A DNA stretch of 64,000 nucleotides from Altibacter sp. HG106 (GTDB taxonomy: Bacteria > Bacteroidota > Bacteroidia > Flavobacteriales > Flavobacteriaceae). Shown piece after piece: positions 1-64,000 of this stretch. The translations under genes were made by a program, and so were the position numbers. Position 1 is the first letter of the stretch. Each line of letters starts with the position of its first letter. The notes beneath the pieces were generated by a model. That model was given only the letters and a program-made list of their open reading frames with translations. It was not told where the DNA came from and made no database searches. Location of the stretch: the NCBI RefSeq assembly GCF_028561755.1, contig NZ_JAQQTD010000001.1, positions 496,001-560,000 on the forward strand, written 5' to 3'.

Positions 1-1
1 G

Positions 2-637
2 GTCATTGGAGGCTATATCATCATTTCACAGTTCAGAGCCCTGGAAAAAGTAGGGATATCGCTGCTCGCCTCGGCCGGAGTGGTTACTGTAATTCTGGGT
101 ATTGCTGCGCAAAATACCCTGGGTAATATCTTCGCCGGACTCCAAATTGCGATAACACGTCCACTTCGGGTGGGCGACACCGTCATTATCAAGGATGAAT
201 GGGGTCATGTGGAAGAAATTGGCTTTACGTACCTCGTGGTGCGAACCTGGGATTTACGCCGACTCGTAATTCCGTTAAAGTGGGTGATTTCGAACATCTT
301 TGAAAATTGGTCGATGACCAGTTCCCATCAAATTAGACCCATCGTCATTCATGCCGATTACCGTCTAGACGTTCCGAAGGTGCGTCAAAAATTTGAAGAA
401 CTTTTAGAAGCTTCGGAAGAATGGGATCGTGAGAGTCCGCCTGTCCTTCAAGTAGTAGATACCAGCGATAAATCCATTCAACTAAGAGCCTTGTGCAGTG
501 CTAAAGATGTGAATGCAGCATGGAATTTGCACTGCGAACTTCGGGAAGCTCTGGTGGCGTACATTTGCGAGCTGGAAGAAGGTACCTATCTCACACGAGA
601 ACGAATCGATTTGCAATCGGCTTCCGAAGCAAAATAA
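2..637 (+). CDS. MscS-family mechanosensitive channel, 5' truncated by window edge
   Basis: An open frame runs in from the left edge and ends at a TAA at 635-637. The visible part begins inside a membrane helix, continues with the pore-lining TM3 pattern rich in Gly and Ala ('ILGIAAQNTLGNIFAGLQI'), then the beta-domain signature ('RPLRVGDTVII') and a mixed alpha/beta C-terminal region. This is the conserved core of small-conductance mechanosensitive channels, which sit in the inner membrane and release solutes on hypo-osmotic shock. A GTG at 80 could be mistaken for a start, but the reading frame upstream encodes matching helix sequence, so the gene begins outside the window. Whether it is a short MscS or a longer MscM-type protein cannot be seen. 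Confidence 0.9.
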   Translation, partial: VIGGYIIISQFRALEKVGISLLASAGVVTVILGIAAQNTLGNIFAGLQIAITRPLRVGDTVIIKDEWGHVEEIGFTYLVVRTWDLRRLVIPLKWVISNIFENWSMTSSHQIRPIVIHADYRLDVPKVRQKFEELLEASEEWDRESPPVLQVVDTSDKSIQLRALCSAKDVNAAWNLHCELREALVAYICELEEGTYLTRERIDLQSASEAK

Positions 638-705
638 GGAATAAAAGTGATATAGTTGTCAAGGATTTAGCGGAAGAAAATTGCTCTTTGGGAACGTAAA
701 ATAAA

Positions 706-736
706 TTGGTCAATTAAACGGGAAATTGTACTTTTA
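706..736 (+). promoter_or_regulatory. Predicted Bacteroidota-type promoter of rel
   Basis: TTG at 706-708 is followed after 20 bases by TACTTTTA at 729-736, which matches the -7 consensus TAnnTTTG except for the last base. The rel ATG begins at 741, so the leader would be extremely short. The spacing agrees with the primary sigma factor promoters of Bacteroidota. Confidence 0.5.
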
Positions 737-740
737 ATCT

Positions 741-2945
741 ATGACGGAAGCTGCTTTAGAAGAAGAAAAAAAACAACTTGCGAAAGAGTATAAAGAACTC
801 TTACGCATCAGCTATCGATTGCTTACTGATGAGGATAAAAAACTCATTAGAAGTGCTTTCGACGTTGCCGTCGACGCCCATAAAGACCAGCGTCGTAAAT
901 CTGGGGAGGCCTATATTTTCCACCCTTTGGCAGTGGCTAAGATCGTCGCTTCTGAAATTGGTTTGGATGCTACCTCAATTGCCGCAGCGCTACTACATGA
1001 TGTCGTGGAAGACACGGTGTATACACTGGCCGATATCGAGCAAATGTTTGGCGAAACGGTAGCCCGCATCGTCGATGGGCTTACCAAGATTTCGAACATG
1101 CCCTACGATGGAGACGTTTCGCTTCAGGCAGAGAATTTCCGAAAAATGTTGCTCACCCTCAATGAAGATATTCGGGTGATCATCATAAAGATCGCCGATC
1201 GCCTTCACAATATGCAAACTATGGATTCCATGCCGTCGCATAAGCAGGTTAAAATTGCTTCGGAAACACTGTACATCTACGCTCCCTTAGCACACCGAAT
1301 TGGCCTTTACAATATTAAGACAGAACTGGAGGATCTTGGACTCAAATACACCGAACCCGAAGTCTACGACGATATTCTTAGCAAGATCAAAGAAAGCAAG
1401 GAAGAGCAAGACGCGTATATCAAAGCCTTTACTAATATCATTCAGGAGTCCTTAGATCAAGAGCACCTGAACTATCAAATCAAAGGACGTCCAAAATCCA
1501 TTTTCTCTATTCGGAAAAAAATGATGGCGCAAAATGTGAGCTTTGATGAGGTGTACGACAAGTTCGCCATCCGCATCATCTACAAAAGTGACGCCGCCAA
1601 TGAAAAGTTTCTCGCCTGGAAAATCTATTCGATCGTAACCGATCATTTTAGGCCCAACCCCTTGCGTCTGCGTGATTGGATCTCTTCGCCTAAATCTACC
1701 GGCTATGAAGCCTTGCACATTACCGTAATGGGACCCAAGGGGCGTTGGGTAGAGGTTCAAATTCGAAGCGAACGCATGCATGAGATCGCAGAAAAAGGAT
1801 ACGCGGCCCACTATAAATACAAAAATAAAGGCGCGGATGATGGCGGACTCGAAGACTGGCTGAACAAGCTTCAGGATACCTTAGAAAATTCGGAGATTAG
1901 TGCCGTCGACTTTGTGAAAGAGTTCAAATTGAACCTCTATTCCAAGGAGATCTTTGTGTTCTCACCCAAGGGCGATTTGTATTCCCTTCCGAAGCATGCC
2001 ACCGCCTTAGATTTTGCGTTTCAGGTACATACCGAAATCGGGCTCCGAACCCGTGGCACTAAAGTGAACGGAAAGCTGGTTCCGCTTAGCCATGAACTAA
2101 CAAGCGGCGATCAGGTGGAAGTGCTTACTTCCGAAAAGGCCAAACCTTCCGCCAACTGGTTAGATTATGTCACCACAGGTAGGGCGCGGTCTAAGATAAA
2201 GTCGTCTCTCAAAGAAGAGCAAAAACAAATAGCCGAAGAAGGCAAAGAGATTCTCGCGCGAAAGCTCAAATCTCTCAAGATCACGCTAGACGAAAAAACG
2301 GTGAACCAACTGGTGGTGTACTTTAAGCTCAAAACCAGTCTGGACCTGTTCTATCGTGTGGGCGCCGGGATTATCGATAATCCAAAATTGAAAGATTTTG
2401 CCTCCTCCAGAAGCAATGCCTTCGTCAATTTCTTTAAAAACAGAATTCGCAGACCCAACGATCCTGAAGAAATTAATAAAGAAGAATTCACAGAAAAATA
2501 CGATCAACTAGTCTTCGGAAAAGAGGAAGAAAAGCTGGATTACAAGATGTCACATTGCTGCAACCCCATACCCGGGGATGATGTGTTTGGTTTTGTGACG
2601 GTCAATGACGGGATCAAAGTACACAAGCAAAACTGCCCGAATGCGCTGCAGTTGCAAAGCAATTACAGCTACCGCATCATGAAAGCGAAATGGATCGATT
2701 CTACCAAGGAAGAATTTAAAGCGCAACTCATCATTACAGGAATAGACCACATGGGATTGGTAAACGAGGTGACCAAAGTAGTGTCTAACAATTTACATAT
2801 TGATATGCGCGGCGTGCATTTTGATAGTGATGACGGTGTCTTTACAGGAAAAATCACAGTCGTCGTCAAAAACAAGTCGATTTTGAACGATCTGGTGAAT
2901 CGAATCAAAAAAATAAACGGAATAGATAAAGTTACGCGCGCATAA
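741..2945 (+). CDS. Bifunctional (p)ppGpp synthetase/hydrolase (Rel/SpoT family)
   Basis: A 734-residue long RelA/SpoT homologue that makes and degrades the alarmone (p)ppGpp in the stringent response. Domains in order: hydrolase HD domain (about residues 40-190; 'LLHDVVEDT' with the HD pair at 86-87 and 'IKIADRLHNM' intact, so hydrolysis is expected), RelA_SpoT synthetase domain (about 240-360, 'GYEALHITV' and 'RMHEIAEKGYAAHY'), TGS (about 400-460), a conserved Cys region ('MSHCCNPIPGDD', about 605) and a C-terminal ACT domain. Both catalytic halves look intact, consistent with the single bifunctional Rel common in this phylum. In the TGS domain the position that is usually His in 'VGHRC' is Leu435 here. 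It lies just upstream of fur and purA. The symbol could be rel or spoT. Confidence 0.95.
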   Translation: MTEAALEEEKKQLAKEYKELLRISYRLLTDEDKKLIRSAFDVAVDAHKDQRRKSGEAYIFHPLAVAKIVASEIGLDATSIAAALLHDVVEDTVYTLADIEQMFGETVARIVDGLTKISNMPYDGDVSLQAENFRKMLLTLNEDIRVIIIKIADRLHNMQTMDSMPSHKQVKIASETLYIYAPLAHRIGLYNIKTELEDLGLKYTEPEVYDDILSKIKESKEEQDAYIKAFTNIIQESLDQEHLNYQIKGRPKSIFSIRKKMMAQNVSFDEVYDKFAIRIIYKSDAANEKFLAWKIYSIVTDHFRPNPLRLRDWISSPKSTGYEALHITVMGPKGRWVEVQIRSERMHEIAEKGYAAHYKYKNKGADDGGLEDWLNKLQDTLENSEISAVDFVKEFKLNLYSKEIFVFSPKGDLYSLPKHATALDFAFQVHTEIGLRTRGTKVNGKLVPLSHELTSGDQVEVLTSEKAKPSANWLDYVTTGRARSKIKSSLKEEQKQIAEEGKEILARKLKSLKITLDEKTVNQLVVYFKLKTSLDLFYRVGAGIIDNPKLKDFASSRSNAFVNFFKNRIRRPNDPEEINKEEFTEKYDQLVFGKEEEKLDYKMSHCCNPIPGDDVFGFVTVNDGIKVHKQNCPNALQLQSNYSYRIMKAKWIDSTKEEFKAQLIITGIDHMGLVNEVTKVVSNNLHIDMRGVHFDSDDGVFTGKITVVVKNKSILNDLVNRIKKINGIDKVTRA

Positions 2946-2950
2946 TTCGC

Positions 2951-2958
2951 TAAATTTG
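2951..2958 (+). promoter_or_regulatory. Predicted -7 element of fur
   Basis: TAAATTTG matches the Bacteroidota -7 consensus TAnnTTTG exactly and sits 8 bases before the fur ATG at 2967. No convincing -33 TTTG was found at the usual distance, so fur may also be read from the rel transcript. Confidence 0.4.
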
Positions 2959-2966
2959 CCCAACGT

Positions 2967-3422
2967 ATGAGTTCTAAGACCGACATGAATAACCAGGCGA
3001 TCGTAAAGAATGTATTTACGGGCTATCTGGAAGAAAAAGGGCATCGTAAAACACCCGAGCGATTTGCGATTTTACAGGAAATTTACGATCAGGACGACCA
3101 TTTCGATATCGAATCTTTGTACCTCGATATGAAAAACAAGAATTATCGAGTGAGTCGGGCCACACTCTACAACACCATAGAGTTGTTGTTGGAATGCGGA
3201 CTCGTACGCAAGCATCAATTCGGAGAAAAGCAGGCGCAATACGAGAAGTCGTATTTCGATCGCCAACACGACCACGTAATCCTTCAAAACGGAGAAGTGA
3301 TCGAGTTCTGCGATCCCAGAATTCAAAGTATTAAAAAAACCATCGAAGAGGTTTTCGATATTGAGATCACCAACCATTCGCTGTATTTCTACGGAAATCG
3401 AAAATCTTCCAATTCAAATTAA
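2967..3422 (+). CDS. fur: Fur-family transcriptional regulator
   Basis: A 151-residue protein with the Fur fold: an N-terminal winged helix ('[13 protein letters not shown]' and '[20 protein letters not shown]') and a C-terminal dimerisation and metal-binding domain ('DRQHDHVIL', '[10 protein letters not shown]'). It should act as a metal-dependent dimeric repressor, probably for iron. The usual structural-zinc motif CxxCG after the HDH segment is absent: the sequence there is '[17 protein letters not shown]', with no Cys pair. The regulatory HDH remains. It lies 21 bases after rel and 3 bases before purA, so it is probably co-transcribed with both. Family assignment is secure; iron as the sensed metal is inferred. 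Confidence 0.88.
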
Positions 3423-3425
3423 ATT

Positions 3426-4697
3426 ATGGCTGTAGACCTACTGTTAGGCCTTCAATGGGGCGACGAAGGAAAAGGTAAAATCGTTGACGTTCTAACCAAG
3501 AATTATAATATAATCGCACGCTTTCAGGGAGGCCCCAATGCCGGGCACACCCTCGAATTCGATGGAATTAAACACGTGTTACACACCATACCCAGTGGTA
3601 TCTTCCATCCCGATGCCATCAATTTGGTAGGAAATGGCGTGGTGATCGATCCGGTGATTTTCAAGAAAGAACTAGATAACCTTCAGCCGTTCAACATCGA
3701 CATCAAAAAGAAACTGCTTATTTCGCGAAAAGCGCATCTTATTTTACCAACCCATCGCTTGCTTGACGCTGCTTCCGAAGCTTCTAAAGGGAAGGCTAAA
3801 ATTGGAAGTACGCTGAAAGGTATTGGCCCTACTTACATGGATAAAACCGGTAGGAACGGGATCCGAGTGGGCGATATAGAAATGGACGGATGGCGCGATA
3901 AATATCGTTCGTTAGCAAATAAGCACGAAGCCATGATCGATTTCTACAATGTAGATATTCAATATGATTTGGCCGAGTTGGAAGCACAGTTCTTTGACGC
4001 CATTGAAACCTTACAGGAACTTACCTTTATTGACAGCGAGGAGTATCTATATCAGGCGCAACGTGACGGAAAAACGATACTCGCGGAAGGCGCTCAAGGT
4101 TCTTTACTAGACATTGACTTTGGAACTTATCCTTTTGTAACCTCTTCAAATACTACGGCTGCCGGAGCGTGTACCGGACTGGGAGTGGCTCCGGGAAAAA
4201 TTCAGGAGGTGTTCGGAATCTTTAAAGCCTATACCACCCGTGTAGGAAGCGGCCCCTTTCCTACCGAATTGTTCGACGAATACGGTGCTACCATGGGGAA
4301 AGTAGGAAACGAATTTGGTGCGACCACCGGTAGACCTAGACGTTGTGGCTGGTTAGATCTTGTAGCCTTAAAATATGCCGTACGCGTAAACGGCGTGACC
4401 CAATTGATGATGATGAAAGGCGACGTGTTAAGCGGTTTCGATAAGCTGAAAGTTTGCACAGCCTACAATTACAAAGGCGAGAAGATCAAACACCTTCCGT
4501 ATAATATCGAAGCAGAGAATGTTACTCCGGTCTACACTGAAATGCCCGGTTGGAAAGAAGATTTAACGAAAATGACCAGCGTTGATCAATTTCCGAAGGA
4601 ATTGAACGATTATATCGCGTTCTTAGAGAAAGAACTGGAAACTCCTATCAAGATCGTTTCGGTAGGACCCGACAGAACCCAGACCATTCATCGATAA
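3426..4697 (+). CDS. purA: Adenylosuccinate synthetase
   Basis: A 423-residue enzyme joining IMP and aspartate with GTP hydrolysis to form adenylosuccinate, the first committed step from IMP to AMP. The N-terminal GTP/catalytic motif 'GLQWGDEGKGK' carries the catalytic Asp13, and 'GGPNAGHT' the conserved His. Further motifs include 'GSTLKGIGPTYMDK', 'TTGRPRRCGWLDLV' and the C-terminal 'VSVGPDRTQTI'. Length is usual for the family. Its start lies 3 bases after fur. A link to the stringent response is attractive, since ppGpp is known to inhibit PurA and rel lies two genes upstream, but this is inference from proximity. Confidence 0.97.
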   Translation: MAVDLLLGLQWGDEGKGKIVDVLTKNYNIIARFQGGPNAGHTLEFDGIKHVLHTIPSGIFHPDAINLVGNGVVIDPVIFKKELDNLQPFNIDIKKKLLISRKAHLILPTHRLLDAASEASKGKAKIGSTLKGIGPTYMDKTGRNGIRVGDIEMDGWRDKYRSLANKHEAMIDFYNVDIQYDLAELEAQFFDAIETLQELTFIDSEEYLYQAQRDGKTILAEGAQGSLLDIDFGTYPFVTSSNTTAAGACTGLGVAPGKIQEVFGIFKAYTTRVGSGPFPTELFDEYGATMGKVGNEFGATTGRPRRCGWLDLVALKYAVRVNGVTQLMMMKGDVLSGFDKLKVCTAYNYKGEKIKHLPYNIEAENVTPVYTEMPGWKEDLTKMTSVDQFPKELNDYIAFLEKELETPIKIVSVGPDRTQTIHR

Positions 4698-4750
4698 GGA
4701 AACAATAGCCTTCGATGAAAGGCGTTATCTAGAATACGGTGCTGAATGCT

Positions 4751-6520
4751 ATGAAATATATGTTGCTGAGTGTTTTCTTCCTTTTCGGAATGAAAACATC
4801 TGTGGCACAGGTTCAAGATACTATTTCAACCACCAAAGTTTCGGTACAATCGGGTTACCTCGAAAAAAAGCCCGAATTTCCCAACGCTATTATCTATACG
4901 AAAGACACATCGGGACAAGTATATATTGTCCATGAAGGCGTGGAAATGTGGTGTGATCAGGCCTATGTCTATCTCAATGATAATTTTGTAAAAGCCTACG
5001 GAAACGTTCGCTTAACGCAGGGCGACACCGTGACCATGCGTAGTAAATACGGGGAGTACAACGGAAACACTTCTTTTGCCTTTGCCAGTGGCGACGTAGT
5101 GCTTACGGAACCCAAAACAACCCTTCGAACCGACACCCTTTACTTTGATCGGGTAAAACAACAAGCTTACTACCGCACCGGCGGTACCGTTCGCGATACG
5201 GCAAGCACCCTTACCAGCAGGATTGGCCGCTATTATGCGGAAAGTAAGAAGTATCAGTTCTTGTCGAAGGTCAAAATCGTCAATCCGAAGTACACCGTCA
5301 ATTCAGAGCAATTAGATTTTTACTCAGAAACGGGAGGCGCGTACTTATACGGTGAGTCTACTATAGTGAGCGAAACCAGCACGGTCTATTGTGAACGAGG
5401 GTATTACGATACGCGAGGCGATACGGGATATTTCGTTAAAAATTCCAGGGTCGATTATGACAACAGAACGCTCTATGGCGATAGTATCTATTTCGATCGG
5501 AATAAGAGTTTCGCTTCCGCTACCAATAACATCAAAGTATTAGACACGCTAAACAAAAGTATTATTCGGGGGCATTATGCCGAAGTATTCCGCGAGAAAG
5601 ATTCGGTATTTATCACCAAAAGGGCGGTGGCGGTAACGCTTCGGGACAACGACTCTATTTACATACATGCCGACACCTTGCAAGTAACCGGGAAACCCGA
5701 ACGGCGGATCATTAAAGGCTTCTACCGGGCGCGCATGTTTAAACCCGGACTTCCTTCCGAAGCACCCACCAGTGGAAAATGTGATTCGATCTACGTAGAT
5801 CAGGAAGCTGGCATTACCAAACTATTGCGTGATCCGGTACTATGGAATGGCGAGAACCAAATGACCGGAGATACCATACACATTCTTTCCAATAAAAAGA
5901 CCGAAAAGTTAGATACCTTGAAGGTCTTTAACAATGCGTTCTTGATTCAAATAGATAGTAGTGGCTACAATCAGGTAAAAGGAGAGCGACTCATCGGGCT
6001 GTTCACCAATAACCAATTAGACACCGTTAATATTATTAAGAATACGGAAGCCATTTACTTCTTTAGGGATGATGAAGGGGAGCTCGTAGGGATCGACAAC
6101 ACCACCTCCAGTAGCATACAGATGTATCTGGAAAATCAGCAAATTACCGGAATTCGCTTCGTGAAAAAAGTACCGGGTAAGATATACCCTCCTTCTGAAT
6201 TTCCAAACAATGCCCGTATCCTTCCTGGTTTCAATTGGCGCGGTGAAGAACGTTTGTTTACCGTGGCCGATCTATTTCAAGGGAAACCGAAGCCTGTACT
6301 TCCTAAAATTCGAGGTATTCCACTGCCTGAGGACGAAGGAGCTTTCTTCGAAGATGTTCCTGAAGAGGAGCTATTGCTTCCTGAAATTTCCAAATTAAAA
6401 CCGGAAGATTTGCAGAATCGGGAAGACGACCCAAAACCGATGACGCGACCGAAATTGGATTCGACACAACAAAAACGACCCCCGGATCCAAGGCAACTGA
6501 CTCCAAAGAAAGACCAATGA
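4751..6520 (+). CDS. OstA/LptA-like envelope protein
   Basis: A 589-residue secreted protein of the OstA-like family of Bacteroidota, related to the periplasmic LptA that carries lipopolysaccharide between membranes. ATG 4751 is preferred over GTG 4739 because it gives a clean signal peptide ('MKYMLLSVFFLFG', cleavage near 'SVAQ'). The body has repeated beta-jellyroll strands of the LptA type ('GDTVTMRSKYGEYNGN', 'TLRTDTLYFDR', 'VNSEQLDFYSETG', 'NRTLYGDSIYFDR'). The last 60 or so residues are rich in Pro, Lys and Asp. It is far longer than E. coli LptA (about 185 residues), so it may span more periplasm or combine roles. Its end overlaps the next gene by 4 bases (ATGA), indicating translational coupling. 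Confidence 0.8.
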   Translation: MKYMLLSVFFLFGMKTSVAQVQDTISTTKVSVQSGYLEKKPEFPNAIIYTKDTSGQVYIVHEGVEMWCDQAYVYLNDNFVKAYGNVRLTQGDTVTMRSKYGEYNGNTSFAFASGDVVLTEPKTTLRTDTLYFDRVKQQAYYRTGGTVRDTASTLTSRIGRYYAESKKYQFLSKVKIVNPKYTVNSEQLDFYSETGGAYLYGESTIVSETSTVYCERGYYDTRGDTGYFVKNSRVDYDNRTLYGDSIYFDRNKSFASATNNIKVLDTLNKSIIRGHYAEVFREKDSVFITKRAVAVTLRDNDSIYIHADTLQVTGKPERRIIKGFYRARMFKPGLPSEAPTSGKCDSIYVDQEAGITKLLRDPVLWNGENQMTGDTIHILSNKKTEKLDTLKVFNNAFLIQIDSSGYNQVKGERLIGLFTNNQLDTVNIIKNTEAIYFFRDDEGELVGIDNTTSSSIQMYLENQQITGIRFVKKVPGKIYPPSEFPNNARILPGFNWRGEERLFTVADLFQGKPKPVLPKIRGIPLPEDEGAFFEDVPEEELLLPEISKLKPEDLQNREDDPKPMTRPKLDSTQQKRPPDPRQLTPKKDQ

Positions 6521-7707
6521 AAAAGGATTTCTTTACGTATCAAGCGCAAACCACGCCGCATCCTTTGGCGATGGAAGTATCGCATGCCAAAGGAAGTTAC
6601 ATTTACGATACCGACGGAACCGCGCACCTTGACTTCGTAGCAGGCGTTTCTGCTTGTCCGCTAGGCCATGCACATCCTGCAATCATCCAAGCGGTGAATG
6701 AGCAAATGGCGAAGTACGCTCACGTCATGGTGTATGGAGAATACATTCAGCAGCCTTCTGTACAATTAGCGAAACGCCTGGCCGAAGTGCTGCCCGAACC
6801 CTTGTCGGCTACCTATTTAGTAAACAGCGGAACAGAAGCCATTGAAGGAGCGCTCAAGCTTGCAAGACGTGTGACTGGTCGTAGTGAATTATTATACGCA
6901 GAAAAAGCATACCACGGGAATACCTTTGGATCGCTAAGTGTGATGGGATATGAAGCTCGAAAGACGCCGTTTGCTCCCCTACTTCCCGATTGTCATGCCA
7001 TTCGGTTTAACAGCGAGAAGGCGCTAGCACGCATTACCACGAAAACCGCAGCCGTGATCTTAGAGACCATTCAGGGAGGGGCCGGATTCATCATGCCTGC
7101 GAATTCGTTTCTGCAAAAGATCAAAGCGCGCTGCGAAGAAACCGGAACCCTCCTTATTCTGGATGAAATCCAACCCGGCTTCGGAAGAACGGGTACCCTA
7201 TTTGGCTTTCAGCACTTCGACGTAGTGCCTGATATTTTGGTTATGGGCAAAGGAATGGGCGGCGGACTCCCCATTGGTGCCTTTACCGCTTCAGAAGCGC
7301 ATATGGCCCTCTTGAAAGACAATCCGAAACTAGGACATATTACCACCTTTGGCGGAAATGCCGTCATTTCGGCAGCGGCACTAGCCACTCTCAACACCTT
7401 GGTGGAAGGGAATCTCATTCCGAAGACGCTAGAAAAAGAACGACTATTCCGCGAACATCTGCAACACCCGCTCATTGAGGAGATTCGTGGGAAAGGCATG
7501 ATGCTCGCTCTGATCATGAAATCTGACGCCATTGCCAATGAGGTAATCTTACGCTGCAAAGCTTGTGGATTGATCTTATTTTGGTTGTTATTTGAACCCA
7601 AAGCCGTACGAATTACGCCCCCCTTAACACTTTCCGAAGAAGAGCTACTGAAAGGATGCGCCATAATTACAGAGGTGCTTGACAGTATCCAGAAAGAGAA
7701 GCGATAA
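6517..7707 (+). CDS. Class III PLP-dependent aminotransferase (ArgD-like)
   Basis: A 396-residue fold-type I aminotransferase of class III, the group containing acetylornithine and ornithine aminotransferases. Visible signatures are 'LVNSGTEAIEGALKLAR', 'AYHGNTFGSLSVMG', the cofactor-binding Asp216 in 'LILDEIQPGFGRTG' and the Schiff-base Lys245 in 'MGKGMGGGLPIGAF'. Length fits ArgD. There are no other arginine genes here; the gene is translationally coupled to the OstA-like gene upstream, so its true substrate is uncertain. The shared operon may reflect lineage gene order rather than a joint pathway. Confidence 0.85.
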   Translation: MKKDFFTYQAQTTPHPLAMEVSHAKGSYIYDTDGTAHLDFVAGVSACPLGHAHPAIIQAVNEQMAKYAHVMVYGEYIQQPSVQLAKRLAEVLPEPLSATYLVNSGTEAIEGALKLARRVTGRSELLYAEKAYHGNTFGSLSVMGYEARKTPFAPLLPDCHAIRFNSEKALARITTKTAAVILETIQGGAGFIMPANSFLQKIKARCEETGTLLILDEIQPGFGRTGTLFGFQHFDVVPDILVMGKGMGGGLPIGAFTASEAHMALLKDNPKLGHITTFGGNAVISAAALATLNTLVEGNLIPKTLEKERLFREHLQHPLIEEIRGKGMMLALIMKSDAIANEVILRCKACGLILFWLLFEPKAVRITPPLTLSEEELLKGCAIITEVLDSIQKEKR

Positions 7708-7786
7708 CTACAACCCCTTATTTAACAGTCGTTTACAGCCATGTTTAGTGTTGATAAGGCTGTTAACAACAAAAAGGGCATGACTC

Positions 7787-7815
7787 TTGAACTTGTTTTT
7801 ACATTAGTATCTTTA
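7787..7815 (+). promoter_or_regulatory. Predicted promoter of the TPR gene
   Basis: TTG at 7787-7789 and TATCTTTA at 7808-7815, 18 bases apart, match the Bacteroidota -33/-7 pattern. They lie in the 135-base gap after the aminotransferase gene and 27 bases before the TPR start. Confidence 0.5.
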
Positions 7816-7842
7816 ATTAGAAAGTAACGTTAACACTTGCGT

Positions 7843-9243
7843 ATGCAATTAAGCCCTAACGAGCATAACAACTTTTCTCTTTCCCGGTTTGAATCCATGT
7901 TAAAGACTAATAATGTGTATTTCTTCGACTCTGAAGAGTTCGAGAATATCATTCAGTATTACTTGGAGAACGGGAAAATCGCCTTGGCCAAAAAAGCCAC
8001 GAAGCTAGGTTTGGAACAGCATCCAACAGCGACGAACTTAAAGCTTTTTCAGGTTGAGATGCATATTTTTGAAAATGAACTAGATACTGCGGAAGCCCTG
8101 CTAGATGACCTCTACGTCTTGGAGCGCTTTAACGATGAAGTCTATATTCAGAAGGCCAACATCTATTCCCGTAGGGATGAACATTCCAAAGCCATCCAAC
8201 TCCTGGAACAGGCTTTAGAAATTACCAGCGACGAAGCCGATGTGCTTTCCTTGATCGGCATGGAATATCTATTCCTCGAAGACTTCGAAAATGCGAAGTA
8301 CTATTTCATGAAATGTTTAGAGCAAGACGAATCTGATTATTCGGCGCTCTACAATATTGTTTACTGCTTTGATTATCTGGAAGAGCACGAAGCGGCCATT
8401 GATTACCTCAACGATTTCTTAAATAAGAACCCGTATTGCGAAGTCGCCTGGCATCAGGTCGGAAAGCAATATTACACGCTAAAAGACTACCAGAAAGCGC
8501 TGGCTGCCTATGATTTTGCGATTATTAGTGATGACCAGTTTATTGGCGCCTATCTTGAAAAAGGAAAGGTGTTGGAACGTCTTAAACGCTATGAAGACGC
8601 CATTGAAAGCTACAGTATCACCTTGGGCTTAGATGATCCTACGTCTTTTGCACTACTGCGCATTGGAAAATGTTACGAGAAGCTTGGGAAAGATGAACTT
8701 GCCCTTCAGTTTTACACCAAATGTGTGGAAGAGGATGCCTTACTCGACAAAGGTTGGATTGCGATTACCGATTATTACTTCCGAAAGAAAAATTATCAGA
8801 AAGCCCTCTATTACATAGACAAAGCCATTCATATTGATAGTGAAAATGTGTTGTATTGGAAACGCTACGCTAAGATCAACAATCATTTGAACCTTTATGA
8901 AGAGGCCGAGCAGGGATACCGTAGAGCCCTTGAATTAGGAAATTACGAGCAGGATACCTGGTTAACACGTTGTGATATATTGATCCATTTAGGAGAATTT
9001 AAAGCAGCGATCACAAATCTCTTTCAGGCGATCGAATTCTATTCGGAAAGCGCAGAAATTGAATATAGACTCGCAGGCTTGTTCTTTGCTACGAACGAAG
9101 AACGAAAAGGAATTTTCCACTTGCGTAATGCCCTGAAATACGACGCCGAATACATCATAGTACTGGAAGAACTTTTTCCGTCTGTTTATGAAAATGCGCG
9201 GGTACAGGAAATTATCGCGCAACACAAAAACCCTTCTGTTTAA
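7843..9243 (+). CDS. Tetratricopeptide-repeat protein
   Basis: A 466-residue protein made almost wholly of TPR units, with typical repeats such as 'AIQLLEQALEITSDEADVLS', 'ALAAYDFAIISDDQFIGAYL' and 'ALYYIDKAIHIDSENVLYW'. No signal peptide or membrane segment is evident, so it is probably a cytoplasmic scaffold for protein-protein contacts. ATG 7843 is preferred over an in-frame TTG at 7837. The composition is rich in Tyr, Glu and Phe, usual for long TPR solenoids. It has its own predicted promoter and is followed at once by the DUF368 pair. Family-level function is clear; its partner is unknown. Confidence 0.85.
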   Translation: MQLSPNEHNNFSLSRFESMLKTNNVYFFDSEEFENIIQYYLENGKIALAKKATKLGLEQHPTATNLKLFQVEMHIFENELDTAEALLDDLYVLERFNDEVYIQKANIYSRRDEHSKAIQLLEQALEITSDEADVLSLIGMEYLFLEDFENAKYYFMKCLEQDESDYSALYNIVYCFDYLEEHEAAIDYLNDFLNKNPYCEVAWHQVGKQYYTLKDYQKALAAYDFAIISDDQFIGAYLEKGKVLERLKRYEDAIESYSITLGLDDPTSFALLRIGKCYEKLGKDELALQFYTKCVEEDALLDKGWIAITDYYFRKKNYQKALYYIDKAIHIDSENVLYWKRYAKINNHLNLYEEAEQGYRRALELGNYEQDTWLTRCDILIHLGEFKAAITNLFQAIEFYSESAEIEYRLAGLFFATNEERKGIFHLRNALKYDAEYIIVLEELFPSVYENARVQEIIAQHKNPSV

Positions 9244-9249
9244 AATATG

Positions 9250-9257
9250 TACTTTTG
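9250..9257 (+). promoter_or_regulatory. Predicted -7 element upstream of DUF368 pair
   Basis: TACTTTTG matches TAnnTTTG exactly. It lies 7 bases after the TPR stop codon and 22 bases before the first DUF368 ATG at 9280. It would drive DUF368-DUF368-aroE as one unit. No strong -33 element is visible because that position lies in the end of the TPR gene. Confidence 0.45.
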
Positions 9258-9279
9258 AGCATAGCAACCATCGCACCCT

Positions 9280-10263
9280 ATGCCCAAACGTTCCCTACTT
9301 CAGTTAATAGTTGTCACTGCTAAAGGTCTCGCTATGGGCGCCGCCGATGTGGTTCCGGGTGTTTCTGGAGGTACCATCGCCTTTATTTCAGGGATCTACG
9401 AAGAACTCATTGAGACCCTTCATAAATTAGACCTCGGTTTTTTTAAGATCTGGAAACATCACAGCTTTAAAACAGCATGGCGCGCCTATAACTTACCCTT
9501 CTTAACGGCCCTGTTTTCTGGAGTACTCATAAGTATTCTATCGCTAGCCAAGCTAATTTCCTGGCTGCTCACACACCACCCTATTTTGGTTTGGTCGTTC
9601 TTCTTCGGCCTTATCATAGCGAGTATCGTGTATGTGGGCAAACAAGTGAACCAATGGAACATCCTTACCGGTTTGGCGCTTTTGGTGGCTGTGGTGGTAT
9701 CATATCTCATTACCATTTCAGAGCCTATGGGTTCTCCCTCTAGCATGTGGTTTTTATTCGTTGCAGGGTTTATCGCGATCATTGCAATGATACTTCCCGG
9801 GATTTCCGGCAGCTTTATCCTATTGCTTTTAGGAGCCTATACCGGCGTTATTGGCACCTTGAGTAATTTACTTGAAGGAGCCTTTAACGGTAATTGGAGC
9901 CTATTTGCGGATGCCGCGTTACGACTTGCTATTTTCGCTCTGGGCGCGGTCGTGGGACTTAAAGTCTTTTCTCGCGTCTTGAATTGGATGTTTTTACATC
10001 ATAAAAACCTAATTCTCGCCATACTTACCGGCTTTATGGTAGGTGCCTTAAACAAAATTTGGCCTTGGAAAGAAGTGCTTCAATATCGCATGAATCACAA
10101 TGGAGAAGAGGTGCCTTTCTTAGAAAAAAGCATCTGGCCAACACAGTATCCCGATGACCCGCAATTGTTAGCTGCGGTTGCCCTCATGATCGTTGGGTTT
10201 TTTAGTATTTTCCTTCTGGAGCGCTTAGCGGTTCAAAAGCCATCCGACTATGATACAGCATGA
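9280..10263 (+). CDS. DUF368 membrane protein, copy 1 (PopT-type polyprenyl-phosphate transporter family)
   Basis: A 327-residue inner membrane protein with about eight hydrophobic segments. The family signature occurs twice: near the N-terminus ('MGAADVVPGVSGGTIAF', followed by 'GIYEELIETL') and again mid-protein ('IAMILPGISGSFILLLLGAY'), an internal inverted-repeat-like arrangement. DUF368 proteins (PopT) have been linked to returning undecaprenyl phosphate, the lipid carrier of cell-wall and surface-sugar synthesis, across the inner membrane; that function is known for the family, not shown here. The stop overlaps the next gene's start by 14 bases. The tandem arrangement with copy 2 is the notable feature. 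Confidence 0.88.
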   Translation: MPKRSLLQLIVVTAKGLAMGAADVVPGVSGGTIAFISGIYEELIETLHKLDLGFFKIWKHHSFKTAWRAYNLPFLTALFSGVLISILSLAKLISWLLTHHPILVWSFFFGLIIASIVYVGKQVNQWNILTGLALLVAVVVSYLITISEPMGSPSSMWFLFVAGFIAIIAMILPGISGSFILLLLGAYTGVIGTLSNLLEGAFNGNWSLFADAALRLAIFALGAVVGLKVFSRVLNWMFLHHKNLILAILTGFMVGALNKIWPWKEVLQYRMNHNGEEVPFLEKSIWPTQYPDDPQLLAAVALMIVGFFSIFLLERLAVQKPSDYDTA

Positions 10264-11278
10264 ACCGAGAACATTTAGTGATAAGGTTTGGCTAGTGATC
10301 AAGGGGCTTTCTATGGGAGCAGCCAACAAGGTTCCCGGAGTTTCAGGTGGGATGGTAGCCTTTGTAGCCGGCTTTTATGAGGAATTCATTTACTCGCTTC
10401 AAAAGATTAACACCAAGGCCTTTGCCTTACTCTTCAACGGTCGATTTCGAAGTTTCTTTCGCTACATCAACGGTCGGTTTCTGGGATTGCTCATCTTAGG
10501 AATGGTAATTAGTTATTTCAGCGTTTCGAAAATTCTGGATTATTTGATCGTGCATTTTGAACTGTGGGTTTGGAGCGCCTTCTTCGGAATGATTATCGGC
10601 TCTATTTATTATGTCGCTAAAGATTTTGGAGCGTGGAACAGAAAATATCTTGGCTATCTGCTCTTAGGGGTGATCGCTGGGGTTAGTATTAGCTTCTTAG
10701 AACCCGCCAAACAAAACAGTAATCTTTGGTTTGTTTTTTTCTGCGGAATCATTGGCGTGTCGGGAATGACCCTCCCGGGCTTGTCGGGCTCGTTTATACT
10801 AATCTTGTTGGGCAATTATGTGTTGTTATTAGTAGACGCGGTAAATGCGCTGTTCGACACCATTACCGATATCCTTCGGTGGAGTTTCGACTTCGTTAGC
10901 GATCCCGTTCGCTTAGAATTACTCCAGGTGCTGGCCGTGTTCTCTCTTGGGTCGGTGGTTGGACTTGTATCGCTCTCTCATGTGCTGGCCTATGTACTCA
11001 AGCATTTTAAAAAGGCCACGTATGCTGTCATTATTGGCTTTATTACAGGATCGCTTGGGGTTGTTTGGCCTTGGAAAACAAAATTGCTTCAGCGCGACCC
11101 CAACGGATCGGTCATGTACGACGCCAACGGAATGGAGATTATTAGTGGCTACAATCGCTATTGGCCTTCAGAATTTTCGCTCGACAATGTTCTAGCGGTT
11201 TTCTTTATTTTTGTGGGAATAGGACTGGTATTAAGTCTAGACCTGTACTACAAAAAGAAATCGCGTCCCCATGGCTAA
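10250..11278 (+). CDS. DUF368 membrane protein, copy 2 (PopT-type)
   Basis: A 342-residue paralogue of the gene just upstream, with the same two signatures ('MGAANKVPGVSGGMVAF' and 'VSGMTLPGLSGSFILILLGNY') and matching membrane topology, including a shared 'WPWK' motif late in both proteins. Sequence divergence outside the motifs is considerable, so the duplication is not recent. It starts 14 bases inside copy 1 and ends 8 bases inside aroE, so all three are probably translated together. It could act as a separate carrier-lipid transporter or form a heteromer with copy 1; neither can be decided from sequence. Confidence 0.88.
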   Translation: MIQHEPRTFSDKVWLVIKGLSMGAANKVPGVSGGMVAFVAGFYEEFIYSLQKINTKAFALLFNGRFRSFFRYINGRFLGLLILGMVISYFSVSKILDYLIVHFELWVWSAFFGMIIGSIYYVAKDFGAWNRKYLGYLLLGVIAGVSISFLEPAKQNSNLWFVFFCGIIGVSGMTLPGLSGSFILILLGNYVLLLVDAVNALFDTITDILRWSFDFVSDPVRLELLQVLAVFSLGSVVGLVSLSHVLAYVLKHFKKATYAVIIGFITGSLGVVWPWKTKLLQRDPNGSVMYDANGMEIISGYNRYWPSEFSLDNVLAVFFIFVGIGLVLSLDLYYKKKSRPHG

Positions 11279-12011
11279 ATACGGATTGGTAGGAAAGAAC
11301 ATCGACTATTCTTTTTCCAAACAGTTCTTTACCGAAAAATTCAAAGAAGAGCGTCGTAAAGATTCCTACGAGAATTTCGATTTGGCCTGCATTGAGCTAC
11401 TTCCCGAAATCATTAACGACCTACGCGGATTAAAGGGGCTGAACGTGACCATTCCGTATAAAGAAACAGTCATTCCCTTACTCGACCGGGTGGATGAGGA
11501 AGCTATGAAAATTGGGGCTGTGAACACCATCAAAGTGCTAAAGAACGGCAAGCTATCGGGCTACAATACCGATCATTATGGTTTTGCTCAGGCACTCATC
11601 CCATTTTTGCCCATTAAAGATAAAACCGCGTTGATTTTGGGAACGGGTGGTGCTTCTAAGGCCATAGCCTATGTACTGGACACGCTTAATTTTTCGTATC
11701 AACGCGTTACCAGAGCCCCTTCAAAGTCGCTCCTAACCTATCAGGACCTCAGTGAGTATGTGATGAAAAACCATTTCCTCATCATCAATTGCACCCCGCT
11801 AGGAACCTATCCTGATATCACTGCCTGTCCTAAAATACCCTATCACTTTATCTCCAAAGACCACGTTTTATTCGATTTGATCTACAATCCGCCACAAACC
11901 GAATTTCTCAAACGAGGGTATGCGCAGGGAGCTCGTATTTCAAATGGACGTGTGATGTTAGAACAACAAGCCCTCAAAGCCTTATCTATCTGGCGTTCAA
12001 AAGGAGTTTGA
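11271..12011 (+). CDS. aroE: Shikimate dehydrogenase
   Basis: A 246-residue NADPH-dependent reductase turning 3-dehydroshikimate into shikimate in aromatic amino acid synthesis. Motifs: substrate-binding 'NIDYSFSKQFF', catalytic Lys in 'LNVTIPYKETVIPLL', 'GAVNTI', 'YNTDHYGF' and the nucleotide-binding loop 'LGTGGASKAIAYVL'. It is somewhat shorter than E. coli AroE (272 residues). Its start lies 8 bases inside the second DUF368 gene. No functional link between the two families is known to me; the coupling may only reflect expression. Confidence 0.93.
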   Translation: MAKYGLVGKNIDYSFSKQFFTEKFKEERRKDSYENFDLACIELLPEIINDLRGLKGLNVTIPYKETVIPLLDRVDEEAMKIGAVNTIKVLKNGKLSGYNTDHYGFAQALIPFLPIKDKTALILGTGGASKAIAYVLDTLNFSYQRVTRAPSKSLLTYQDLSEYVMKNHFLIINCTPLGTYPDITACPKIPYHFISKDHVLFDLIYNPPQTEFLKRGYAQGARISNGRVMLEQQALKALSIWRSKGV

Positions 12012-12098
12012 AGCCTTCAAAATAAAACGGTACGCTTTGCCGTTTGGGTTACAAATAGTATATTACCCCATTGTTGACGAACCGTAACATTGAAAAAA

Positions 12099-14153
12099 AT
12101 GTCTGAAAAAGAATTGCCCGAAAAAGAAAACGAAAAAACGCCTTCAAACGATCCACAAGCGTCCGCTTCCGAAGCTACCCCCAAGCATTTAAAGGAGGAG
12201 GATAACGCGTCCGGAACAGCCGCTACAGATACTCCTTCCGAAGAAGCTACCTTAGAAAATGCCATGGTGGAAGAAGCTACTGAACACCAGGAGAAGGAAC
12301 CACCAACCGCCGAAAAGAAAAACCCGGAAGCGACCACCGATGCCGATCTTGATGAGGAGGATACCGGTGCGGAAGACGAAGAAGAAATTGCCTCATCAGA
12401 CGATGATGAGGAAGATGACGATCAGGAAGAAGATTCGGTAGATTATCACGATCTATCCAAAAAAGAGCTGATCGCAGCCTTCAAAAAACTGCTGAATGAC
12501 AAACCCGTTCAGGCCATCAAAAATGATGTGGACGAGATTCGATCTGAGTTCAATGCCCAGTTTGATGAAGAAGTAGCCGCCAAAAAAGAAGAATTCTTGG
12601 CAGAAGGCGGAAACATTATCGACTTCTATTACACCACTCCCCTTAAAAAAGAATTTAATTCGCTCTATTTCGATTACAAAGAAAAACGAAACAAATACTA
12701 TAAGAATCTCAAACGGGATCTCCATGCCAATCTCGAAAAGCGAAATGAACTTATCGAAGAACTAAAAGGCTTGTTAGGAACGGAAGAAAACATCAATACC
12801 ACCTACAAGCATTTTAAAGACATTCAGGAGCGCTGGCATACCGCCGGTCCTATTCCGCGTGATAAGTACAACCTAACATGGAACACCTATCATCACCATG
12901 TAGAAAACTTCTACGATTTCCTACACCTTAATCGAGAGTTTCGCGATTTAGATTTTAAACACAATCTCGATCAAAAGCTTAAGTTGATAGGCCGAGCCGA
13001 AGAACTTTCGCAACAAAAAGATGTAAAAAAGGCCTTCCGAGAATTACAAATGCTCCACAAGATGTGGAAAGAAGAAGTAGGTCCTGTGGCGAAGGAGTAT
13101 CGCGATGAAGTTTGGGATAAATTCAGCGCAGCGACCAAAGTAATACACGACAAACGTCAATCGCTTATTGAAGAGGAAGAAAAAGCCTATGAGCAAAACT
13201 ACCTCATCAAAGAAGAGATCATTAAAAAAATTGAGGCGCAGAAAAAGCTGGAAAATCCTAGCCATCAAAAATGGCAAAAGGCGATCAAGGAAGTTCAGGC
13301 GCTGCGCGACGCCTATTTTGCGGCTGGACGGGTTCCCAGAGCTAAGAATAAAGAAATATGGAAACGTTTCAAGGAAGCAACGCGACAATTTAACCGCGCG
13401 AAGAATTCGTACTACAAAGAGCAGAAAAAAGCGCAGTTCGAGAATCTGGAGAAGAAGAAAGAACTAGTAGCTATTGCGGAAGCCAATAAAGACAGTGATG
13501 ATTTTGATACGGTGACGCCGCTTATGAAGAAAATTCAGAGTGACTGGAAAAAAATCGGGCACGTACCGCGGAAGCATAGCGACAGTATTTGGAAAGCTTT
13601 TAAGTCGGCTTGCAACCACTATTTCGACCGCTTACACGCCAAGAAAAATGAAGCCAGCGCTGAAGAAAACGAAAATCTAGAAAAGAAAGAAGCCTTGCTC
13701 GAGAAGGTTTCTAATTTAGAACTAAGCGGGTCTCATGAAGATGATCTGAGTACCATTAAGGAAATGATTTCCACTTGGAAAGACATTGGTCGTGTTCCTT
13801 ACAAAAAACGAAATATCGACCGAAAGTTTAACAAGGTATTAGACGGGCTCTTCAAAAAATTAGATGTAAGCAAGAAAGATTCGGAACTCATTCGCTTTGA
13901 CAACAAGGTGAACGCAATGGTTTCACAAGAAGACGAGCGCAAATTAAAGAACGAGCATTTCTTTATCTCCAAAAAGATCAAGGAGGTTCAGGATGAAATT
14001 CGACAATTAGAAAACAATCTCGGCTTTTTTCAGCATGTAGACGACGACAATCCTTTGGTGCGTGAAGTACATAAAAACATCGCAAAGCACAAAGAACAAT
14101 TAGAAGTGTGGAAGGCCAAGTTGAAAAAAATAAAGAAGATCCGAAGCGAGTAG
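12099..14153 (+). CDS. DUF349 repeat protein with acidic N-terminal region
   Basis: A 684-residue protein. ATG 12099 is chosen over an in-frame TTG at 12090. Residues 1 to about 120 are low-complexity and very rich in Glu, Asp, Ala and Ser, with runs such as 'DDDEEDDDQEEDS', and are likely disordered. The rest is charged, helical and coiled-coil-like, with five DUF349-type units marked by W-x(3)-G-x-[VI]-P ('RWHTAGPIPRDKY', 'MWKEEVGPVAKEY', 'DYFAAGRVPRAK'-like, 'DWKKIGHVPRKH', 'TWKDIGRVPYKK'). No signal peptide or membrane segment is seen. The family's role is not settled; a cytoplasmic nucleic-acid or ribosome-associated role is only a guess. Its last 46 bases overlap the next gene. Confidence 0.85.
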   Translation: MSEKELPEKENEKTPSNDPQASASEATPKHLKEEDNASGTAATDTPSEEATLENAMVEEATEHQEKEPPTAEKKNPEATTDADLDEEDTGAEDEEEIASSDDDEEDDDQEEDSVDYHDLSKKELIAAFKKLLNDKPVQAIKNDVDEIRSEFNAQFDEEVAAKKEEFLAEGGNIIDFYYTTPLKKEFNSLYFDYKEKRNKYYKNLKRDLHANLEKRNELIEELKGLLGTEENINTTYKHFKDIQERWHTAGPIPRDKYNLTWNTYHHHVENFYDFLHLNREFRDLDFKHNLDQKLKLIGRAEELSQQKDVKKAFRELQMLHKMWKEEVGPVAKEYRDEVWDKFSAATKVIHDKRQSLIEEEEKAYEQNYLIKEEIIKKIEAQKKLENPSHQKWQKAIKEVQALRDAYFAAGRVPRAKNKEIWKRFKEATRQFNRAKNSYYKEQKKAQFENLEKKKELVAIAEANKDSDDFDTVTPLMKKIQSDWKKIGHVPRKHSDSIWKAFKSACNHYFDRLHAKKNEASAEENENLEKKEALLEKVSNLELSGSHEDDLSTIKEMISTWKDIGRVPYKKRNIDRKFNKVLDGLFKKLDVSKKDSELIRFDNKVNAMVSQEDERKLKNEHFFISKKIKEVQDEIRQLENNLGFFQHVDDDNPLVREVHKNIAKHKEQLEVWKAKLKKIKKIRSE

Positions 14154-14785
14154 GTCCGCCCTGCCTCCTCTGCCGGGCAACGACCACACAGCTGTTTTTT
14201 GAGTCCAAATACCATCGGTTCTTCGAATGCCTGCAGTGCGGGAGTCCGTTTCGAGATCCGGCGACCTTCTTAGCACCCGAGGCAGAAAAAGCCCGTTACT
14301 TAGAACACAATAACGATACGGCAGACCCACATTATCAAGCGTTTGCCAAGCCCGTAGTAGACGTTATCCTCGATCGCTTTCCCACTACTGCCAAACTGCT
14401 AGACTTTGGATCAGGTACAGGTCCGGTGGTGGCAAAATTGCTTACGGATAAGGGCTATTCGGTTTCCTGCTACGATCCCTTCTTCGCCCCCAATGCGCAA
14501 CTGTTGAATGACACCTACGACGGTATTATTTGTTGTGAAGTGATTGAACATTTTCATCAACCGCTTCAAGAGTTTCAAAACTTATATAAGCTACTAAAAC
14601 CAGGAGGATCGCTTATTTGTAAAACCGATTTAGACGTGGACACAACCCATTTTAAGATCTGGTACTACAAAGACGATCCTACGCATGTCATCTTTTACAA
14701 AAAAGAAAATTTAGAATGGATAGCGGCGCATACGCCTTTTTCTGAAGTAACTATCGACGGGCGTATCGTGGTATTTGAGCGTTAA
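14108..14785 (+). CDS. Class I SAM-dependent methyltransferase with N-terminal zinc ribbon
   Basis: A 225-residue protein. A CxxC...CxxC zinc ribbon ('CLLC' and 'CLQC', about residues 19-41) precedes a Rossmann methyltransferase domain with motif I 'LLDFGSGTGPVVAKLL' and 'DGIICCEVIEHF'. The start is unusual: the only usable start codon ahead of the zinc ribbon is GTG 14108, inside the end of the DUF349 gene, giving a 46-base overlap in another frame. It faces mazG, and the two stop codons share TTAA. Similar proteins modify small molecules, tRNA or sugars, so the substrate is not predicted. Confidence 0.82.
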   Translation: MEGQVEKNKEDPKRVGPPCLLCRATTTQLFFESKYHRFFECLQCGSPFRDPATFLAPEAEKARYLEHNNDTADPHYQAFAKPVVDVILDRFPTTAKLLDFGSGTGPVVAKLLTDKGYSVSCYDPFFAPNAQLLNDTYDGIICCEVIEHFHQPLQEFQNLYKLLKPGGSLICKTDLDVDTTHFKIWYYKDDPTHVIFYKKENLEWIAAHTPFSEVTIDGRIVVFER

Positions 14786-15567
14786 GGTAGTTTTTTAGCG
14801 GCTTCCCAGTGGATGTCCATCTCAGATAAACTCATGTCTTTAAGAGAAATCCCTTTCTTTTGCGCTTGTTGCTCTAAATACTGAAACCGTTTGATAAATT
14901 TCTTATTCGTACGTTCCAAGGCATTTTCTGGATCGACGTTCAAAAAGCGCGCGTAATTAATCATAGAGAACAATACATCTCCAAACTCTTGCTCTATTGC
15001 ATCGGTATTTGCTTCGGAAACTTCGTGCTGTAATTCTTCCAGTTCCTCCTTTAGTTTCTCAAACACTTGTTGCGGCTCTTCCCAGTCGAATCCCACTCCC
15101 GCCACCTTATCTTGAATTCTATTGGCCTTCACCAATGCCGGAAGGGACTGAGGCACCCCTTCGAGGACACTTTTCTTTCCCTCTTTGAGTTTCAGCGCTT
15201 CCCAATTCTTTTTGACCTCCTCTTCGTCGGCCACTTCTACATCGCCGTAGATGTGAGGGTGTCGCGTAATCAGTTTGTCACAAATACCATTAGCGACATC
15301 GGCCATGTCGAAATCATTTGTCTCACTCCCTATTTTTGCGTAGAAGACAATATGTAGGAGCAGGTCCCCTAGCTCTTTTTTTACTTCTTCCAGATCGTTT
15401 TCGAGTATGGCATCACCTAATTCGTAGGTTTCTTCGATGGTTAGATGCCGTAGCGATTCCATCGTTTGCTTTCGATCCCATGGGCATTGCTCACGCAACT
15501 CGTCCATGATGGTCAACAACCGATCGAATGCTGCTAATTGGTCTTTTCTGGAAGGGGGTGTTCCCAC
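14782..15567 (-). CDS. mazG: Nucleoside triphosphate pyrophosphohydrolase MazG
   Basis: A 261-residue all-alpha enzyme hydrolysing non-canonical or excess NTPs to NMP and pyrophosphate. Two MazG domains are present, as in E. coli MazG: an N-terminal one with 'CPWDRKQTMESLRHLTIEE' and the metal-binding 'EEVKKELGDLLLHIVFYA', and a second with 'EELEELQHEV' and 'EQEFGDVLFSMINYAR'. Both keep the ExxE and ExxD metal ligand patterns. It lies 9 bases after the DUF5606 gene at the end of a four-gene unit ruvX-def-DUF5606-mazG. In other bacteria MazG influences ppGpp levels, but no direct link to rel is seen here. Confidence 0.95.
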   Translation of the reverse strand: MGTPPSRKDQLAAFDRLLTIMDELREQCPWDRKQTMESLRHLTIEETYELGDAILENDLEEVKKELGDLLLHIVFYAKIGSETNDFDMADVANGICDKLITRHPHIYGDVEVADEEEVKKNWEALKLKEGKKSVLEGVPQSLPALVKANRIQDKVAGVGFDWEEPQQVFEKLKEELEELQHEVSEANTDAIEQEFGDVLFSMINYARFLNVDPENALERTNKKFIKRFQYLEQQAQKKGISLKDMSLSEMDIHWEAAKKLP

Positions 15568-15576
15568 GATCTTTGT

Positions 15577-15981
15577 TTATTCTTCTTCTGAAGTGTCTAA
15601 AAATTGCGTGTGGCCATTCTTCTGAAGCAAATTATACCATTGTACGATCTTCTTAATATCGCTGGCATACACTCGGTCCTCGTCATAGTCGGGCATTACC
15701 TTAAAAAAGTATTCTTCCAACTCGATTTTAGGAGCCTTATGGCTAATGGCCGGGCCGCCCTTTTCTTGTTCATGAATCTTGGTAAATACTTGTCTCAAGG
15801 GGACCTCATCGGTCAAGGTATAGATGGCGATTTCAGACAGCAAGCTTACGTTGTGGCGTGCCCCAACGCTAATTTTCTTGCCGTCACTTAAGGACTCTGC
15901 CAGAAATCCGCTGCGGGTTCTGGTCTTTAGTTCATACAATCCGGGCTTTCCGCTAATCGTCAAAATTTTCTCTAAACTCAT
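15577..15981 (-). CDS. DUF5606 protein
   Basis: A 134-residue soluble protein of a family found mainly in Bacteroidota and named only by its domain. The N-terminal part ('LEKILTISGKPGLYEL') looks like a small beta-barrel, and the rest is helical with 'EEYFFKVMPDYDEDRVY'. No catalytic motif or signal peptide is visible. It sits 57 bases after def and 9 bases before mazG, so it is expressed with peptide deformylase and a Holliday-junction resolvase-like gene. Conserved placement between def and mazG suggests a housekeeping role, but no function is assigned. Confidence 0.8.
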   Translation of the reverse strand: MSLEKILTISGKPGLYELKTRTRSGFLAESLSDGKKISVGARHNVSLLSEIAIYTLTDEVPLRQVFTKIHEQEKGGPAISHKAPKIELEEYFFKVMPDYDEDRVYASDIKKIVQWYNLLQKNGHTQFLDTSEEE

Positions 15982-16038
15982 ACTTCTTTTTTAATTCGGC
16001 TGCAAATATGATGGCTTCCCACTACAAATGCAACTCCC

Positions 16039-16629
16039 TTAACGTTTCTTTTTAGCCATCGGAAACTTCATTCTATATCCGATATCGATCTTTCCTTTGG
16101 AAATATTAGCTAATTTCTTTTTGATCAATCGCTTTTTTAAGGGCGATAATTTATCGGTAAACAGCACCCCTTCAATATGATCGTATTCATGTTGAATAAT
16201 TCGAGCGACAATTCCGGTAAAGGTTTGTGTGTGTTTCTCGAAATTCTCATCATAGTATTCCATGGTAATCTTGGGGCGTCTAAAGATGTCTTCATTTACA
16301 TCGGGGATACTCAAGCAACCTTCGTTAAAGGCCCAAACATCACCCACCTCTTCAATCATTTGCGCATTGATAAACACTTTCTTAAACGTGGCAGCGACCT
16401 CGCGTTCATTTTCGGTAAGATCTTCATCATCTTCAAAAGGCGTCGCATCTACAATGAACAACCGAATGGGGAGTCCGATTTGCGGAGCGGCGAGACCGAT
16501 GCCTCTAGCGCCATACATGGTTTCGAACATATTTTCAATCAGTTCATCCAGTTTAGGGTAGTCTGAGCTGATATCTTCTGTTTCTTTTCGAAGTACGGGA
16601 TCTCCGTACGCCACAATAGGTAAAATCAT
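16039..16629 (-). CDS. def: Peptide deformylase
   Basis: A 196-residue metalloenzyme removing the formyl group from the initiator methionine of nascent proteins. All three motifs are present: 'GIGLAAPQIG' (residues 43-52), 'EGCLS' with metal ligand Cys105, and 'HEYDH' with ligands His147 and His151 and catalytic Glu148. Length is slightly above the E. coli enzyme (169) because of an acidic insertion near residues 66-78 ('EDDEDLTENERE'), common in Bacteroidota. It starts 9 bases downstream of ruvX and is co-oriented with it. Confidence 0.97.
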   Translation of the reverse strand: MILPIVAYGDPVLRKETEDISSDYPKLDELIENMFETMYGARGIGLAAPQIGLPIRLFIVDATPFEDDEDLTENEREVAATFKKVFINAQMIEEVGDVWAFNEGCLSIPDVNEDIFRRPKITMEYYDENFEKHTQTFTGIVARIIQHEYDHIEGVLFTDKLSPLKKRLIKKKLANISKGKIDIGYRMKFPMAKKKR

Positions 16630-16638
16630 ACAATTTTT

Positions 16639-17049
16639 TTAAAGGTTATACAGGTAATCCTGCAGAATAATGGTGGCGCTGATCTCATCAATCAATGCCT
16701 TGTTCCGTCGCTGCTTCTTTGTAAGTCCGCTGTCAATCATCGTCTGAAACGCGCGCTTACTGCTATACTGCTCATCAACACGCTTAATAGGCATGTTCGG
16801 AAACCGCTTGTTCAATTGCTTCAGAAACCCTTGAATGTCTTTTTCCACCTCACTATGTGTCCCATCCTTCTGTTTGGGTTCGCCTACCAGTACGCATACT
16901 ACTTCTTCTGTTTCCAAATAACTCTTCAGAAAATCAAGCAATGTTTCCGTAGGCACTGTGGTAAGACCGGAGGCTATCATTTGCAACTCGTCGGTCACTG
17001 CGATACCGGTGCGTTTTGTTCCGTAATCAATCGCGAGGATACGTCCCAT
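16639..17049 (-). CDS. ruvX: RuvX/YqgF-type Holliday junction resolvase-like protein
   Basis: A 136-residue RNase H-fold protein of the YqgF family. The first acidic residue is in 'ILAIDYGTKRTGIAVTD', a further strand is 'VCVLVGEPKQKDGT', and the end carries 'RRNKALIDEISATIILQDYL' with the conserved terminal Asp. Family members act in pre-16S rRNA 5'-end processing and have been proposed as Holliday junction resolvases; the former is better supported in E. coli. It is the first gene of the minus-strand unit that includes def, DUF5606 and mazG, and is divergent from dapD. Confidence 0.93.
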   Translation of the reverse strand: MGRILAIDYGTKRTGIAVTDELQMIASGLTTVPTETLLDFLKSYLETEEVVCVLVGEPKQKDGTHSEVEKDIQGFLKQLNKRFPNMPIKRVDEQYSSKRAFQTMIDSGLTKKQRRNKALIDEISATIILQDYLYNL

Positions 17050-17118
17050 ATTCCTTGCAAAAATACAGGTTTGTTTGCTCCTATGCTAGAAAAGCTTCTT
17101 ATTTACAAGCGCTTGAAG

Positions 17119-17126
17119 TATCTTTG
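17119..17126 (+). promoter_or_regulatory. Predicted -7 element of dapD
   Basis: TATCTTTG is an exact match to TAnnTTTG, lying 16 bases before the dapD ATG at 17143. It supports ATG 17143 as the start rather than the upstream in-frame extension. A clear -33 element is not seen. Confidence 0.5.
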
Positions 17127-17142
17127 TGGCAAAGCACTTTTC

Positions 17143-17958
17143 ATGAATCACCTACAACCCATTATTGAGAACGCCTGGAACGACAGATCGCTCCTTTCCC
17201 AACCTGAAACCACTGATGCCATTCGCTCGGTCATCGACCTTCTGGACGAAGGAAGTTTGCGTTGCGCGGCCCCTACCGCAGCGGGTTGGCAGGTGAATGA
17301 ATGGGTCAAAAAGGCAGTGGTTTTATACTTTCCCATTCAAAAGATGGAAACCTTAGAAGCAGGGATCTTCGAGTATCACGATAAGATCCCTTTAAAACGA
17401 GGATATCAAGAAAAAGGAATTCGGGTGGTCCCACATGCCGTAGCACGTCATGGCGCCTATATTTCCAAAGGTGTTATTATGATGCCTAGTTACGTCAACA
17501 TTGGTGCGTACGTGGATGAAGGCACCATGGTAGATACCTGGGCCACCGTAGGAAGTTGTGCTCAAATAGGTAAGAATGTGCACCTAAGCGGCGGCGTGGG
17601 TATTGGAGGCGTTCTGGAACCCTTACAGGCCGCACCTGTGATTATCGAAGACAATGCTTTTATTGGGTCTCGATCGATCGTGGTAGAAGGCGTTCGCGTA
17701 GAAAAAGAAGCTGTGCTTGGTGCGAATGTAGTGCTTACCGCTTCCACCAAGATCATTGATGTGACCGGTAGCGAACCGTTGGAAATGAAAGGTCGGGTTC
17801 CTGCTCGCTCGGTAGTCATTCCGGGAAGTTATACCAAGAAATTTCCGGCCGGAGAATTTCAGGTGTCTTGCGCGTTAATTATAGGCAAGCGAAAAGAGAG
17901 CACCAACAAGAAGACGAGCTTGAACGACGCGCTACGCGAATATGACGTAGCGGTTTAG
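17143..17958 (+). CDS. dapD: 2,3,4,5-tetrahydropyridine-2,6-dicarboxylate N-succinyltransferase
   Basis: A 271-residue left-handed beta-helix enzyme of the succinylase branch of diaminopimelate/lysine synthesis. The hexapeptide repeat region is clear ('VNIGAYVDEGTMVDTWATVG', 'NVHLSGGVGIGGVLEP', 'IEDNAFIGSRSIVVEGV'). The open frame extends upstream to 16816 but that part is antisense to ruvX; ATG 17143 gives the normal family length and starts with the expected helical domain ('LQPIIENAWNDRSLL'). The product feeds peptidoglycan cross-links and, through lysA at 45.7 kb, lysine. Its stop shares a TTAG quartet with the convergent Kdo-kinase-like gene. Confidence 0.95.
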   Translation: MNHLQPIIENAWNDRSLLSQPETTDAIRSVIDLLDEGSLRCAAPTAAGWQVNEWVKKAVVLYFPIQKMETLEAGIFEYHDKIPLKRGYQEKGIRVVPHAVARHGAYISKGVIMMPSYVNIGAYVDEGTMVDTWATVGSCAQIGKNVHLSGGVGIGGVLEPLQAAPVIIEDNAFIGSRSIVVEGVRVEKEAVLGANVVLTASTKIIDVTGSEPLEMKGRVPARSVVIPGSYTKKFPAGEFQVSCALIIGKRKESTNKKTSLNDALREYDVAV

Positions 17959-18716
17959 CCATTTCGTTTCCGCTTGCGGCGGCGCAACTTCTTAGCATTG
18001 CCTTTTTTCTGAAATGCGCGACTGTAAGCCGTCATCAATTCATGGATCTTTTCTGAAGTTGCCCCATATAACTTGGCATACACCGGCGCCATAATGTTGA
18101 TCATGGTTTTTGACAACCAAAGCCTTCGGAAGTTTTTCATCCGTTTCTCTAAAGACATTTTTTCAAACCGCATTCGGTTCAGATCGATCAAATAAAAATC
18201 ATAGGTGTTATCCTCCTTATTAAGAATTAAGGTATTACCCGGAGAATGATCCAAAAAATTGATCTCTTTTTCATGGAGTTCGAACGTAAAAGCAGCAAAT
18301 TGCGCTAAAATTTCCTTCCGCCTGGGATAGTTGGGGTTGTGATTCAAAACTCGAAAATCGAGATCGTAATCCACATAGCGTGAAATATAAAAACTCTCCC
18401 GTAAGCCACCGTCAAAGCATTCTTGATACGCCACCGGGAAGGGTGTTTTAATTCCGCTTTCTATAAGTCGGATGGCATATTCGTACGAGCGCTTCGCTTT
18501 GCTTTTCCGAAAATATTGATACACCCAACGTTGAAAAGCATTCGGCGTCTTGAATTTTTTAAAGGTGTAGTACGTCCCCTCGATGGCGATTTTCTTAATT
18601 TGATTTCTTCCTTCTTCCACCAAAAATTCGCCAGCCGTCTCAAAGGAGTTGATGGCCGTCTGAATTTCGGGAGCAATCGATTTAAAATCCGGGTGTACGC
18701 GGAAGGTTTCCTTCAT
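17955..18716 (-). CDS. Kdo-kinase-like lipopolysaccharide kinase
   Basis: A 253-residue kinase-fold protein of the KdkA/WaaP/RIO-like group that phosphorylates Kdo or heptose of the lipopolysaccharide inner core. The catalytic loop is 'LDHSPGNTL' (Asp156, Asn161), followed by the metal-binding 'YLIDLNRMRF' (Asp178). The C-terminus is strongly basic ('KKLRRRKRKRNG'), suggesting contact with phospholipid headgroups at the inner membrane. It is divergent from the GT9 heptosyltransferase-like gene across 51 bases and heads the core-sugar locus. The exact acceptor, Kdo or heptose, cannot be told. Confidence 0.82.
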   Translation of the reverse strand: MKETFRVHPDFKSIAPEIQTAINSFETAGEFLVEEGRNQIKKIAIEGTYYTFKKFKTPNAFQRWVYQYFRKSKAKRSYEYAIRLIESGIKTPFPVAYQECFDGGLRESFYISRYVDYDLDFRVLNHNPNYPRRKEILAQFAAFTFELHEKEINFLDHSPGNTLILNKEDNTYDFYLIDLNRMRFEKMSLEKRMKNFRRLWLSKTMINIMAPVYAKLYGATSEKIHELMTAYSRAFQKKGNAKKLRRRKRKRNG

Positions 18717-18740
18717 CCTACATTTTAATAACTAAGAAAA

Positions 18741-18748
18741 AAAAGATA
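18741..18748 (-). promoter_or_regulatory. Predicted -7 element of the Kdo-kinase gene, overlapping the divergent GT9 promoter region
   Basis: On the minus strand TATCTTTT lies 24 bases before the kinase ATG. On the plus strand the same bases continue as ATACTTTG (18746-18753), a weaker -7-like element 14 bases before the GT9 ATG. The sequence AAAGATACTTTG is close to palindromic, so the two divergent promoters would compete for polymerase. The plus-strand element is a poor match. Confidence 0.35.
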
Positions 18749-18767
18749 CTTTGCGAAGGTAACTTAT

Positions 18768-19841
18768 ATGAAACAAATACTCGTAATACAGAACAAACGA
18801 ATTGGCGATGTGCTCATCAGTTCGGTGATTGCCCAGAACATCAAAAAAGTGTTCCCGGAAAGTAAAATCACTTACTTTGTTTACGATTATACCGCCGGTG
18901 TTCTTGAAGAAAACCCAAACATCGATCACATTATCCGTATTTCCGAAGCCTGGCTGAAGAAGCTTCCCAATTTGGTGAAAACCCTACGGAAAGTACGGCG
19001 CGACAACTACGATATCATCTTCGATCCATACGCTAAATTTCAAAGCAGAATGATGTGTTTGTGTAGTGGTGCCGAGTATCGAATCGGACTCAAACGGGCG
19101 CACAAACAATTAAAGCTTCCGTTCTATACCCATCCTATCAGTTTTTTGGAACAAGGTAGCAAGCCCTGCGGAAAGGCGATCGAAGATCGGGTACATATGG
19201 TGAGCGATGTGTTTTTGTTGAAGACCCCAGATGAAGTGCCGAAGATCTACCTCACTTCCGAAGAAAAACAGTACGATGCCATTGCCCATATCCAACAACC
19301 GGTGTTGATGCTCGGGGTGCTGGGCAGCACTCCCAACAAATCGATGCCCTACCCTTATATCGCACGTATTGTCGACTGGATTACAGAACACTATCAGGTG
19401 ACTGTGCTCTTCAATTACGCTCCTCACCAAAAGGCCGAAGCAAAGCGCATTTATGAACAGTGTGCGCATCAAGAACAAATTGAACTTGACATTTACGAAA
19501 ACAGCATACGCGGATTTATACGACTCATGAACCAATGTAAGCTGCTGATCGCCAATGAAGGCGGCAGTGTACACATAGCAAAAGCGCTGAACAAACCTAC
19601 CTTTACCGTCTATTCTCCCTTTATTCACAAAGCGCATTGGGCGACTTTTGAAGATGGCGTTATGCATAAATCCATCCATCTGCGAGACGAAAAACCGGAA
19701 GCCTATTCACAGTTTTCACGAGAGGAACGAAAAAAAGTAGAAGCGAATCCGCAGAAATTGTATCAATTATTAACGCCTGAATTGATTATCGCTTCACTCG
19801 CTCCGTTTATGGAGCATCACTTGGGTATGCACAAGAAATAG
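18768..19841 (+). CDS. Glycosyltransferase family 9 (heptosyltransferase-like)
   Basis: A 357-residue GT-B enzyme of family GT9, whose members add ADP-heptose or related sugars to the lipopolysaccharide inner core. The N-terminus has the hallmark 'ILVIQNKRIGDVLISSVIA', the C-domain 'LGVLGSTPNKSMPYPYI' and the nucleotide-sugar-binding 'LIANEGGSVHIAKALNKPT'. No signal peptide; it is expected on the cytoplasmic face of the inner membrane. It is divergent from the Kdo-kinase-like gene and convergent with a GT2 gene. No heptose synthesis genes are in the window, so the donor is inferred only from the family. Confidence 0.88.
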   Translation: MKQILVIQNKRIGDVLISSVIAQNIKKVFPESKITYFVYDYTAGVLEENPNIDHIIRISEAWLKKLPNLVKTLRKVRRDNYDIIFDPYAKFQSRMMCLCSGAEYRIGLKRAHKQLKLPFYTHPISFLEQGSKPCGKAIEDRVHMVSDVFLLKTPDEVPKIYLTSEEKQYDAIAHIQQPVLMLGVLGSTPNKSMPYPYIARIVDWITEHYQVTVLFNYAPHQKAEAKRIYEQCAHQEQIELDIYENSIRGFIRLMNQCKLLIANEGGSVHIAKALNKPTFTVYSPFIHKAHWATFEDGVMHKSIHLRDEKPEAYSQFSREERKKVEANPQKLYQLLTPELIIASLAPFMEHHLGMHKK

Positions 19842-19847
19842 AATAGG

Positions 19848-20681
19848 TTAAGAGGGTACGGGTTGCGGTCCTTTCTGAATGCCGTGTTCGGTCCACGGAC
19901 TCCCGCCTTCGCGCGTTTCCTTTCGGATGGCATTGTTTTTTGCAATGGATTCTTCATTCTTATACCCGCGGGGATGGTCTAAATGGATCACTACCGCATT
20001 GTAGCGAATTTGTTTGCTGTGAATTCCGTAGTTGATAAGTCGCTCGCCGAGCTCTCTATCTTGCCCACCGTACTGCATGCGCTCGTCGAAACCATTTACG
20101 GCGAGAATGTCTTCCTTCCAGCCGCTGGCGTTATGACCATTCCAACTGGCGTTGGTAGGCGTAATGGTGTTCAGTAAACTAGCTCGGGTTGCACCGGCAC
20201 TCAGTTTATTGTTTTTAAACGATGATGGTAATCCTTGCTCCTTAAGCCACTGCACATCGAAACAACGCTCGGCATAAATATCTTCTTTGCCAATCGCTTC
20301 TGAAATGTCCATCGGAAGCATAAAATAACCACCCGACAAGAAATAGCCTAACTCTCTAAATTTCACATGTTGCTCCACAAAATCCTTTCTTGGAATACAA
20401 TCGCCATCACTCATGATGATATACGGAGCACTGCATTTCAGAATCGATTTATTGAGGATTTGCGACTTCTGAAATCCGCGATCCTCGTGCCAGACATGAA
20501 TTATTGGATAAAACAGTTCTTCCCGCATGGCATCCAACAGTTCTTTCGTCGCCGCTTTAGAGCCATCATCGGCGATTACGACCTCAAAATTGCGATAGGT
20601 TTGATTGTTGTAGCCCCACAACACCTTTTGAAGCCAGGCTTCGCTGTTGTACGTACTGATAATTATGGAAGTATCGATCAC
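19848..20681 (-). CDS. Glycosyltransferase family 2 with galactosyltransferase-type C-terminal motif
   Basis: A 277-residue GT-A enzyme. The start is GTG at 20681, as no ATG lies ahead of the N-terminal strand 'IIISTYNSEAWLQKVLWG'. The donor-binding DxD is in 'IIMSDGDCIPRKDF', and the acceptor-side motif 'WNGHNASGWKEDIL...GFDERM' is followed by 'GGQDRELGERL', a Glyco_transf_7C-like pattern seen in galactosyl- and N-acetylhexosaminyl-transferases. It is divergent from the next GT2 gene. It probably adds an outer core sugar; sugar and linkage are not predictable. Confidence 0.85.
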   Translation of the reverse strand: MIDTSIIISTYNSEAWLQKVLWGYNNQTYRNFEVVIADDGSKAATKELLDAMREELFYPIIHVWHEDRGFQKSQILNKSILKCSAPYIIMSDGDCIPRKDFVEQHVKFRELGYFLSGGYFMLPMDISEAIGKEDIYAERCFDVQWLKEQGLPSSFKNNKLSAGATRASLLNTITPTNASWNGHNASGWKEDILAVNGFDERMQYGGQDRELGERLINYGIHSKQIRYNAVVIHLDHPRGYKNEESIAKNNAIRKETREGGSPWTEHGIQKGPQPVPS

Positions 20682-20698
20682 GGCAATTAGATTCTCAA

Positions 20699-20706
20699 CA
20701 AAGGTA
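20699..20706 (-). promoter_or_regulatory. Predicted -7 element of the GT2 gene at 19.8 kb
   Basis: TACCTTTG on the minus strand is an exact TAnnTTTG match, 17 bases before the GTG start at 20681. It supports use of that GTG. Confidence 0.5.
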
Positions 20707-20737
20707 CGGTTCTTTTTCAGTTTGAAGAAAAACAGGG

Positions 20738-20745
20738 TATCTTTA
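20738..20745 (+). promoter_or_regulatory. Predicted -7 element of the GT2 gene at 20.75 kb
   Basis: TATCTTTA lies only 4 bases before the ATG at 20750. With the minus-strand element at 20699-20706 it makes a compact divergent promoter region within 68 bases. A transcript starting 6-8 bases downstream would have almost no leader. Confidence 0.4.
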
Positions 20746-20749
20746 CCCC

Positions 20750-21487
20750 ATGCCCAGGCTCTCAGTCATAATTCCCACCTATAACGAAGCTGCCTATGTG
20801 GAAGCTGCATTACAATCGGTTCAGTTTGCCGATGAGATCATCTTGATCGATTCCTTCAGTGAAGATGATACCCTTCTGAAAGCCAAACCTCTGGTAACGA
20901 AAATCATCGAACGGAAATTCGACAATTTTTCCAATCAAAAGAATGCTGCCTTAGAACAAGCCACCGGCGATTGGGTGTTGTTTCTCGATGCCGATGAACG
21001 CATTACCCATTCCCTTCAACTGGAAATAGAAGGCGCCATAGCGTCAACAACCTATTACGGGTACAAACTCAACTTTCCGCATTTTTTTATTAATCGTTTT
21101 CTCTACCATCACAATAATGAGGTACTCCGACTCGTACGCAGGGACGGGGCGTATTTCAGCGGACTCGTACACGAGAAGCTGCACTGCAATGGTGCTGTAG
21201 GAAAATTGAAAAACCCTGTGCTGCATTTTACCTACAAAGGATTGAACCATTTTATTAAGAAGAAAGAACAATACGCCTGGTTTCAGGCAGAGCAGTTACA
21301 TAAAAAAGGAAAAAAACCGTCCCTCTGGCTCATGTTTTTAAAACCTACGTACCGCTTCTTTAGCTCCTACATTTTACGGGGCGGGTTTCGCGATGGGATT
21401 CCGGGATTGGTAATCTCCGGAATAAATGCCTATGGCGTCTTTCAGCGCTATGCGAAGCTCATCTTATTACGCCGTGGAATTCGTTAG
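20750..21487 (+). CDS. Glycosyltransferase family 2, WaaE/KdtX-like, copy 1
   Basis: A 245-residue GT-A enzyme similar to the WaaE/KdtX group that adds a glucose-type residue to the lipopolysaccharide inner core. Motifs: 'LSVIIPTYNEAAYVEAAL', 'FADEIILIDSFSEDDT', 'NFSNQKNAALEQA', DxD in 'VLFLDADERI', and the acceptor-region 'SGLVHEKLHCNG'. The C-terminal basic, aromatic segment ('KPTYRFFSSYILRGGFRDG') probably touches the membrane. The following gene shares each motif, so the pair is a tandem duplication with clear divergence. Confidence 0.88.
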   Translation: MPRLSVIIPTYNEAAYVEAALQSVQFADEIILIDSFSEDDTLLKAKPLVTKIIERKFDNFSNQKNAALEQATGDWVLFLDADERITHSLQLEIEGAIASTTYYGYKLNFPHFFINRFLYHHNNEVLRLVRRDGAYFSGLVHEKLHCNGAVGKLKNPVLHFTYKGLNHFIKKKEQYAWFQAEQLHKKGKKPSLWLMFLKPTYRFFSSYILRGGFRDGIPGLVISGINAYGVFQRYAKLILLRRGIR

Positions 21488-21544
21488 GGTTTTCAAGAAG
21501 CATTAACCTCACAAATGGGCCGTTTCTAATCGTTTTAAAATATG

Positions 21545-21552
21545 TACTTTTA
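21545..21552 (+). promoter_or_regulatory. Predicted -7 element of the second WaaE-like gene
   Basis: TACTTTTA matches TAnnTTTG except for the last base and lies 18 bases before the TTG start at 21571, in an 83-base gap. It supports independent transcription of the second copy. Confidence 0.35.
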
Positions 21553-21570
21553 CTCAAATTTTGAACGCAC

Positions 21571-22332
21571 TTGAATACCCGTCCGCTTATTTCGGCCCTC
21601 GCCATCACAAAGAATGAAGCCCAAGTGCTCGAAGGATTTCTGAAGCAACTAGATTTTGCCGATGAGATCATCATTGTAGATTCTTTTAGTACAGATGGCA
21701 CTCAGGAAATTGTTCGCCAGCATCCTACGGCGCAATTGATAGAACGTCCTTTTAAAAACTTTAGCGATCAGAAGAACTTTGCCATCGAGCAGGCCAAGCA
21801 TCCGTGGATCGTTTTTTTTGATCCCGACGAAGAAATCACTCTGTCGCTAAAAGAAGAAATCTTGCAAAAAGTAGCCCAACCTGAAGCGGTTGCTTATAGG
21901 GTGAAGCGAGTGTTGTATTTTATGGGAAAACGATTGAAATATAGCGGGTTTCAAAACGATTATGTGATTCGGCTGTTTCAGAAAGCACATTGTCGCTATG
22001 ATGGTAGTTTGGTTCACGAAACCATCAAAGCACAGGGAAAAGTGGCTACTTTTAAAGAAGTGCTCCCCCACCACACCTATCGCGATTTCGATCAATACAC
22101 CGCCAAGCTCCATCAATACAGCAAGTTAAAGGCCGTGATGATGTTTCAGAAAGACAAGCGCGCCCGATGGATCCATTTTATCGTGCGGCCCTGGTATCGT
22201 TTTTGGCATCAATACATCATCAGGCTGGGCATTTTGGATGGAAAAGAAGGCTTCGTACTCGCCTACCTCAATGCGTTTACCGTTTTTAAACGCTATATTC
22301 ACCTCTGGCTATTGTACCGCAAAATTGAGTGA
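21571..22332 (+). CDS. Glycosyltransferase family 2, WaaE/KdtX-like, copy 2 (TTG start)
   Basis: A 253-residue paralogue of the preceding gene ('ISALAITKNEAQVLEGFL', 'FADEIIIVDSFSTDGTQ', 'NFSDQKNFAIEQA', 'VFFDPDEEI', 'GSLVHETIKAQG'). The start must be TTG 21571: an in-frame TGA lies at 21562-21564 and no ATG or GTG precedes the first strand of the fold. The DxD motif is DPD here versus DAD in copy 1. It is likely to act at a neighbouring linkage of the same core oligosaccharide. Its stop overlaps the upstream GTG of the next frame, but the next gene more likely begins at ATG 22335. Confidence 0.87.
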   Translation: MNTRPLISALAITKNEAQVLEGFLKQLDFADEIIIVDSFSTDGTQEIVRQHPTAQLIERPFKNFSDQKNFAIEQAKHPWIVFFDPDEEITLSLKEEILQKVAQPEAVAYRVKRVLYFMGKRLKYSGFQNDYVIRLFQKAHCRYDGSLVHETIKAQGKVATFKEVLPHHTYRDFDQYTAKLHQYSKLKAVMMFQKDKRARWIHFIVRPWYRFWHQYIIRLGILDGKEGFVLAYLNAFTVFKRYIHLWLLYRKIE

Positions 22333-22334
22333 CT

Positions 22335-23402
22335 ATGAAACGTATTTTCTTAGAATCGCACAATCTCAAAAACCCGTATTCGGGCTTCGGACAATACAAC
22401 TATCATCTCATCAAAGGGTTGGCAGCGCAGGACCTTTCGGGGTGGCGTATCACCCTGCACGTGAAGAATGTATCCCGATGGAAAAAAGAATTTGGCAAGA
22501 CCTTCCGCTATCGGAAATATCGGTCGTTAACACGGCATAAACCCTTCCGAATCAAAAAGAAATACCACCTTTGGCACAGTCTGAATCAAAACATTAAGAT
22601 TGAACCCTTCTTTCAGTTGCCGTATGTCTTAACAGTGCACGATATTCACTTTGTAAAAGAAGGCTCCGAACACATGCGGCAGAAACTCCGCGCCCAATTT
22701 GAAAAAAAACTCAAACGCTGTCATGCGATCATCTATATTTCAGAATTTGCCAAAAAAGACACTCAGCAGCATTTTGACGTTCCCAACATTCCGCAATACG
22801 TAATCTACAACGGAAACACTATCCCGGAGGTTGCGGTGAAAAGTCTTCCAGAGCCTACAATACTTCCTAAAAAGCCTTTTCTTTTTTCAATAGGCGACTT
22901 TACCGATCGCAAAAACTTTAAAACGCTGGTAGATATGATGCGCTACTTGCCGGAGTACCACCTGGTCCTGGCCGGAAACAATACGTCGGTCTATGCCGAT
23001 ACGCTTCGGAAACGCATTACCGATCACCAATTGGACGATCGGGTGCACCTTCCTGGAAAAATTAGTGAAGCCCACAAGCAATACTATTTGGCGCATTGTG
23101 AGGCGTTTTTGTTTCCGTCGAAACGAGAAGGCTTCGGTATTCCTCCACTGGAAGCCATGCACTTCGGAAAGCCTATTTTTATTTCTAACAATACCTCGCT
23201 TCCGGAAATTGGCGGAGAACACGCCTTTTACTGGAATCATTTTGAGGTACAGTATATGGTTTCGGTCTTCAAAAAAGGAATGCAGCAATATCAAGAGAAA
23301 AAATCGTTTTACACAGAATATTATCAATCGCGTGCCAAACAATTTGATTGGAAAAAGACCGCAGCCGAGTATTTGAACGTGTACCAAAAACTCGTATCGT
23401 AA
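22335..23402 (+). CDS. Glycosyltransferase family 4 (GT-B)
   Basis: A 355-residue retaining GT-B enzyme. The N-domain has 'NPYSGFGQYNYHLIKGL' and 'YVLTVHDIHFVKEG', and the C-domain has the family's ExxxxxxxE motif in 'FPSKREGFGIPPLEAMHFG'. ATG 22335 is chosen over a GTG at 22329 that overlaps the previous stop. No membrane segment is seen. It begins 2 bases after the WaaE-like copy 2 stop, so the two are one transcript. It probably transfers a mannose-, glucose- or galactose-type residue; the donor is unknown. Confidence 0.87.
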   Translation: MKRIFLESHNLKNPYSGFGQYNYHLIKGLAAQDLSGWRITLHVKNVSRWKKEFGKTFRYRKYRSLTRHKPFRIKKKYHLWHSLNQNIKIEPFFQLPYVLTVHDIHFVKEGSEHMRQKLRAQFEKKLKRCHAIIYISEFAKKDTQQHFDVPNIPQYVIYNGNTIPEVAVKSLPEPTILPKKPFLFSIGDFTDRKNFKTLVDMMRYLPEYHLVLAGNNTSVYADTLRKRITDHQLDDRVHLPGKISEAHKQYYLAHCEAFLFPSKREGFGIPPLEAMHFGKPIFISNNTSLPEIGGEHAFYWNHFEVQYMVSVFKKGMQQYQEKKSFYTEYYQSRAKQFDWKKTAAEYLNVYQKLVS

Positions 23403-23411
23403 TAACACCCT

Positions 23412-24302
23412 ATGCCCACGGTTTCTATCATCATTATCAACTACAATACGGCCGCCTACACGGTGCAAAGTGTGGCGGCTGTCCAGCGAGAAACCGCAGA
23501 ATCACTGCCCTATGAAATTATTGTGGTGGATAATGCTTCGGAAGAAGAAGATTACAACAAATTAGCCGATCAATTGCCCAATGATGATCGTATTCAATTG
23601 ATCAGAAGCGAAGTGAACACAGGCTTTGGAGGAGGTAACATGCTTGGGTTCCAACAAGCAAAAGGGGTCTATCTGTTGTTTTTGAACAATGATGCTTTTT
23701 TGCTGAATGACTGCCTTTCCAGGCTACACGAATTCCTGGGAAGCCACCCCAAGGTTGGCGTTGCTACGGCTCAAAACTACGACCAAAATGGGAGGTTTGT
23801 TCCGTCTTTTGATCATAACAAAGGGCTGCGCCGTCTCTTACTGGGACGTGGATTTTTAGAGACGGTCTTTCCGAAACGATATCCAAAACGCAAACAAGAG
23901 TATGCTCAACCAATTGAAGTCGACTGGGTAAATGGAGCCTTTTTATTCTTCCGAAGAGAGGCATTTGAAGCAGCCGGCGGCTTTGACACAGAAATTTTTC
24001 TATATTTTGAAGAAATGGATATATGTCACCGATTGCGTGAAAAAGGCTATAGCAGCATGCTTGTACCCGACGCTAAAATAGAACATCATCAAGGGGCGAG
24101 CACCCAACCGAGACCTGCGCTGAGCATGGAAAGCTATCGTTCGTATTTTCATGTCATCAAAAAATCCAGAGGTGTCTTTGTACTTTTGATCATAAAATTT
24201 TATTTAGGCCTCGTGTTTCTATTGAAGCCCAAAAAGCGATATTTACTCCCCGTACTGTGGAACAGCAGTCTAAAAAATCATTCTATTAAGCCAACCCTAT
24301 GA
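23412..24302 (+). CDS. Glycosyltransferase family 2, rhamnosyltransferase-like
   Basis: A 296-residue GT2 enzyme resembling WbbL-type rhamnosyltransferases: 'VSIIIINYNTAAYTVQSV', 'EIIVVDNASEEEDY', a DxD variant in 'LLFLNNDAFLL', then the typical 'VDWVNGAFLFFRREAFEAAG' and 'FLYFEEMDICHRLREKGY'. A hydrophobic stretch near the C-terminus ('FVLLIIKFYLGLVFLL') may anchor it to the inner membrane. It ends in a 4-base ATGA overlap with the tsaC-like gene, so the core locus is transcribed into a tRNA-modification gene. Confidence 0.86.
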   Translation: MPTVSIIIINYNTAAYTVQSVAAVQRETAESLPYEIIVVDNASEEEDYNKLADQLPNDDRIQLIRSEVNTGFGGGNMLGFQQAKGVYLLFLNNDAFLLNDCLSRLHEFLGSHPKVGVATAQNYDQNGRFVPSFDHNKGLRRLLLGRGFLETVFPKRYPKRKQEYAQPIEVDWVNGAFLFFRREAFEAAGGFDTEIFLYFEEMDICHRLREKGYSSMLVPDAKIEHHQGASTQPRPALSMESYRSYFHVIKKSRGVFVLLIIKFYLGLVFLLKPKKRYLLPVLWNSSLKNHSIKPTL

Positions 24303-24859
24303 AACCCGATATTGAGAATGCCTATAAGGAATTGAGACGTGGTGGTGTGATCCTCTACCCTACCGATACGGTTTGGGGACTGGGATGTGATGCCACACAG
24401 CCCGATGCCGTTTCCAGAATCTATCAAATAAAACAGCGGGATGAACAAAAGGCATTACTCTGTTTGGTTTCAGATTTTAAAATGCTAGAACAATTTGTGC
24501 ATGACATTCCTGAAACCGCCTATGATATCATGAAATACGCGCAAAAACCAACCACCATCATTTACGACAAGCCTGTAGGCATCGCCGAAAATTTGATCGC
24601 TCCCGACGGGTCTATGGCCTTTCGCGTGGTGCGGAATGCCTTTTGCCAGCAACTCATTAAGAAATTGCGAACTCCGTTGGTTTCTACCTCTGCGAACATT
24701 AGTGGGAAGCCCACGCCCCATCATTTTGCCGAAATTTCTTCGGAAATTAAGTCGGCTGTAGATTATGTCGTATCTTTTGATCAGAACAAAAAAGGGGGTA
24801 CGCCTTCCAGCATCATCAAATTAAAGAACGACGGCACCGTTACTATTATTCGAAACTAA
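24299..24859 (+). CDS. L-threonylcarbamoyladenylate synthase (YrdC/Sua5 family)
   Basis: A 186-residue YrdC-domain protein. It should use threonine, bicarbonate and ATP to make threonylcarbamoyl-AMP, the first step to the t6A modification at position 37 of ANN-decoding tRNAs. Motifs are 'GGVILYPTDTVWGLGCDA', the KxR-type 'IYQIKQRDEQKALLCLV' and 'VSTSANISGKPTPHHF'. It lacks the extra Sua5 C-terminal domain, so it is TsaC-like; YciO, a relative of unclear role, is the alternative. It overlaps the gene before by 4 bases and the gene after by 1. Confidence 0.88.
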   Translation: MKPDIENAYKELRRGGVILYPTDTVWGLGCDATQPDAVSRIYQIKQRDEQKALLCLVSDFKMLEQFVHDIPETAYDIMKYAQKPTTIIYDKPVGIAENLIAPDGSMAFRVVRNAFCQQLIKKLRTPLVSTSANISGKPTPHHFAEISSEIKSAVDYVVSFDQNKKGGTPSSIIKLKNDGTVTIIRN

Positions 24860-25524
24860 TGACTAGCATACCAGACGGACTCGATTACGTTAATAAACCA
24901 CAAGATTATTACGAAAACCAACGTCCCGAAATGTTGGCATATCTTCCCGCGAAGGTGCAACGCGTTTTAGACGTGGGCTGCAGCAATGGTGCTTTTGGAG
25001 CCGAGATCAAACGTGTCTCAGGTGCAGAAGTATGGGGCATTGAACCCATGGAACAATTTGGCGCTCTAGCAAAAGAGAAATTAGATACCGTGTTTATTTC
25101 TTCGGTAGAAGGCGCCATAAAAGACCTTCCGGAAGGCTATTTTGATGTGATTTATTTCAATGATGTCTTAGAACATTTACTGGATCCGTATTCGGTACTG
25201 GAGCGCATGAAAACGAAGCTTACCCTTCAGGGTTGCGTGATTAGTTCTATTCCGAATATTCGGTACTTCCGAACCTTTTTCAAAATACTCTTTAAGGGGG
25301 AATGGGATTATACCGATGAAGGCATACTCGATCGAACCCACGTACGCTTTTTTACCAAAAAAAGCATCTTAAAAATGTATCAAAATGCCGGTTACCGCGT
25401 GCTGTCTCATGAAGGAATCAATGGCAGCCGATCTTTAAAACCGATGCTTTTCAATATTCCGTTAGGGTTTACGGCACAAGACATAAAATACCGTCAATTT
25501 GCTACTGTGGCGGTGAAAAAATAA
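24859..25524 (+). CDS. Class I SAM-dependent methyltransferase
   Basis: A 221-residue Rossmann methyltransferase with motif I 'VLDVGCSNGAFGAEIK', acidic motif II in 'EVWGIEPMEQFG' and 'FDVIYFNDVLEHLLDPYSVL'. No zinc ribbon is present, unlike the methyltransferase at 14.1 kb. It overlaps the tsaC-like stop by one base (TAATG) and so is part of the glycosyltransferase transcript. Methyltransferases of this form in sugar loci often methylate glycan ends, while the gene just before points to tRNA; neither is decisive. Confidence 0.85.
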   Translation: MTSIPDGLDYVNKPQDYYENQRPEMLAYLPAKVQRVLDVGCSNGAFGAEIKRVSGAEVWGIEPMEQFGALAKEKLDTVFISSVEGAIKDLPEGYFDVIYFNDVLEHLLDPYSVLERMKTKLTLQGCVISSIPNIRYFRTFFKILFKGEWDYTDEGILDRTHVRFFTKKSILKMYQNAGYRVLSHEGINGSRSLKPMLFNIPLGFTAQDIKYRQFATVAVKK

Positions 25525-25533
25525 GAAGTCGTT

Positions 25534-25565
25534 TTTGCAGAGACAGGCGCGATACCGTACCTTTG
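25534..25565 (+). promoter_or_regulatory. Predicted promoter of cca
   Basis: TTTG at 25534-25537 and TACCTTTG at 25558-25565, 20 bases apart, are both exact matches to the Bacteroidota consensus elements. The cca ATG follows at 25575, giving a leader of only a few bases. This is one of the best promoters in the window. Confidence 0.6.
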
Positions 25566-25574
25566 TAAACCGAA

Positions 25575-27005
25575 ATGCAAACAACGAAAAAACAATTTCC
25601 GCACGCCTTAAAAGCTTCCGTTTTTCGGGTTATTTCCGAAGCTTCTGAACGGCTTCAAATCGAAAGCTATGTGATTGGTGGCTATGTTCGCGATTACCTT
25701 CTTAAGCGCGGCGATGCCAAGGACATCGACATCGTTGCCGTAGGGAGCGGTATCGAACTGGCCAAAGCCGTGGCGAGACTCCTGCCCGGCGATCCTAAAG
25801 TGACGGTCTTTAAGAACTTCGGAACGGCCATGATCAAGACGGGAGGTATTGAATTGGAATTTGTAGGAGCTCGAAAGGAGAGCTATCGATCCGACAGTCG
25901 AAAACCCGCCGTAGAAGATGGTACCCTGGAAGACGATCAAAACCGTCGTGATTTCACCATCAATGCCTTGGCGCTTTGTTTGAATGACTCCCATTTCGGA
26001 AGCTTACTCGATCCCTTCGACGGATGGAAGGATTTGGAGAACCAGCTAATTCGCACTCCGCTGGACCCCGATATCACCTACAGCGATGACCCCCTCCGCA
26101 TGCTACGGGCCATACGCTTCGCCACCCAATTAAATTTCACCATTGAAAAAGAGTCGCTGGAAGCTATTACGCGAAATGCAGACCGCATTAAGATTATTTC
26201 CGAAGAACGAATCGTCGATGAAATTCATAAAATAATGCTGAGTGATGTTCCGTCTAAAGGATTTGCCTTGCTTCGGAAATCGAACTTACTGCCTTATATT
26301 TTTCCGGAATTAGTAGCACTACAAGGTATTCAAGAAATTGAAGGGCAACGCCACAAAGACAATTTTTGGCATACGTTGGAAGTGGTTGATAATATTTCCG
26401 AAGTCACAGACGATCTCTGGTTGCGCTGGGCCGCGCTGCTGCACGATATCGGGAAAGCCCCTACAAAACGGTTCGACAAAAAGATAGGCTGGACGTTTCA
26501 TGGTCATGAGTTTGTAGGCTCGAAAATGGTATATAAATTATTCAAGCGTCTAAAAATGCCGCTAAATGACAAGATGAAATTTGTACAGAAAATGGTACTC
26601 ATGAGCTCTCGACCCATTGCTGTGGCAGGTGATGTAACCGATAGCGCGGTTCGTCGATTAGTGTTTGATGCGGGCGATCACATAGAGGCGTTGATGACGC
26701 TATGCGAAGCCGACATTACCACGAAAAACCCCAAGAAATACAGGCGCTATCATAAGAATTTTCAGAAGGTACGTCAAAAAATTGAAGAAGTAGAAGAACG
26801 CGATCGGATTCGTAATTTTCAACCTCCGGTAAGCGGAGAAGAGATCATGGAAACCTTCAATATTCCTCCTTCGCGAGAAATCGGAAGGATCAAGGATGCC
26901 ATCAAAGAGGCCATTTTGGAAGGAGAAATTGCCAATGAATACGAAGCAGCTCGCACCTTTATGCTTCAAAAAGGAAAAGAATTGGGCTTGGCCCCTCAGA
27001 AATAA
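25575..27005 (+). CDS. cca: CCA-adding tRNA nucleotidyltransferase with HD domain
   Basis: A 476-residue class II nucleotidyltransferase that builds or repairs the CCA 3' end of tRNA. The catalytic head has 'VIGGYVRDYLLKRGDAKDID' with the two metal-binding aspartates of the DxD, then 'RRDFTINALAL', 'LLDPFDGWKDLENQ' and the template-type 'DDPLRMLRAIRFATQL'. An HD phosphohydrolase domain follows ('LRWAALLHDIGKAPT', about residues 285-300). HD-containing forms can also have 2',3'-cyclic phosphodiesterase activity. In some bacteria CCA addition is divided between two enzymes; with one gene here, a full CCA activity is assumed. Confidence 0.93.
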   Translation: MQTTKKQFPHALKASVFRVISEASERLQIESYVIGGYVRDYLLKRGDAKDIDIVAVGSGIELAKAVARLLPGDPKVTVFKNFGTAMIKTGGIELEFVGARKESYRSDSRKPAVEDGTLEDDQNRRDFTINALALCLNDSHFGSLLDPFDGWKDLENQLIRTPLDPDITYSDDPLRMLRAIRFATQLNFTIEKESLEAITRNADRIKIISEERIVDEIHKIMLSDVPSKGFALLRKSNLLPYIFPELVALQGIQEIEGQRHKDNFWHTLEVVDNISEVTDDLWLRWAALLHDIGKAPTKRFDKKIGWTFHGHEFVGSKMVYKLFKRLKMPLNDKMKFVQKMVLMSSRPIAVAGDVTDSAVRRLVFDAGDHIEALMTLCEADITTKNPKKYRRYHKNFQKVRQKIEEVEERDRIRNFQPPVSGEEIMETFNIPPSREIGRIKDAIKEAILEGEIANEYEAARTFMLQKGKELGLAPQK

Positions 27006-27006
27006 T

Positions 27007-27543
27007 ATGAAAAAGCGGATTGAAACCGAACGATTGTTACTGCGCCCTTTCGACTATGGAGACGAAGCAGGTATATTGGCTTTTAGTTCGGATCCTAAAA
27101 CACAAGAACACACTGGCGATGTCATGCGAACGACGCTCGATGCATGTCGCGCCCTAATCACCGATGTTTGGCATCCCGATTACAGCAAATACGGCTATGG
27201 ACGTTTCGCCGTGATTCATAAAGAAGATCAAAAAATAATTGGGTTTAACGGAATCAAATTCCTGCCTGAAATTGGAAAGTCAGATCTGGGGTATCGTTTT
27301 TTACCAAAATACTGGGGGCAAGGTATTGCGACCGAATCGTCCCGCGCCATATTAGACTTTGCCTTTCGGGAAATTGGCTTAGAAGAGGTTATTGCTTTTG
27401 TAGAACCGAAAAATCCGGCCTCTTCCGCAGTGCTGAGAAAACTAGGCTTTCAACACACTCAAACAGCACCCTATCCCGGGGAAGAAAACAACGGGGATAT
27501 TTTGTGGTACACCCTATTAAAACAAGACTATGAAGGACAATAA
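27007..27543 (+). CDS. GNAT-family N-acetyltransferase (RimJ/RimL-like)
   Basis: A 178-residue acetyltransferase. ATG 27007, one base after the cca stop codon, gives the canonical RimJ/RimL-type start 'IETERLLLRPFDYGDEAGI'. Later motifs are 'KSDLGYRFLPKYWGQGIATE', containing the acetyl-CoA loop Q/RxxGxG/A ('QGIATE'), and 'ENPASSAVLRKLGF'-like 'KNPASSAVLRKLGF'. An upstream in-frame extension to 26896 only runs antisense-free inside cca and is not needed. The substrate (a protein N-terminus, a small molecule or an antibiotic) cannot be told. Its end overlaps the heme A synthase gene by 14 bases. Confidence 0.88.
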   Translation: MKKRIETERLLLRPFDYGDEAGILAFSSDPKTQEHTGDVMRTTLDACRALITDVWHPDYSKYGYGRFAVIHKEDQKIIGFNGIKFLPEIGKSDLGYRFLPKYWGQGIATESSRAILDFAFREIGLEEVIAFVEPKNPASSAVLRKLGFQHTQTAPYPGEENNGDILWYTLLKQDYEGQ

Positions 27544-28543
27544 ACGCGTGGTATATTGGCTCCTCACGGGAGGTATGCTTATTTTCATTATGGTGGTTGT
27601 GGGTGGCATCACTCGATTGACACACTCTGGTTTGTCTATATCTAATTACAAATTAATTTCCGGAACCATCCCTCCAATGAATGAGGTGGAGTGGCAAGAA
27701 GCTTTTGATCTTTACAAACAATACCCCGAATACCAAAAGCTCAACACCCATTTTGATCTAGAAGACTTTAAAGACATCTATTTTTGGGAATGGCTGCATC
27801 GCGTCATTGGGCGATTTATTGGGCTCGTCTTTATACTTCCGTTTCTTTATTTTTTACTTCGGAAACAACTCACCAGACCTACCCTTAGGAAGTGCTTGAT
27901 ACTACTAGGACTTGGGGCTTTTCAAGGATTTCTAGGTTGGTATATGGTGAAAAGCGGATTGGTAGACAGACCCGACGTGAGTCATTACCGCCTTGCCATG
28001 CACCTCACAACGGCCTTTATTACTTTTGCGTACACACTCTGGGTAGCCTTAGATCTTATTTACCCTACCCGGAAGCAGGTTCAGAAAGGGTTTCGTAATC
28101 TGATCCGCTGGGGCTATGCCTTTTTATTGCTTCAAATTATCTATGGTGCCTTCGTAGCCGGTCTAGACGCCGGTTGGATTCACAACCATTGGCCCTTAAT
28201 GAGTGATGGGAAGCTCATTCATGAAACCGTTACCATCGAACAAAACCCTGTTTGGAAGAACTTTGTGGAAGGGAAAAGCGGCGTGCAGTTTGTACATCGC
28301 TATTTGGCCTATGTGGTGACGGGATTTATTGGTATCATTTGGTATCGCGGAAAACGCATCGCAAGCACCATGCTTCAGAAGAGCGCCTTGAACAGCTTGT
28401 TAGGGCTCGTTGGAATTCAGTTTTTATTGGGAGTGTTTACTTTGTTATATCAAGTACCGGTAGTCTTGGGAGTACTGCATCAGGTTGTCGCCTTTTTCCT
28501 ACTGGCAAGCATGACATTTACCCTGCATCGCTTCAGCAAATAG
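27530..28543 (+). CDS. ctaA: Heme A synthase (COX15/CtaA family)
   Basis: A 337-residue inner membrane protein with about eight transmembrane helices, oxidising heme O to heme A for aa3-type cytochrome oxidase. Conserved His-bearing helices are 'WEWLHRVIGRFIGLVF', 'LAMHLTTAFITFAY', 'VQFVHRYLAYVVTGF' and 'GVLHQVVAFFLLA'; the N-terminus has the family's 'VVGGITRLTHSGLSI'. It is of the COX15 type with a long first periplasmic loop ('PPMNEVEWQEAFDLYKQYPE'). No oxidase subunit or heme O synthase gene is near, so it acts with genes elsewhere. Confidence 0.93.
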   Translation: MKDNKRVVYWLLTGGMLIFIMVVVGGITRLTHSGLSISNYKLISGTIPPMNEVEWQEAFDLYKQYPEYQKLNTHFDLEDFKDIYFWEWLHRVIGRFIGLVFILPFLYFLLRKQLTRPTLRKCLILLGLGAFQGFLGWYMVKSGLVDRPDVSHYRLAMHLTTAFITFAYTLWVALDLIYPTRKQVQKGFRNLIRWGYAFLLLQIIYGAFVAGLDAGWIHNHWPLMSDGKLIHETVTIEQNPVWKNFVEGKSGVQFVHRYLAYVVTGFIGIIWYRGKRIASTMLQKSALNSLLGLVGIQFLLGVFTLLYQVPVVLGVLHQVVAFFLLASMTFTLHRFSK

Positions 28544-28555
28544 TATTTAAAACGG

Positions 28556-28563
28556 TATCTTTG
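28556..28563 (+). promoter_or_regulatory. Predicted -7 element upstream of the pRiA4b-like gene
   Basis: TATCTTTG is an exact TAnnTTTG match, 19 bases before the ATG at 28583 in the 39-base gap after ctaA. It probably also serves the nucleoid-associated protein gene that follows. Confidence 0.5.
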
Positions 28564-28582
28564 CCTTCCTAAAAATGATGAT

Positions 28583-29101
28583 ATGGTATACCGCATTCGG
28601 ATCATCCTGGATGCCAGCGAAGATGTATTCAGAGATGTAGAAATTGAAACGACACAAACCCTGGAAGATCTGCATAATGTGATCTTACAATCGTTTGGGT
28701 TTGATGGTCAGGAAATGGCTTCCTTCTACGTGAGTAATGAAGAATGGGAGCAGGGTGAAGAAATTGCCTTATTCGATATGAGCGAAACGCCCGGGAGTGT
28801 TCGTGTAATGAACGAAACCGCAGTAGATGACGTGCTCAGCGAAAAACAAACTAAGCTTATCTATGTGTACGATTTTCTAAGCATGTGGACGTTCTTGGTG
28901 GAACTTGCCGAAGTGACCGAGCCGGAAGACGGCATGAGCTATCCAAATTTAATGTATGCCCATGGACAAATTCCGGCAGAAGCGCCAGAAACCGAATTTG
29001 TGGGTGAAGATCTGGACCCGACGCATCCTGAAGATGATATGGACATGGACCTGGATCCGGATGATTACGACAACCTCGACTTTGATGAAAACTGGAACTA
29101 A
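28583..29101 (+). CDS. Plasmid pRiA4b ORF-3-like protein
   Basis: A 172-residue soluble protein whose N-terminal half fits the PRiA4_ORF3 (ubiquitin-like beta-grasp) family: 'YRIRIILDASEDVFRDVEIE', 'TLEDLHNVILQSFGFDGQEM' and 'YVYDFLSMWTFLVEL'. The last 35 residues are extremely acidic ('DDMDMDLDPDDYDNLDFDE'). The family is named from a plasmid ORF and appears near some mobile elements, but no transposase or plasmid gene lies here. Function is unknown. It is 25 bases ahead of the nucleoid-associated protein gene, so the two are probably co-transcribed. Confidence 0.8.
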   Translation: MVYRIRIILDASEDVFRDVEIETTQTLEDLHNVILQSFGFDGQEMASFYVSNEEWEQGEEIALFDMSETPGSVRVMNETAVDDVLSEKQTKLIYVYDFLSMWTFLVELAEVTEPEDGMSYPNLMYAHGQIPAEAPETEFVGEDLDPTHPEDDMDMDLDPDDYDNLDFDENWN

Positions 29102-29126
29102 TTTAGCCCTTCTTTCCTACTGAAAT

Positions 29127-30185
29127 ATGATCAATCTATACAACACGCACATTGCTTCTTTATCCATTCATCGCGTTGGAAACAAAAGTCGCAACGAAGG
29201 TTTACTGCTTTCGAATGAACCCTACAAGCTGGACGATGAGCTGACCCCCTTGCTCAAGGAGTATTTTCTAAAACCGTTTCGCGACAAAGAAGAAAATTAT
29301 TTCCACTTTACGCATGATGCAGACCTCGAGTTCCATACGCTATACCAGCACCTTCGGACCATCTTCGAAAAACCGGAAGGGATTCACGAAGCAAGCAAAG
29401 CGATCACGCGGCATCTCTTCGATCAGAGCATGCATCCCCACATCAAAAGCGGTGAGGTTTATGTGGCCTATTTGGAGGGACTGCAGATTGACAACCAAAA
29501 AGTAGATGGTATCGGTATCTTTAAATCGGAGATCAAACAGGATTTCCTTCAATTTTCAGAAACGCAGCACCAACTTCAGGCCTCCCTTCAGCAAGGGGTA
29601 AATTTGAACAAGCTAGATAAGGGAGCCTTGATCTTCAACATTCAGGAGGAAGAAGGGTACAAAGTGCTTTCAGTGGATAGTAATCGGTATGACGCTCGCT
29701 ACTGGCTAGAACAATTTTTAGGAGTCGACGCCTTTGCCGATGACAATTTCTTTACCAAGAAATACTTGAAGTTCTGTCAGGATTTTGCCAAAGATGTGGT
29801 TTTGCCTGCGGAAGATAAAAAAGAGGAGGTATTGTTTATGAATCGCGCGGTGAATCATTTTGCGAAGAATGACAATTTTGAAGAAACGGCTTTTATGAAT
29901 GAAGTGATCGACAATCCCGATCTGATCCCAGAGTTTCGTCACTACAAAACCGAACGTGCTCCCAAATACAGCATTGAAGATGTGAGCTCCTTCCCTATTG
30001 CCAATACCGCAGTGACGGCGGCTCGAAAGAAAATTAAGAACGTCATCAATCTGGACACCAATATTCAGATCAAAATGGATTTTATCAATCCCGAGAGCGC
30101 CGAACGTTTCGTAGAAAAGGGCTGGGATGAAGAAAAACAGATGTACTATTATCTGGTATATTTCAACCAAGAACAAAAATCATAA
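29127..30185 (+). CDS. Nucleoid-associated protein (NdpA/YejK family)
   Basis: A 352-residue protein of the 37-kDa nucleoid-associated (NA37/NdpA) family, a DNA-associated protein of poorly understood role. Markers are the N-terminal 'LYNTHIASLSIHRVGNKSRN', 'LKEYFLKPFRDKEENYFHF', 'GEVYVAYLEGLQIDNQKVDG' and the C-terminal 'IKNVINLDTNIQIKMDFI'. It lacks a signal peptide. A strong intrinsic terminator starts 2 bases after its stop codon and ends the transcript. Chromosomal location by a housekeeping neighbourhood argues against a phage-borne copy. Confidence 0.87.
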   Translation: MINLYNTHIASLSIHRVGNKSRNEGLLLSNEPYKLDDELTPLLKEYFLKPFRDKEENYFHFTHDADLEFHTLYQHLRTIFEKPEGIHEASKAITRHLFDQSMHPHIKSGEVYVAYLEGLQIDNQKVDGIGIFKSEIKQDFLQFSETQHQLQASLQQGVNLNKLDKGALIFNIQEEEGYKVLSVDSNRYDARYWLEQFLGVDAFADDNFFTKKYLKFCQDFAKDVVLPAEDKKEEVLFMNRAVNHFAKNDNFEETAFMNEVIDNPDLIPEFRHYKTERAPKYSIEDVSSFPIANTAVTAARKKIKNVINLDTNIQIKMDFINPESAERFVEKGWDEEKQMYYYLVYFNQEQKS

Positions 30186-30186
30186 C

Positions 30187-30208
30187 AAAGCCCTTCGGGG
30201 CTTTTTTT
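30187..30208 (+). terminator. Intrinsic terminator after the nucleoid-associated protein gene
   Basis: AAAGCCC (30187-30193), a TTCG tetraloop, GGGCTTT (30198-30204) and four more T residues form a textbook rho-independent terminator on the plus strand. Confidence 0.92.
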
Positions 30209-30298
30209 AGTTTCAGCAGATTTCTGTACCTTCCGAAATAGGCTGTAACAAAGCGGCATCTTATTCGTCATACTCATAACCCAACCAAAAAAATCTCT

Positions 30299-31198
30299 GT
30301 GGAAACTATTCTTTCAATCAATCATCTTACCAAGCGTTTTGGACCCATTACGGCAGTTGACGACCTCTCTTTTACCATTGAAAAGGGGAATGTATACGGA
30401 ATTTTAGGTCCGAATGGCAGCGGAAAATCAACCACCCTAGGTATTGTTCTCAATGTTGTCAACAAATCGGCTGGAGAGTTTCAATGGTTCAATGGCGCCC
30501 AAAGTACTCATGAAGCGCTCAAAAAAGTAGGTGCCATTATCGAGCGCCCCAATTTCTATCCCTACATGACCGCCAAGCAAAATTTGGCGCTGGTTTGTAA
30601 AATCAAGGACGTACCTACTGACAAAATTGAAGAAAAATTGGAAGTCGTTGGACTTGCCGATCGGCAACACAGCAAGTTCAGAACCTTTTCCTTAGGAATG
30701 AAACAGCGCCTGGCGATTGCTTCGGCATTGCTGAATGATCCAGAGATCCTAATTTTAGATGAGCCTACGAATGGTCTGGACCCACAGGGAATTCACCAAA
30801 TTCGAGAGATCATTAAGACCATCGCCAATCAGGGAACCACCATATTGCTAGCCTCGCACCTGCTCGATGAAGTAGAGAAAGTGTGTTCGCACGTGGTGAT
30901 ACTGCGGAAAGGAAAAAGCTTGTACAGCGGTAGTGTGGAAGGAATGAATGCCAGTCATGGCTTCTTTGTGCTGAAGGCGAACGATATGCAAGCGCTTCAG
31001 ATGGCATTACAAAACAGTACGTCTATCGGAACCATCAAAGAGGAAGGCGATCAACTTATAGCCTATCTCAACACCCCCATGGATGCTTCCGAATTCAACC
31101 AAAAAATGCACCAGCAAGGAATTGCGCTATCGCACCTTGTTAAACGCAAGGAAAGCCTCGAAGAACAATTCCTTGAACTTACTAAAAACCTCAACTAA
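30299..31198 (+). CDS. ABC transporter ATP-binding protein (DrrA/BcrA-like)
   Basis: A 299-residue ABC ATPase with Walker A 'GPNGSGKST', signature 'FSLGMKQRL', Walker B 'ILILDEPTNGLDP' and the switch His in 'LLASHLLDEVEKV'. It starts at GTG 30299; no ATG is near. The layout matches exporters of the BcrA/DrrA/NatA type rather than importers, and the cognate membrane subunit follows after 5 bases. No sensor kinase or immunity gene is adjacent to hint at an antibiotic substrate. A 90-base leader separates it from the upstream terminator. Confidence 0.92.
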   Translation: METILSINHLTKRFGPITAVDDLSFTIEKGNVYGILGPNGSGKSTTLGIVLNVVNKSAGEFQWFNGAQSTHEALKKVGAIIERPNFYPYMTAKQNLALVCKIKDVPTDKIEEKLEVVGLADRQHSKFRTFSLGMKQRLAIASALLNDPEILILDEPTNGLDPQGIHQIREIIKTIANQGTTILLASHLLDEVEKVCSHVVILRKGKSLYSGSVEGMNASHGFFVLKANDMQALQMALQNSTSIGTIKEEGDQLIAYLNTPMDASEFNQKMHQQGIALSHLVKRKESLEEQFLELTKNLN

Positions 31199-31203
31199 CC
31201 ACC

Positions 31204-32040
31204 ATGTTTCGACTTTTCGCTATAGAATTTCAAAAATTACGATATAATCGCTCGGCGCGCGTTATTTCACTGGTGTATTTTATTCTGATCACCTTTATCG
31301 CGCTCATTGCCTCGATAGAATTTAATTTTGGCAATGTCAACTTTCGAGTAGCCGATCAAGGGATTTTCAACTTTCCGTTCATTTGGCATTTTAACACTTG
31401 GGTAGCGGCGATTCTGAAAATATTCTTGGCCATTGTTATCGTTTCCATGATGTCTAACGAATACAGCTACCGTACGCTTAAACAAAACCTTATTGACGGG
31501 ATCAGTAAGAAAGAATTCATCTTATCTAAATTTATTACGGTTGTTGGTTTCGCTGCCATATCTACCGTGTTTGTATTTATCGTAAGTATGATCCTAGGCC
31601 TCAGTTTTTCGGATTATACCGAAATGAGTATCATTTTTAGCGATCTCGACTATCTACTAGCCTATTTCATTAAGCTTGTGGGCTTCTTCTCTTTCTGCTT
31701 ATTCTTAGGCATCTTAGTAAAGCGTTCTGCCTTTGCCATTGGGTTTTTGGTCATTTGGTGGATCGTCGAAAGCATTGTATACGGACTCATGAAATGGCAG
31801 TTTTTCAAAGGAACTGACATTGCCGAGAATGTCTCGCAGTTCTTTCCACTAGAAGCCATGAGCAATCTGATTAAAGAACCGTTTACCAGATTGGGTGCGG
31901 TTCAGTCGGCTGCGAACCAACTAGGAGAAAGTTTTACGAAAAATTATGATGTTTCCTATATCGCTGTCGCGATCACCCTGGTTTGGACCTTTCTATTTAT
32001 TTATTGGTCATTTCTTATCCTAAAAAAGAGAGATCTCTAG
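31204..32040 (+). CDS. ABC-2 type transporter permease
   Basis: A 278-residue protein with about six hydrophobic helices ('LVYFILITFIALIASIEF', 'ILKIFLAIVIVSMMS', 'FAAISTVFVFIVSMILG', 'FSFCLFLGILVKRSAFAIG', 'ITLVWTFLFIYWSFLIL'). The cytoplasmic segment 'NEYSYRTLKQNLIDGISKKE' after the second helix is typical of ABC-2 permeases and contacts the ATPase. With the preceding gene it makes a complete two-gene exporter, working as a 2+2 complex in the inner membrane. The substrate is unknown. Confidence 0.9.
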   Translation: MFRLFAIEFQKLRYNRSARVISLVYFILITFIALIASIEFNFGNVNFRVADQGIFNFPFIWHFNTWVAAILKIFLAIVIVSMMSNEYSYRTLKQNLIDGISKKEFILSKFITVVGFAAISTVFVFIVSMILGLSFSDYTEMSIIFSDLDYLLAYFIKLVGFFSFCLFLGILVKRSAFAIGFLVIWWIVESIVYGLMKWQFFKGTDIAENVSQFFPLEAMSNLIKEPFTRLGAVQSAANQLGESFTKNYDVSYIAVAITLVWTFLFIYWSFLILKKRDL

Positions 32041-32054
32041 GAAAGCCTTTTCCG

Positions 32055-32086
32055 TTGTGACGAGTAGGTAAGAATATGTATCTTTA
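32055..32086 (+). promoter_or_regulatory. Predicted promoter of the type B T9SS gene
   Basis: TTG at 32055-32057 and TATCTTTA at 32079-32086 are 21 bases apart. The ATG follows at 32091, only 4 bases after the -7 element, so the leader would be nearly absent. Confidence 0.45.
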
Positions 32087-32090
32087 GCGC

Positions 32091-34520
32091 ATGAGCATAG
32101 CGTCCTGCAAGGTTAAAAAATCTTTTCTTTTCTTACTACTGTTGGCTTTTGGATGTGTAGGGCATTCTCAGAATTTTGAACTGTTTGAGAAATTTTACGG
32201 GAATTACGATTATCTCTCCTTCGGAAACACGCTAAATCTAACTGAAAATGGCGTTGGCGGAGCGTGCGATATCGTAACCTCCAGTGCTGCTGATTTTCAA
32301 TTACAGACCGGGCAGAATTTAATAGCCGCGTATCTATATTGGGGAGGAAGTGGCTCTGGAGATCTTGAAGTAACCTTGCAAGGTACCACTGTGACTTCAG
32401 AGCGTACCTTTTCATTTACCAATAATGGCCTTCCTTTTTTTGCAGCTCGCGCCGATGTTACAACTATTCTTGCTAGCGTCGGAAACGATACCTATACCCT
32501 GAGCGATTTAGACCTGACGGATGTGATTGACGCCTACTGCGATTTCGGACTAAATTATGGAGGATGGGCTGTTACTGTGGTGTATGAAGACCTGTCCCTA
32601 CCCCTCAATGAAGTAAATATATTCGAAGGATTTGATGGGGTGTCGGAAATTGGAGACCCCTTGGATATCATCCTTAACGATCTAAATGTAGTAGATAATA
32701 CCGGAGCAAAGATTGGCTTTCTAGCCTGGGATGGCGATGCCGGCATCGCCGTTTCAGAAACACTTAGCATTAATGGCAACATTATTGGCAATCCCCCTCT
32801 GAACCCAATTGACAATGCTTTTAATGGAACCAATAGCTTTACGAATTCCGATACCTTGTACAATATGGATATCGACTTCTACAATATTGAGGCCTTTATT
32901 AATCCTGGAGATACTTCCGCTAGTATTCGACTTACCTCAAATCAAGATTTTGTACTAGTCAATAACATCGTGACCGTTCTCAATGTAATTTCGCCGGATG
33001 CCGTTATTGCGATTGACTCCTTCGACATACCCACCGATTGCGGAGACCGAGATTTTACCTTAGACTATACCGTTTCCAATATTGGAACTGATATTATGAT
33101 GACGGACGTTCCCATCGCATTTTATGCAGATGATGTGCTCGTTGCACAGAGCATGACCACGATGCAACTGGGTATTGGCGAAAGTGAGTCTGGCACCATT
33201 AATTTTACCGTCCCGCTCGACACTCCGGCAGATTTCACCTTTCGTGCCGTGGTGGATGACGACGGAACCGGAAATGGCATCGAAAATGAGACCGATGAAG
33301 ACAATAACGAAGCGACGCAAGAGGTCCATATTGCTGTATTTCCGGTCATTCCAAGTCTTACAGATCTGGAAGAATGCGAAGTAGTAGGGCCTGAATTTTT
33401 TGATTTGACCTTAGCCACGACGGCCATCGATCCTGATGAGACGATCACCTTCCACCTTAGCGCAACCGATGCTACCAATGGAGATAATGCGATTATCAAC
33501 CCCACATCCTATCCACTTGATGGCGGCACACAAACCATTTGGGTGCGAGCCGATAATTTGGAGTGTTTTGTAACCGATTCTTTTGAATTGGAGGTCGTAA
33601 TCTGTCCGCTTCCCGATGCCACGATCAGTATTGACAACGACATCAATGCATGTCGCTTTCGCGCTTCCACAATTGATTACACAGTGTATAATCTAGAATC
33701 GACAGATGTCCTACCCGCCAACACACCCATTGCGTTTTACGCCGATGGAATATTGTTTGCACAAGCGCAAACGATAGCTCCTATTCCCATTGATGGGAGC
33801 GAAAGTAATACGGTAGAAGTCATATGGCCGCTAGACTTACCCGAAACCTTCTCTGTTACCGCTTCTGTGGATGATGATGGAACGGGTATGGAGGTGGTCG
33901 AAGAAGAAAATGAACTCAACAACCTCTTCGAAGTAACCATTACCTATCAAACGATCGACCCCATAGAAGCCCTTCCCAACATCATCCGTTGTGATGAAGG
34001 TAATGATACAGCAACGTTTAACCTTACACAACAAAATGACCTTATCTCTGACGCAGTGGAAGACACGATTACCTATTATATCGACGAAATCGACGCGTTT
34101 GAAGGAGTCAACCCGATCACGGACCCTGCGGCGTATCAAAATATCGAGGATCCACAACTCATTTATGTCCGACTTGAAAACGCGCTTTGTTTTGAAAATG
34201 CCAGTTTCAGCATTGGTACCGAAAATTGCGCGCCCATCATTCCCGAAGGATTTTCACCTAATGGAGACGGCATCAATGACGTATTTGAAATTCCCAATTT
34301 GCTAGATGTTTACAAAGGATTCAATCTGAAAGTATTCAGCAGGAATGGTAATTTAATCTACGAAGGAGGCAATGACGATGGTTATTGGAATGGAATTCCT
34401 AATCGCGGTATATTAGGAGGTTCTTCAGAAGTACCCGTGGGTACGTATTACTATGTCTTGCAAGTAAATGTGCCTGAATTTCCGAAACCCTTTATTGGGT
34501 GGGTATATGTGAATTACTAA
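32091..34520 (+). CDS. Surface protein with CARDB-like domains and type B T9SS C-terminal domain
   Basis: An 809-residue secreted protein. The signal peptide ('KKSFLFLLLLAFGCVGHSQ') is followed by a beta-rich domain (about 30-290, 'LIAAYLYWGGSGSGDLEV', resembling DUF3344-type domains), then two CARDB-like Ig domains at roughly 300-415 and 510-620 that share 'IAFYAD' and 'VDDDGTG' motifs, and a gliding-motility-type C-terminal domain at 714-809 ('IPEGFSPNGDGINDVFEIPN'). That domain marks cargo of the type IX secretion system, which moves proteins across the outer membrane. It is likely surface-exposed and could aid adhesion. Paired Cys in the Ig units may form disulfides. No secretion machinery genes are in this window. 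Confidence 0.88.
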   Translation: MSIASCKVKKSFLFLLLLAFGCVGHSQNFELFEKFYGNYDYLSFGNTLNLTENGVGGACDIVTSSAADFQLQTGQNLIAAYLYWGGSGSGDLEVTLQGTTVTSERTFSFTNNGLPFFAARADVTTILASVGNDTYTLSDLDLTDVIDAYCDFGLNYGGWAVTVVYEDLSLPLNEVNIFEGFDGVSEIGDPLDIILNDLNVVDNTGAKIGFLAWDGDAGIAVSETLSINGNIIGNPPLNPIDNAFNGTNSFTNSDTLYNMDIDFYNIEAFINPGDTSASIRLTSNQDFVLVNNIVTVLNVISPDAVIAIDSFDIPTDCGDRDFTLDYTVSNIGTDIMMTDVPIAFYADDVLVAQSMTTMQLGIGESESGTINFTVPLDTPADFTFRAVVDDDGTGNGIENETDEDNNEATQEVHIAVFPVIPSLTDLEECEVVGPEFFDLTLATTAIDPDETITFHLSATDATNGDNAIINPTSYPLDGGTQTIWVRADNLECFVTDSFELEVVICPLPDATISIDNDINACRFRASTIDYTVYNLESTDVLPANTPIAFYADGILFAQAQTIAPIPIDGSESNTVEVIWPLDLPETFSVTASVDDDGTGMEVVEEENELNNLFEVTITYQTIDPIEALPNIIRCDEGNDTATFNLTQQNDLISDAVEDTITYYIDEIDAFEGVNPITDPAAYQNIEDPQLIYVRLENALCFENASFSIGTENCAPIIPEGFSPNGDGINDVFEIPNLLDVYKGFNLKVFSRNGNLIYEGGNDDGYWNGIPNRGILGGSSEVPVGTYYYVLQVNVPEFPKPFIGWVYVNY

Positions 34521-35504
34521 CTATCGCTTAATTTGTAGCAGATTAAGATCTCGCTGAAATACTTGATAATTTCCATTCGTTATTCCAACGCCGTTAGTGA
34601 AAAAGGTAAGACGGTAATAATAAGTAGTTCCAGCAGTTAGGCTACTATCCACGAAACTTATGTGACCGCCACCTCCAAAACCTATAGAAGCACTGGTAGC
34701 GCCATTCGGCGTTTCAATATAACAAATGCCACTCGTATAGGTTAAGTTCACCGGACCGGAAAACAAAGGATCGGTATCTCTTTGTAGAATAATGAAATAC
34801 CCCCCCAACGAATTACTCGTTCCATTGAGATTACCTCCAAATACCCTGGCAAAACCAGTTAACAGCAATGAAGAATGATCGACCCCACTCCCGTCTGGTA
34901 TGGTAATACTCACCGTAGTTCCCGTTAGAGGCGTTAAGACTCCATTCGTAAACGGGATGCTTTGAGTGGTAGCATTATGTACGCCTAACACTTCTTGATT
35001 GATAAAATCACCTTCAAATAAAATACTTCCGTCCACCTGAAGTTTGTTCGTTGGGTTGTTTTCGCCAATCCCTACATTTCCAGAGGCTGTGATTCGCGCC
35101 TGTTCCGTGTTGTCTGTTCCAAAAACCAAAGGCTGCGCATCAGAAGTACCAATATAATCGGTGGCAGGATTGGTACCCGCATTTCCAGAAGTAGACCAGA
35201 ATTCGCTGGTCGCTGCAGTTAAAAGCTTCTCCCATGCCCCGTCCCAGTGGTAGTATCCTTCGCCATCTCCTCCCACGACAGAAGCATTGGTATTGTAAAT
35301 TAAGAGTCCGGTTGCCGGACTATCAATTGGCGTTGTACCATCCGTAACATTGTTGAGGGAAACTCTGGGAATTAACAATCCGGCATCGGTGGCTTCCACA
35401 TCCAAAGCGGCGCTAGGATCGGGTGTGGTGGTTCCTATCCCAACTTGGGCGGTTGCGAATGAAATTGATAGTAAGAAAACGGGAAATAAAATTTTAAGTA
35501 ACAT
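34521..35504 (-). CDS. Secreted protein with 'GIGTTTP' N-terminal motif (tail-fibre-like)
   Basis: A 327-residue protein with a signal peptide ('LLKILFPVFLLSISFATAQ') followed by 'VGIGTTTPDPSAALDVEA', a motif at the start of many secreted proteins of Bacteroidota that resemble phage tail-fibre or collar beta-helix segments. A second 'GNVGIGENNPTNKLQVDGS' unit follows near residue 148. The C-terminal half ('GGGGHISFVDSSLTAGTTYY') is a beta-sandwich-like region. No T9SS C-terminal domain is evident and no phage genes surround it. It abuts the convergent surface protein gene with no bases between the stops. Role unknown, likely cell surface. Confidence 0.78.
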   Translation of the reverse strand: MLLKILFPVFLLSISFATAQVGIGTTTPDPSAALDVEATDAGLLIPRVSLNNVTDGTTPIDSPATGLLIYNTNASVVGGDGEGYYHWDGAWEKLLTAATSEFWSTSGNAGTNPATDYIGTSDAQPLVFGTDNTEQARITASGNVGIGENNPTNKLQVDGSILFEGDFINQEVLGVHNATTQSIPFTNGVLTPLTGTTVSITIPDGSGVDHSSLLLTGFARVFGGNLNGTSNSLGGYFIILQRDTDPLFSGPVNLTYTSGICYIETPNGATSASIGFGGGGHISFVDSSLTAGTTYYYRLTFFTNGVGITNGNYQVFQRDLNLLQIKR

Positions 35505-35752
35505 AAGCTCTGAATTTAGTAAAGTTTCAGTGTAAAAAAGCGACAGGCTTGTGTTAGTTAGGCATCTTTAAGATACTAAAATCTAAAAATAATAAAAAAT
35601 GTAGCCTACCATTTGTGGTAAAATGCAGATTTCTGGCACGTTTTTATAAGTTTTTTCGCACAAATGATGTGTTTCTGAACGCATTACAAACCATTGATTA
35701 TGAGTATTTTTAAGTATCCAAATCAGATGTATGCTATGGTAATCTAACTGCG
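35505..35752. other. AT-rich intergenic region between divergent secreted-protein genes
   Basis: The longest gap in the window (248 bases). It is clearly richer in A and T than the flanking genes, contains a TATTTTTA (35705-35712) that might serve as a -7 element for the plus-strand gene, and a short dyad TACCA-TTTG-TGGTA at 35607-35620. No ORF or RNA gene could be supported in it. The dyad might be an operator, but no regulator is adjacent. Confidence 0.4.
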
Positions 35753-36295
35753 ATGTTGTCGTCGCTTAAACAGATGCTTATGCGTACTATTACTCTTTTT
35801 ATTTGCTGCCTTTTTCTCTTCGGAAATGCATTCACCCAAACTGAAATAGCAACAAAATGCCCGTTACAAAACGATAATGATCAATGGATCGAATCTTTTA
35901 AAGGCGCTACGTCTGATGAAGAACGGATGGAGTTGATCGTCGATAAGATACAACGAGATGCGATGTTTGTGCAAGAAACTTCGGAAATCGCTGAAACTTC
36001 CGGCACGGTTACCTTAGCGCCAGAGAATTCACATGATTGCCAATGTGCCATTAGGTTTGGCTTGGTATACTCAAATAAGAAACGCGGACTCGTACTAGAT
36101 CTCAACAAATACCCATATCTGGAAGACGTAGTAGTAGATCTGACCATGGCAAATATCGAGTCGATTGATTTCAACGAATTTCAAGACAAGAAACTGTATC
36201 GATATGGGACTGAGCTACGCTCTGGAGTGACCATTTTTAGTGATGATAAAGAATTGCGAAAAAAGATTCGGAAAACCCTTCGCTCCGAACGATAA
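35753..36295 (+). CDS. Small secreted protein of unknown family
   Basis: A 180-residue orphan. Its N-terminus holds a signal peptide ('MRTITLFICCLFLFGNAFTQ'); in-frame ATGs at 35753, 35774 and 35780 are all possible starts, with the later ones giving a shorter n-region. The mature part has a central acidic helix ('SDEERMELIVDKIQRDAMF'), a 'CQC' motif near residue 99 and a mixed alpha/beta C-terminal half rich in Lys, Arg and Asp. No family was recognised and no T9SS domain is present. It lies between the 'GIGTTTP' gene (divergent) and uvrB, in what looks like an accessory stretch. Confidence 0.65.
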   Translation: MLSSLKQMLMRTITLFICCLFLFGNAFTQTEIATKCPLQNDNDQWIESFKGATSDEERMELIVDKIQRDAMFVQETSEIAETSGTVTLAPENSHDCQCAIRFGLVYSNKKRGLVLDLNKYPYLEDVVVDLTMANIESIDFNEFQDKKLYRYGTELRSGVTIFSDDKELRKKIRKTLRSER

Positions 36296-36333
36296 TATCA
36301 TATTTTAAGAACAACATCCCCCCTTCCAATGGC

Positions 36334-36364
36334 TTTATAGATTGCGCTAATTTCCGTATTTTCG
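36334..36364 (+). promoter_or_regulatory. Possible promoter of uvrB
   Basis: TTTA at 36334-36337 and TATTTTCG at 36357-36364, 19 bases apart, each differ from the Bacteroidota consensus by one base. The uvrB ATG follows at 36383. No LexA-type operator was recognised nearby. Confidence 0.35.
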
Positions 36365-36382
36365 CTCTCTTGATAAAAGGCT

Positions 36383-38386
36383 ATGAAGTTCCAAATTGTT
36401 AGTGATTTTAAACCTACAGGCGATCAACCGGAAGCTATCAAATCATTGGTGGAAGGAATCGAATCACAAGAAAAATACCAAACGCTTTTAGGAGTAACGG
36501 GAAGCGGTAAGACGTTTACGGTGGCCAATGTGGTTGAGCAGGTACAGCGCCCAACACTGGTGCTGGCGCATAACAAAACGCTAGCGGCCCAGTTGTATTC
36601 AGAATTTAAACAGTTCTTTCCGAACAATGCCATAGAATACTTCGTCTCATATTACGACTACTACCAGCCAGAGGCGTACATTCCTACCTCTGGAACCTAT
36701 ATCGAAAAAGATCTTTCTATCAACGAGGAGATAGAAAAGTTGCGATTGAGTACAACATCCTCGTTGTTGTCGGGAAGACGCGATGTGCTCGTGGTAGCTT
36801 CCGTTTCTTGTTTGTACGGTATTGGAAACCCCGTGGAGTTTCAGAAGAACGTAATTAGTCTGAAAAAAGACATGGTGCTCTCTCGAACGAAATTACTTCA
36901 TCGGCTGGTGCAAAGCCTGTATTCTCGTACCGAAGCTGAATTTAACAACGGAAACTTCAGAATTAAAGGGGATACGGTTGACATCTATCCGGGTTACGCA
37001 GATGACGCCTTCAGAATTCATTTTTTTGGAGATGAGATCGAAGAAATAGAAGCGTTTAACCCGCAAACCAATGAGGTGATTGAAACCTACGACCGCCTCA
37101 ATATCTATCCGGCGAACATGTTTGTAACCTCTCCGGACGTATTACAAAATGCGATTCGAAGTATACAAGATGATTTGGTCAAGCAAATTGACTATTTCAA
37201 AGACATCGGTAAGCACCTGGAAGCAAAACGATTGGAAGAACGTACCAATTTCGATTTGGAAATGATCCGAGAACTGGGGTATTGTAGCGGGATCGAAAAT
37301 TATTCACGATACTTAGACCAACGCTTACCAGGCACGCGTCCGTTCTGCCTTTTAGATTATTTTCCGGAGGATTATATGATGGTGGTAGACGAAAGTCACG
37401 TTTCGATTCCACAGGTTGGTGCCATGTATGGCGGGGATAGAAGTCGGAAAGAAAACCTCGTGGAATACGGTTTTCGATTACCGGCCGCCATGGATAACCG
37501 CCCCTTGAAATTTGAAGAATTTGAAGCGCTTCAAAATCAAGTGGTCTACGTAAGCGCTACACCGGCGGATTATGAGCTTGAAAAATGCGGCGGCGTCTAT
37601 GTGGAACAGATTATTCGACCGACAGGATTATTGGACCCACCTATTGAGATTCGACCGAGTTTAAACCAGATCGATGACCTGCTTGAGGAGATACAACTTC
37701 GCGTGGAAAAGGACGAGCGTGTTTTGGTAACGACACTCACCAAGCGAATGGCCGAAGAACTCACGAAATATCTAACACGTATTCAGATTCGATGTCGCTA
37801 CATTCACAGCGATGTAGATACCTTAGAACGGGTAGAGATCATGCAGGATCTGCGTCTCGGACTCTTTGATGTGTTGGTAGGGGTCAACCTGTTACGAGAA
37901 GGCCTCGACCTTCCAGAGGTGTCCCTGGTAGCGATCCTGGATGCCGATAAAGAAGGGTTCTTACGAAGCAACCGATCGCTCACACAAACCGTAGGGCGTG
38001 CTGCCAGACACGTGAACGGTAAGGCGATTATGTATGCTGATAAGATCACTAACAGCATGCAGAAAACCATCGACGAGACCAATTATCGACGTGAAAAGCA
38101 AATTGAGTACAACAAAGAGAACAATATTACCCCTACCGCTATTAAAAAGTCGTTGGAGAATGCCCTTACCAAAAAGAAAACCGAGCGCTTCACCTTCGAT
38201 ACTGCGGAAAGCCTGGCTGCCGAGCCGGAAGAGCAGTATTTAACCAAACCGCAATTAGAAAAGAAAATTCGGGACACACGGAAGGAAATGGAGAAGTCGG
38301 CGAAAGACTTGGATTTCATGATGGCAGCCAAACTTCGTGACAAAATTAAAACGCTTCAAAAATCGCTGGCCGAACTAGATGCCTAA
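36383..38386 (+). CDS. uvrB: Excinuclease ABC subunit B
   Basis: A 667-residue DNA-repair helicase-like protein that verifies damage with UvrA and positions UvrC for incision. Walker A is 'LLGVTGSGKTFTVANV', the damage-probing beta-hairpin is 'SYYDYYQPEAYIPTSG', Walker B lies around 'MMVVDESHVSIPQ', and helicase motif VI is 'TQTVGRAARHVNGKAIMYAD'. A C-terminal UvrBC coiled-coil motif ('AAKLRDKIKTLQKSL') binds UvrC. Length is normal. It stands alone; uvrA and uvrC are not in the window. Confidence 0.97.
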   Translation: MKFQIVSDFKPTGDQPEAIKSLVEGIESQEKYQTLLGVTGSGKTFTVANVVEQVQRPTLVLAHNKTLAAQLYSEFKQFFPNNAIEYFVSYYDYYQPEAYIPTSGTYIEKDLSINEEIEKLRLSTTSSLLSGRRDVLVVASVSCLYGIGNPVEFQKNVISLKKDMVLSRTKLLHRLVQSLYSRTEAEFNNGNFRIKGDTVDIYPGYADDAFRIHFFGDEIEEIEAFNPQTNEVIETYDRLNIYPANMFVTSPDVLQNAIRSIQDDLVKQIDYFKDIGKHLEAKRLEERTNFDLEMIRELGYCSGIENYSRYLDQRLPGTRPFCLLDYFPEDYMMVVDESHVSIPQVGAMYGGDRSRKENLVEYGFRLPAAMDNRPLKFEEFEALQNQVVYVSATPADYELEKCGGVYVEQIIRPTGLLDPPIEIRPSLNQIDDLLEEIQLRVEKDERVLVTTLTKRMAEELTKYLTRIQIRCRYIHSDVDTLERVEIMQDLRLGLFDVLVGVNLLREGLDLPEVSLVAILDADKEGFLRSNRSLTQTVGRAARHVNGKAIMYADKITNSMQKTIDETNYRREKQIEYNKENNITPTAIKKSLENALTKKKTERFTFDTAESLAAEPEEQYLTKPQLEKKIRDTRKEMEKSAKDLDFMMAAKLRDKIKTLQKSLAELDA

Positions 38387-38429
38387 GTTTTTTATCGTCT
38401 CCTTAACAATAAAGCGATTGTGCATTTAG

Positions 38430-38437
38430 TACTTTAG
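38430..38437 (+). promoter_or_regulatory. Possible -7 element of the HExxH protein gene
   Basis: TACTTTAG differs from TAnnTTTG at one base and lies 4 bases before the ATG at 38442, within the 55-base gap after uvrB. Confidence 0.3.
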
Positions 38438-38441
38438 AACA

Positions 38442-39029
38442 ATGATTTCAGCAGAAGAAATTGAACTTTCAAACAAGTACATTCCGGAGAACATTCGCAC
38501 CGAAGCGATTTTAGCGCTCCGCTACTTTCCTGAACTAAAAGACACCGAAATTCGGTTTCAATTCAAAAAAGATATTAAAAAGTCAACCATGCAAGCACAG
38601 CCCACCTGGGCTAGCTTTTTTAGGAGCAAAAAATCACGTGGCTACATCATTTTAATATCTGAAAAGATTCAGATCGATCAGGAAGAATTTACCATAGACG
38701 ACATCCCAAGTGACGTTGTAACCGGTTGGTTGGGCCACGAATTGGGCCATGTGATGGACTATCGAAATCGCAGCAGTGCGGGCATGGTGGTTTTCGGTAT
38801 TAAGTATTTATTTTCGAAAGCCCATATTAAAGAAGTAGAACGCGCGGCCGACACCTTTGCCATTATGCATGGGATGGGAGATTACATCATTAAAACCAAG
38901 AATTTCATTCTGGATCATGCAAAGATTTCAGAAACCTACAAAAACAGAATCCGCTCGTTTTATATGTCTCCGGAAGAAGTCATGGAATTGATCAACGATC
39001 CATCCTTTGAAAAAGCGGTTACTTCATAG
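38442..39029 (+). CDS. Putative zinc metalloprotease (HExxH, gluzincin-like)
   Basis: A 195-residue protein with no recognised family name. 'WLGHELGHVMDY' contains HExxH (His99, Glu100, His103), and 30 residues on 'VERAADTFAIMHG' gives a Glu133-x(3)-Asp pattern of the kind that supplies the third zinc ligand in M48-type gluzincins. Between them a moderately hydrophobic stretch ('SSAGMVVFGIKYLFSK') could touch membrane. No signal peptide is present, so the protein is probably cytoplasmic. It lies between uvrB and the convergent GH3 gene, whose 3' ends overlap by 11 bases. Zinc binding is a strong inference; protease activity and substrate are unproven. Confidence 0.75.
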   Translation: MISAEEIELSNKYIPENIRTEAILALRYFPELKDTEIRFQFKKDIKKSTMQAQPTWASFFRSKKSRGYIILISEKIQIDQEEFTIDDIPSDVVTGWLGHELGHVMDYRNRSSAGMVVFGIKYLFSKAHIKEVERAADTFAIMHGMGDYIIKTKNFILDHAKISETYKNRIRSFYMSPEEVMELINDPSFEKAVTS

Positions 39030-40542
39030 TTTCTACAAAGCTTACCCATTCGCTGAATTTATCCTCTTTCATCACCTTCTCCATTTTTACCTGACCTCCT
39101 TTTTTCTTGTTGGCACCACTCCATTCATAGAACACGTTTGGTGAAACGGTATGCACGCGTACGCCTTTAAGCGCTTTGTTTCGGGCAACCTTATAGTTTT
39201 TGTTCGCTGCTTTTAGCTGGTTATCCAAGGCTTCGGAAAGTGTTTCTTCGGAAACATCGGCATCGGTACCGAGATACCAATGATGGTAAAAATCGTTTCC
39301 TTCCTGAACGGCAGAGACGGTAAATTCTGGAATTTCAATATCGAACTCTTGTTCCAACTCCTGAAGCGCTGCCTCCATTTTATTTACCGAAAGCTGCGAG
39401 CCTACTACATTCAAAAAGAATTTAGTGCGGCCGGTGATGACAATTTCGGCTTTTTCAATATCGGTAAAGGCAATGGTGTCGCCAATCAGATAGCGCCAGG
39501 CACCGCTTACGGTCGAGATCACCAACACATAGTCGGTATCCAAGGCTACTTCCTTCAAAGAAAGTACCGGGGCATCGTCGGTCAAAGAACCGTCAGATTG
39601 AATGTATTCAGGTTGAAAGGGAACGAATTCAAAATAAATTCCGTTGTCAACCACCAGCTTCATCGCATGCGTTTCGGGTCGGTTTTGAAACGCCAGAAAC
39701 CCTTCCGAAGCCAAATAGGTATCAATCACCGTTATCGGTTTTCCCAACAACTGATTAAAGCTTTTTTCATACGGCTGAAACGCCACACCGCCGCTGGTAT
39801 AGACTTGCAAGTTGGGCCAAATTTCGTGAATGTGGGCGGCATCGTAATACGAAATTACCTTTTTTAGCATCAATTCCATCCAGGAGGGAATACCACTAAG
39901 CGCGCCTATATCCCATTCTTTGGCACGTTCGGCAATGGTCTGAACCCGCTGGTCCCAATCGTCAATACGCGCGATATCTTCGCCCGGCTTGTAGTAATTC
40001 TGAAACCAGAACGGAATATTACTGGCGCTTATTCCGCTGATCTCCCCTTCTAAAAACTCGTCTCGTGATTGCAGATCTGTGGAACTTCCCAGCATCATGA
40101 TCTCCTTTTCAAAAAAATCGGATGGAAGGTCGAAATTACTTAAGGCACCTACCTGTTTGATGCCTGTGGTACGTATAGCCTCCAACATAGCTTCCGTCAC
40201 CGGAATTCGTTTGCTGGAGGTTCCGGTGGTTCCGCTACTGAGTGCGAAATACTTCGGTTTGCCCGGCCATGTTATATCTTCCATCCCCTCATGCACCCGA
40301 TGCCACCAATCGCTTGTCATTTTGTTGTAATCGTGGTACGGAATGGCTTCTGCAAAGGCTTTGGAAATGTTTTCGGATTCCAGAAGTTTTTGAAACCCAT
40401 AATACTTACCAAAGGCGGTTTCTTTGGCTGTGGTTAACAGTTGTTTTAATATCTTTTCTTGTTCTTCGAAGGGAGTGCCTTCTGAGACCACTGCGTCTCG
40501 CAAAGCAATCGCTCCCTTTATGATGGATCCTAGTAGCGCCAT
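39019..40542 (-). CDS. GH3-family acyl-adenylate ligase
   Basis: A 507-residue bacterial member of the GH3 family, whose plant members (such as JAR1) join amino acids to jasmonate or auxin through an acyl-adenylate. The ATP/AMP-binding motif 'SSGTTGTSSKRIPVT' lies at residues 102-116, with further conserved parts 'VYTSGGVAFQPYEKSF', 'YLASEGFLAFQN' and 'YLIGDTIAFTD'. No signal peptide. In bacteria the substrate is unknown; an acyl-amino acid or lipid conjugate is plausible but inferred. It is a single gene with no carrier protein or thioesterase adjacent. Confidence 0.88.
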   Translation of the reverse strand: MALLGSIIKGAIALRDAVVSEGTPFEEQEKILKQLLTTAKETAFGKYYGFQKLLESENISKAFAEAIPYHDYNKMTSDWWHRVHEGMEDITWPGKPKYFALSSGTTGTSSKRIPVTEAMLEAIRTTGIKQVGALSNFDLPSDFFEKEIMMLGSSTDLQSRDEFLEGEISGISASNIPFWFQNYYKPGEDIARIDDWDQRVQTIAERAKEWDIGALSGIPSWMELMLKKVISYYDAAHIHEIWPNLQVYTSGGVAFQPYEKSFNQLLGKPITVIDTYLASEGFLAFQNRPETHAMKLVVDNGIYFEFVPFQPEYIQSDGSLTDDAPVLSLKEVALDTDYVLVISTVSGAWRYLIGDTIAFTDIEKAEIVITGRTKFFLNVVGSQLSVNKMEAALQELEQEFDIEIPEFTVSAVQEGNDFYHHWYLGTDADVSEETLSEALDNQLKAANKNYKVARNKALKGVRVHTVSPNVFYEWSGANKKKGGQVKMEKVMKEDKFSEWVSFVETMK

Positions 40543-40626
40543 GAATGTATTGGTTATTTGGGAAAATAATCATTTCAAAACGGACAAGCGGTCTCTTTAA
40601 TGCAAGTTTAACGCTTTCCTAATTTG

Positions 40627-40634
40627 TATCTTTG
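40627..40634 (+). promoter_or_regulatory. Predicted -7 element of rluF
   Basis: TATCTTTG is an exact match, 5 bases before the ATG at 40640, so the transcript would carry almost no leader. Confidence 0.45.
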
Positions 40635-40639
40635 CGGCT

Positions 40640-41413
40640 ATGGCACATCATCCTGATTCGGTTCGAATAAACAAAGCGATTAGTGATAGCGGTTACTGTT
40701 CCCGCAGACAGGCCGACACTTTAATTGAAGAAGGCATCGTAACGCTGAATGGCATAACGGCAACGCACGGCGATCGTGTGATGCCCAACGATGAAGTAAA
40801 AATATCGGGCAAACCCATACGGGAAAATGATACTACGGTTTACATCATGCTAAATAAACCTGTAGGGATTACCTGTACCACGGATAGACGTGTGAAGGGA
40901 AATGTAGTAGATTTCATGAAACACGAAGAGCGAATTTTTCATGTGGGCCGCTTAGACAAACCTAGCGAGGGACTGCTGCTCATGACCAATGATGGTGATA
41001 TTGTCAACAAGATATTACGCGCCGGAAATGAACATGATAAGGAATACATTGTTACGGTAGATCGACCCATCACGCCCGATTTTATAGAGCGCATGAGCAA
41101 TGGCATTCCCATCTTAGATACCATAACGAAAAAATGCGAAGTCGAACAACTGAGTCGGTTTGTCTTTCGAATTGTACTCGTGCAAGGGTTGAACCGACAA
41201 ATTAGGAGGATGTGTGAGTATTTAGGCTATGAAGTAGAACGATTGAAGCGCGTTCGAATCATGAATTTGGAGTTGGGAACACTGCCTGTTGGAAAATGGC
41301 GCGATCTTACAAAGGAAGAAGTGCGGGAGCTCAAAAATCGGGTGGAAGATTCTCAAAACACACCGCAGGCCAATCGATCAGAAAAAACGGAAGGCAAACG
41401 TCGCCGCAGATAA
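40640..41413 (+). CDS. rluF: 23S rRNA pseudouridine synthase, RluF-like
   Basis: A 257-residue RsuA-group pseudouridine synthase with an N-terminal S4 RNA-binding domain (residues 8-55, 'INKAISDSGYCSRRQAD') and a catalytic domain with the active-site Asp106 in 'HVGRLDKPSEGLLLMTNDGD'. Late motifs 'QGLNRQIRRMCEYLGYEV' and 'RLKRVRIMNLELG' are typical of RluF/RluB. The last 30 or so residues are a charged tail ('RSEKTEGKRRRR'). By family it modifies 23S rRNA around helix 89 (U2604 in E. coli); the exact site here is inferred. Confidence 0.9.
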   Translation: MAHHPDSVRINKAISDSGYCSRRQADTLIEEGIVTLNGITATHGDRVMPNDEVKISGKPIRENDTTVYIMLNKPVGITCTTDRRVKGNVVDFMKHEERIFHVGRLDKPSEGLLLMTNDGDIVNKILRAGNEHDKEYIVTVDRPITPDFIERMSNGIPILDTITKKCEVEQLSRFVFRIVLVQGLNRQIRRMCEYLGYEVERLKRVRIMNLELGTLPVGKWRDLTKEEVRELKNRVEDSQNTPQANRSEKTEGKRRRR

Positions 41414-41448
41414 AAAAGAAACCGCAAGCCGATTGAGTAGCCTGCGGT
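41412..41448 (-). terminator. Terminator of the small heat shock protein gene
   Basis: Read on the minus strand, ACCGCAGGC and GCTTGCGGT pair around a 10-base loop (stem at 41440-41448 and 41421-41429) and are followed by TTCTTTTTT. The mirror hairpin may also stop rluF transcripts, but the plus strand lacks a T run. Confidence 0.8.
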
Positions 41449-41480
41449 CATTTCAACTAACTAACCAAATTAAATTTCAA

Positions 41481-41915
41481 TTATGAAATCTCAACCATTT
41501 TCTTTAGAGCGGGTTGCTCTTTTATTTTTGGAAGCATTACACGAAGAATTCCATCTTCATATGCCGCTTTAATTTCATCGGTATTCACTGTGTCAGGCAA
41601 GTGGAACGATCGTGAAAACTGATGATAACTGAACTCTTTTCTCGTGTAGCGAACATCGTTCTCTTTTTCCTCTGTAACCTCTTGACTTTCAGAATTAGAA
41701 GCTATTTTCAAGGTACCTTCTTCAATTTCAATAGTGAAGTCGTCTTTCTTCATTCCAGGCACTGCTAATTCAATGACAAAATTCGTGTTTTTTTCCTGAA
41801 TATTTACCGCGGGAATGCTAAATTTTTCATAATTGCCTACATCTAGGCGGTTTTCCACAAAAAGGTCCTCAAAAATAGAAGGAAACCATGGCGTTGTTTT
41901 TTTTGCTAAATTCAT
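41481..41915 (-). CDS. Small heat shock protein (Hsp20/alpha-crystallin)
   Basis: A 144-residue ATP-independent holdase. After a short N-terminal arm ('TTPWFPSIFEDLF'), the alpha-crystallin domain spans about residues 35-130 ('NFVIELAVPGMKKDDFTIEI', 'YHQFSRSFHLPDTVNTDEI', 'YEDGILRVMLPK'). The C-terminal I-x-I/V-type anchor is only weakly formed ('KKMVEIS'). It would hold unfolding proteins for refolding by DnaK/ClpB. It faces rluF, with a terminator between, and is divergent from the DUF2254 gene over 205 bases. Confidence 0.93.
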   Translation of the reverse strand: MNLAKKTTPWFPSIFEDLFVENRLDVGNYEKFSIPAVNIQEKNTNFVIELAVPGMKKDDFTIEIEEGTLKIASNSESQEVTEEKENDVRYTRKEFSYHQFSRSFHLPDTVNTDEIKAAYEDGILRVMLPKIKEQPALKKMVEIS

Positions 41916-42120
41916 ATCTCTTACGTTTAAAGTTTCTAATTTATTTATTCGAGGTATTGCAAATTGAAGACCAAGTCATGCCAGCCGTCATTTTGACGCA
42001 AAATCAAGTTATCAACCTGTCTTTTTGGCGCATTATTAGGAAGTGACCTATTTATTTAATGCAATTTTAAGAAGAGCACGATAGAATTCTGACTACTTTC
42101 GTTATCATCAACCAACTCAT
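41916..42120. promoter_or_regulatory. Divergent intergenic region between hsp20 and DUF2254 genes
   Basis: A 205-base AT-rich gap with one gene leaving in each direction. On the plus strand TACTTTCG (42094-42101), one base off TAnnTTTG, lies 19 bases before the DUF2254 ATG. On the minus strand TTTG and an AT-rich TAAATTAG suggest the hsp20 promoter, again imperfect. A CIRCE heat-shock element was not seen. Confidence 0.35.
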
Positions 42121-43404
42121 ATGGGGCGACTCTTTACTAAACTCACCACCTTTTTTACCAGCATACGATCTAAGATCGCCTTCTACCCCACCGTTATTTC
42201 ATTAGGGGGTTTCATTTTAACCTTTATCATGAAATCCTTAGAAAACAGCGGGATCTCCAAACGTCTACAAGAAGTTCTGCCTCAATTGGTACTGGAAGAT
42301 GGCGACACGGCCCTCACTATTTTGAGCGCCTGTATTGGCGGACTCATTTCAATGATGGTGTTTAGTTTTTCCATGGTGATGCTATTACTGAGTCAGGCGT
42401 CGAGCAACTTTTCTCCCCGCCTCTTGCCGGGCTTGATCTCCGATCGCATCCATCAAATCATTCTGGGGACCTATCTTGCCACAATTCTGTACAATATTAT
42501 TGTTCTTTTAGGCATCGAGCCAGACGATAACACCTATGCCCTACCTGGATTGTCGATTCTTTTAGGGATCATTCTTACTATTATGTGTCTGTGTGCCTTT
42601 ATTTACTTTATACATAATATTTCTCAGAGTATTCAGATCAATAATATTCTAGACACTATATACCAAAAATCGATGGACCGTTTAGAACGGACTATCGCCA
42701 AGGAAGAAGAAAAAGATTCCGAATTGATAGAAAATTTTCCAAATACCGAGAAATGGTTCGCGTATTCAGTTCCTAAAAGCGGTTATTTTCAGAACATTTC
42801 ACTAAAAAATATCATGGATATTGCCGAGGCTAAAGACACCCGCCTCTATATTTGTCAACCCAAAGGACTCTTTGTACTCAAAAATGTTCCTTTTTTATTT
42901 TCAGAAAAAGAATTGGACGAAGAGTCCGTTGATGCCGTGCTGAGCAATATTAATTTCGCTCGAGGTGAGTTGGTCGAAGACAACTATATTTTAGCCTTTA
43001 AGCAAATGACAGAAATCGCTGTTAAAGCGATGTCCCCCGGCGTAAATGATCCGGGCACCGCAATTAATGCCATTGATTATTTGACCGAACTGTTCTCGTT
43101 GCGTTTACAGAAACGCGATAGCGGAGTCTTAGTTCGCGACGGAAAAACCCCTCTAAAGATTGCTACAGTTGATTTTGAGGAACTCCTATATTACACCATG
43201 GCATCATTGCGGCGCTATTGTAGTAGTGATCCCATTATTGTGCAAAAATTGGTGCGTATGCTTCGATATTTGAAGGAACACGATTGCAAAGAGCCGCACT
43301 ACAAAGAAGTTATTGCGAGGGAACTAGAAATACTTTTAAAGGCTGCGGAAGCATCCCTACCTTCAGAAATAGACAAACAAAGACTTTCGGGACCTACCGC
43401 TTAG
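42121..43404 (+). CDS. DUF2254 membrane protein
   Basis: A 427-residue protein with about four N-terminal helices ('TVISLGGFILTFIMKSLE', 'IGGLISMMVFSFSMVMLLL', 'LGTYLATILYNIIVLLGI', 'LLGIILTIMCLCAFIYFIH') and a long soluble C-terminal part. The family core 'SQASSNFSPRLLPGLISDR' and the late 'AVKAMSPGVNDPGTAINAID' are distinctive of DUF2254. Function is unknown; predicted inner membrane with a large cytoplasmic domain. Its stop shares TTAG with the convergent TerB-like gene. Confidence 0.87.
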   Translation: MGRLFTKLTTFFTSIRSKIAFYPTVISLGGFILTFIMKSLENSGISKRLQEVLPQLVLEDGDTALTILSACIGGLISMMVFSFSMVMLLLSQASSNFSPRLLPGLISDRIHQIILGTYLATILYNIIVLLGIEPDDNTYALPGLSILLGIILTIMCLCAFIYFIHNISQSIQINNILDTIYQKSMDRLERTIAKEEEKDSELIENFPNTEKWFAYSVPKSGYFQNISLKNIMDIAEAKDTRLYICQPKGLFVLKNVPFLFSEKELDEESVDAVLSNINFARGELVEDNYILAFKQMTEIAVKAMSPGVNDPGTAINAIDYLTELFSLRLQKRDSGVLVRDGKTPLKIATVDFEELLYYTMASLRRYCSSDPIIVQKLVRMLRYLKEHDCKEPHYKEVIARELEILLKAAEASLPSEIDKQRLSGPTA

Positions 43405-43799
43405 TTATAATAGGTTTTAAATATGCCCATTAATTCTTGCGCCGGAATCACACGATCCTCCAATTCTTGTGTTCGATTTAAGATGCGATCCACAGCACCG
43501 GGACGAATACCTAGCTTGATTCCAAATTCCCGCAGGAGCTGTACCTCGCTTTCATGCACTTCATAATCTACATTCATCAACAACACCATTTTGTGAAAGT
43601 GAATGATGCGGTCCATTTCGTTGGGAATAGGGGGTGACGGTACCGGATGCTCCAGCAGGTGTTCTACTTCTTTTTCAGAAACATCCATTCGTTTTGCCAT
43701 TCTGAGGATAAAATCATATTCCTCATTTTTCAGGGTATTATCAGCAAAGGCCAAAGCAATTAAATCGCTTAATAAGCCAAACTTCTTTTGTTGCTCCAT
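43401..43799 (-). CDS. TerB-like helical protein
   Basis: A 132-residue all-helical protein with the pattern of the TerB/tellurite resistance family: an N-terminal 'LIALAFADNTLKNEEYDFI' with acidic residues placed like a metal-binding loop, and a second half repeating the pattern ('MVLLMNVDYEVHESEVQLL'). No signal peptide. No other ter genes are nearby, so tellurite resistance itself is unlikely; TerB-like domains occur in stress and membrane-linked contexts. It is convergent with the DUF2254 gene, which may be coincidental. Confidence 0.7.
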   Translation of the reverse strand: MEQQKKFGLLSDLIALAFADNTLKNEEYDFILRMAKRMDVSEKEVEHLLEHPVPSPPIPNEMDRIIHFHKMVLLMNVDYEVHESEVQLLREFGIKLGIRPGAVDRILNRTQELEDRVIPAQELMGIFKTYYN

Positions 43800-43811
43800 G
43801 GCTACAAAAAT

Positions 43812-43844
43812 AAAAAATCCCGGTTGATGAGACCGGGATTTTTT
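43812..43844 (-). terminator. Strong terminator after the small secreted protein gene
   Basis: A 13-base perfect inverted repeat, AAAAAATCCCGGT (43812-43824) and ACCGGGATTTTTT (43832-43844), with a 7-base loop and T runs in both directions. It lies between two minus-strand genes, ending the 43860-44195 transcript before the TerB-like gene. Confidence 0.9.
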
Positions 43845-43859
43845 AGAGGTACCTTTCGG

Positions 43860-44195
43860 TTAGCTTTTTGAAGTTAATCGGATGGGAACTTTGTATTCCT
43901 TTCCGGTTTCAAAATCGCTGGTTACCTTTTGGTAATTCAAACGCGACTTTACATAGCGCTCTAACTGTTCGTTTTCAGTTTTAACACATAGCACCACGAT
44001 TTCACTTTCTTCGTTCACAATGAAACTTACAAAAGCAGCTTCATCGTCGGTGACGAGGAAATGGGGATTCTTCAGCAGTTCTCCGATCGTCTCAGAAGGA
44101 ATTACATCAGTTGTAGAAATTGGATTGGTTGCAAATGCAGTAACGGTTGCGGCCATAAACATCCCGGCCAAGAGGATTGATTGAAACGTTTTCAT
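43860..44195 (-). CDS. Small secreted protein of unknown function
   Basis: A 111-residue protein with a clear signal peptide ('MKTFQSILLAGMFMAATVTAFA'), so probably periplasmic. The mature part is about 90 residues, with 'EIVVLCVKTENEQLERYVKS' and a basic C-terminus 'YKVPIRLTSKS'. Short proteins ending in such a beta-strand pattern are widespread in Flavobacteriaceae but no named family was recognised. One Cys in the mature region. It has its own terminator and lies between sucC and the TerB-like gene, each minus strand. Confidence 0.75.
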   Translation of the reverse strand: MKTFQSILLAGMFMAATVTAFATNPISTTDVIPSETIGELLKNPHFLVTDDEAAFVSFIVNEESEIVVLCVKTENEQLERYVKSRLNYQKVTSDFETGKEYKVPIRLTSKS

Positions 44196-44305
44196 AAATT
44201 CTCGTTTTAAGATTGATATACACCTAAGAGACGAGCGGTAAGGAGGATATGTTACGGTTCCCTAATTTCTTTAACAATTTATTAACCTTTGAAAATCAAT
44301 GAACT

Positions 44306-44333
44306 AAAAAAGCCCCGGAAACGTTCCGAGGCT
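44306..44333 (-). terminator. Terminator of sucC
   Basis: On the minus strand a hairpin of AGCCTCGGAA and TTCCGGGGCT (44311-44333, with one G-T type pair) is followed by TTTTT at 44310-44306. It lies 22 bases after the sucC stop codon. Confidence 0.85.
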
Positions 44334-44355
44334 GATACAATATATGTCTTTCGAA

Positions 44356-45546
44356 TTAGCTGAGTACTTTTTGTACTTTATCGGCCGCTTCTTGAAACTC
44401 GATCGCACTTTGCACATCGAGTCCGCTATTATCAATCAATTCCTTTGCAATATCGGCATTGGTTCCTTGTAAGCGTACAATAATCGGCACATCGATATTC
44501 TTCATGTTTTTATACGCATCGACGATTCCTTGTGCCACACGATCACAACGAACGATTCCACCAAAAATATTTACCAGAATTGCTTTCACATTAGGATCTT
44601 TCAGAATTAAATTGAAAGCCGCTTCTACACGCTCGGCATCTGCGGTACCTCCAACATCCAAGAAATTGGCGGGTTCCCCTCCGGCTTGCTTAATTAAGTC
44701 CATGGTAGCCATAGCCAAACCAGCTCCGTTCACCATACAACCTACATTTCCGTCAAGGTCTACATAATTCAACCCAACCTCTTTGGCCTCTACTTCCACG
44801 GGATTTTCTTCTCGTACGTCACGTAGGGCAGCATAGTCTTTATGACGAAATAAAGCGTTGTCGTCTAAGGTAACTTTGGCATCAACTGCAATGATCTTAT
44901 CGTCGCTGGTCTTCAGCACCGGATTGATCTCAAAGAGTGATGAATCCGATTTTTCATAGGCCGTGTACAGGGCTTGTACGAACTTGGTCATTTGTTTGAA
45001 TGCTTGTCCGCTTAACCCTAAATTAAACGCTACACGTCTTGCCTGGAAGGGCAACAAGCCCGTAGCAGGGTCTATCTCTTCCGTAAAGATTAGGTGCGGA
45101 GTCTCTTCGGCAACAGTTTCTATATCCATTCCTCCCTCGGTAGAATACATGATCATGTTTCTACCATTCGAGCGGTTTAATAGTACGCTCATATAGTATT
45201 CTTCCGGCTCATTATCGCCCGGGTAATACACGTCCTCGGCTACCAGAACCTGATGTACTTTCTTTCCCTCCGCACTCGTTTGAGGGGTCACCAAATTCAT
45301 TCCGATAATATCGTTTGCGATATCGGCGACTTCCTTGATATTTTTCGCAAGCTTTACACCGCCCCCTTTACCTCGGCCACCCGCGTGCACCTGAGCTTTA
45401 ATTACATGCCATCCGGTTCCGGTTTCTTCGGTCAGTTTTTTAGCAGCTTCTACGGCTTCATCTGCCGTGGTTGCCACAATACCGCGTTGAATTTGTACGC
45501 CAAAACTATTTAGTATTTCTTTCCCTTGATATTCGTGTAGATTCAT
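44356..45546 (-). CDS. sucC: Succinyl-CoA synthetase beta subunit
   Basis: A 396-residue ATP-grasp subunit of the TCA-cycle enzyme converting succinyl-CoA to succinate with ATP formation. Signatures are 'MNLHEYQGKEILNSFGV', 'VHAGGRGKGGGVKLA', 'FEINPVLKTSDDKIIAVDAK', 'NFLDVGGTADAERVEAAF' and 'NIFGGIVRCDRVAQGIV'. The alpha subunit sucD is not adjacent, as is common in this phylum, so expression of the two subunits must be balanced elsewhere. It is flanked by its own terminator and promoter. Confidence 0.96.
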   Translation of the reverse strand: MNLHEYQGKEILNSFGVQIQRGIVATTADEAVEAAKKLTEETGTGWHVIKAQVHAGGRGKGGGVKLAKNIKEVADIANDIIGMNLVTPQTSAEGKKVHQVLVAEDVYYPGDNEPEEYYMSVLLNRSNGRNMIMYSTEGGMDIETVAEETPHLIFTEEIDPATGLLPFQARRVAFNLGLSGQAFKQMTKFVQALYTAYEKSDSSLFEINPVLKTSDDKIIAVDAKVTLDDNALFRHKDYAALRDVREENPVEVEAKEVGLNYVDLDGNVGCMVNGAGLAMATMDLIKQAGGEPANFLDVGGTADAERVEAAFNLILKDPNVKAILVNIFGGIVRCDRVAQGIVDAYKNMKNIDVPIIVRLQGTNADIAKELIDNSGLDVQSAIEFQEAADKVQKVLS

Positions 45547-45568
45547 GAGTCGTTAATTTTTCCGTAAG

Positions 45569-45576
45569 CAAAAATA
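45569..45576 (-). promoter_or_regulatory. Predicted -7 element of sucC
   Basis: TATTTTTG on the minus strand is an exact TAnnTTTG match, 22 bases before the sucC ATG at 45546. Confidence 0.45.
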
Positions 45577-45725
45577 AGAAATGCCCTCGTAATCCCCTAT
45601 CCTTTTAGTGGATTATGTCTCGATTTTACTGCGGAAAGGTCAAACTCAAAATTTTATCAAATTATTCACAGGCAATTAAAGGATAGCGTTTAATTTAGTT
45701 GGCTTATTTACAAACCAATCAAAAC

Positions 45726-46934
45726 ATGACTCATCGAGACCTACTAAACGTCGCAAACGAATTTGGAAGTCCCGTATACGTTTACGATGCTGAGAAAATC
45801 CAATCGCAATACCAACGATTAACCGCTGCTTTCTCGAAAGTGAAACAGCTACAAATCAATTATGCGGTTAAGGCCTTGAGCAATATTTCGGTATTGAAAT
45901 TTTTACATCAGCAAGGAGCCGGGATGGATACGGTCTCTATTCAAGAAGTGCGGTTGGCGCTGGAAGCGGGTGTACCCGCCGAAATGATTATCTATACGCC
46001 CAATGGCGTCTCTTTGAAGGAAATTGAAAAAGCGGCTGAACTCGGAGTTCAAATCAATATTGACAACCTTTCCATTTTGGAGCAATTTGGAACCAAGCAC
46101 CCCCACGTTCCTGTATGTATTCGCATCAATCCACATGTGATGGCGGGAGGGAATCACAATATTTCCGTAGGCCATATCGACAGCAAGTTTGGAATTTCCA
46201 TCCACCAATTGCCGCACGTGCAACGCATCGTAGAGAATACCGAAATGAAGGTCAACGGAATTCACATGCATACCGGAAGCGATATTTTAGATATTGATGT
46301 GTTCTTACATGCTTCGGAAATTCTTTTTGAGGCCGCGCGTCATTTTGATGCGCTGGAGTTTATTGACTTCGGAAGCGGATTTAAGGTGCCGTATCACGAG
46401 GGCGATATTGAAACTAACATCGAAGAATTTGGAGCCCGACTTACCGAACGCTTCAATGAATTTTGCCAAGAAGTAGGGAGGCCGCTCACCTTGGCTTTTG
46501 AGCCTGGAAAATTCCTGGTGAGTGAAGCCGGAAAGTTTTTAGTACAAGTAAATGTCGTGAAACAAACCACCTCTACTATATTTGCGCAGGTAGATAGTGG
46601 GTTTAACCACCTCATCAGACCCATGCTTTATGGATCGCAACATCAAATTGAAAACATCAGCAATCCCAAAGGCCGCGAACGTTTTTACAGTGTGGTGGGG
46701 TACATTTGTGAAACCGACACCTTCGCGAACAATCGCAGAATCGCCGAAATTCGAGAAGGCGACATTCTTGCCTTTTCAAATGCGGGTGCTTATGCGTTTA
46801 CCATGGCCAGCAATTATAACTCTAGATTTCGCCCTCCCGAAGTATTATGGCATGGCGGAAAAGCACATCTTATTCGGAAGCGAGAAACCTTCGAAGATCT
46901 TACACGCAATCAAATTGTAGCCTCGCTGTCCTAA
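45726..46934 (+). CDS. lysA: Diaminopimelate decarboxylase
   Basis: A 402-residue fold-type III PLP enzyme making lysine from meso-diaminopimelate. The cofactor Lys49 is in 'QINYAVKALSNISVL', and further motifs are 'GIHMHTGSDILDIDVF', 'FIDFGSGFKVPYHEGD', 'FEPGKFLVSEAG' and the substrate Cys in 'VVGYICETDTFA'. ATG 45726 is chosen over an in-frame TTG at 45699, as it gives the expected start ahead of the barrel. dapD (17.1 kb) feeds the same pathway. It is divergent from sucC. Confidence 0.95.
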   Translation: MTHRDLLNVANEFGSPVYVYDAEKIQSQYQRLTAAFSKVKQLQINYAVKALSNISVLKFLHQQGAGMDTVSIQEVRLALEAGVPAEMIIYTPNGVSLKEIEKAAELGVQINIDNLSILEQFGTKHPHVPVCIRINPHVMAGGNHNISVGHIDSKFGISIHQLPHVQRIVENTEMKVNGIHMHTGSDILDIDVFLHASEILFEAARHFDALEFIDFGSGFKVPYHEGDIETNIEEFGARLTERFNEFCQEVGRPLTLAFEPGKFLVSEAGKFLVQVNVVKQTTSTIFAQVDSGFNHLIRPMLYGSQHQIENISNPKGRERFYSVVGYICETDTFANNRRIAEIREGDILAFSNAGAYAFTMASNYNSRFRPPEVLWHGGKAHLIRKRETFEDLTRNQIVASLS

Positions 46935-46950
46935 GGTTCCAAATCCTTTG

Positions 46951-46958
46951 TATCTTTA
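46951..46958 (+). promoter_or_regulatory. Predicted -7 element next to the start of the serine hydrolase gene
   Basis: TATCTTTA ends 3 bases before the ATG at 46962. If used, transcription would begin at or just past the ATG. It may instead be read through from lysA, 27 bases upstream. Confidence 0.35.
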
Positions 46959-46961
46959 ACC

Positions 46962-48080
46962 ATGCGCTATTTCGTTATGATTTGCTTGCTGGCTATGGCA
47001 GCTTGTGAGGCTCCTGAATTAAACCCCATTGAGCGATCGACGCTTAGTGCCCACCCTGCCATGCTGCAGGTGTGGCATGATCCCAACGCTTATGAGGTGC
47101 AAATTCTATTTACGGAAATAGATCGCAACGATCAAGGAACGCCAACCTTCACAGAGTATTCCTTTAAAACCAACGACAGCGTTTATTTTTATCCGGCCAG
47201 TACGGTAAAGCTACCTGCCGCTATCCTTGCGCTCGAAAAAACTTCAAACGCTTCAGACATCACACGAGAGACGCGGTACACCCTTCCGGGGGATAGTAGC
47301 GAGTACAGCTTATCCTCCGACATTAAACAAATTTTTGCCGTGAGCGATAATGACGCATACAATCGCATCTACGAATGGTTAGGGCGAGATTATATGAACG
47401 AAGCGCTTCAGAAGAGAGGGATCAGCCCCATACGCCTGGCACACCGCCTTTCTACGGAAGATGCCGCTCGTTCTCAGCGCGACACGGTGACTTTCAAATT
47501 GACACACAGGGATACAACATTTGTTGGCAACGACCGAACCCTTACGCCCCTACCCAATTTGCGGAAGATTAAGAAAGGTAAAGCGTTCATGAGACAGGGC
47601 GATCGCGTTCCGCAACCAATGGATTTTTCAGAAAAAAACTATCTACCGCTTCAAAGCCTACACGATATTACAAAACGCGTGTTCTTTCCCGAGACGTTCC
47701 CTCCTGAACAGCGTTTTTCGCTTTCCGAAGACAACCGAAGGTTTCTCATACAACAAATGAAAACAGTTCCAAGGAAGGAAGGATACAATGAAACCGACTA
47801 CCCGGATAGCTTTGGGAAATTTTTTATGTATGGCGATACGAAAGATCGAATTCCTGAGCATATCCATATTTACAACAAGGTGGGGTACGCCTACGGAACA
47901 CTTACCGAAACCGCCTATATTCACGATACAGAACGGCAAATTGAATTCCTCCTGTCTGCTACCCTACTAGTAAACAAGAATCAGATTTTCAATGACGACA
48001 CCTACGAATTTGAAACCGTTGGAATTCCCTTCTTAGCACAATTGGGACGCGAAATGTACCTGCATATGCTGCAGCGATAA
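46962..48080 (+). CDS. Class A beta-lactamase-like serine hydrolase lipoprotein
   Basis: A 372-residue protein with a lipoprotein signal ('MICLLAMAAC', lipidated Cys15). The active-site motifs of the serine beta-lactamase fold are all present: Ser80-x-x-Lys83 ('YPASTVKLPAAIL'), Ser128-Asp129-Asn130 ('VSDNDAYN') and a Lys-x-Gly box ('NKVGYAYG', with Val in place of the usual Thr or Ser). It may cleave beta-lactams or be a peptidoglycan/peptide hydrolase; the changed KxG box makes efficient beta-lactamase activity uncertain. Lipid anchoring places it at the inner face of the outer membrane or in the inner membrane. Confidence 0.82.
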   Translation: MRYFVMICLLAMAACEAPELNPIERSTLSAHPAMLQVWHDPNAYEVQILFTEIDRNDQGTPTFTEYSFKTNDSVYFYPASTVKLPAAILALEKTSNASDITRETRYTLPGDSSEYSLSSDIKQIFAVSDNDAYNRIYEWLGRDYMNEALQKRGISPIRLAHRLSTEDAARSQRDTVTFKLTHRDTTFVGNDRTLTPLPNLRKIKKGKAFMRQGDRVPQPMDFSEKNYLPLQSLHDITKRVFFPETFPPEQRFSLSEDNRRFLIQQMKTVPRKEGYNETDYPDSFGKFFMYGDTKDRIPEHIHIYNKVGYAYGTLTETAYIHDTERQIEFLLSATLLVNKNQIFNDDTYEFETVGIPFLAQLGREMYLHMLQR

Positions 48081-48173
48081 ACTGAAAAAATAAACGTCTG
48101 CCGCGACAATTCCTTCAAAAATCCTATTTTTGAGACTTCTCGAGGGATCACACGCTTTTCAATTATACCCTAC

Positions 48174-49787
48174 ATGCGAAAAAAGAATTACGCGGCTTTC
48201 ACTTCCGATCTTAGCGCCCAACGCCCTGATCACATTATCATCGGATCGGGGATTGGCGGACTTACCACAGCAGCGTGGTTGGCGAAAGGTGGGAAAAAAG
48301 TTATGGTCTTAGAACGACACTACGTACCGGGAGGCTTCACCCACGTTTTCAAACGAAAAAAAGGATTTCAATGGGATGTAGGAGTGCATTATGTGGGCAA
48401 TGTTGGAGAAGAAGATTCACTCAAGGGGCTATTTGATTTTATTACCGATGGCGCGCTGGAGTGGGAATCGATGGGAGAAGTTTATGATGTTGCCATTATC
48501 GCGGGTAAAAGGTATGAATTTCGGAAGGGCGAGGAGGCGTTTCGTACGCAAATGAAGCATTACTTTCCGAAGGAATCTGAAGCCATAGATGCCTACATAG
48601 AACTTATCAACGCTTCCAACAAACGCGGAGCCCCCTTCTTTTTGGAAAAAACCTTCAAGCCAATACTACAATACACCTTGGGCTATTTTTTTCGGAAACG
48701 ATTTCAAAAATATTCCCAAGAGACCACCTATGAAGTGCTCCGTTCTATTACCGATAACCCAACACTCATAGCAGTACTTTGTGCACAATGTGGCAATTAT
48801 GGCCTTACCCCGAAGCGAAGCAGCTTTGCGGCGCATGCCTTGGTGATTGGTCATTTTATGAATGGCGGATACTATCCTAAAGGCGGAGCCGAACAATTAT
48901 GGCAACGCACCATCGACACCATCAATAATCACGGGGGAAGCGTTTATATTAAAGCGAATGTGCAGGAGATAGTCGTGAAAAAAAATCGGGTGCAAGGGGT
49001 TCGCGTTGACAATTCCTTTATTCCTTGCAACAGTGTCATTAGCAATGTAGGGGTTTTGAATACGTTTCAGAAGCTACTACCCGAAGCGTATTCTCAAAAA
49101 TACAAGATACCTACCAATACGTTAGAACGCGCAACAGCTCATTTTTGTTTATACGTTGGTCTAGATGCTAGCAGCGAAGCGCTACAACTTCCCAAACATA
49201 ATATTTGGTGGTATGCCCACACCGATACCGATGCCATTATCAATGAGGCAACCCCTGAAAACGCTGCGAAACAGTTTGCTTACATCTCTTTTCCCTCTGC
49301 AAAAGATCCGCTTTGGGAGGACACCCACCCGAATACAGCTACCATTCAAGCTATATCTGTCGCGCATTATGATTGGTTTAAGGCGTATGAAGATCAGCCA
49401 TGGCGTAATCGGGAAGATGCTTACGAAAACATGAAAGAAGTATTTAAAGAGGGCATGCTGAATCGATTATTTGAATTGTTTCCGCAGATCAAGCCCCATG
49501 TGGTTGTCACGGAAGTTTCAACGCCTCTTTCCACCAAACATTTCACTAATTATCAAGAAGGAGAAATATACGGACTCGCTCACACCCCTGAGCGGTTTAC
49601 CCTACCTTTTTTGCGTTCAGAAACCAAAATAAAGGGACTTCGTCTTGCCGGTCAGGACGTTACGCTTGTAGGGGTGGCCGGCGCTATGATTTCAGGGCTG
49701 CTTTGTGCTACCACCATTTTGAAATTCAAATCCTGGAAATTGTTCAAGCAAATTAACGGCTTGGACTGGAAACCCGATTCAGCATAA
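48174..49787 (+). CDS. FAD-dependent oxidoreductase, carotenoid isomerase/retinol saturase-like
   Basis: A 537-residue flavoprotein of the phytoene desaturase-like superfamily. The N-terminal dinucleotide-binding motif 'HIIIGSGIGGLTTAAWLAKG' (residues 20-39) is followed by 'VLERHYVPGGFTHVF' and 'WDVGVHYVG', and the C-terminal FAD motif is 'LRLAGQDVTLVGVAGAMIS'. The 'GFTHVFKRKKG' region is typical of CrtISO and retinol saturase relatives rather than CrtI. It could saturate, desaturate or isomerise a polyene; flavobacteria commonly make carotenoids, but no other carotenoid gene is near. Confidence 0.85.
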   Translation: MRKKNYAAFTSDLSAQRPDHIIIGSGIGGLTTAAWLAKGGKKVMVLERHYVPGGFTHVFKRKKGFQWDVGVHYVGNVGEEDSLKGLFDFITDGALEWESMGEVYDVAIIAGKRYEFRKGEEAFRTQMKHYFPKESEAIDAYIELINASNKRGAPFFLEKTFKPILQYTLGYFFRKRFQKYSQETTYEVLRSITDNPTLIAVLCAQCGNYGLTPKRSSFAAHALVIGHFMNGGYYPKGGAEQLWQRTIDTINNHGGSVYIKANVQEIVVKKNRVQGVRVDNSFIPCNSVISNVGVLNTFQKLLPEAYSQKYKIPTNTLERATAHFCLYVGLDASSEALQLPKHNIWWYAHTDTDAIINEATPENAAKQFAYISFPSAKDPLWEDTHPNTATIQAISVAHYDWFKAYEDQPWRNREDAYENMKEVFKEGMLNRLFELFPQIKPHVVVTEVSTPLSTKHFTNYQEGEIYGLAHTPERFTLPFLRSETKIKGLRLAGQDVTLVGVAGAMISGLLCATTILKFKSWKLFKQINGLDWKPDSA

Positions 49788-49808
49788 AAAAGCCACCCGA
49801 GGGTGGCT
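49786..49808 (-). terminator. Terminator of the repeat-containing T9SS gene, probably bidirectional
   Basis: AGCCACCC (49791-49798) and GGGTGGCT (49801-49808) pair around GA. On the minus strand they are followed by six T residues, a strong terminator. On the plus strand only a weak T run (TTCTAT) follows, so stopping of the oxidoreductase transcript is less sure. Confidence 0.88.
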
Positions 49809-49833
49809 TCTATCCTCTATAGGTAAGGGGCTA

Positions 49834-52347
49834 CTACTCTACCACTAATTTGTGAGAAGTAATTAGTCCTTCTGTTTCAACGCGAACTATATACATTCCG
49901 CTTGTTAGACCGTACAAGCTAAACTCATTGATGCCTGACGTAAGCTCTCGTTCTTTTACCGTTTGTCCGGTAATGGAAACTATGGTCATCTTTTTCGGTC
50001 CTAGCACATCATTGGGCAATTCAACCGTTAAGTTAGATCGCGCAGGATTTGGATAAATAATGCTATTCTGAATGGTTACTACGTCGTTAACACCAAAGAC
50101 ACCATCTAATTCGAAAGCACCAATATCTCTGGTTCCTACGAGTGAAAAGTCACGTTGATCTTTGAATACATCGGCTGGATCACCTTCATCAATTCCCACA
50201 CTTCCGGTTTGTAAAGCATGCGTGAAAGTATCGCCACCGTTATCTTGAAGCGGACCTAAGAGCGGTGTGACTTCTTCTTGGTCTGTAGCTTCTTCGGGGA
50301 ATGCGTTAGTATCATCAGTTCCGATAATATTAAATCCGGTAGAACTAAAGTTTCCATCCACATCAAGGCCACTTGCCGCGGTATTTCCAGAAACGATTGT
50401 ATTTTTTAGGGCAGTGTTTGTAACACTAAAAATACCTCCTCCATTATCCGTTGCGGTGTTTAAGGCAATGGTAAGTGCATTGACAGCAAAAGTATCGTTA
50501 TTGAAGATTCCTCCTCCGTCTGTAGCTGCCGTATTTCCAGACAAGGTACTTCTTTCAAGGTCGAAGGTACCAAAGTCGTTATGAATAGCACCTCCGGCAC
50601 CTGCAGTAGCACTATTATTTGATAAGGTAGACGTAATTATGATATACGAACCTCCGTTGTTGTAAAGCGCTCCTCCTCCGGTTCCGGCAGCCGAATTATT
50701 TTCAAAAGTGGTTCTAGAAACAATAAGTTGTGTTCCTAGCTGATTCCATAGTGCTCCCCCCTCATTGGCGGCTAGATTCGCATTAATATCACTTCTGTCG
50801 ATAGTAATCACACTGCTTTCTCCGGTAACGTGAAATGCACCACCGTTACCTGGGTTTGCCGTTCCGGCGGTTCCATTTACATCATTTGCAGTTAATTCTG
50901 AAAGATCGATATCTAGCGTTCCGTCAATTAGTTCGATGGCACCTCCGGCACGATTTGCACTATTGGTATCAAAAACACTTTCATTGATCGTTACCGCGCC
51001 ATCTACACTTAAGAGCCCGCCTCCTGAACCAGAAGTTCCTGTAGCTAGATTGTTGGACAGGATGGTATTATTCTGAACAACGAGGGTTCCTCCATTATTG
51101 AAAATACCACCACCACCGTTATCGGCGTTGGCTCCTGTGGCACTATTACCGTCAATTAAGGTATTATCTACCGTCATAGTTCCCAAGCTGTTCCACAATC
51201 CACCTCCTTCGCTACCTGCTATATTATCGGTAACAGTAGCATTAAGGATATTGGCATTTCCATCTCCTGTGATATGAAGTCCGCCTCCATTACCAGGACT
51301 TGTAAAAGTTTCATTGTTAGAAAGCGTTGCTCCGTTTATAATGATAGTAGTCACCGCACCTGAAACGTCTTCAATTCCTCCACCGGCGCGATTTGAGGTA
51401 TTGCCAGTAATCGAAGCATCATTAATGGTGAGCATTCCGCCGGCATCATTTAAAATACCTCCTCCAGAGCCTGAGGCTCCATCAGCATTGTTATTAGAAA
51501 TAACTGCACCATTAACAATTTCAATTATTCCGCTTAAATTATAGACGCCACCACCACCTTGATCGGCATCATCACCGCTCGCAGTGTTTGCGTCAATTTC
51601 TGTAGCGTCAATGGTCATCATTCCCGACCCATTCCAGAGTCCGCCGCCTTCGGCAGCGGCGACGTTGTCATTTACGGTTCCTCCAATGATCATTGCGTCT
51701 CCTGCACCGGTAATATGGAGTCCGCCTCCGTTTCCAGGGCTTGCGGTTGCAGGTGCAACCCCTGCATTATTATTGTCTAGGTTTACATTGTCCAGCGTAA
51801 TTGCTACTCCGGCTCCAGAATTGTCTTCGATTCCTCCACCAGCTCGATTCGCCTGATTGCCGGATATTTCGGTGTCGGTAGCCGTCAGAGTGGCTCCAGC
51901 ATCCACAAAAATTCCGCCTCCGGAACCTGAAGCACCACTGGCTATATTATTGCTTATTCCGCAGTCGTCTATGGTGAGATCGGCACCGGCAACAAAAATT
52001 CCGCCGCCATCTTCAGCATCACCGTTAATGATATCCAAGTTAGTGAACGTTACAGGTCCGGCCGTAATATTAAACGCACGACCATTTCCATCGGCATCAA
52101 TAATAGTATTGATTACGGGTGAGCCAGTAATGGTCAATTCCTTATCAATGGTAAGTTCGTTATTCAGCGCAACCGTTAATACCGCAGCAGAGAATGTAAT
52201 TTCTCCTCCTGCGGGGGTGTCTGCTATTTCTACTCGAAGTGTTCCATCTGAGCCGTCATCGGCACCGCTTGTCACAACTTGAGCATTTGAAATCTGACTT
52301 GCAAAAAGGCCAAAGACCATAGCAAGTAGTAGTGTAATCTTTTTCAT
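49834..52347 (-). CDS. T9SS surface protein with three 150-residue beta-helix repeats
   Basis: An 837-residue secreted protein. A signal peptide (residues 1-22, 'MKKITLLLAMVFGLFASQ') leads into a right-handed beta-helix region rich in Gly and Asn, marked by 'GGGIFV', 'GGGLHITG' and 'EGGGLWN' turns. A 150-residue super-repeat occurs three times from about residues 133, 284 and 431, each carrying 'SGSGGG', 'NRAGG', 'PGNGG' and 'EGG' in the same order. A type A T9SS C-terminal domain closes it (about 764-837, 'YPNPARSNLTVELP' and 'GMYIVRVETEG'). The mid-late 'GPLQDNGGDTFTH' with 'SVGIDEGD' and 'RDIGAFE' resembles choice-of-anchor Q domains. Likely displayed on or released from the surface. It has a terminator but no close partner genes. 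Confidence 0.88.
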   Translation of the reverse strand: MKKITLLLAMVFGLFASQISNAQVVTSGADDGSDGTLRVEIADTPAGGEITFSAAVLTVALNNELTIDKELTITGSPVINTIIDADGNGRAFNITAGPVTFTNLDIINGDAEDGGGIFVAGADLTIDDCGISNNIASGASGSGGGIFVDAGATLTATDTEISGNQANRAGGGIEDNSGAGVAITLDNVNLDNNNAGVAPATASPGNGGGLHITGAGDAMIIGGTVNDNVAAAEGGGLWNGSGMMTIDATEIDANTASGDDADQGGGGVYNLSGIIEIVNGAVISNNNADGASGSGGGILNDAGGMLTINDASITGNTSNRAGGGIEDVSGAVTTIIINGATLSNNETFTSPGNGGGLHITGDGNANILNATVTDNIAGSEGGGLWNSLGTMTVDNTLIDGNSATGANADNGGGGIFNNGGTLVVQNNTILSNNLATGTSGSGGGLLSVDGAVTINESVFDTNSANRAGGAIELIDGTLDIDLSELTANDVNGTAGTANPGNGGAFHVTGESSVITIDRSDINANLAANEGGALWNQLGTQLIVSRTTFENNSAAGTGGGALYNNGGSYIIITSTLSNNSATAGAGGAIHNDFGTFDLERSTLSGNTAATDGGGIFNNDTFAVNALTIALNTATDNGGGIFSVTNTALKNTIVSGNTAASGLDVDGNFSSTGFNIIGTDDTNAFPEEATDQEEVTPLLGPLQDNGGDTFTHALQTGSVGIDEGDPADVFKDQRDFSLVGTRDIGAFELDGVFGVNDVVTIQNSIIYPNPARSNLTVELPNDVLGPKKMTIVSITGQTVKERELTSGINEFSLYGLTSGMYIVRVETEGLITSHKLVVE

Positions 52348-52369
52348 AGTTTATAATTTTTTGATAATT

Positions 52370-52381
52370 GTTTATATAAAC
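52370..52381. repeat. Perfect 12-base palindrome upstream of the T9SS repeat gene
   Basis: GTTTATATAAAC is a perfect palindrome about 22 bases before the ATG on the minus strand, in an AT-rich leader. It could be an operator or chance in an AT-rich region. No cognate regulator is adjacent. Confidence 0.35.
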
Positions 52382-52491
52382 TACGGGATAGGAATGACAA
52401 TGGTTTTCGATATAGCCTTGTTTAACAGCGAATTAACGAGAAATGTTAATCTAAGGATAAGAGACTTCCTAAAAGGCAGAAAAAACTTCTG

Positions 52492-53433
52492 CTAAACGGT
52501 AGGTAGATCATTTTTAGTCTCATTAAATTCTGCGATCATGTTTTGAACGATGCTTGCGGCCGGAAGAATATCGTGGATCAACCCCGCAATTTGCCCAATC
52601 TCTAATTCGCCTTCCTCTAAATCTCCCTCAAACATGCCACGTTTGGCGCGTGCTCGGCCGAGCAATTTCTGTAGCTCCTCTTTCGTGGGTTGTTTGGTGT
52701 AGAGGTCCATAACATCTTCAAAGAACTTATTCTTCAATAAACGGACTGGAGCCAGTTCTTTCAAGGTAAGCTGTGTATCACCTTCTTTTGCGGCGACCAC
52801 CTGATCTTTAAACGCGCGATGTGAAGAAGCTTCTTCCGAAGCTACAAACCGACTCCCCACCTGAACCGCATCGGCACCAAGCACCATAGCCGCGAACATC
52901 CCACGCCCCGTGGCGATTCCGCCAGCTGCTATTAGGGGAATACTTATTTTTTCTCTGACCATCGGAATAAGAGTAAAGGTGGTGGTTTCCTCTCTCCCAT
53001 TGTGGCCTCCTGCTTCAAAACCTTCGGCAACTACCGCATCTACTCCGGCCTCTTGCGCTTTGAGCGCGAATTTTACACTGCTCACAACGTGAACAACTGT
53101 GATGCCGTGTTGTTTGAGATTTTTGGTGTATGTCTTTGGATTTCCTGCGGAAGTAAATACAATCTTCACGTCTTCTTCCACGATGATCTCCATGATCTTC
53201 TCGATGTCGGGATACAACATGGGCACATTGACTCCAAAAGGCTTATCGGTAGCCTTCTGACACTTTTGAATATGTTCTCGCAACACCTCCGGGTACATGC
53301 TTCCGGCACCCAACAATCCTAGTCCCCCTGCATTGCTCACCGCACTGGCAAGGCGCCAACCACTATTCCAAATCATTCCCGCTTGAATCAACGGGTATTG
53401 TATCGAAAAAAGTTCCGTAATTCTGTTAGGCAT
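52492..53433 (-). CDS. Nitronate monooxygenase / FabK-like FMN protein
   Basis: A 313-residue TIM-barrel flavoprotein. Motifs are 'YPLIQAGMIWNSGWRLA', 'NAGGLGLLGAGSMYP', 'VDAVVAEGFEAGGHNGREE' and 'LIAAGGIATGRGMFAAMVLG' followed by 'VQVGSRFVASEEASSH'. The family includes nitronate monooxygenases and the enoyl-ACP reductase FabK; the 'EGFEAGGHNG' loop with a catalytic-type His fits nitronate monooxygenase and FabK alike. It shares 1 base with the S8 peptidase gene and is last in mnmA-peptidase-NMO. Confidence 0.88.
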   Translation of the reverse strand: MPNRITELFSIQYPLIQAGMIWNSGWRLASAVSNAGGLGLLGAGSMYPEVLREHIQKCQKATDKPFGVNVPMLYPDIEKIMEIIVEEDVKIVFTSAGNPKTYTKNLKQHGITVVHVVSSVKFALKAQEAGVDAVVAEGFEAGGHNGREETTTFTLIPMVREKISIPLIAAGGIATGRGMFAAMVLGADAVQVGSRFVASEEASSHRAFKDQVVAAKEGDTQLTLKELAPVRLLKNKFFEDVMDLYTKQPTKEELQKLLGRARAKRGMFEGDLEEGELEIGQIAGLIHDILPAASIVQNMIAEFNETKNDLPTV

Positions 53434-55052
53434 TATTGTTTGATAATTTTAAAGGTGTTGCTCTTTTGAGAAGCTTGAATGGTGAGTATGTACACGCCCG
53501 GAGAAAAATGTGCTACCGAAATAGCGGGGTCTGCGATTACTACCTTTTGTTGTAACAGTATTTGCCCGGTAAGACTCGTCATGGTGATGAGCGCAGTATC
53601 TTCCGCAGCAGGAAACGATATCATCAATTGGTTATGCACAGGATTTGGGTATAGCGCGAAATTGGCATCCAGTTGCTGGGCTTCAATCGATAAGTTTTGC
53701 AGCACCCCATACGCCTCTTCAAAATTAGGAATTCCATACCCCATCTCATCGGTTGGATTTTCGAACAGGCTAGCCGATTCACGAATGATCTGCATCAATT
53801 CTGCATTGGTCGTTTCGGGTCTAAATTGCCACAGACAGGTGATTGCACCGGCGCTGATCGGAGAACTGAAAGAGGTTCCATTGCTAAAACTTACATTTCC
53901 AGAAGAGGTAATGACCGCCGCATCGACGCCTTGCGCCATAATATCGGGTTTTACGCGTCCGTCAACGGTGGGACCTCTGGAGCTGAAACTTGCATAATTA
54001 CCGGATGCATCTACGGCTCCTACCGAAAGAACGCCTGGAGCATCGGCAGGTGTTGCGACCGTTCCAAAACCGTTGCCGTCATTTCCAGCAGAGGTGACCA
54101 ATAACATTCCTTTATCGAAGGCGTGGTTTGCGCCTCTCGCAGCAAAGGTGGTTTGCCCATCGAGATCTTCGTAGGAATGATCGTAATTAGCGTTGTCATA
54201 ATCCTGATATCCTAAAGAAGTATTCACCACGTCCACACCCAGACTATCTGCACGTTCAAGAGCTTCGACCCAATAGGCCTCTTCAACGGGAACTTCGGTA
54301 GGGGAGAATTCGGTTCTGAACAAGTAAAAGGAGGCTTCAGGCGCAGTTCCAACAAATTGTCCGTCCAACAACCCACCAATATCGCTGAAGGTTCTGGTCC
54401 CGTGAGACCCTGTTCCTGTTACATCCGTTTGCCTTCCGACGAAATCATAGGTACCCAACAACCGACCTTCAGAAACAACTTCAGAAAAAGCGGGAATTGA
54501 CGCAATGTTTGGAAATCCGCTATCCAAAACAGCCACAATCATTCCGTCGCCGGTTAGGTCTTGTTCATGCAGAAAATCCCCATTGAGCATGGTAATTTGA
54601 TTGGTCGCCGCTCCGTAATCATAAACGATTCGGGAAGGGTGTTCCTCTTCAAACTTTTCCGAAGGATTTCTTGGACCGGGCATAAAATTTAAGTCCTTAT
54701 CGGCATATTCTACCTCCGTCACAAAAGATAAATTCAAAAGGTCTTCAATATTCGCTTGGGTTCCCTGCACATAGACACAGTTCATCCATTTCGATTTCGC
54801 CAAAACGGCAATCCCGTTGGCTGCCTTCACTTGAGCGATATAGTCTTCATTCACCGGCACATCTCGTTCGTCAATAGGAACACCATGAAGGTCTTTTCGG
54901 TCTATGGCTTCCTGGGTTAGAATTGTCAGGGGATTTGCGATCGATGTAGCCACATCTTCTTTATCTCCAAAAAACACCCAGGCATCTTGAGTTTGACTTT
55001 GGGCAGGTAGGCAACAACACAGTATTAGTAGTAAAAAGGAAAGGAATTTCAT
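53433..55052 (-). CDS. S8 subtilisin-like serine peptidase with T9SS C-terminal domain
   Basis: A 539-residue secreted protease. After a signal peptide (residues 1-20) and an N-terminal prodomain, the S8 catalytic triad is intact: Asp177 ('VAVLDSGF'), His217 ('GTGSHGTRT') and Ser394 ('NGTSFSSPISAG'), with the oxyanion Asn324 in 'SAGNDGNGFG'. A type A sorting domain ends the protein ('FALYPNPVHNQLMISFP' and 'PGVYILTIQASQK', about 465-539), so it should be exported across the outer membrane. It probably digests proteins outside the cell. It lies 10 bases after mnmA and overlaps the next gene by one base, a surprising operon with tRNA modification. Confidence 0.93.
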   Translation of the reverse strand: MKFLSFLLLILCCCLPAQSQTQDAWVFFGDKEDVATSIANPLTILTQEAIDRKDLHGVPIDERDVPVNEDYIAQVKAANGIAVLAKSKWMNCVYVQGTQANIEDLLNLSFVTEVEYADKDLNFMPGPRNPSEKFEEEHPSRIVYDYGAATNQITMLNGDFLHEQDLTGDGMIVAVLDSGFPNIASIPAFSEVVSEGRLLGTYDFVGRQTDVTGTGSHGTRTFSDIGGLLDGQFVGTAPEASFYLFRTEFSPTEVPVEEAYWVEALERADSLGVDVVNTSLGYQDYDNANYDHSYEDLDGQTTFAARGANHAFDKGMLLVTSAGNDGNGFGTVATPADAPGVLSVGAVDASGNYASFSSRGPTVDGRVKPDIMAQGVDAAVITSSGNVSFSNGTSFSSPISAGAITCLWQFRPETTNAELMQIIRESASLFENPTDEMGYGIPNFEEAYGVLQNLSIEAQQLDANFALYPNPVHNQLMISFPAAEDTALITMTSLTGQILLQQKVVIADPAISVAHFSPGVYILTIQASQKSNTFKIIKQ

Positions 55053-55062
55053 AGCGTTTACG

Positions 55063-56250
55063 TTAAGAAATTACGCCACTTCCTAACAATTCATCGTCTT
55101 GATACCAGACTACAAATTGTCCTTCGGTGATGGCAGATTGATCTCTTTCAAAGATAACATAAAGTCCGGAATGCGTTTGATGCAGCGTAGCATTTTGTAA
55201 GGGTTGACGATATCGGATACGCGCTTTAAGGCTCATTTGCTCCCCCTCTCGAAGTTTGAGGTCTTCACGAACCCAATGCACTTCTTCATTGGTCACAAAC
55301 AAACCACGTCTATACAGTCCGGGATGATCTTTGCCCTGTCCCGTATAAATAATATTCGCTTCCACATCGGTATCGATAACGAACAAGGGTTCTTTGGTGC
55401 CCCCCACTGCGAGTCCCTTGCGTTGTCCTTTGGTAAAATAGTGAGCGCCCTGATGGGTTCCTACTACGGCCCCGTCTTCCGGTCGATACTGGTATTTTTC
55501 AGAAAATTTTTCGAGAGCCTCTTCGGAAGTTACCTGTTCGGGCAGTTGTTTTTCATACGCTTTATAGCCCGAAGGAACTTCCACAATAGCGCCCTCTTTC
55601 GGACGTAATTTTTGCTGAAGAAATTCTGGAAGTCGTACTTTTCCGATGAAACACAATCCTTGCGAATCCCGCTTCTCTGCTGTTACGAGTCCTTGCTCTG
55701 AAGCGATTGCACGCACCTCAGGTTTCAGTAATTCTCCTACCGGAAACAGTGTTTTCGATAACTGTTCCTGGGATAATTGACATAAAAAATAAGATTGATC
55801 CTTGTTCGGATCTTTTCCGGCAAGCAAACGGTAAATGGTTTCGTCGTCTTTAGTAAAAACTTCCTTCCGACAATAATGACCTGTAGCTACGAAATCGGCT
55901 CCGAGGTCCATGGCGATTTTCAGAAAAACATCGAATTTTATTTCGCGGTTGCAAAGCACATCTGGGTTGGGCGTACGCCCCATTTCATATTCGCGAAACA
56001 TGTAGTCTACAATACGCTCTTTGTATTGCTCGCTAAGATCTACTGTTTGAAAGGGAATACCCAGTTTTTCAGCTACGATCATAGCGTCATTGCTATCTTC
56101 CAGCCACGGACATTCGTCGGATATGGTAACAGAATCATCGTGCCAATTCTTCATAAAGAGGCCAATAACTTCGTATCCCTGCTTTTTGAGAAGATAGGCA
56201 GCCACACTAGAATCTACCCCGCCACTAAGTCCGACAATAACCCGTTTCAT
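55063..56250 (-). CDS. mnmA: tRNA-specific 2-thiouridylase
   Basis: A 395-residue PP-loop ATPase that thiolates U34 of Lys, Glu and Gln tRNAs. Start is ATG 56250, giving the expected N-terminal '[17 protein letters not shown]' P-loop; an in-frame TTG upstream (56271) overlaps the promoter and is not needed. The two catalytic Cys are in '[12 protein letters not shown]' (Cys100) and '[11 protein letters not shown]' (Cys200). The C-terminal beta-barrel completes the fold. It is the first gene of a unit with the subtilase and nitronate monooxygenase. Confidence 0.96.
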
Positions 56251-56268
56251 CGCATGATTTTTAAAGTG

Positions 56269-56276
56269 CAAAGGTA
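56269..56276 (-). promoter_or_regulatory. Predicted -7 element of mnmA
   Basis: TACCTTTG on the minus strand is an exact match, 18 bases before the mnmA ATG. It supports ATG 56250 over the upstream TTG. A TTTG further upstream is closer than the usual 17-20 bases. Confidence 0.45.
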
Positions 56277-56311
56277 CGATAATTCAAAACAAAGCATGAC
56301 GCCTTCTGGGG

Positions 56312-56998
56312 TTACCCCTTGGTAGGTTTCGGGTAGCGTTCTTCCAGTTCAATCTCCCCGTTTTTGTAGTATTTCCAGAGTCCGTGTTTCTTGCCCTCTT
56401 TGTAGTGTCCATCAATTACAACATTTCCATTGGCGTCGTAATAGGTGGCAGGACCGTGCAATTCATCCTGAAAATAGAGGAGCTTTTTGAGTAGAACTCC
56501 TTCCGGAGAATAATATAAATTCTCTCCTTCTCGACTTCCCATTTCGTAGGAAAGTTCTTCGGTCACCTGACCGTTGGGGTAATAGGTGATTTTTCTGCCA
56601 TGTAGCGTCCCTTCGCGGTAGTGTTCTTTGCTCATAATGGCCTCCGACGCCTTGTGATAGAAGACCCATTCACCGGTACGTAACTTTCCGCTCATTGTTC
56701 CTTCACTCACCTTTTTCCCATTTTCCGTAAAGTAGGTCACTTTAGCAAGGTTGTCTTTACCCGTGAATTCTTTCACCACCATGGGTTGCTCTTTACAGGT
56801 CTCGCAATAGAATTTGAACGTTCCTACCTCGCTACCGTGTTCAAAAGTACCTTCATACCGCAGTTGTTTGGAATTGTCGAAATACTTTTTCCAAACCCCG
56901 TGACGTCTTCCCTGATCGTCCACCTGATTGATGTCCTCTTGGGCGTGGCCGGGAACCATTCCTAAAACAACTAGTATGAGAATAAACGTTCGTAACAT
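56312..56998 (-). CDS. Secreted MORN/YwqK-like repeat protein
   Basis: A 228-residue protein. ATG 56998 gives a signal peptide ('MLRTFILILVVLGMVPGHAQ'). The rest is a series of MORN-type beta-hairpin repeats ('GVWKKYFDNSKQLRYEGTF', 'YYPNGQVTEELSYEMGSR', 'YYDANGNVVIDGHYKEGKKH', 'GLWKYYKNGEIELEERYP'), each about 22 residues. In databases this repeat form is often labelled YwqK-family antitoxin, but no toxin is adjacent and the signal peptide puts it outside the cytoplasm. MORN repeats bind lipids or proteins; function unknown. It lies between yidC and mnmA. Confidence 0.82.
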   Translation of the reverse strand: MLRTFILILVVLGMVPGHAQEDINQVDDQGRRHGVWKKYFDNSKQLRYEGTFEHGSEVGTFKFYCETCKEQPMVVKEFTGKDNLAKVTYFTENGKKVSEGTMSGKLRTGEWVFYHKASEAIMSKEHYREGTLHGRKITYYPNGQVTEELSYEMGSREGENLYYSPEGVLLKKLLYFQDELHGPATYYDANGNVVIDGHYKEGKKHGLWKYYKNGEIELEERYPKPTKG

Positions 56999-57060
56999 CG
57001 CAGTTGGGTTTTGTATCACACTAACGATAAAAGCGGTATTCTATTTTACAGAAAACCTAC

Positions 57061-58941
57061 TTACTTTTTCTGGGCTTTCTTCTGAGCCTCGGCTTGTTCC
57101 ATCATTTCTGCCATTTTTCGTTGGAAACGATTTTGTTTACGAGGTTTCTTTTTATTCTCCTGAATTCTGGCGTGAATTTTATCTTCGTCGATAATCACAT
57201 TTTTGATCACCAACATAATTCCGATGGTAATAAGGTTCGACGTTAGATAGTAAAGCGATAATCCCGAAGCATAATTGTTAAAAAATACCAACATGAAAAG
57301 CGGCGACAGATACATCAGGAATTTCATGTTCGGCATTCCCGGTTGTTGCTGTGCCTGCATGCTCTGCCCGGTACTCATCATCATGTAAACAAATATCGCA
57401 ATAGACGCTAAAATCGGGAATAAGCTCACGTGGTCTCCGTAGAACGGAATATGGAACGGAAGCTCTGCAATAGTATCATAACTCGATAAATCTTCTGCCC
57501 AAAGGAAGCTTTTCTGACGTAAATCGAAGGCCGTGGGGAAGAAGGTGAACAAGGCGTAGAACACCGGGATTTGAAGCAAGGCAGGCAAACAACCCTTCAA
57601 CGGACTCGCACCGGTGGCGCTTTGCAGTTTCATGGTTTCCTGCTGAATCTTCATTTGGTTCCCCTCATATTTCTTTCGTATCTCATCCATTTCAGGTTTT
57701 AATACCTTCATCTTCGCTTGCGAGACATACTGCTTGTACTGTACTGGAGAAAGTAATAATTTAAACAAGATGGTAAGGACGATGATAGCAATACCCGCGG
57801 GGAACCAATTACTCAGCACCCCAAAGACAGGAATGATCAGATATTTGTTGATCATTCCGAAGATACCCCAGCCCAGCGGCATGGCTTCATCCAAATTTCG
57901 ATCATAGCCCTTAAAGATTTGGTAATCAGTAGGACCGTAGTACATGTTCATGTTATACGACAGCCCTCCGGCCTGAGGCTCGAGCAGCATTTTGGCGCCG
58001 TATTTTTTGGTGTATACGGTATCAACTTCCTCATCTTTAACCAGGTCTTCGGAAGAAAAGGCTACTTCTGGAAATTCGGTATCGGTAAGTAGCATCGAAC
58101 TGAAGAAATGCTGTCGGAAATTCATCCAATTCACATCTTTTTCTACTTCATCGTCTTCCCCTGAAGGCGATAATTTTGAAAAATCCTCATCCTCATATTC
58201 GTAGGTAAGTCGGGTGTACCGGTTTTCGTATGTAATGCTTTTTGCGTGGCGATATCCCTTCAGTTTCCAATCCAAATAGATCGGCTGAGAGGTGTCGACA
58301 ACGCCTTCCAATCCTTGAGAACGAATATTGAAATCGAGCATGTACTCGCCGGGCTTAATTTCGTATCGGTATTCCAAATAGGCATTCGCCGACGTTTTCA
58401 ACTTCATGGAAAGCACTTGATTGGCTCCGTTTTGGGTTAGGGAAGGCTCAAAATAGAGATCCTTTGAATTGAGGAGTCGGTTTTCCGCAGAAAACTGCAA
58501 ATTGAACTCATTATTCCCGTCTTTGATAAGATACACCGGTTCGCCTGCATAGGTGGTATGCTCCTTCATCATGGCCTCTACCACATAGCCTCCCTGATTA
58601 CTGATTTCTAATCGAAGCACATCGTTTTCTAGCGTTGTGGTGGCATCCTTGGCAGAAGGGAGCGTTCCGGAATAGGCAAACGATCCTAATCTATTTTGCA
58701 ACTCCTGTACCGCTGTGGAGTCTCCCTGGGTCACTGCATTAGACGTAACCTCCGGTTCTACGCTCTCATCCACTGCTGATGTCGTAGCATCCTCCGTGGT
58801 TGCGGTATCCGATACTTGCTCGGTAGTATCGGGATCTACTGCGGTTTCTTCCGGCTGATTGATGTAAAGCATCCACAGTAAAATACCGCCGATGAGCAAA
58901 AAGCCTATAAGTGAATTCTTGTCAAATTTTCGTTCTTCCAT
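57061..58941 (-). CDS. yidC: Membrane protein insertase YidC
   Basis: A 626-residue inner membrane insertase, long because of the large periplasmic domain usual in Gram-negatives. A signal-anchor helix ('LIGFLLIGGILLWMLYI') comes first, then an acidic, Thr-rich linker and the periplasmic domain (about 85-345). The conserved five-helix core follows, with 'YKQYVSQAKMKVLKPEMDEI' in the cytoplasmic loop, 'LKGCLPALLQIPVFYALFTF' and 'PNMKFLMYLSPLFMLVFF'. The C-terminus is basic ('ENKKKPRKQNRFQRKM'), fit for ribosome contact. It follows pyrG after about 90 bases containing a hairpin. Confidence 0.95.
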   Translation of the reverse strand: MEERKFDKNSLIGFLLIGGILLWMLYINQPEETAVDPDTTEQVSDTATTEDATTSAVDESVEPEVTSNAVTQGDSTAVQELQNRLGSFAYSGTLPSAKDATTTLENDVLRLEISNQGGYVVEAMMKEHTTYAGEPVYLIKDGNNEFNLQFSAENRLLNSKDLYFEPSLTQNGANQVLSMKLKTSANAYLEYRYEIKPGEYMLDFNIRSQGLEGVVDTSQPIYLDWKLKGYRHAKSITYENRYTRLTYEYEDEDFSKLSPSGEDDEVEKDVNWMNFRQHFFSSMLLTDTEFPEVAFSSEDLVKDEEVDTVYTKKYGAKMLLEPQAGGLSYNMNMYYGPTDYQIFKGYDRNLDEAMPLGWGIFGMINKYLIIPVFGVLSNWFPAGIAIIVLTILFKLLLSPVQYKQYVSQAKMKVLKPEMDEIRKKYEGNQMKIQQETMKLQSATGASPLKGCLPALLQIPVFYALFTFFPTAFDLRQKSFLWAEDLSSYDTIAELPFHIPFYGDHVSLFPILASIAIFVYMMMSTGQSMQAQQQPGMPNMKFLMYLSPLFMLVFFNNYASGLSLYYLTSNLITIGIMLVIKNVIIDEDKIHARIQENKKKPRKQNRFQRKMAEMMEQAEAQKKAQKK

Positions 58942-59000
58942 ATTGAGATCCTGATTGTAGGAAAGCTATAATTTCTAATTGTGTTCTGTCAACAACCTAG

Positions 59001-59018
59001 CCGACCTCGAAAGGTCGG
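59001..59018. other. Hairpin between pyrG and yidC without a T run
   Basis: CCGACCT and AGGTCGG (stem 59001-59007 and 59012-59018) enclose a CGAA loop, a stable GNRA-like tetraloop in one orientation. No run of T follows on either strand within a few bases, so it is not a typical intrinsic terminator. It may limit readthrough from pyrG to yidC or protect an mRNA end. Confidence 0.6.
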
Positions 59019-59031
59019 TCAAATTGTCGTA

Positions 59032-60660
<1,629 letters not shown>

Positions 60661-60672
60661 CTATACGGGATG

Positions 60673-60680
60673 CAAAGGTA
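60673..60680 (-). promoter_or_regulatory. Predicted -7 element of pyrG
   Basis: TACCTTTG on the minus strand is an exact match, 33 bases before the pyrG ATG at 60639, in the 102-base gap after the DUF3820 gene. Confidence 0.45.
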
Positions 60681-60741
60681 TGGATTTATTGCGGAAGGAA
60701 TGCCTTTTGATTTTAAAATTTGGTAGTGCTTCGGAAGTTTA

Positions 60742-60969
60742 TCAAGGTCGCAGTTTTCTTAGCATCGGCTCTAGGCCATTGATCTTAATTTCAAAGACTT
60801 CGTGCATGAGTCGCCCGAGCTTTCCTTCTGGCCAGCCTTTTTTCTGAAACCAAACATAGTACGCTTCCGGAATATCTAGCAGGTATTGATCTTTATATTT
60901 TCCGAAGGGCATTTTGTACGTGGCAAGGACCACCAGATGCTTCGGATCGAAATTATTTCCAACGTCCAT
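60742..60969 (-). CDS. DUF3820 small protein
   Basis: A 75-residue protein. The open frame continues upstream to 61185 but that part only runs through the DUF922 gene in another frame; ATG 60969 gives the normal DUF3820 length. Signature: 'YKMPFGKYKDQYLLDIPEAY' with 'FQKKGWPEGKLGRLMHEV'. No Cys, signal or membrane segment. Function is unknown; related domains occur near exonucleases, where the 'MPFGKYKG' loop is shared. Its first 17 bases overlap the end of the DUF922 gene. Confidence 0.85.
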   Translation of the reverse strand: MDVGNNFDPKHLVVLATYKMPFGKYKDQYLLDIPEAYYVWFQKKGWPEGKLGRLMHEVFEIKINGLEPMLRKLRP

Positions 60970-61486
60970 AACGACGCAACTCCTCTCTAATAAAATACTC
61001 CCATTTCTCTTCTCCTTCAACGATCTTCGAGTGATCACTTTCTTCGTCAAATTGCTCCTGCATCTCACGGCGTTCTGCTTCAATGCCTTTGTAGATCGCT
61101 TCAATTTGAGCTTTGGGATTACCGGTAAAGGTGGCTTCCGACAACCGCTTCCGAAGTTTTCTCGCAAATAATTCAGAAATATCAAAATGAGTTTGCTCGT
61201 GTTTCAGAATATAGTCATTAACGCGTTCCGGAATATACCAGGAGAGTTGTGGGTAGAAGTTAGACCGGACGGTGTAATCCACCTCCAGTACACCCTCCGA
61301 CATAACAAACGAATAGGAAAAAGAAATGCCGCTATTGGTACTGGCCACATAGGTACCCAGTGATTCAGGCACTCCTTGAAAATCATCCCAGGTTAGGGTA
61401 TTAGCTTCACTCCAAGGTACGCGCTCTACCTCGGTATCATTTGGAAACGAAAAAAATAAAAGAAGCGCGGGGAGCAAAAACTTCAT
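60953..61486 (-). CDS. DUF922 putative metalloprotease with signal peptide
   Basis: A 177-residue protein with a short signal peptide ('MKFLLPALLLFFSFP'). It begins 'RVPWSEANTLTWDDFQG', the common start of this secreted family, and contains HExxH as 'LKHEQTHFDISELFARKL', which in DUF922 is taken as a zinc site. Such proteins are thought to be periplasmic zinc-dependent proteases, though activity is not established. It has its own promoter and overlaps DUF3820 by 17 bases in another frame. Confidence 0.82.
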   Translation of the reverse strand: MKFLLPALLLFFSFPNDTEVERVPWSEANTLTWDDFQGVPESLGTYVASTNSGISFSYSFVMSEGVLEVDYTVRSNFYPQLSWYIPERVNDYILKHEQTHFDISELFARKLRKRLSEATFTGNPKAQIEAIYKGIEAERREMQEQFDEESDHSKIVEGEEKWEYFIREELRRYGRWK

Positions 61487-61527
61487 TAACTAGTCGATCT
61501 ATTAGGGAGTTAAGTACTAAACGGCGA

Positions 61528-61535
61528 CAAAAGTA
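61528..61535 (-). promoter_or_regulatory. Predicted -7 element of the DUF922 gene
   Basis: TACTTTTG on the minus strand is an exact TAnnTTTG match, 41 bases before the ATG at 61486, in the 56-base gap after the OsmC gene. Confidence 0.45.
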
Positions 61536-61542
61536 CTATATT

Positions 61543-61950
61543 TTATTGATTCCAGTGAAAGACGATAACTTTTTCGATATCAGGATGAAGACTATAGTGT
61601 ACCGGGCAGGTGTTGGCGGTACGCTCTAGAAGTGTTCGATGCTTTTCTGAAGTTTCTTTCGGAAGCTGCAGCACTACTTCAATTTTCGAAATACGTCGTG
61701 GGTTTGAAGCCATCGATTTGGTGACGGTGGCGGTACTTCCGGAAAGAGAAACCTCCATATCGCGTGCTTTGATGCCCATAACGGTTAGCATGCAATTGGC
61801 CAGACCGGTCGCTACCGTATCGGTGGGTGAAAAAGCTTCCCCTTTTCCTTGATTATCTATAGGCGCGTCGGTAATGTATTTATTGCCAGACCTTAGATGT
61901 TCACATTCGGTTCGCAGTTCGCCGAGATAGGTTACTTTAGAGGTACTCAT
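61543..61950 (-). CDS. OsmC/Ohr-family peroxide reductase
   Basis: A 135-residue protein of the OsmC superfamily, which reduces organic and inorganic hydroperoxides with two reactive Cys. These are Cys53 ('LANCMLTVMGIKARDM') and Cys115 ('ANTCPVHYSLHPDI'), both in expected places, with conserved 'SPTDTVATGLANC' and the 'Arg' region near the start. It is cytoplasmic. It overlaps the LysM gene by 4 bases (ATGA), so the two are translationally coupled; a functional link is not evident. Confidence 0.9.
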   Translation of the reverse strand: MSTSKVTYLGELRTECEHLRSGNKYITDAPIDNQGKGEAFSPTDTVATGLANCMLTVMGIKARDMEVSLSGSTATVTKSMASNPRRISKIEVVLQLPKETSEKHRTLLERTANTCPVHYSLHPDIEKVIVFHWNQ

Positions 61951-63866
61951 TCTACCACCTCCAAATCTAGATTTTTGTTGTACCGAATAATGTACAAGGC
62001 CTGATTCTGGTAGCCGGAGAAGAATTTTTTATTATATCGAAACTTATTCCCAATGTACTCGGTTTCGTAATCACTCTTTACCGCGTCATACATATCGTCA
62101 TCGGTGGAAGCCAAGCGCAGTAAAATATCATAGGTAATATCGAACCCGCGCACGGCAAACCTATTGGGCATTACGCCGTATTTATTCTTATAGCTCACCA
62201 AGAATGGTTCTTTTTCGTCCAGTTGATAATGCTTGCTAATGGAGGGAAAAGTAAAGCTTAAATTGGCCAGGTGCATGTTACTGATATCGTCATAATCGTA
62301 TACGTCCCCCTTATCTAGGGTGAACAATCGCAAGCGATAGGTTTCGGGCATACCGTTTAACAATCCAACAACATTACTCACTAGGACCGGGTCTGAGGAT
62401 TCTAAGATCACCCAGTTCTCTTTCCCAGTGGTATCTAGTTTTCCAGCGATATCGGTTTGATATAGAAACCCTTTTTCTCGTGGCATGATGGATTTGACCT
62501 GTGGAATTATTTCTAGTACCGCGGTCTTGCTCGCCTGATGACGTTTGTCTGTGATGAGTAACACGTTTTTGTCGGCAGTATTTCGCTCGAGGTAATCAAG
62601 CATGGCTTCCTTGAGCATGTCATCTGTAGGCAGCGTTTGAAACAAATTCGAACTAAGGTCGATGTTTCGATTACTCAGCGGAGAAAAAACCGGAACATTA
62701 TCTCGTTTTAGGTCGGCTGCAGCACGTTCTACGTTTTTTTGAAGTAACGGACCAATAACGGCTTGGGTATTTTGTAAGTTATTGGCACCAATAATCGAGC
62801 GCACGCGCTGTTCGCTAGCTTCGGTATCAAACACTTGAAGATTTACGGAGATTCCCTGATCCTTGGCAAATTCGGCTGCCATCAACACGCCACTGTAAAA
62901 ATCAAGGGCTACACGAACTGTGCGTTGTTGTTTTAATATCGATTCCCGTTGCGATGTGGAATCGGAGGTAACACGATTCAACATAAAAGGAAGCATTACC
63001 GCCAGGCGCTTGGTATCGCGATTGGTGATAGAACGCTCTAAATCTATGGTTCCCAATGCCTCACCGGTCTCGGTGCTGTTCTCCTTCGGAATTTTTAAGA
63101 TCATCCCCTCTTTGAGACCGTTTTTCGCGTAAGGATTCAAGGCGACGATTTCTTCTTCTGAAAGCCCTAACTTCACCTTCAAACGATAGAATCCCTCTTT
63201 AGGTTGTACTTCGTAAAAATCAAACTCGTTCTCTTCAATCACTGCTGAAGTCACCACCGCTTCTTCCTTTACGGTTAGCGTATATCCAATAGGGAGGTTC
63301 TCCGGAAGTTCAGGATTTAATGCCCGTAATTCGGCGAGTGTTAATCCATATTTTCTAGCGATGCCAAAAGAGGTCTCTTTCGGCTGTACCACGTGAACCG
63401 GCCCAGAAGTTTCCGAATTTGAGGCATTGGAATTATCATCGGTCACCACCGTAGGTTTGGTACCGACAGGAATTTGGAGTTTTTCTCCTTTTTTAAGTTG
63501 CGCCGCGTATAAGTGTTTGTTATACTTTTTGATTTCGTCAACGGTGGTATTGTATTCTTGCGCTATGCTAAACAGTGTTTCTTTTCGCTGCACGCGATGC
63601 GTTTTGAACGAGCGTCCTTCTTCGGTTGTTATTTTTTCTGCCGTACTTGGTAAGATCAAAACACTGTTTGCGCTGATCCCTTCGCGCGCATCTGGATTTA
63701 GGCGATAAATGGCATTTTCAGAAAGACCGTATTCTTTGGCGATACTGTAAATAGTTTCCCCTTGCTGTACGCGATGGGTTTTGTAGGTGCTTTGAGAAGG
63801 TTGCGAGTAGCTTCCGCAGCCCATACCAATTACACATACCAAGGCGATGAAGAGTGTGTATCTCAT
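61947..63866 (-). CDS. Protein with four LysM repeats and a periplasmic-binding-like domain
   Basis: A 639-residue secreted or lipid-anchored protein. ATG 63866 is chosen: it gives a signal sequence ending 'CVIGMGCGSYSQ', a weak lipobox with Cys17. Four LysM repeats follow at about 29-73, 88-133, 157-200 and 217-260 ('HRVQQGETIYSIAKEYG', 'VQRKETLFSIAQEYN', 'VQPKETSFGIARKYG', 'VQPKEGFYRLKVKLG'), then a type I periplasmic-binding-like domain (about 286-635, 'KRLAVMLPFML', 'AVIGPLLQKNVERAAADLKR', 'FAVRGFDITYDILLRL'). LysM binds peptidoglycan; the binding domain in such proteins resembles amino-acid receptors. No permease is near, so it is probably a wall-bound sensor or anchor. It sits 32 bases after guaA. 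Confidence 0.88.
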   Translation of the reverse strand: MRYTLFIALVCVIGMGCGSYSQPSQSTYKTHRVQQGETIYSIAKEYGLSENAIYRLNPDAREGISANSVLILPSTAEKITTEEGRSFKTHRVQRKETLFSIAQEYNTTVDEIKKYNKHLYAAQLKKGEKLQIPVGTKPTVVTDDNSNASNSETSGPVHVVQPKETSFGIARKYGLTLAELRALNPELPENLPIGYTLTVKEEAVVTSAVIEENEFDFYEVQPKEGFYRLKVKLGLSEEEIVALNPYAKNGLKEGMILKIPKENSTETGEALGTIDLERSITNRDTKRLAVMLPFMLNRVTSDSTSQRESILKQQRTVRVALDFYSGVLMAAEFAKDQGISVNLQVFDTEASEQRVRSIIGANNLQNTQAVIGPLLQKNVERAAADLKRDNVPVFSPLSNRNIDLSSNLFQTLPTDDMLKEAMLDYLERNTADKNVLLITDKRHQASKTAVLEIIPQVKSIMPREKGFLYQTDIAGKLDTTGKENWVILESSDPVLVSNVVGLLNGMPETYRLRLFTLDKGDVYDYDDISNMHLANLSFTFPSISKHYQLDEKEPFLVSYKNKYGVMPNRFAVRGFDITYDILLRLASTDDDMYDAVKSDYETEYIGNKFRYNKKFFSGYQNQALYIIRYNKNLDLEVVE

Positions 63867-63898
63867 AAGAAGTGTTGCAGTTATTTCGGTTTTATTGA

Positions 63899-64000
63899 TC
63901 ATTCCCACTCAATGGTAGCGGGCGGTTTTGAGCTAATGTCGTACACTACTCTATTAACGCCTTTTACTCGGTTTATTATATGATTACTCGTTTCTTGTAA
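63899..64000 (-). CDS. guaA: GMP synthase C-terminus, truncated by window edge
   Basis: The last 33 codons of a minus-strand gene end at TGA 63899-63901. The translation finishes '[19 protein letters not shown]', the hallmark C-terminus of glutamine-hydrolysing GMP synthase, which makes GMP from XMP. The rest lies beyond the right edge. It is followed on the same strand by the LysM gene after 32 bases. Confidence 0.9.

Follow-up and report, generated by a model that had tools for sequence, protein, structure and literature searches.

The locus analysed here raises the question of why a bacterium should keep two DUF368 genes side by side, and whether their products work as one unit, on separate tasks, or as two transporters of one substrate. 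The window, by which we mean the whole stretch of 64,000 nucleotides of Altibacter sp. HG106 that was analysed, contains two such genes, both complete and here called A and B, followed directly by an aroE-type gene; a genome-wide profile search showed that they are the sole PF04018 matches of this genome. In passages of PMC9876793, DUF368 proteins are described as translocases that recycle undecaprenyl phosphate (Und-P) and that function at alkaline pH, their phenotypes depending on Na+ in Vibrio and not in the other species tested. The tie to Und-P recycling made in the initial annotation of this locus is thus supported at the level of the family. According to the opening of the PMC11474028 abstract, it is unknown how Und-P is flipped back, and excerpts of the published literature already mention proteins that carry either a single DUF368 domain or two.

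The DUF368 pair and its gene row

The features of the locus are the following.

7837..9243, + strand: TPR-repeat protein, a conserved neighbour on the upstream side of the DUF368 gene (TPR families; in 79/80 named loci, selected by similarity to B)
9280..10263, + strand: copy A, acid-form DUF368 protein (PF04018) with Asp23 in signature 1 and with Lys259 (305 bits; AlphaFold2 mean pLDDT 90.0)
9340..9375, + strand: signature 1 of A, AADVVPGVSGGT, residues 21-32, the acid being residue 23 (in the model, the helix is broken at residues 25-29)
10250..11278, + strand: copy B, Asn-form DUF368 protein with Asn26-Lys27 in signature 1 and with Val271 at a position that is mostly Lys in the A type (253.4 bits; AlphaFold2 mean pLDDT 88.5)
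10319..10354, + strand: signature 1 of B, AANKVPGVSGGM, residues 24-35, the Asn being residue 26 (in the model, the helix is broken at residues 28-32)
10250..10263, + strand: 14 bases shared by the reading frames of A and B (coordinates)
11271..12011, + strand: aroE-type shikimate dehydrogenase, sharing 8 bases with B (domain match and coordinates)
12090..14153, + strand: DUF349 protein, conserved downstream neighbour (PF03993; in 75/80 named loci)

The layout originally described, two diverged DUF368 paralogues that overlap each other by 14 bases and then aroE by 8, is exact: A encodes 327 amino acids and B 342, and the two share 37% identity across 324 aligned columns. The aroE product matches the shikimate-dehydrogenase N domain and scores 169.7 bits with TIGR00507, under the cut-off of 200.2.

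Among the named loci, that is, the best 80 of 584 by similarity to B, A was followed by B in 80/80 and the complete row aminotransferase-TPR-A-B-aroE-DUF349 was present in 72/80. With gene starts assigned mechanically, the median gap in these loci was 0 between A and B (range -82 to 281, n=80) and -29 between B and aroE (range -134 to 64, n=79). In the 29 loci newly fetched for the family draw (L063-L091), B also lay directly after A in every case. Beyond the order too, DUF368 is found ahead of aroE, in many cases preceded by a TPR gene, either immediately or at a distance of about 1 kb, and with DUF349 downstream; the TPR protein may be a functional partner. Depending on the genome, the slot before aroE is occupied by A alone, by B alone, or by A and B together. 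We propose that the pair arose by tandem duplication in an ancestor of the Flavobacteriales, ahead of aroE in the conserved row TPR, DUF368, aroE, DUF349, and that A and B are probably co-expressed. In a Parabacteroides plasmid record, too, DUF368 is immediately preceded by a TPR gene.

Two classes within one family

Both copies match nearly the whole PF04018 profile (A 305 bits, B 253.4 bits; the Pfam gathering cut-off is 26), and their nearest named proteins are both from Flavobacteriaceae, at 71% for A (Aequorivita) and 79% for B (Marinirhabdus). Against NCBIfam model NF052564, which describes the VCA0040-type polyprenyl-phosphate transporter and has an equivalog cut-off of 400 bits, both fall below, A with 371.5 bits and B with 225.2. 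Two internal repeats with the PG-x-SG re-entrant signature are present in both copies (cross-repeat BLAST E 2e-5), and the AlphaFold2 models predict a helix-break-helix at both signatures in each.

The initial annotation held that each copy retains the two signatures. This is correct for signature 2 (LPGxSGSFIL), but not for signature 1, which reads AADVVPGVSGGT in A and AANKVPGVSGGM in B, where an Asn replaces the conserved acid; the loss of the conserved acidic residue from the second copy, named there as evidence against a heteromeric or specialised flippase, is what we found. When acid forms are recognised by an Asp or Glu three residues before the signature-1 Pro, A is one of them (D23) and B is not (N26), and because of this Asn we class B as a DUF368 variant. 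Compared with the described DUF368/PopT/VCA0040 proteins, A is close to the Vibrio-type model, whereas the window differs in having two fixed paralogues, of which B lacks both the signature-1 acid and Lys259. Calling both copies 'DUF368' or 'polyprenyl-phosphate transporter' without distinction obscures the existence of two classes.

Searches by sequence and by fold yielded no convincing solved relative. Neither copy matched PF09335 (DedA domain) at E 0.001 or PF02673 (BacA/UppP), a PDB sequence search with A returned 0 hits, and a PDB fold search with B gave no Foldseek hit under E 0.8. The best VIA-align Z scores, 8.6 for B and 6.2 for A, were both to ZIP transporters and lie within the range that the tool rates as common. 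BacA (L268-L281) and DUF368 both act on the same carrier lipid, and the second motif of this genome's BacA, AMLPGISRSG, resembles AMILPGISGSF of copy A. In a profile-profile comparison of the two families, the hhalign probability was 5.4% for A-type and 0.5% for B-type proteins, which is not significant.

Distribution of the pair

In a draw of 249 genomes of the window's family, at least 90% complete and with genera sampled evenly, DUF368 was present in 248 (201/202 genera): 240 genomes had two matches, 8 had one and 1 had none. The figure of 240 is a count of matches and includes five genomes first listed with three, the third hit being sub-cut-off on inspection; with even sampling, genus g2, which mostly lacks DUF368, counts once. 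In the class draw outside the order, each of the 61 DUF368-matching genomes had one match (60 over the cut-off) and none had two copies. The order draw had DUF368 in 110/196 genomes; 15 listed g2 genomes had none, and two had only A. When the residue at the acid site was read in all 110 DUF368-bearing genomes, 54 were Asn-only (including G126, with two near-identical copies, and G032, with a broken gene), 33 acid-only (including G169, whose gene is split at contig ends) and 22 had both forms; the remaining one, G050, has a B-type protein with Phe at this site. Most proteins of these 110 genomes were also included in the trees of 89 or 385 proteins described below. Single-form genes of the order draw lie nearly always beside aroE.

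The description of the locus as a fixed pair is therefore apt for the family (240/249 with two copies) but not for the order, in which 87 of the 110 DUF368-bearing genomes have a single form; a predominance of single-copy genomes, which had been named as counter-evidence to the pair hypothesis, is what the order draw shows (54 plus 33 against 22 pairs and 1 other). These figures bear on the first proposal of the initial annotation, a heteromeric flippase, in its strict form an obligate A-B complex with one acidic and one neutral half that flips Und-P as a unit. Such a complex would fit the fixed order, the near-zero or overlapping spacing (a median gap of 0 in the best 80 of 584 loci by similarity to B) and the near-universal pairing within the family. 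However, either form occurs without the other in most of the order draw, and singles exist within the family itself, both acid-form (G405, G590, G484, G553) and Asn-form (G493, G575, G534). Furthermore, of the 22 genomes with both forms, A and B are adjacent in 19 and on separate contigs in 3, all of genus g13. The obligate heteromer is thus unsupported and we consider it improbable; a facultative A-B complex is possible.

Two observations on individual loci may be added. In genus g13 (L025, L028, L032, L112-L114), A and B were on different contigs in 3/3 draft genomes sampled, and the stretches read contained no aroE. In G032 (L104/L267), the only DUF368 gene of a draft genome is broken by stops, reflecting either a pseudogene or a sequencing error.

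A single acid-to-Asn swap

In a tree of 89 proteins, all Asn-form proteins fell into a single clade of 38 (SH-aLRT 100, stem 0.7). In a larger tree of 385 proteins this clade had 188 members, including the early-branching singles G493 and G575 (FastTree support 0.82), and its inner 186 members were grouped with support 0.96. At site 23 (A numbering), Asn is present in 187/188 proteins inside the clade and Asp or Glu in 197/197 outside. The 80 named loci had been fetched by patterns, one of which contains the Asn; without them the counts are 107/108 and 118/118, respectively. As judged from these sequences, the swap has a single origin. Because the A type is paraphyletic in the 89-protein tree and the chosen outgroup did not form one clade, the trees do not fix the branch on which the duplication occurred. 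A long-branched Halomonas sequence adjoins the B clade in the 385-protein tree, probably as an artefact.

Other sites changed along with the acid. Site 169 is Ala in 197/197 proteins outside the clade and Gly or Ser in 188/188 inside; site 186 is Asn in 186/188 inside and mixed outside; and Lys259, conserved in 188/197 proteins outside, is mostly Val or Ile inside. Of 300 eligible columns, 21 were class-specific. Eight of these lie in the second re-entrant segment (28 eligible columns; p 0.0002, the segment having been picked after the list was seen) and only one, the acid itself, lies in the first (29 eligible; p 0.89). Copy A would thus retain the ancestral acid where the first re-entrant helix is broken, while in the clade of B Asn would have taken the place of the acid, Val or Ile mostly that of the conserved Lys near WPWK, and the tip of the second re-entrant segment would have been rebuilt. 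The residue after the signature-1 Asn is Lys in 130/148 B proteins, a count inflated by the pattern-fetched loci, and Val or Ile in most single-copy families. The proteins of G493 and G575 (L310, L311), which form the sister group of all other Asn-clade members, have an intermediate set of residues (N23, I259, S169, N186).

The idea that Asp23 and Lys259 form an ion pair was considered, since both are lost in the B clade, yet it was discarded: of 184 A-type proteins, 8 lack the Lys and still have the acid.

The conservation of these sites also bears on the view that the two copies reflect plain redundancy or gene dosage and that the Asp-to-Asn swap is functionally neutral. Although relatives with a single copy of either form live, hardly any variation is seen across the 385 proteins at sites 23 and 169 on either side of the split, or at site 186 among members of the B clade. 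Drift would not preserve such sites, and we regard neutrality as very improbable. The possibility that B is a degenerate second copy was rejected as well, on the evidence set out for the alternatives. A first comparison, in which B was more conserved than A in 80/80 loci, was set aside as biased because the loci had been selected by similarity to B. In a less biased test, B was the more conserved copy within the family (616/780 comparisons; 37/40 genomes), whereas outside the family it was mostly the less conserved one (12/15 comparisons; B more conserved in 3/15).

Other Und-P flippases in genomes with and without DUF368

The window genome has one PF09335 protein, which is not UptA-type, as it scores 24.8 bits with the NCBIfam UptA model (cut-off 250). 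For UptA-type DedA proteins, the other known Und-P flippases, we used a single query, a UptA/YqjA-like DedA of a DUF368-less genome, which is itself sub-cut-off (best NCBIfam hit NF008102, 128.9/236 bits). Strong matches (E <= 2e-72) were found in 18/18 DUF368-less genomes tested, whereas 114/123 DUF368-bearing genomes tested gave none, nor did the window genome. Clear matches occurred in three DUF368-bearing genomes (G064 and G191, which have only A, at about 1e-100, and G422 at 5e-45), and weak ones in six (G102, G167, G009, G023, G044, G026). The order draw contains 86 genomes without DUF368; the 18 tested come from 20 listed, two very small ones (G016, G028) being left out, and represent two genera (g2, g16) of two families. 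The mutual exclusion of DUF368 and UptA-type DedA therefore rests on two independent events, perhaps three with G422. In the latter, a genome of the window's family, a broken DUF368 fragment lies at a contig end (L314) and an UptA-like DedA is present, possibly reflecting a replacement in progress or an assembly fault.

Of particular relevance are the 55 genomes that have only B-type proteins (54 with Asn, 1 with Phe). No UptA-type match was found in 52 of them, 32 of the 55 being less than 90% complete. The three that matched belong to family f9, one DedA of which scores 117.7 bits with the UptA model. PF09335 was absent from 10 of 17 B-type-only genomes searched, including all seven genomes of family f11 in the panel; these seven all contain BacA and PF00953. 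BacA was present in 21/22 genomes tested and has been proposed, in a passage of PMC9876793, as an Und-P translocator, so cells with only B might not depend on B. With this caveat, the distribution suggests that B works alone, as dozens of genomes would otherwise be left with no recognised Und-P flippase. In the window genome, A and B together are, by sequence, the only recognised Und-P flippases.

It may also be that B has left Und-P, moving another polyprenyl lipid or a phospholipid, or regulating A. The loss of both the acid and the conserved Lys would be in line with this, as would its 225.2 bits against the 400-bit NCBIfam cut-off, and the 8/21 class-specific sites in the second re-entrant segment (a segment chosen post hoc; 1/21 in the first) suggest an altered substrate path. 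An analogy with DedA proteins points the same way. According to passages of PMC10127716, the acids at the first re-entrant tip of DedA proteins are thought to bind protons, and their absence is read as a lack of proton-driven transport; partly for that reason the COG0398 subfamily, which lacks these acids, is judged unlikely to flip Und-P, in a split that parallels that of DUF368, the UptA-type Und-P flippases (COG0586) having them. However, neither DUF368 copy has a DedA domain, and the acid-less DUF368 protein is often the sole copy. Moreover, a B that does not flip Und-P would leave 52 of the 55 B-type-only genomes without a recognised Und-P flippase, unless BacA serves. We therefore hold such a change of role to be unlikely, if the most credible of the alternatives.

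A proposed pair of flippases with a different drive

On balance, we favour the view that A and B are two separately competent Und-P flippases that stem from an old tandem duplication and differ at the membrane re-entrant tips and probably in their drive, or in the pH or ion conditions under which they are active. Most likely they would share one substrate. We infer that A could be coupled to ions or protons, and that B could be uncoupled or coupled in another way. A more specific version, which we put forward tentatively and to which we give distinctly less credence, is that B represents a second mechanistic class of DUF368, an acid-less flippase uncoupled from protons and sodium (scramblase-like) and sufficient alone in many Flavobacteriales; the pair of the Flavobacteriaceae would then combine a coupled and an uncoupled flippase.

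In the open-licence literature, covered by titles, the starts of abstracts and passages of PMC9876793, PMC12826051, PMC12893004, PMC5764234 and PMC10127716, we found no description of the acid/Asn split of DUF368, and in the same literature neither a study of DUF368 in Bacteroidota nor an experiment on the role of the acid in DUF368. A natural Asp-to-Asn swap of single origin, found alone in dozens of genomes, offers a direct test of the role of the acid in ion coupling, and A and B constitute a matched pair in one gene row for such a test.

Surface sugars and the core-sugar locus

The second proposal of the initial annotation was that the copies may be specialised, for example one for the cell wall and one for surface sugars, and that a core-sugar locus in the window would draw on related carriers. 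In the version considered here, A would flip Und-P for peptidoglycan while B would serve the surface sugars. Such a division might be expected in bacteria that, like the window genome with its four PF02397 matches, have several transferases initiating surface sugars, and a core-type sugar locus does lie nearby, at 17958-24299, with a WaaP-like kinase, one GT9 (heptosyltransferase family), four GT2 and one GT1 protein. LPS-core transferases normally use nucleotide sugars, so this locus, although real, is not an argument for a dedicated Und-P carrier. Nor do the PF02397 counts follow the pair: they are 2-6 in acid-only genomes of family f7, 0-2 in Asn-only genomes of family f11, and 0 in a genome with the pair (G010, 92% complete). 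In addition, matches to PF00953 (MraY-type) were present in 14/14 Asn-only genomes searched. Specialisation by pathway thus finds no support in these counts, and we think it quite improbable. Elsewhere in the window, an OstA/LptD-N-like protein is encoded at 4739-6517.
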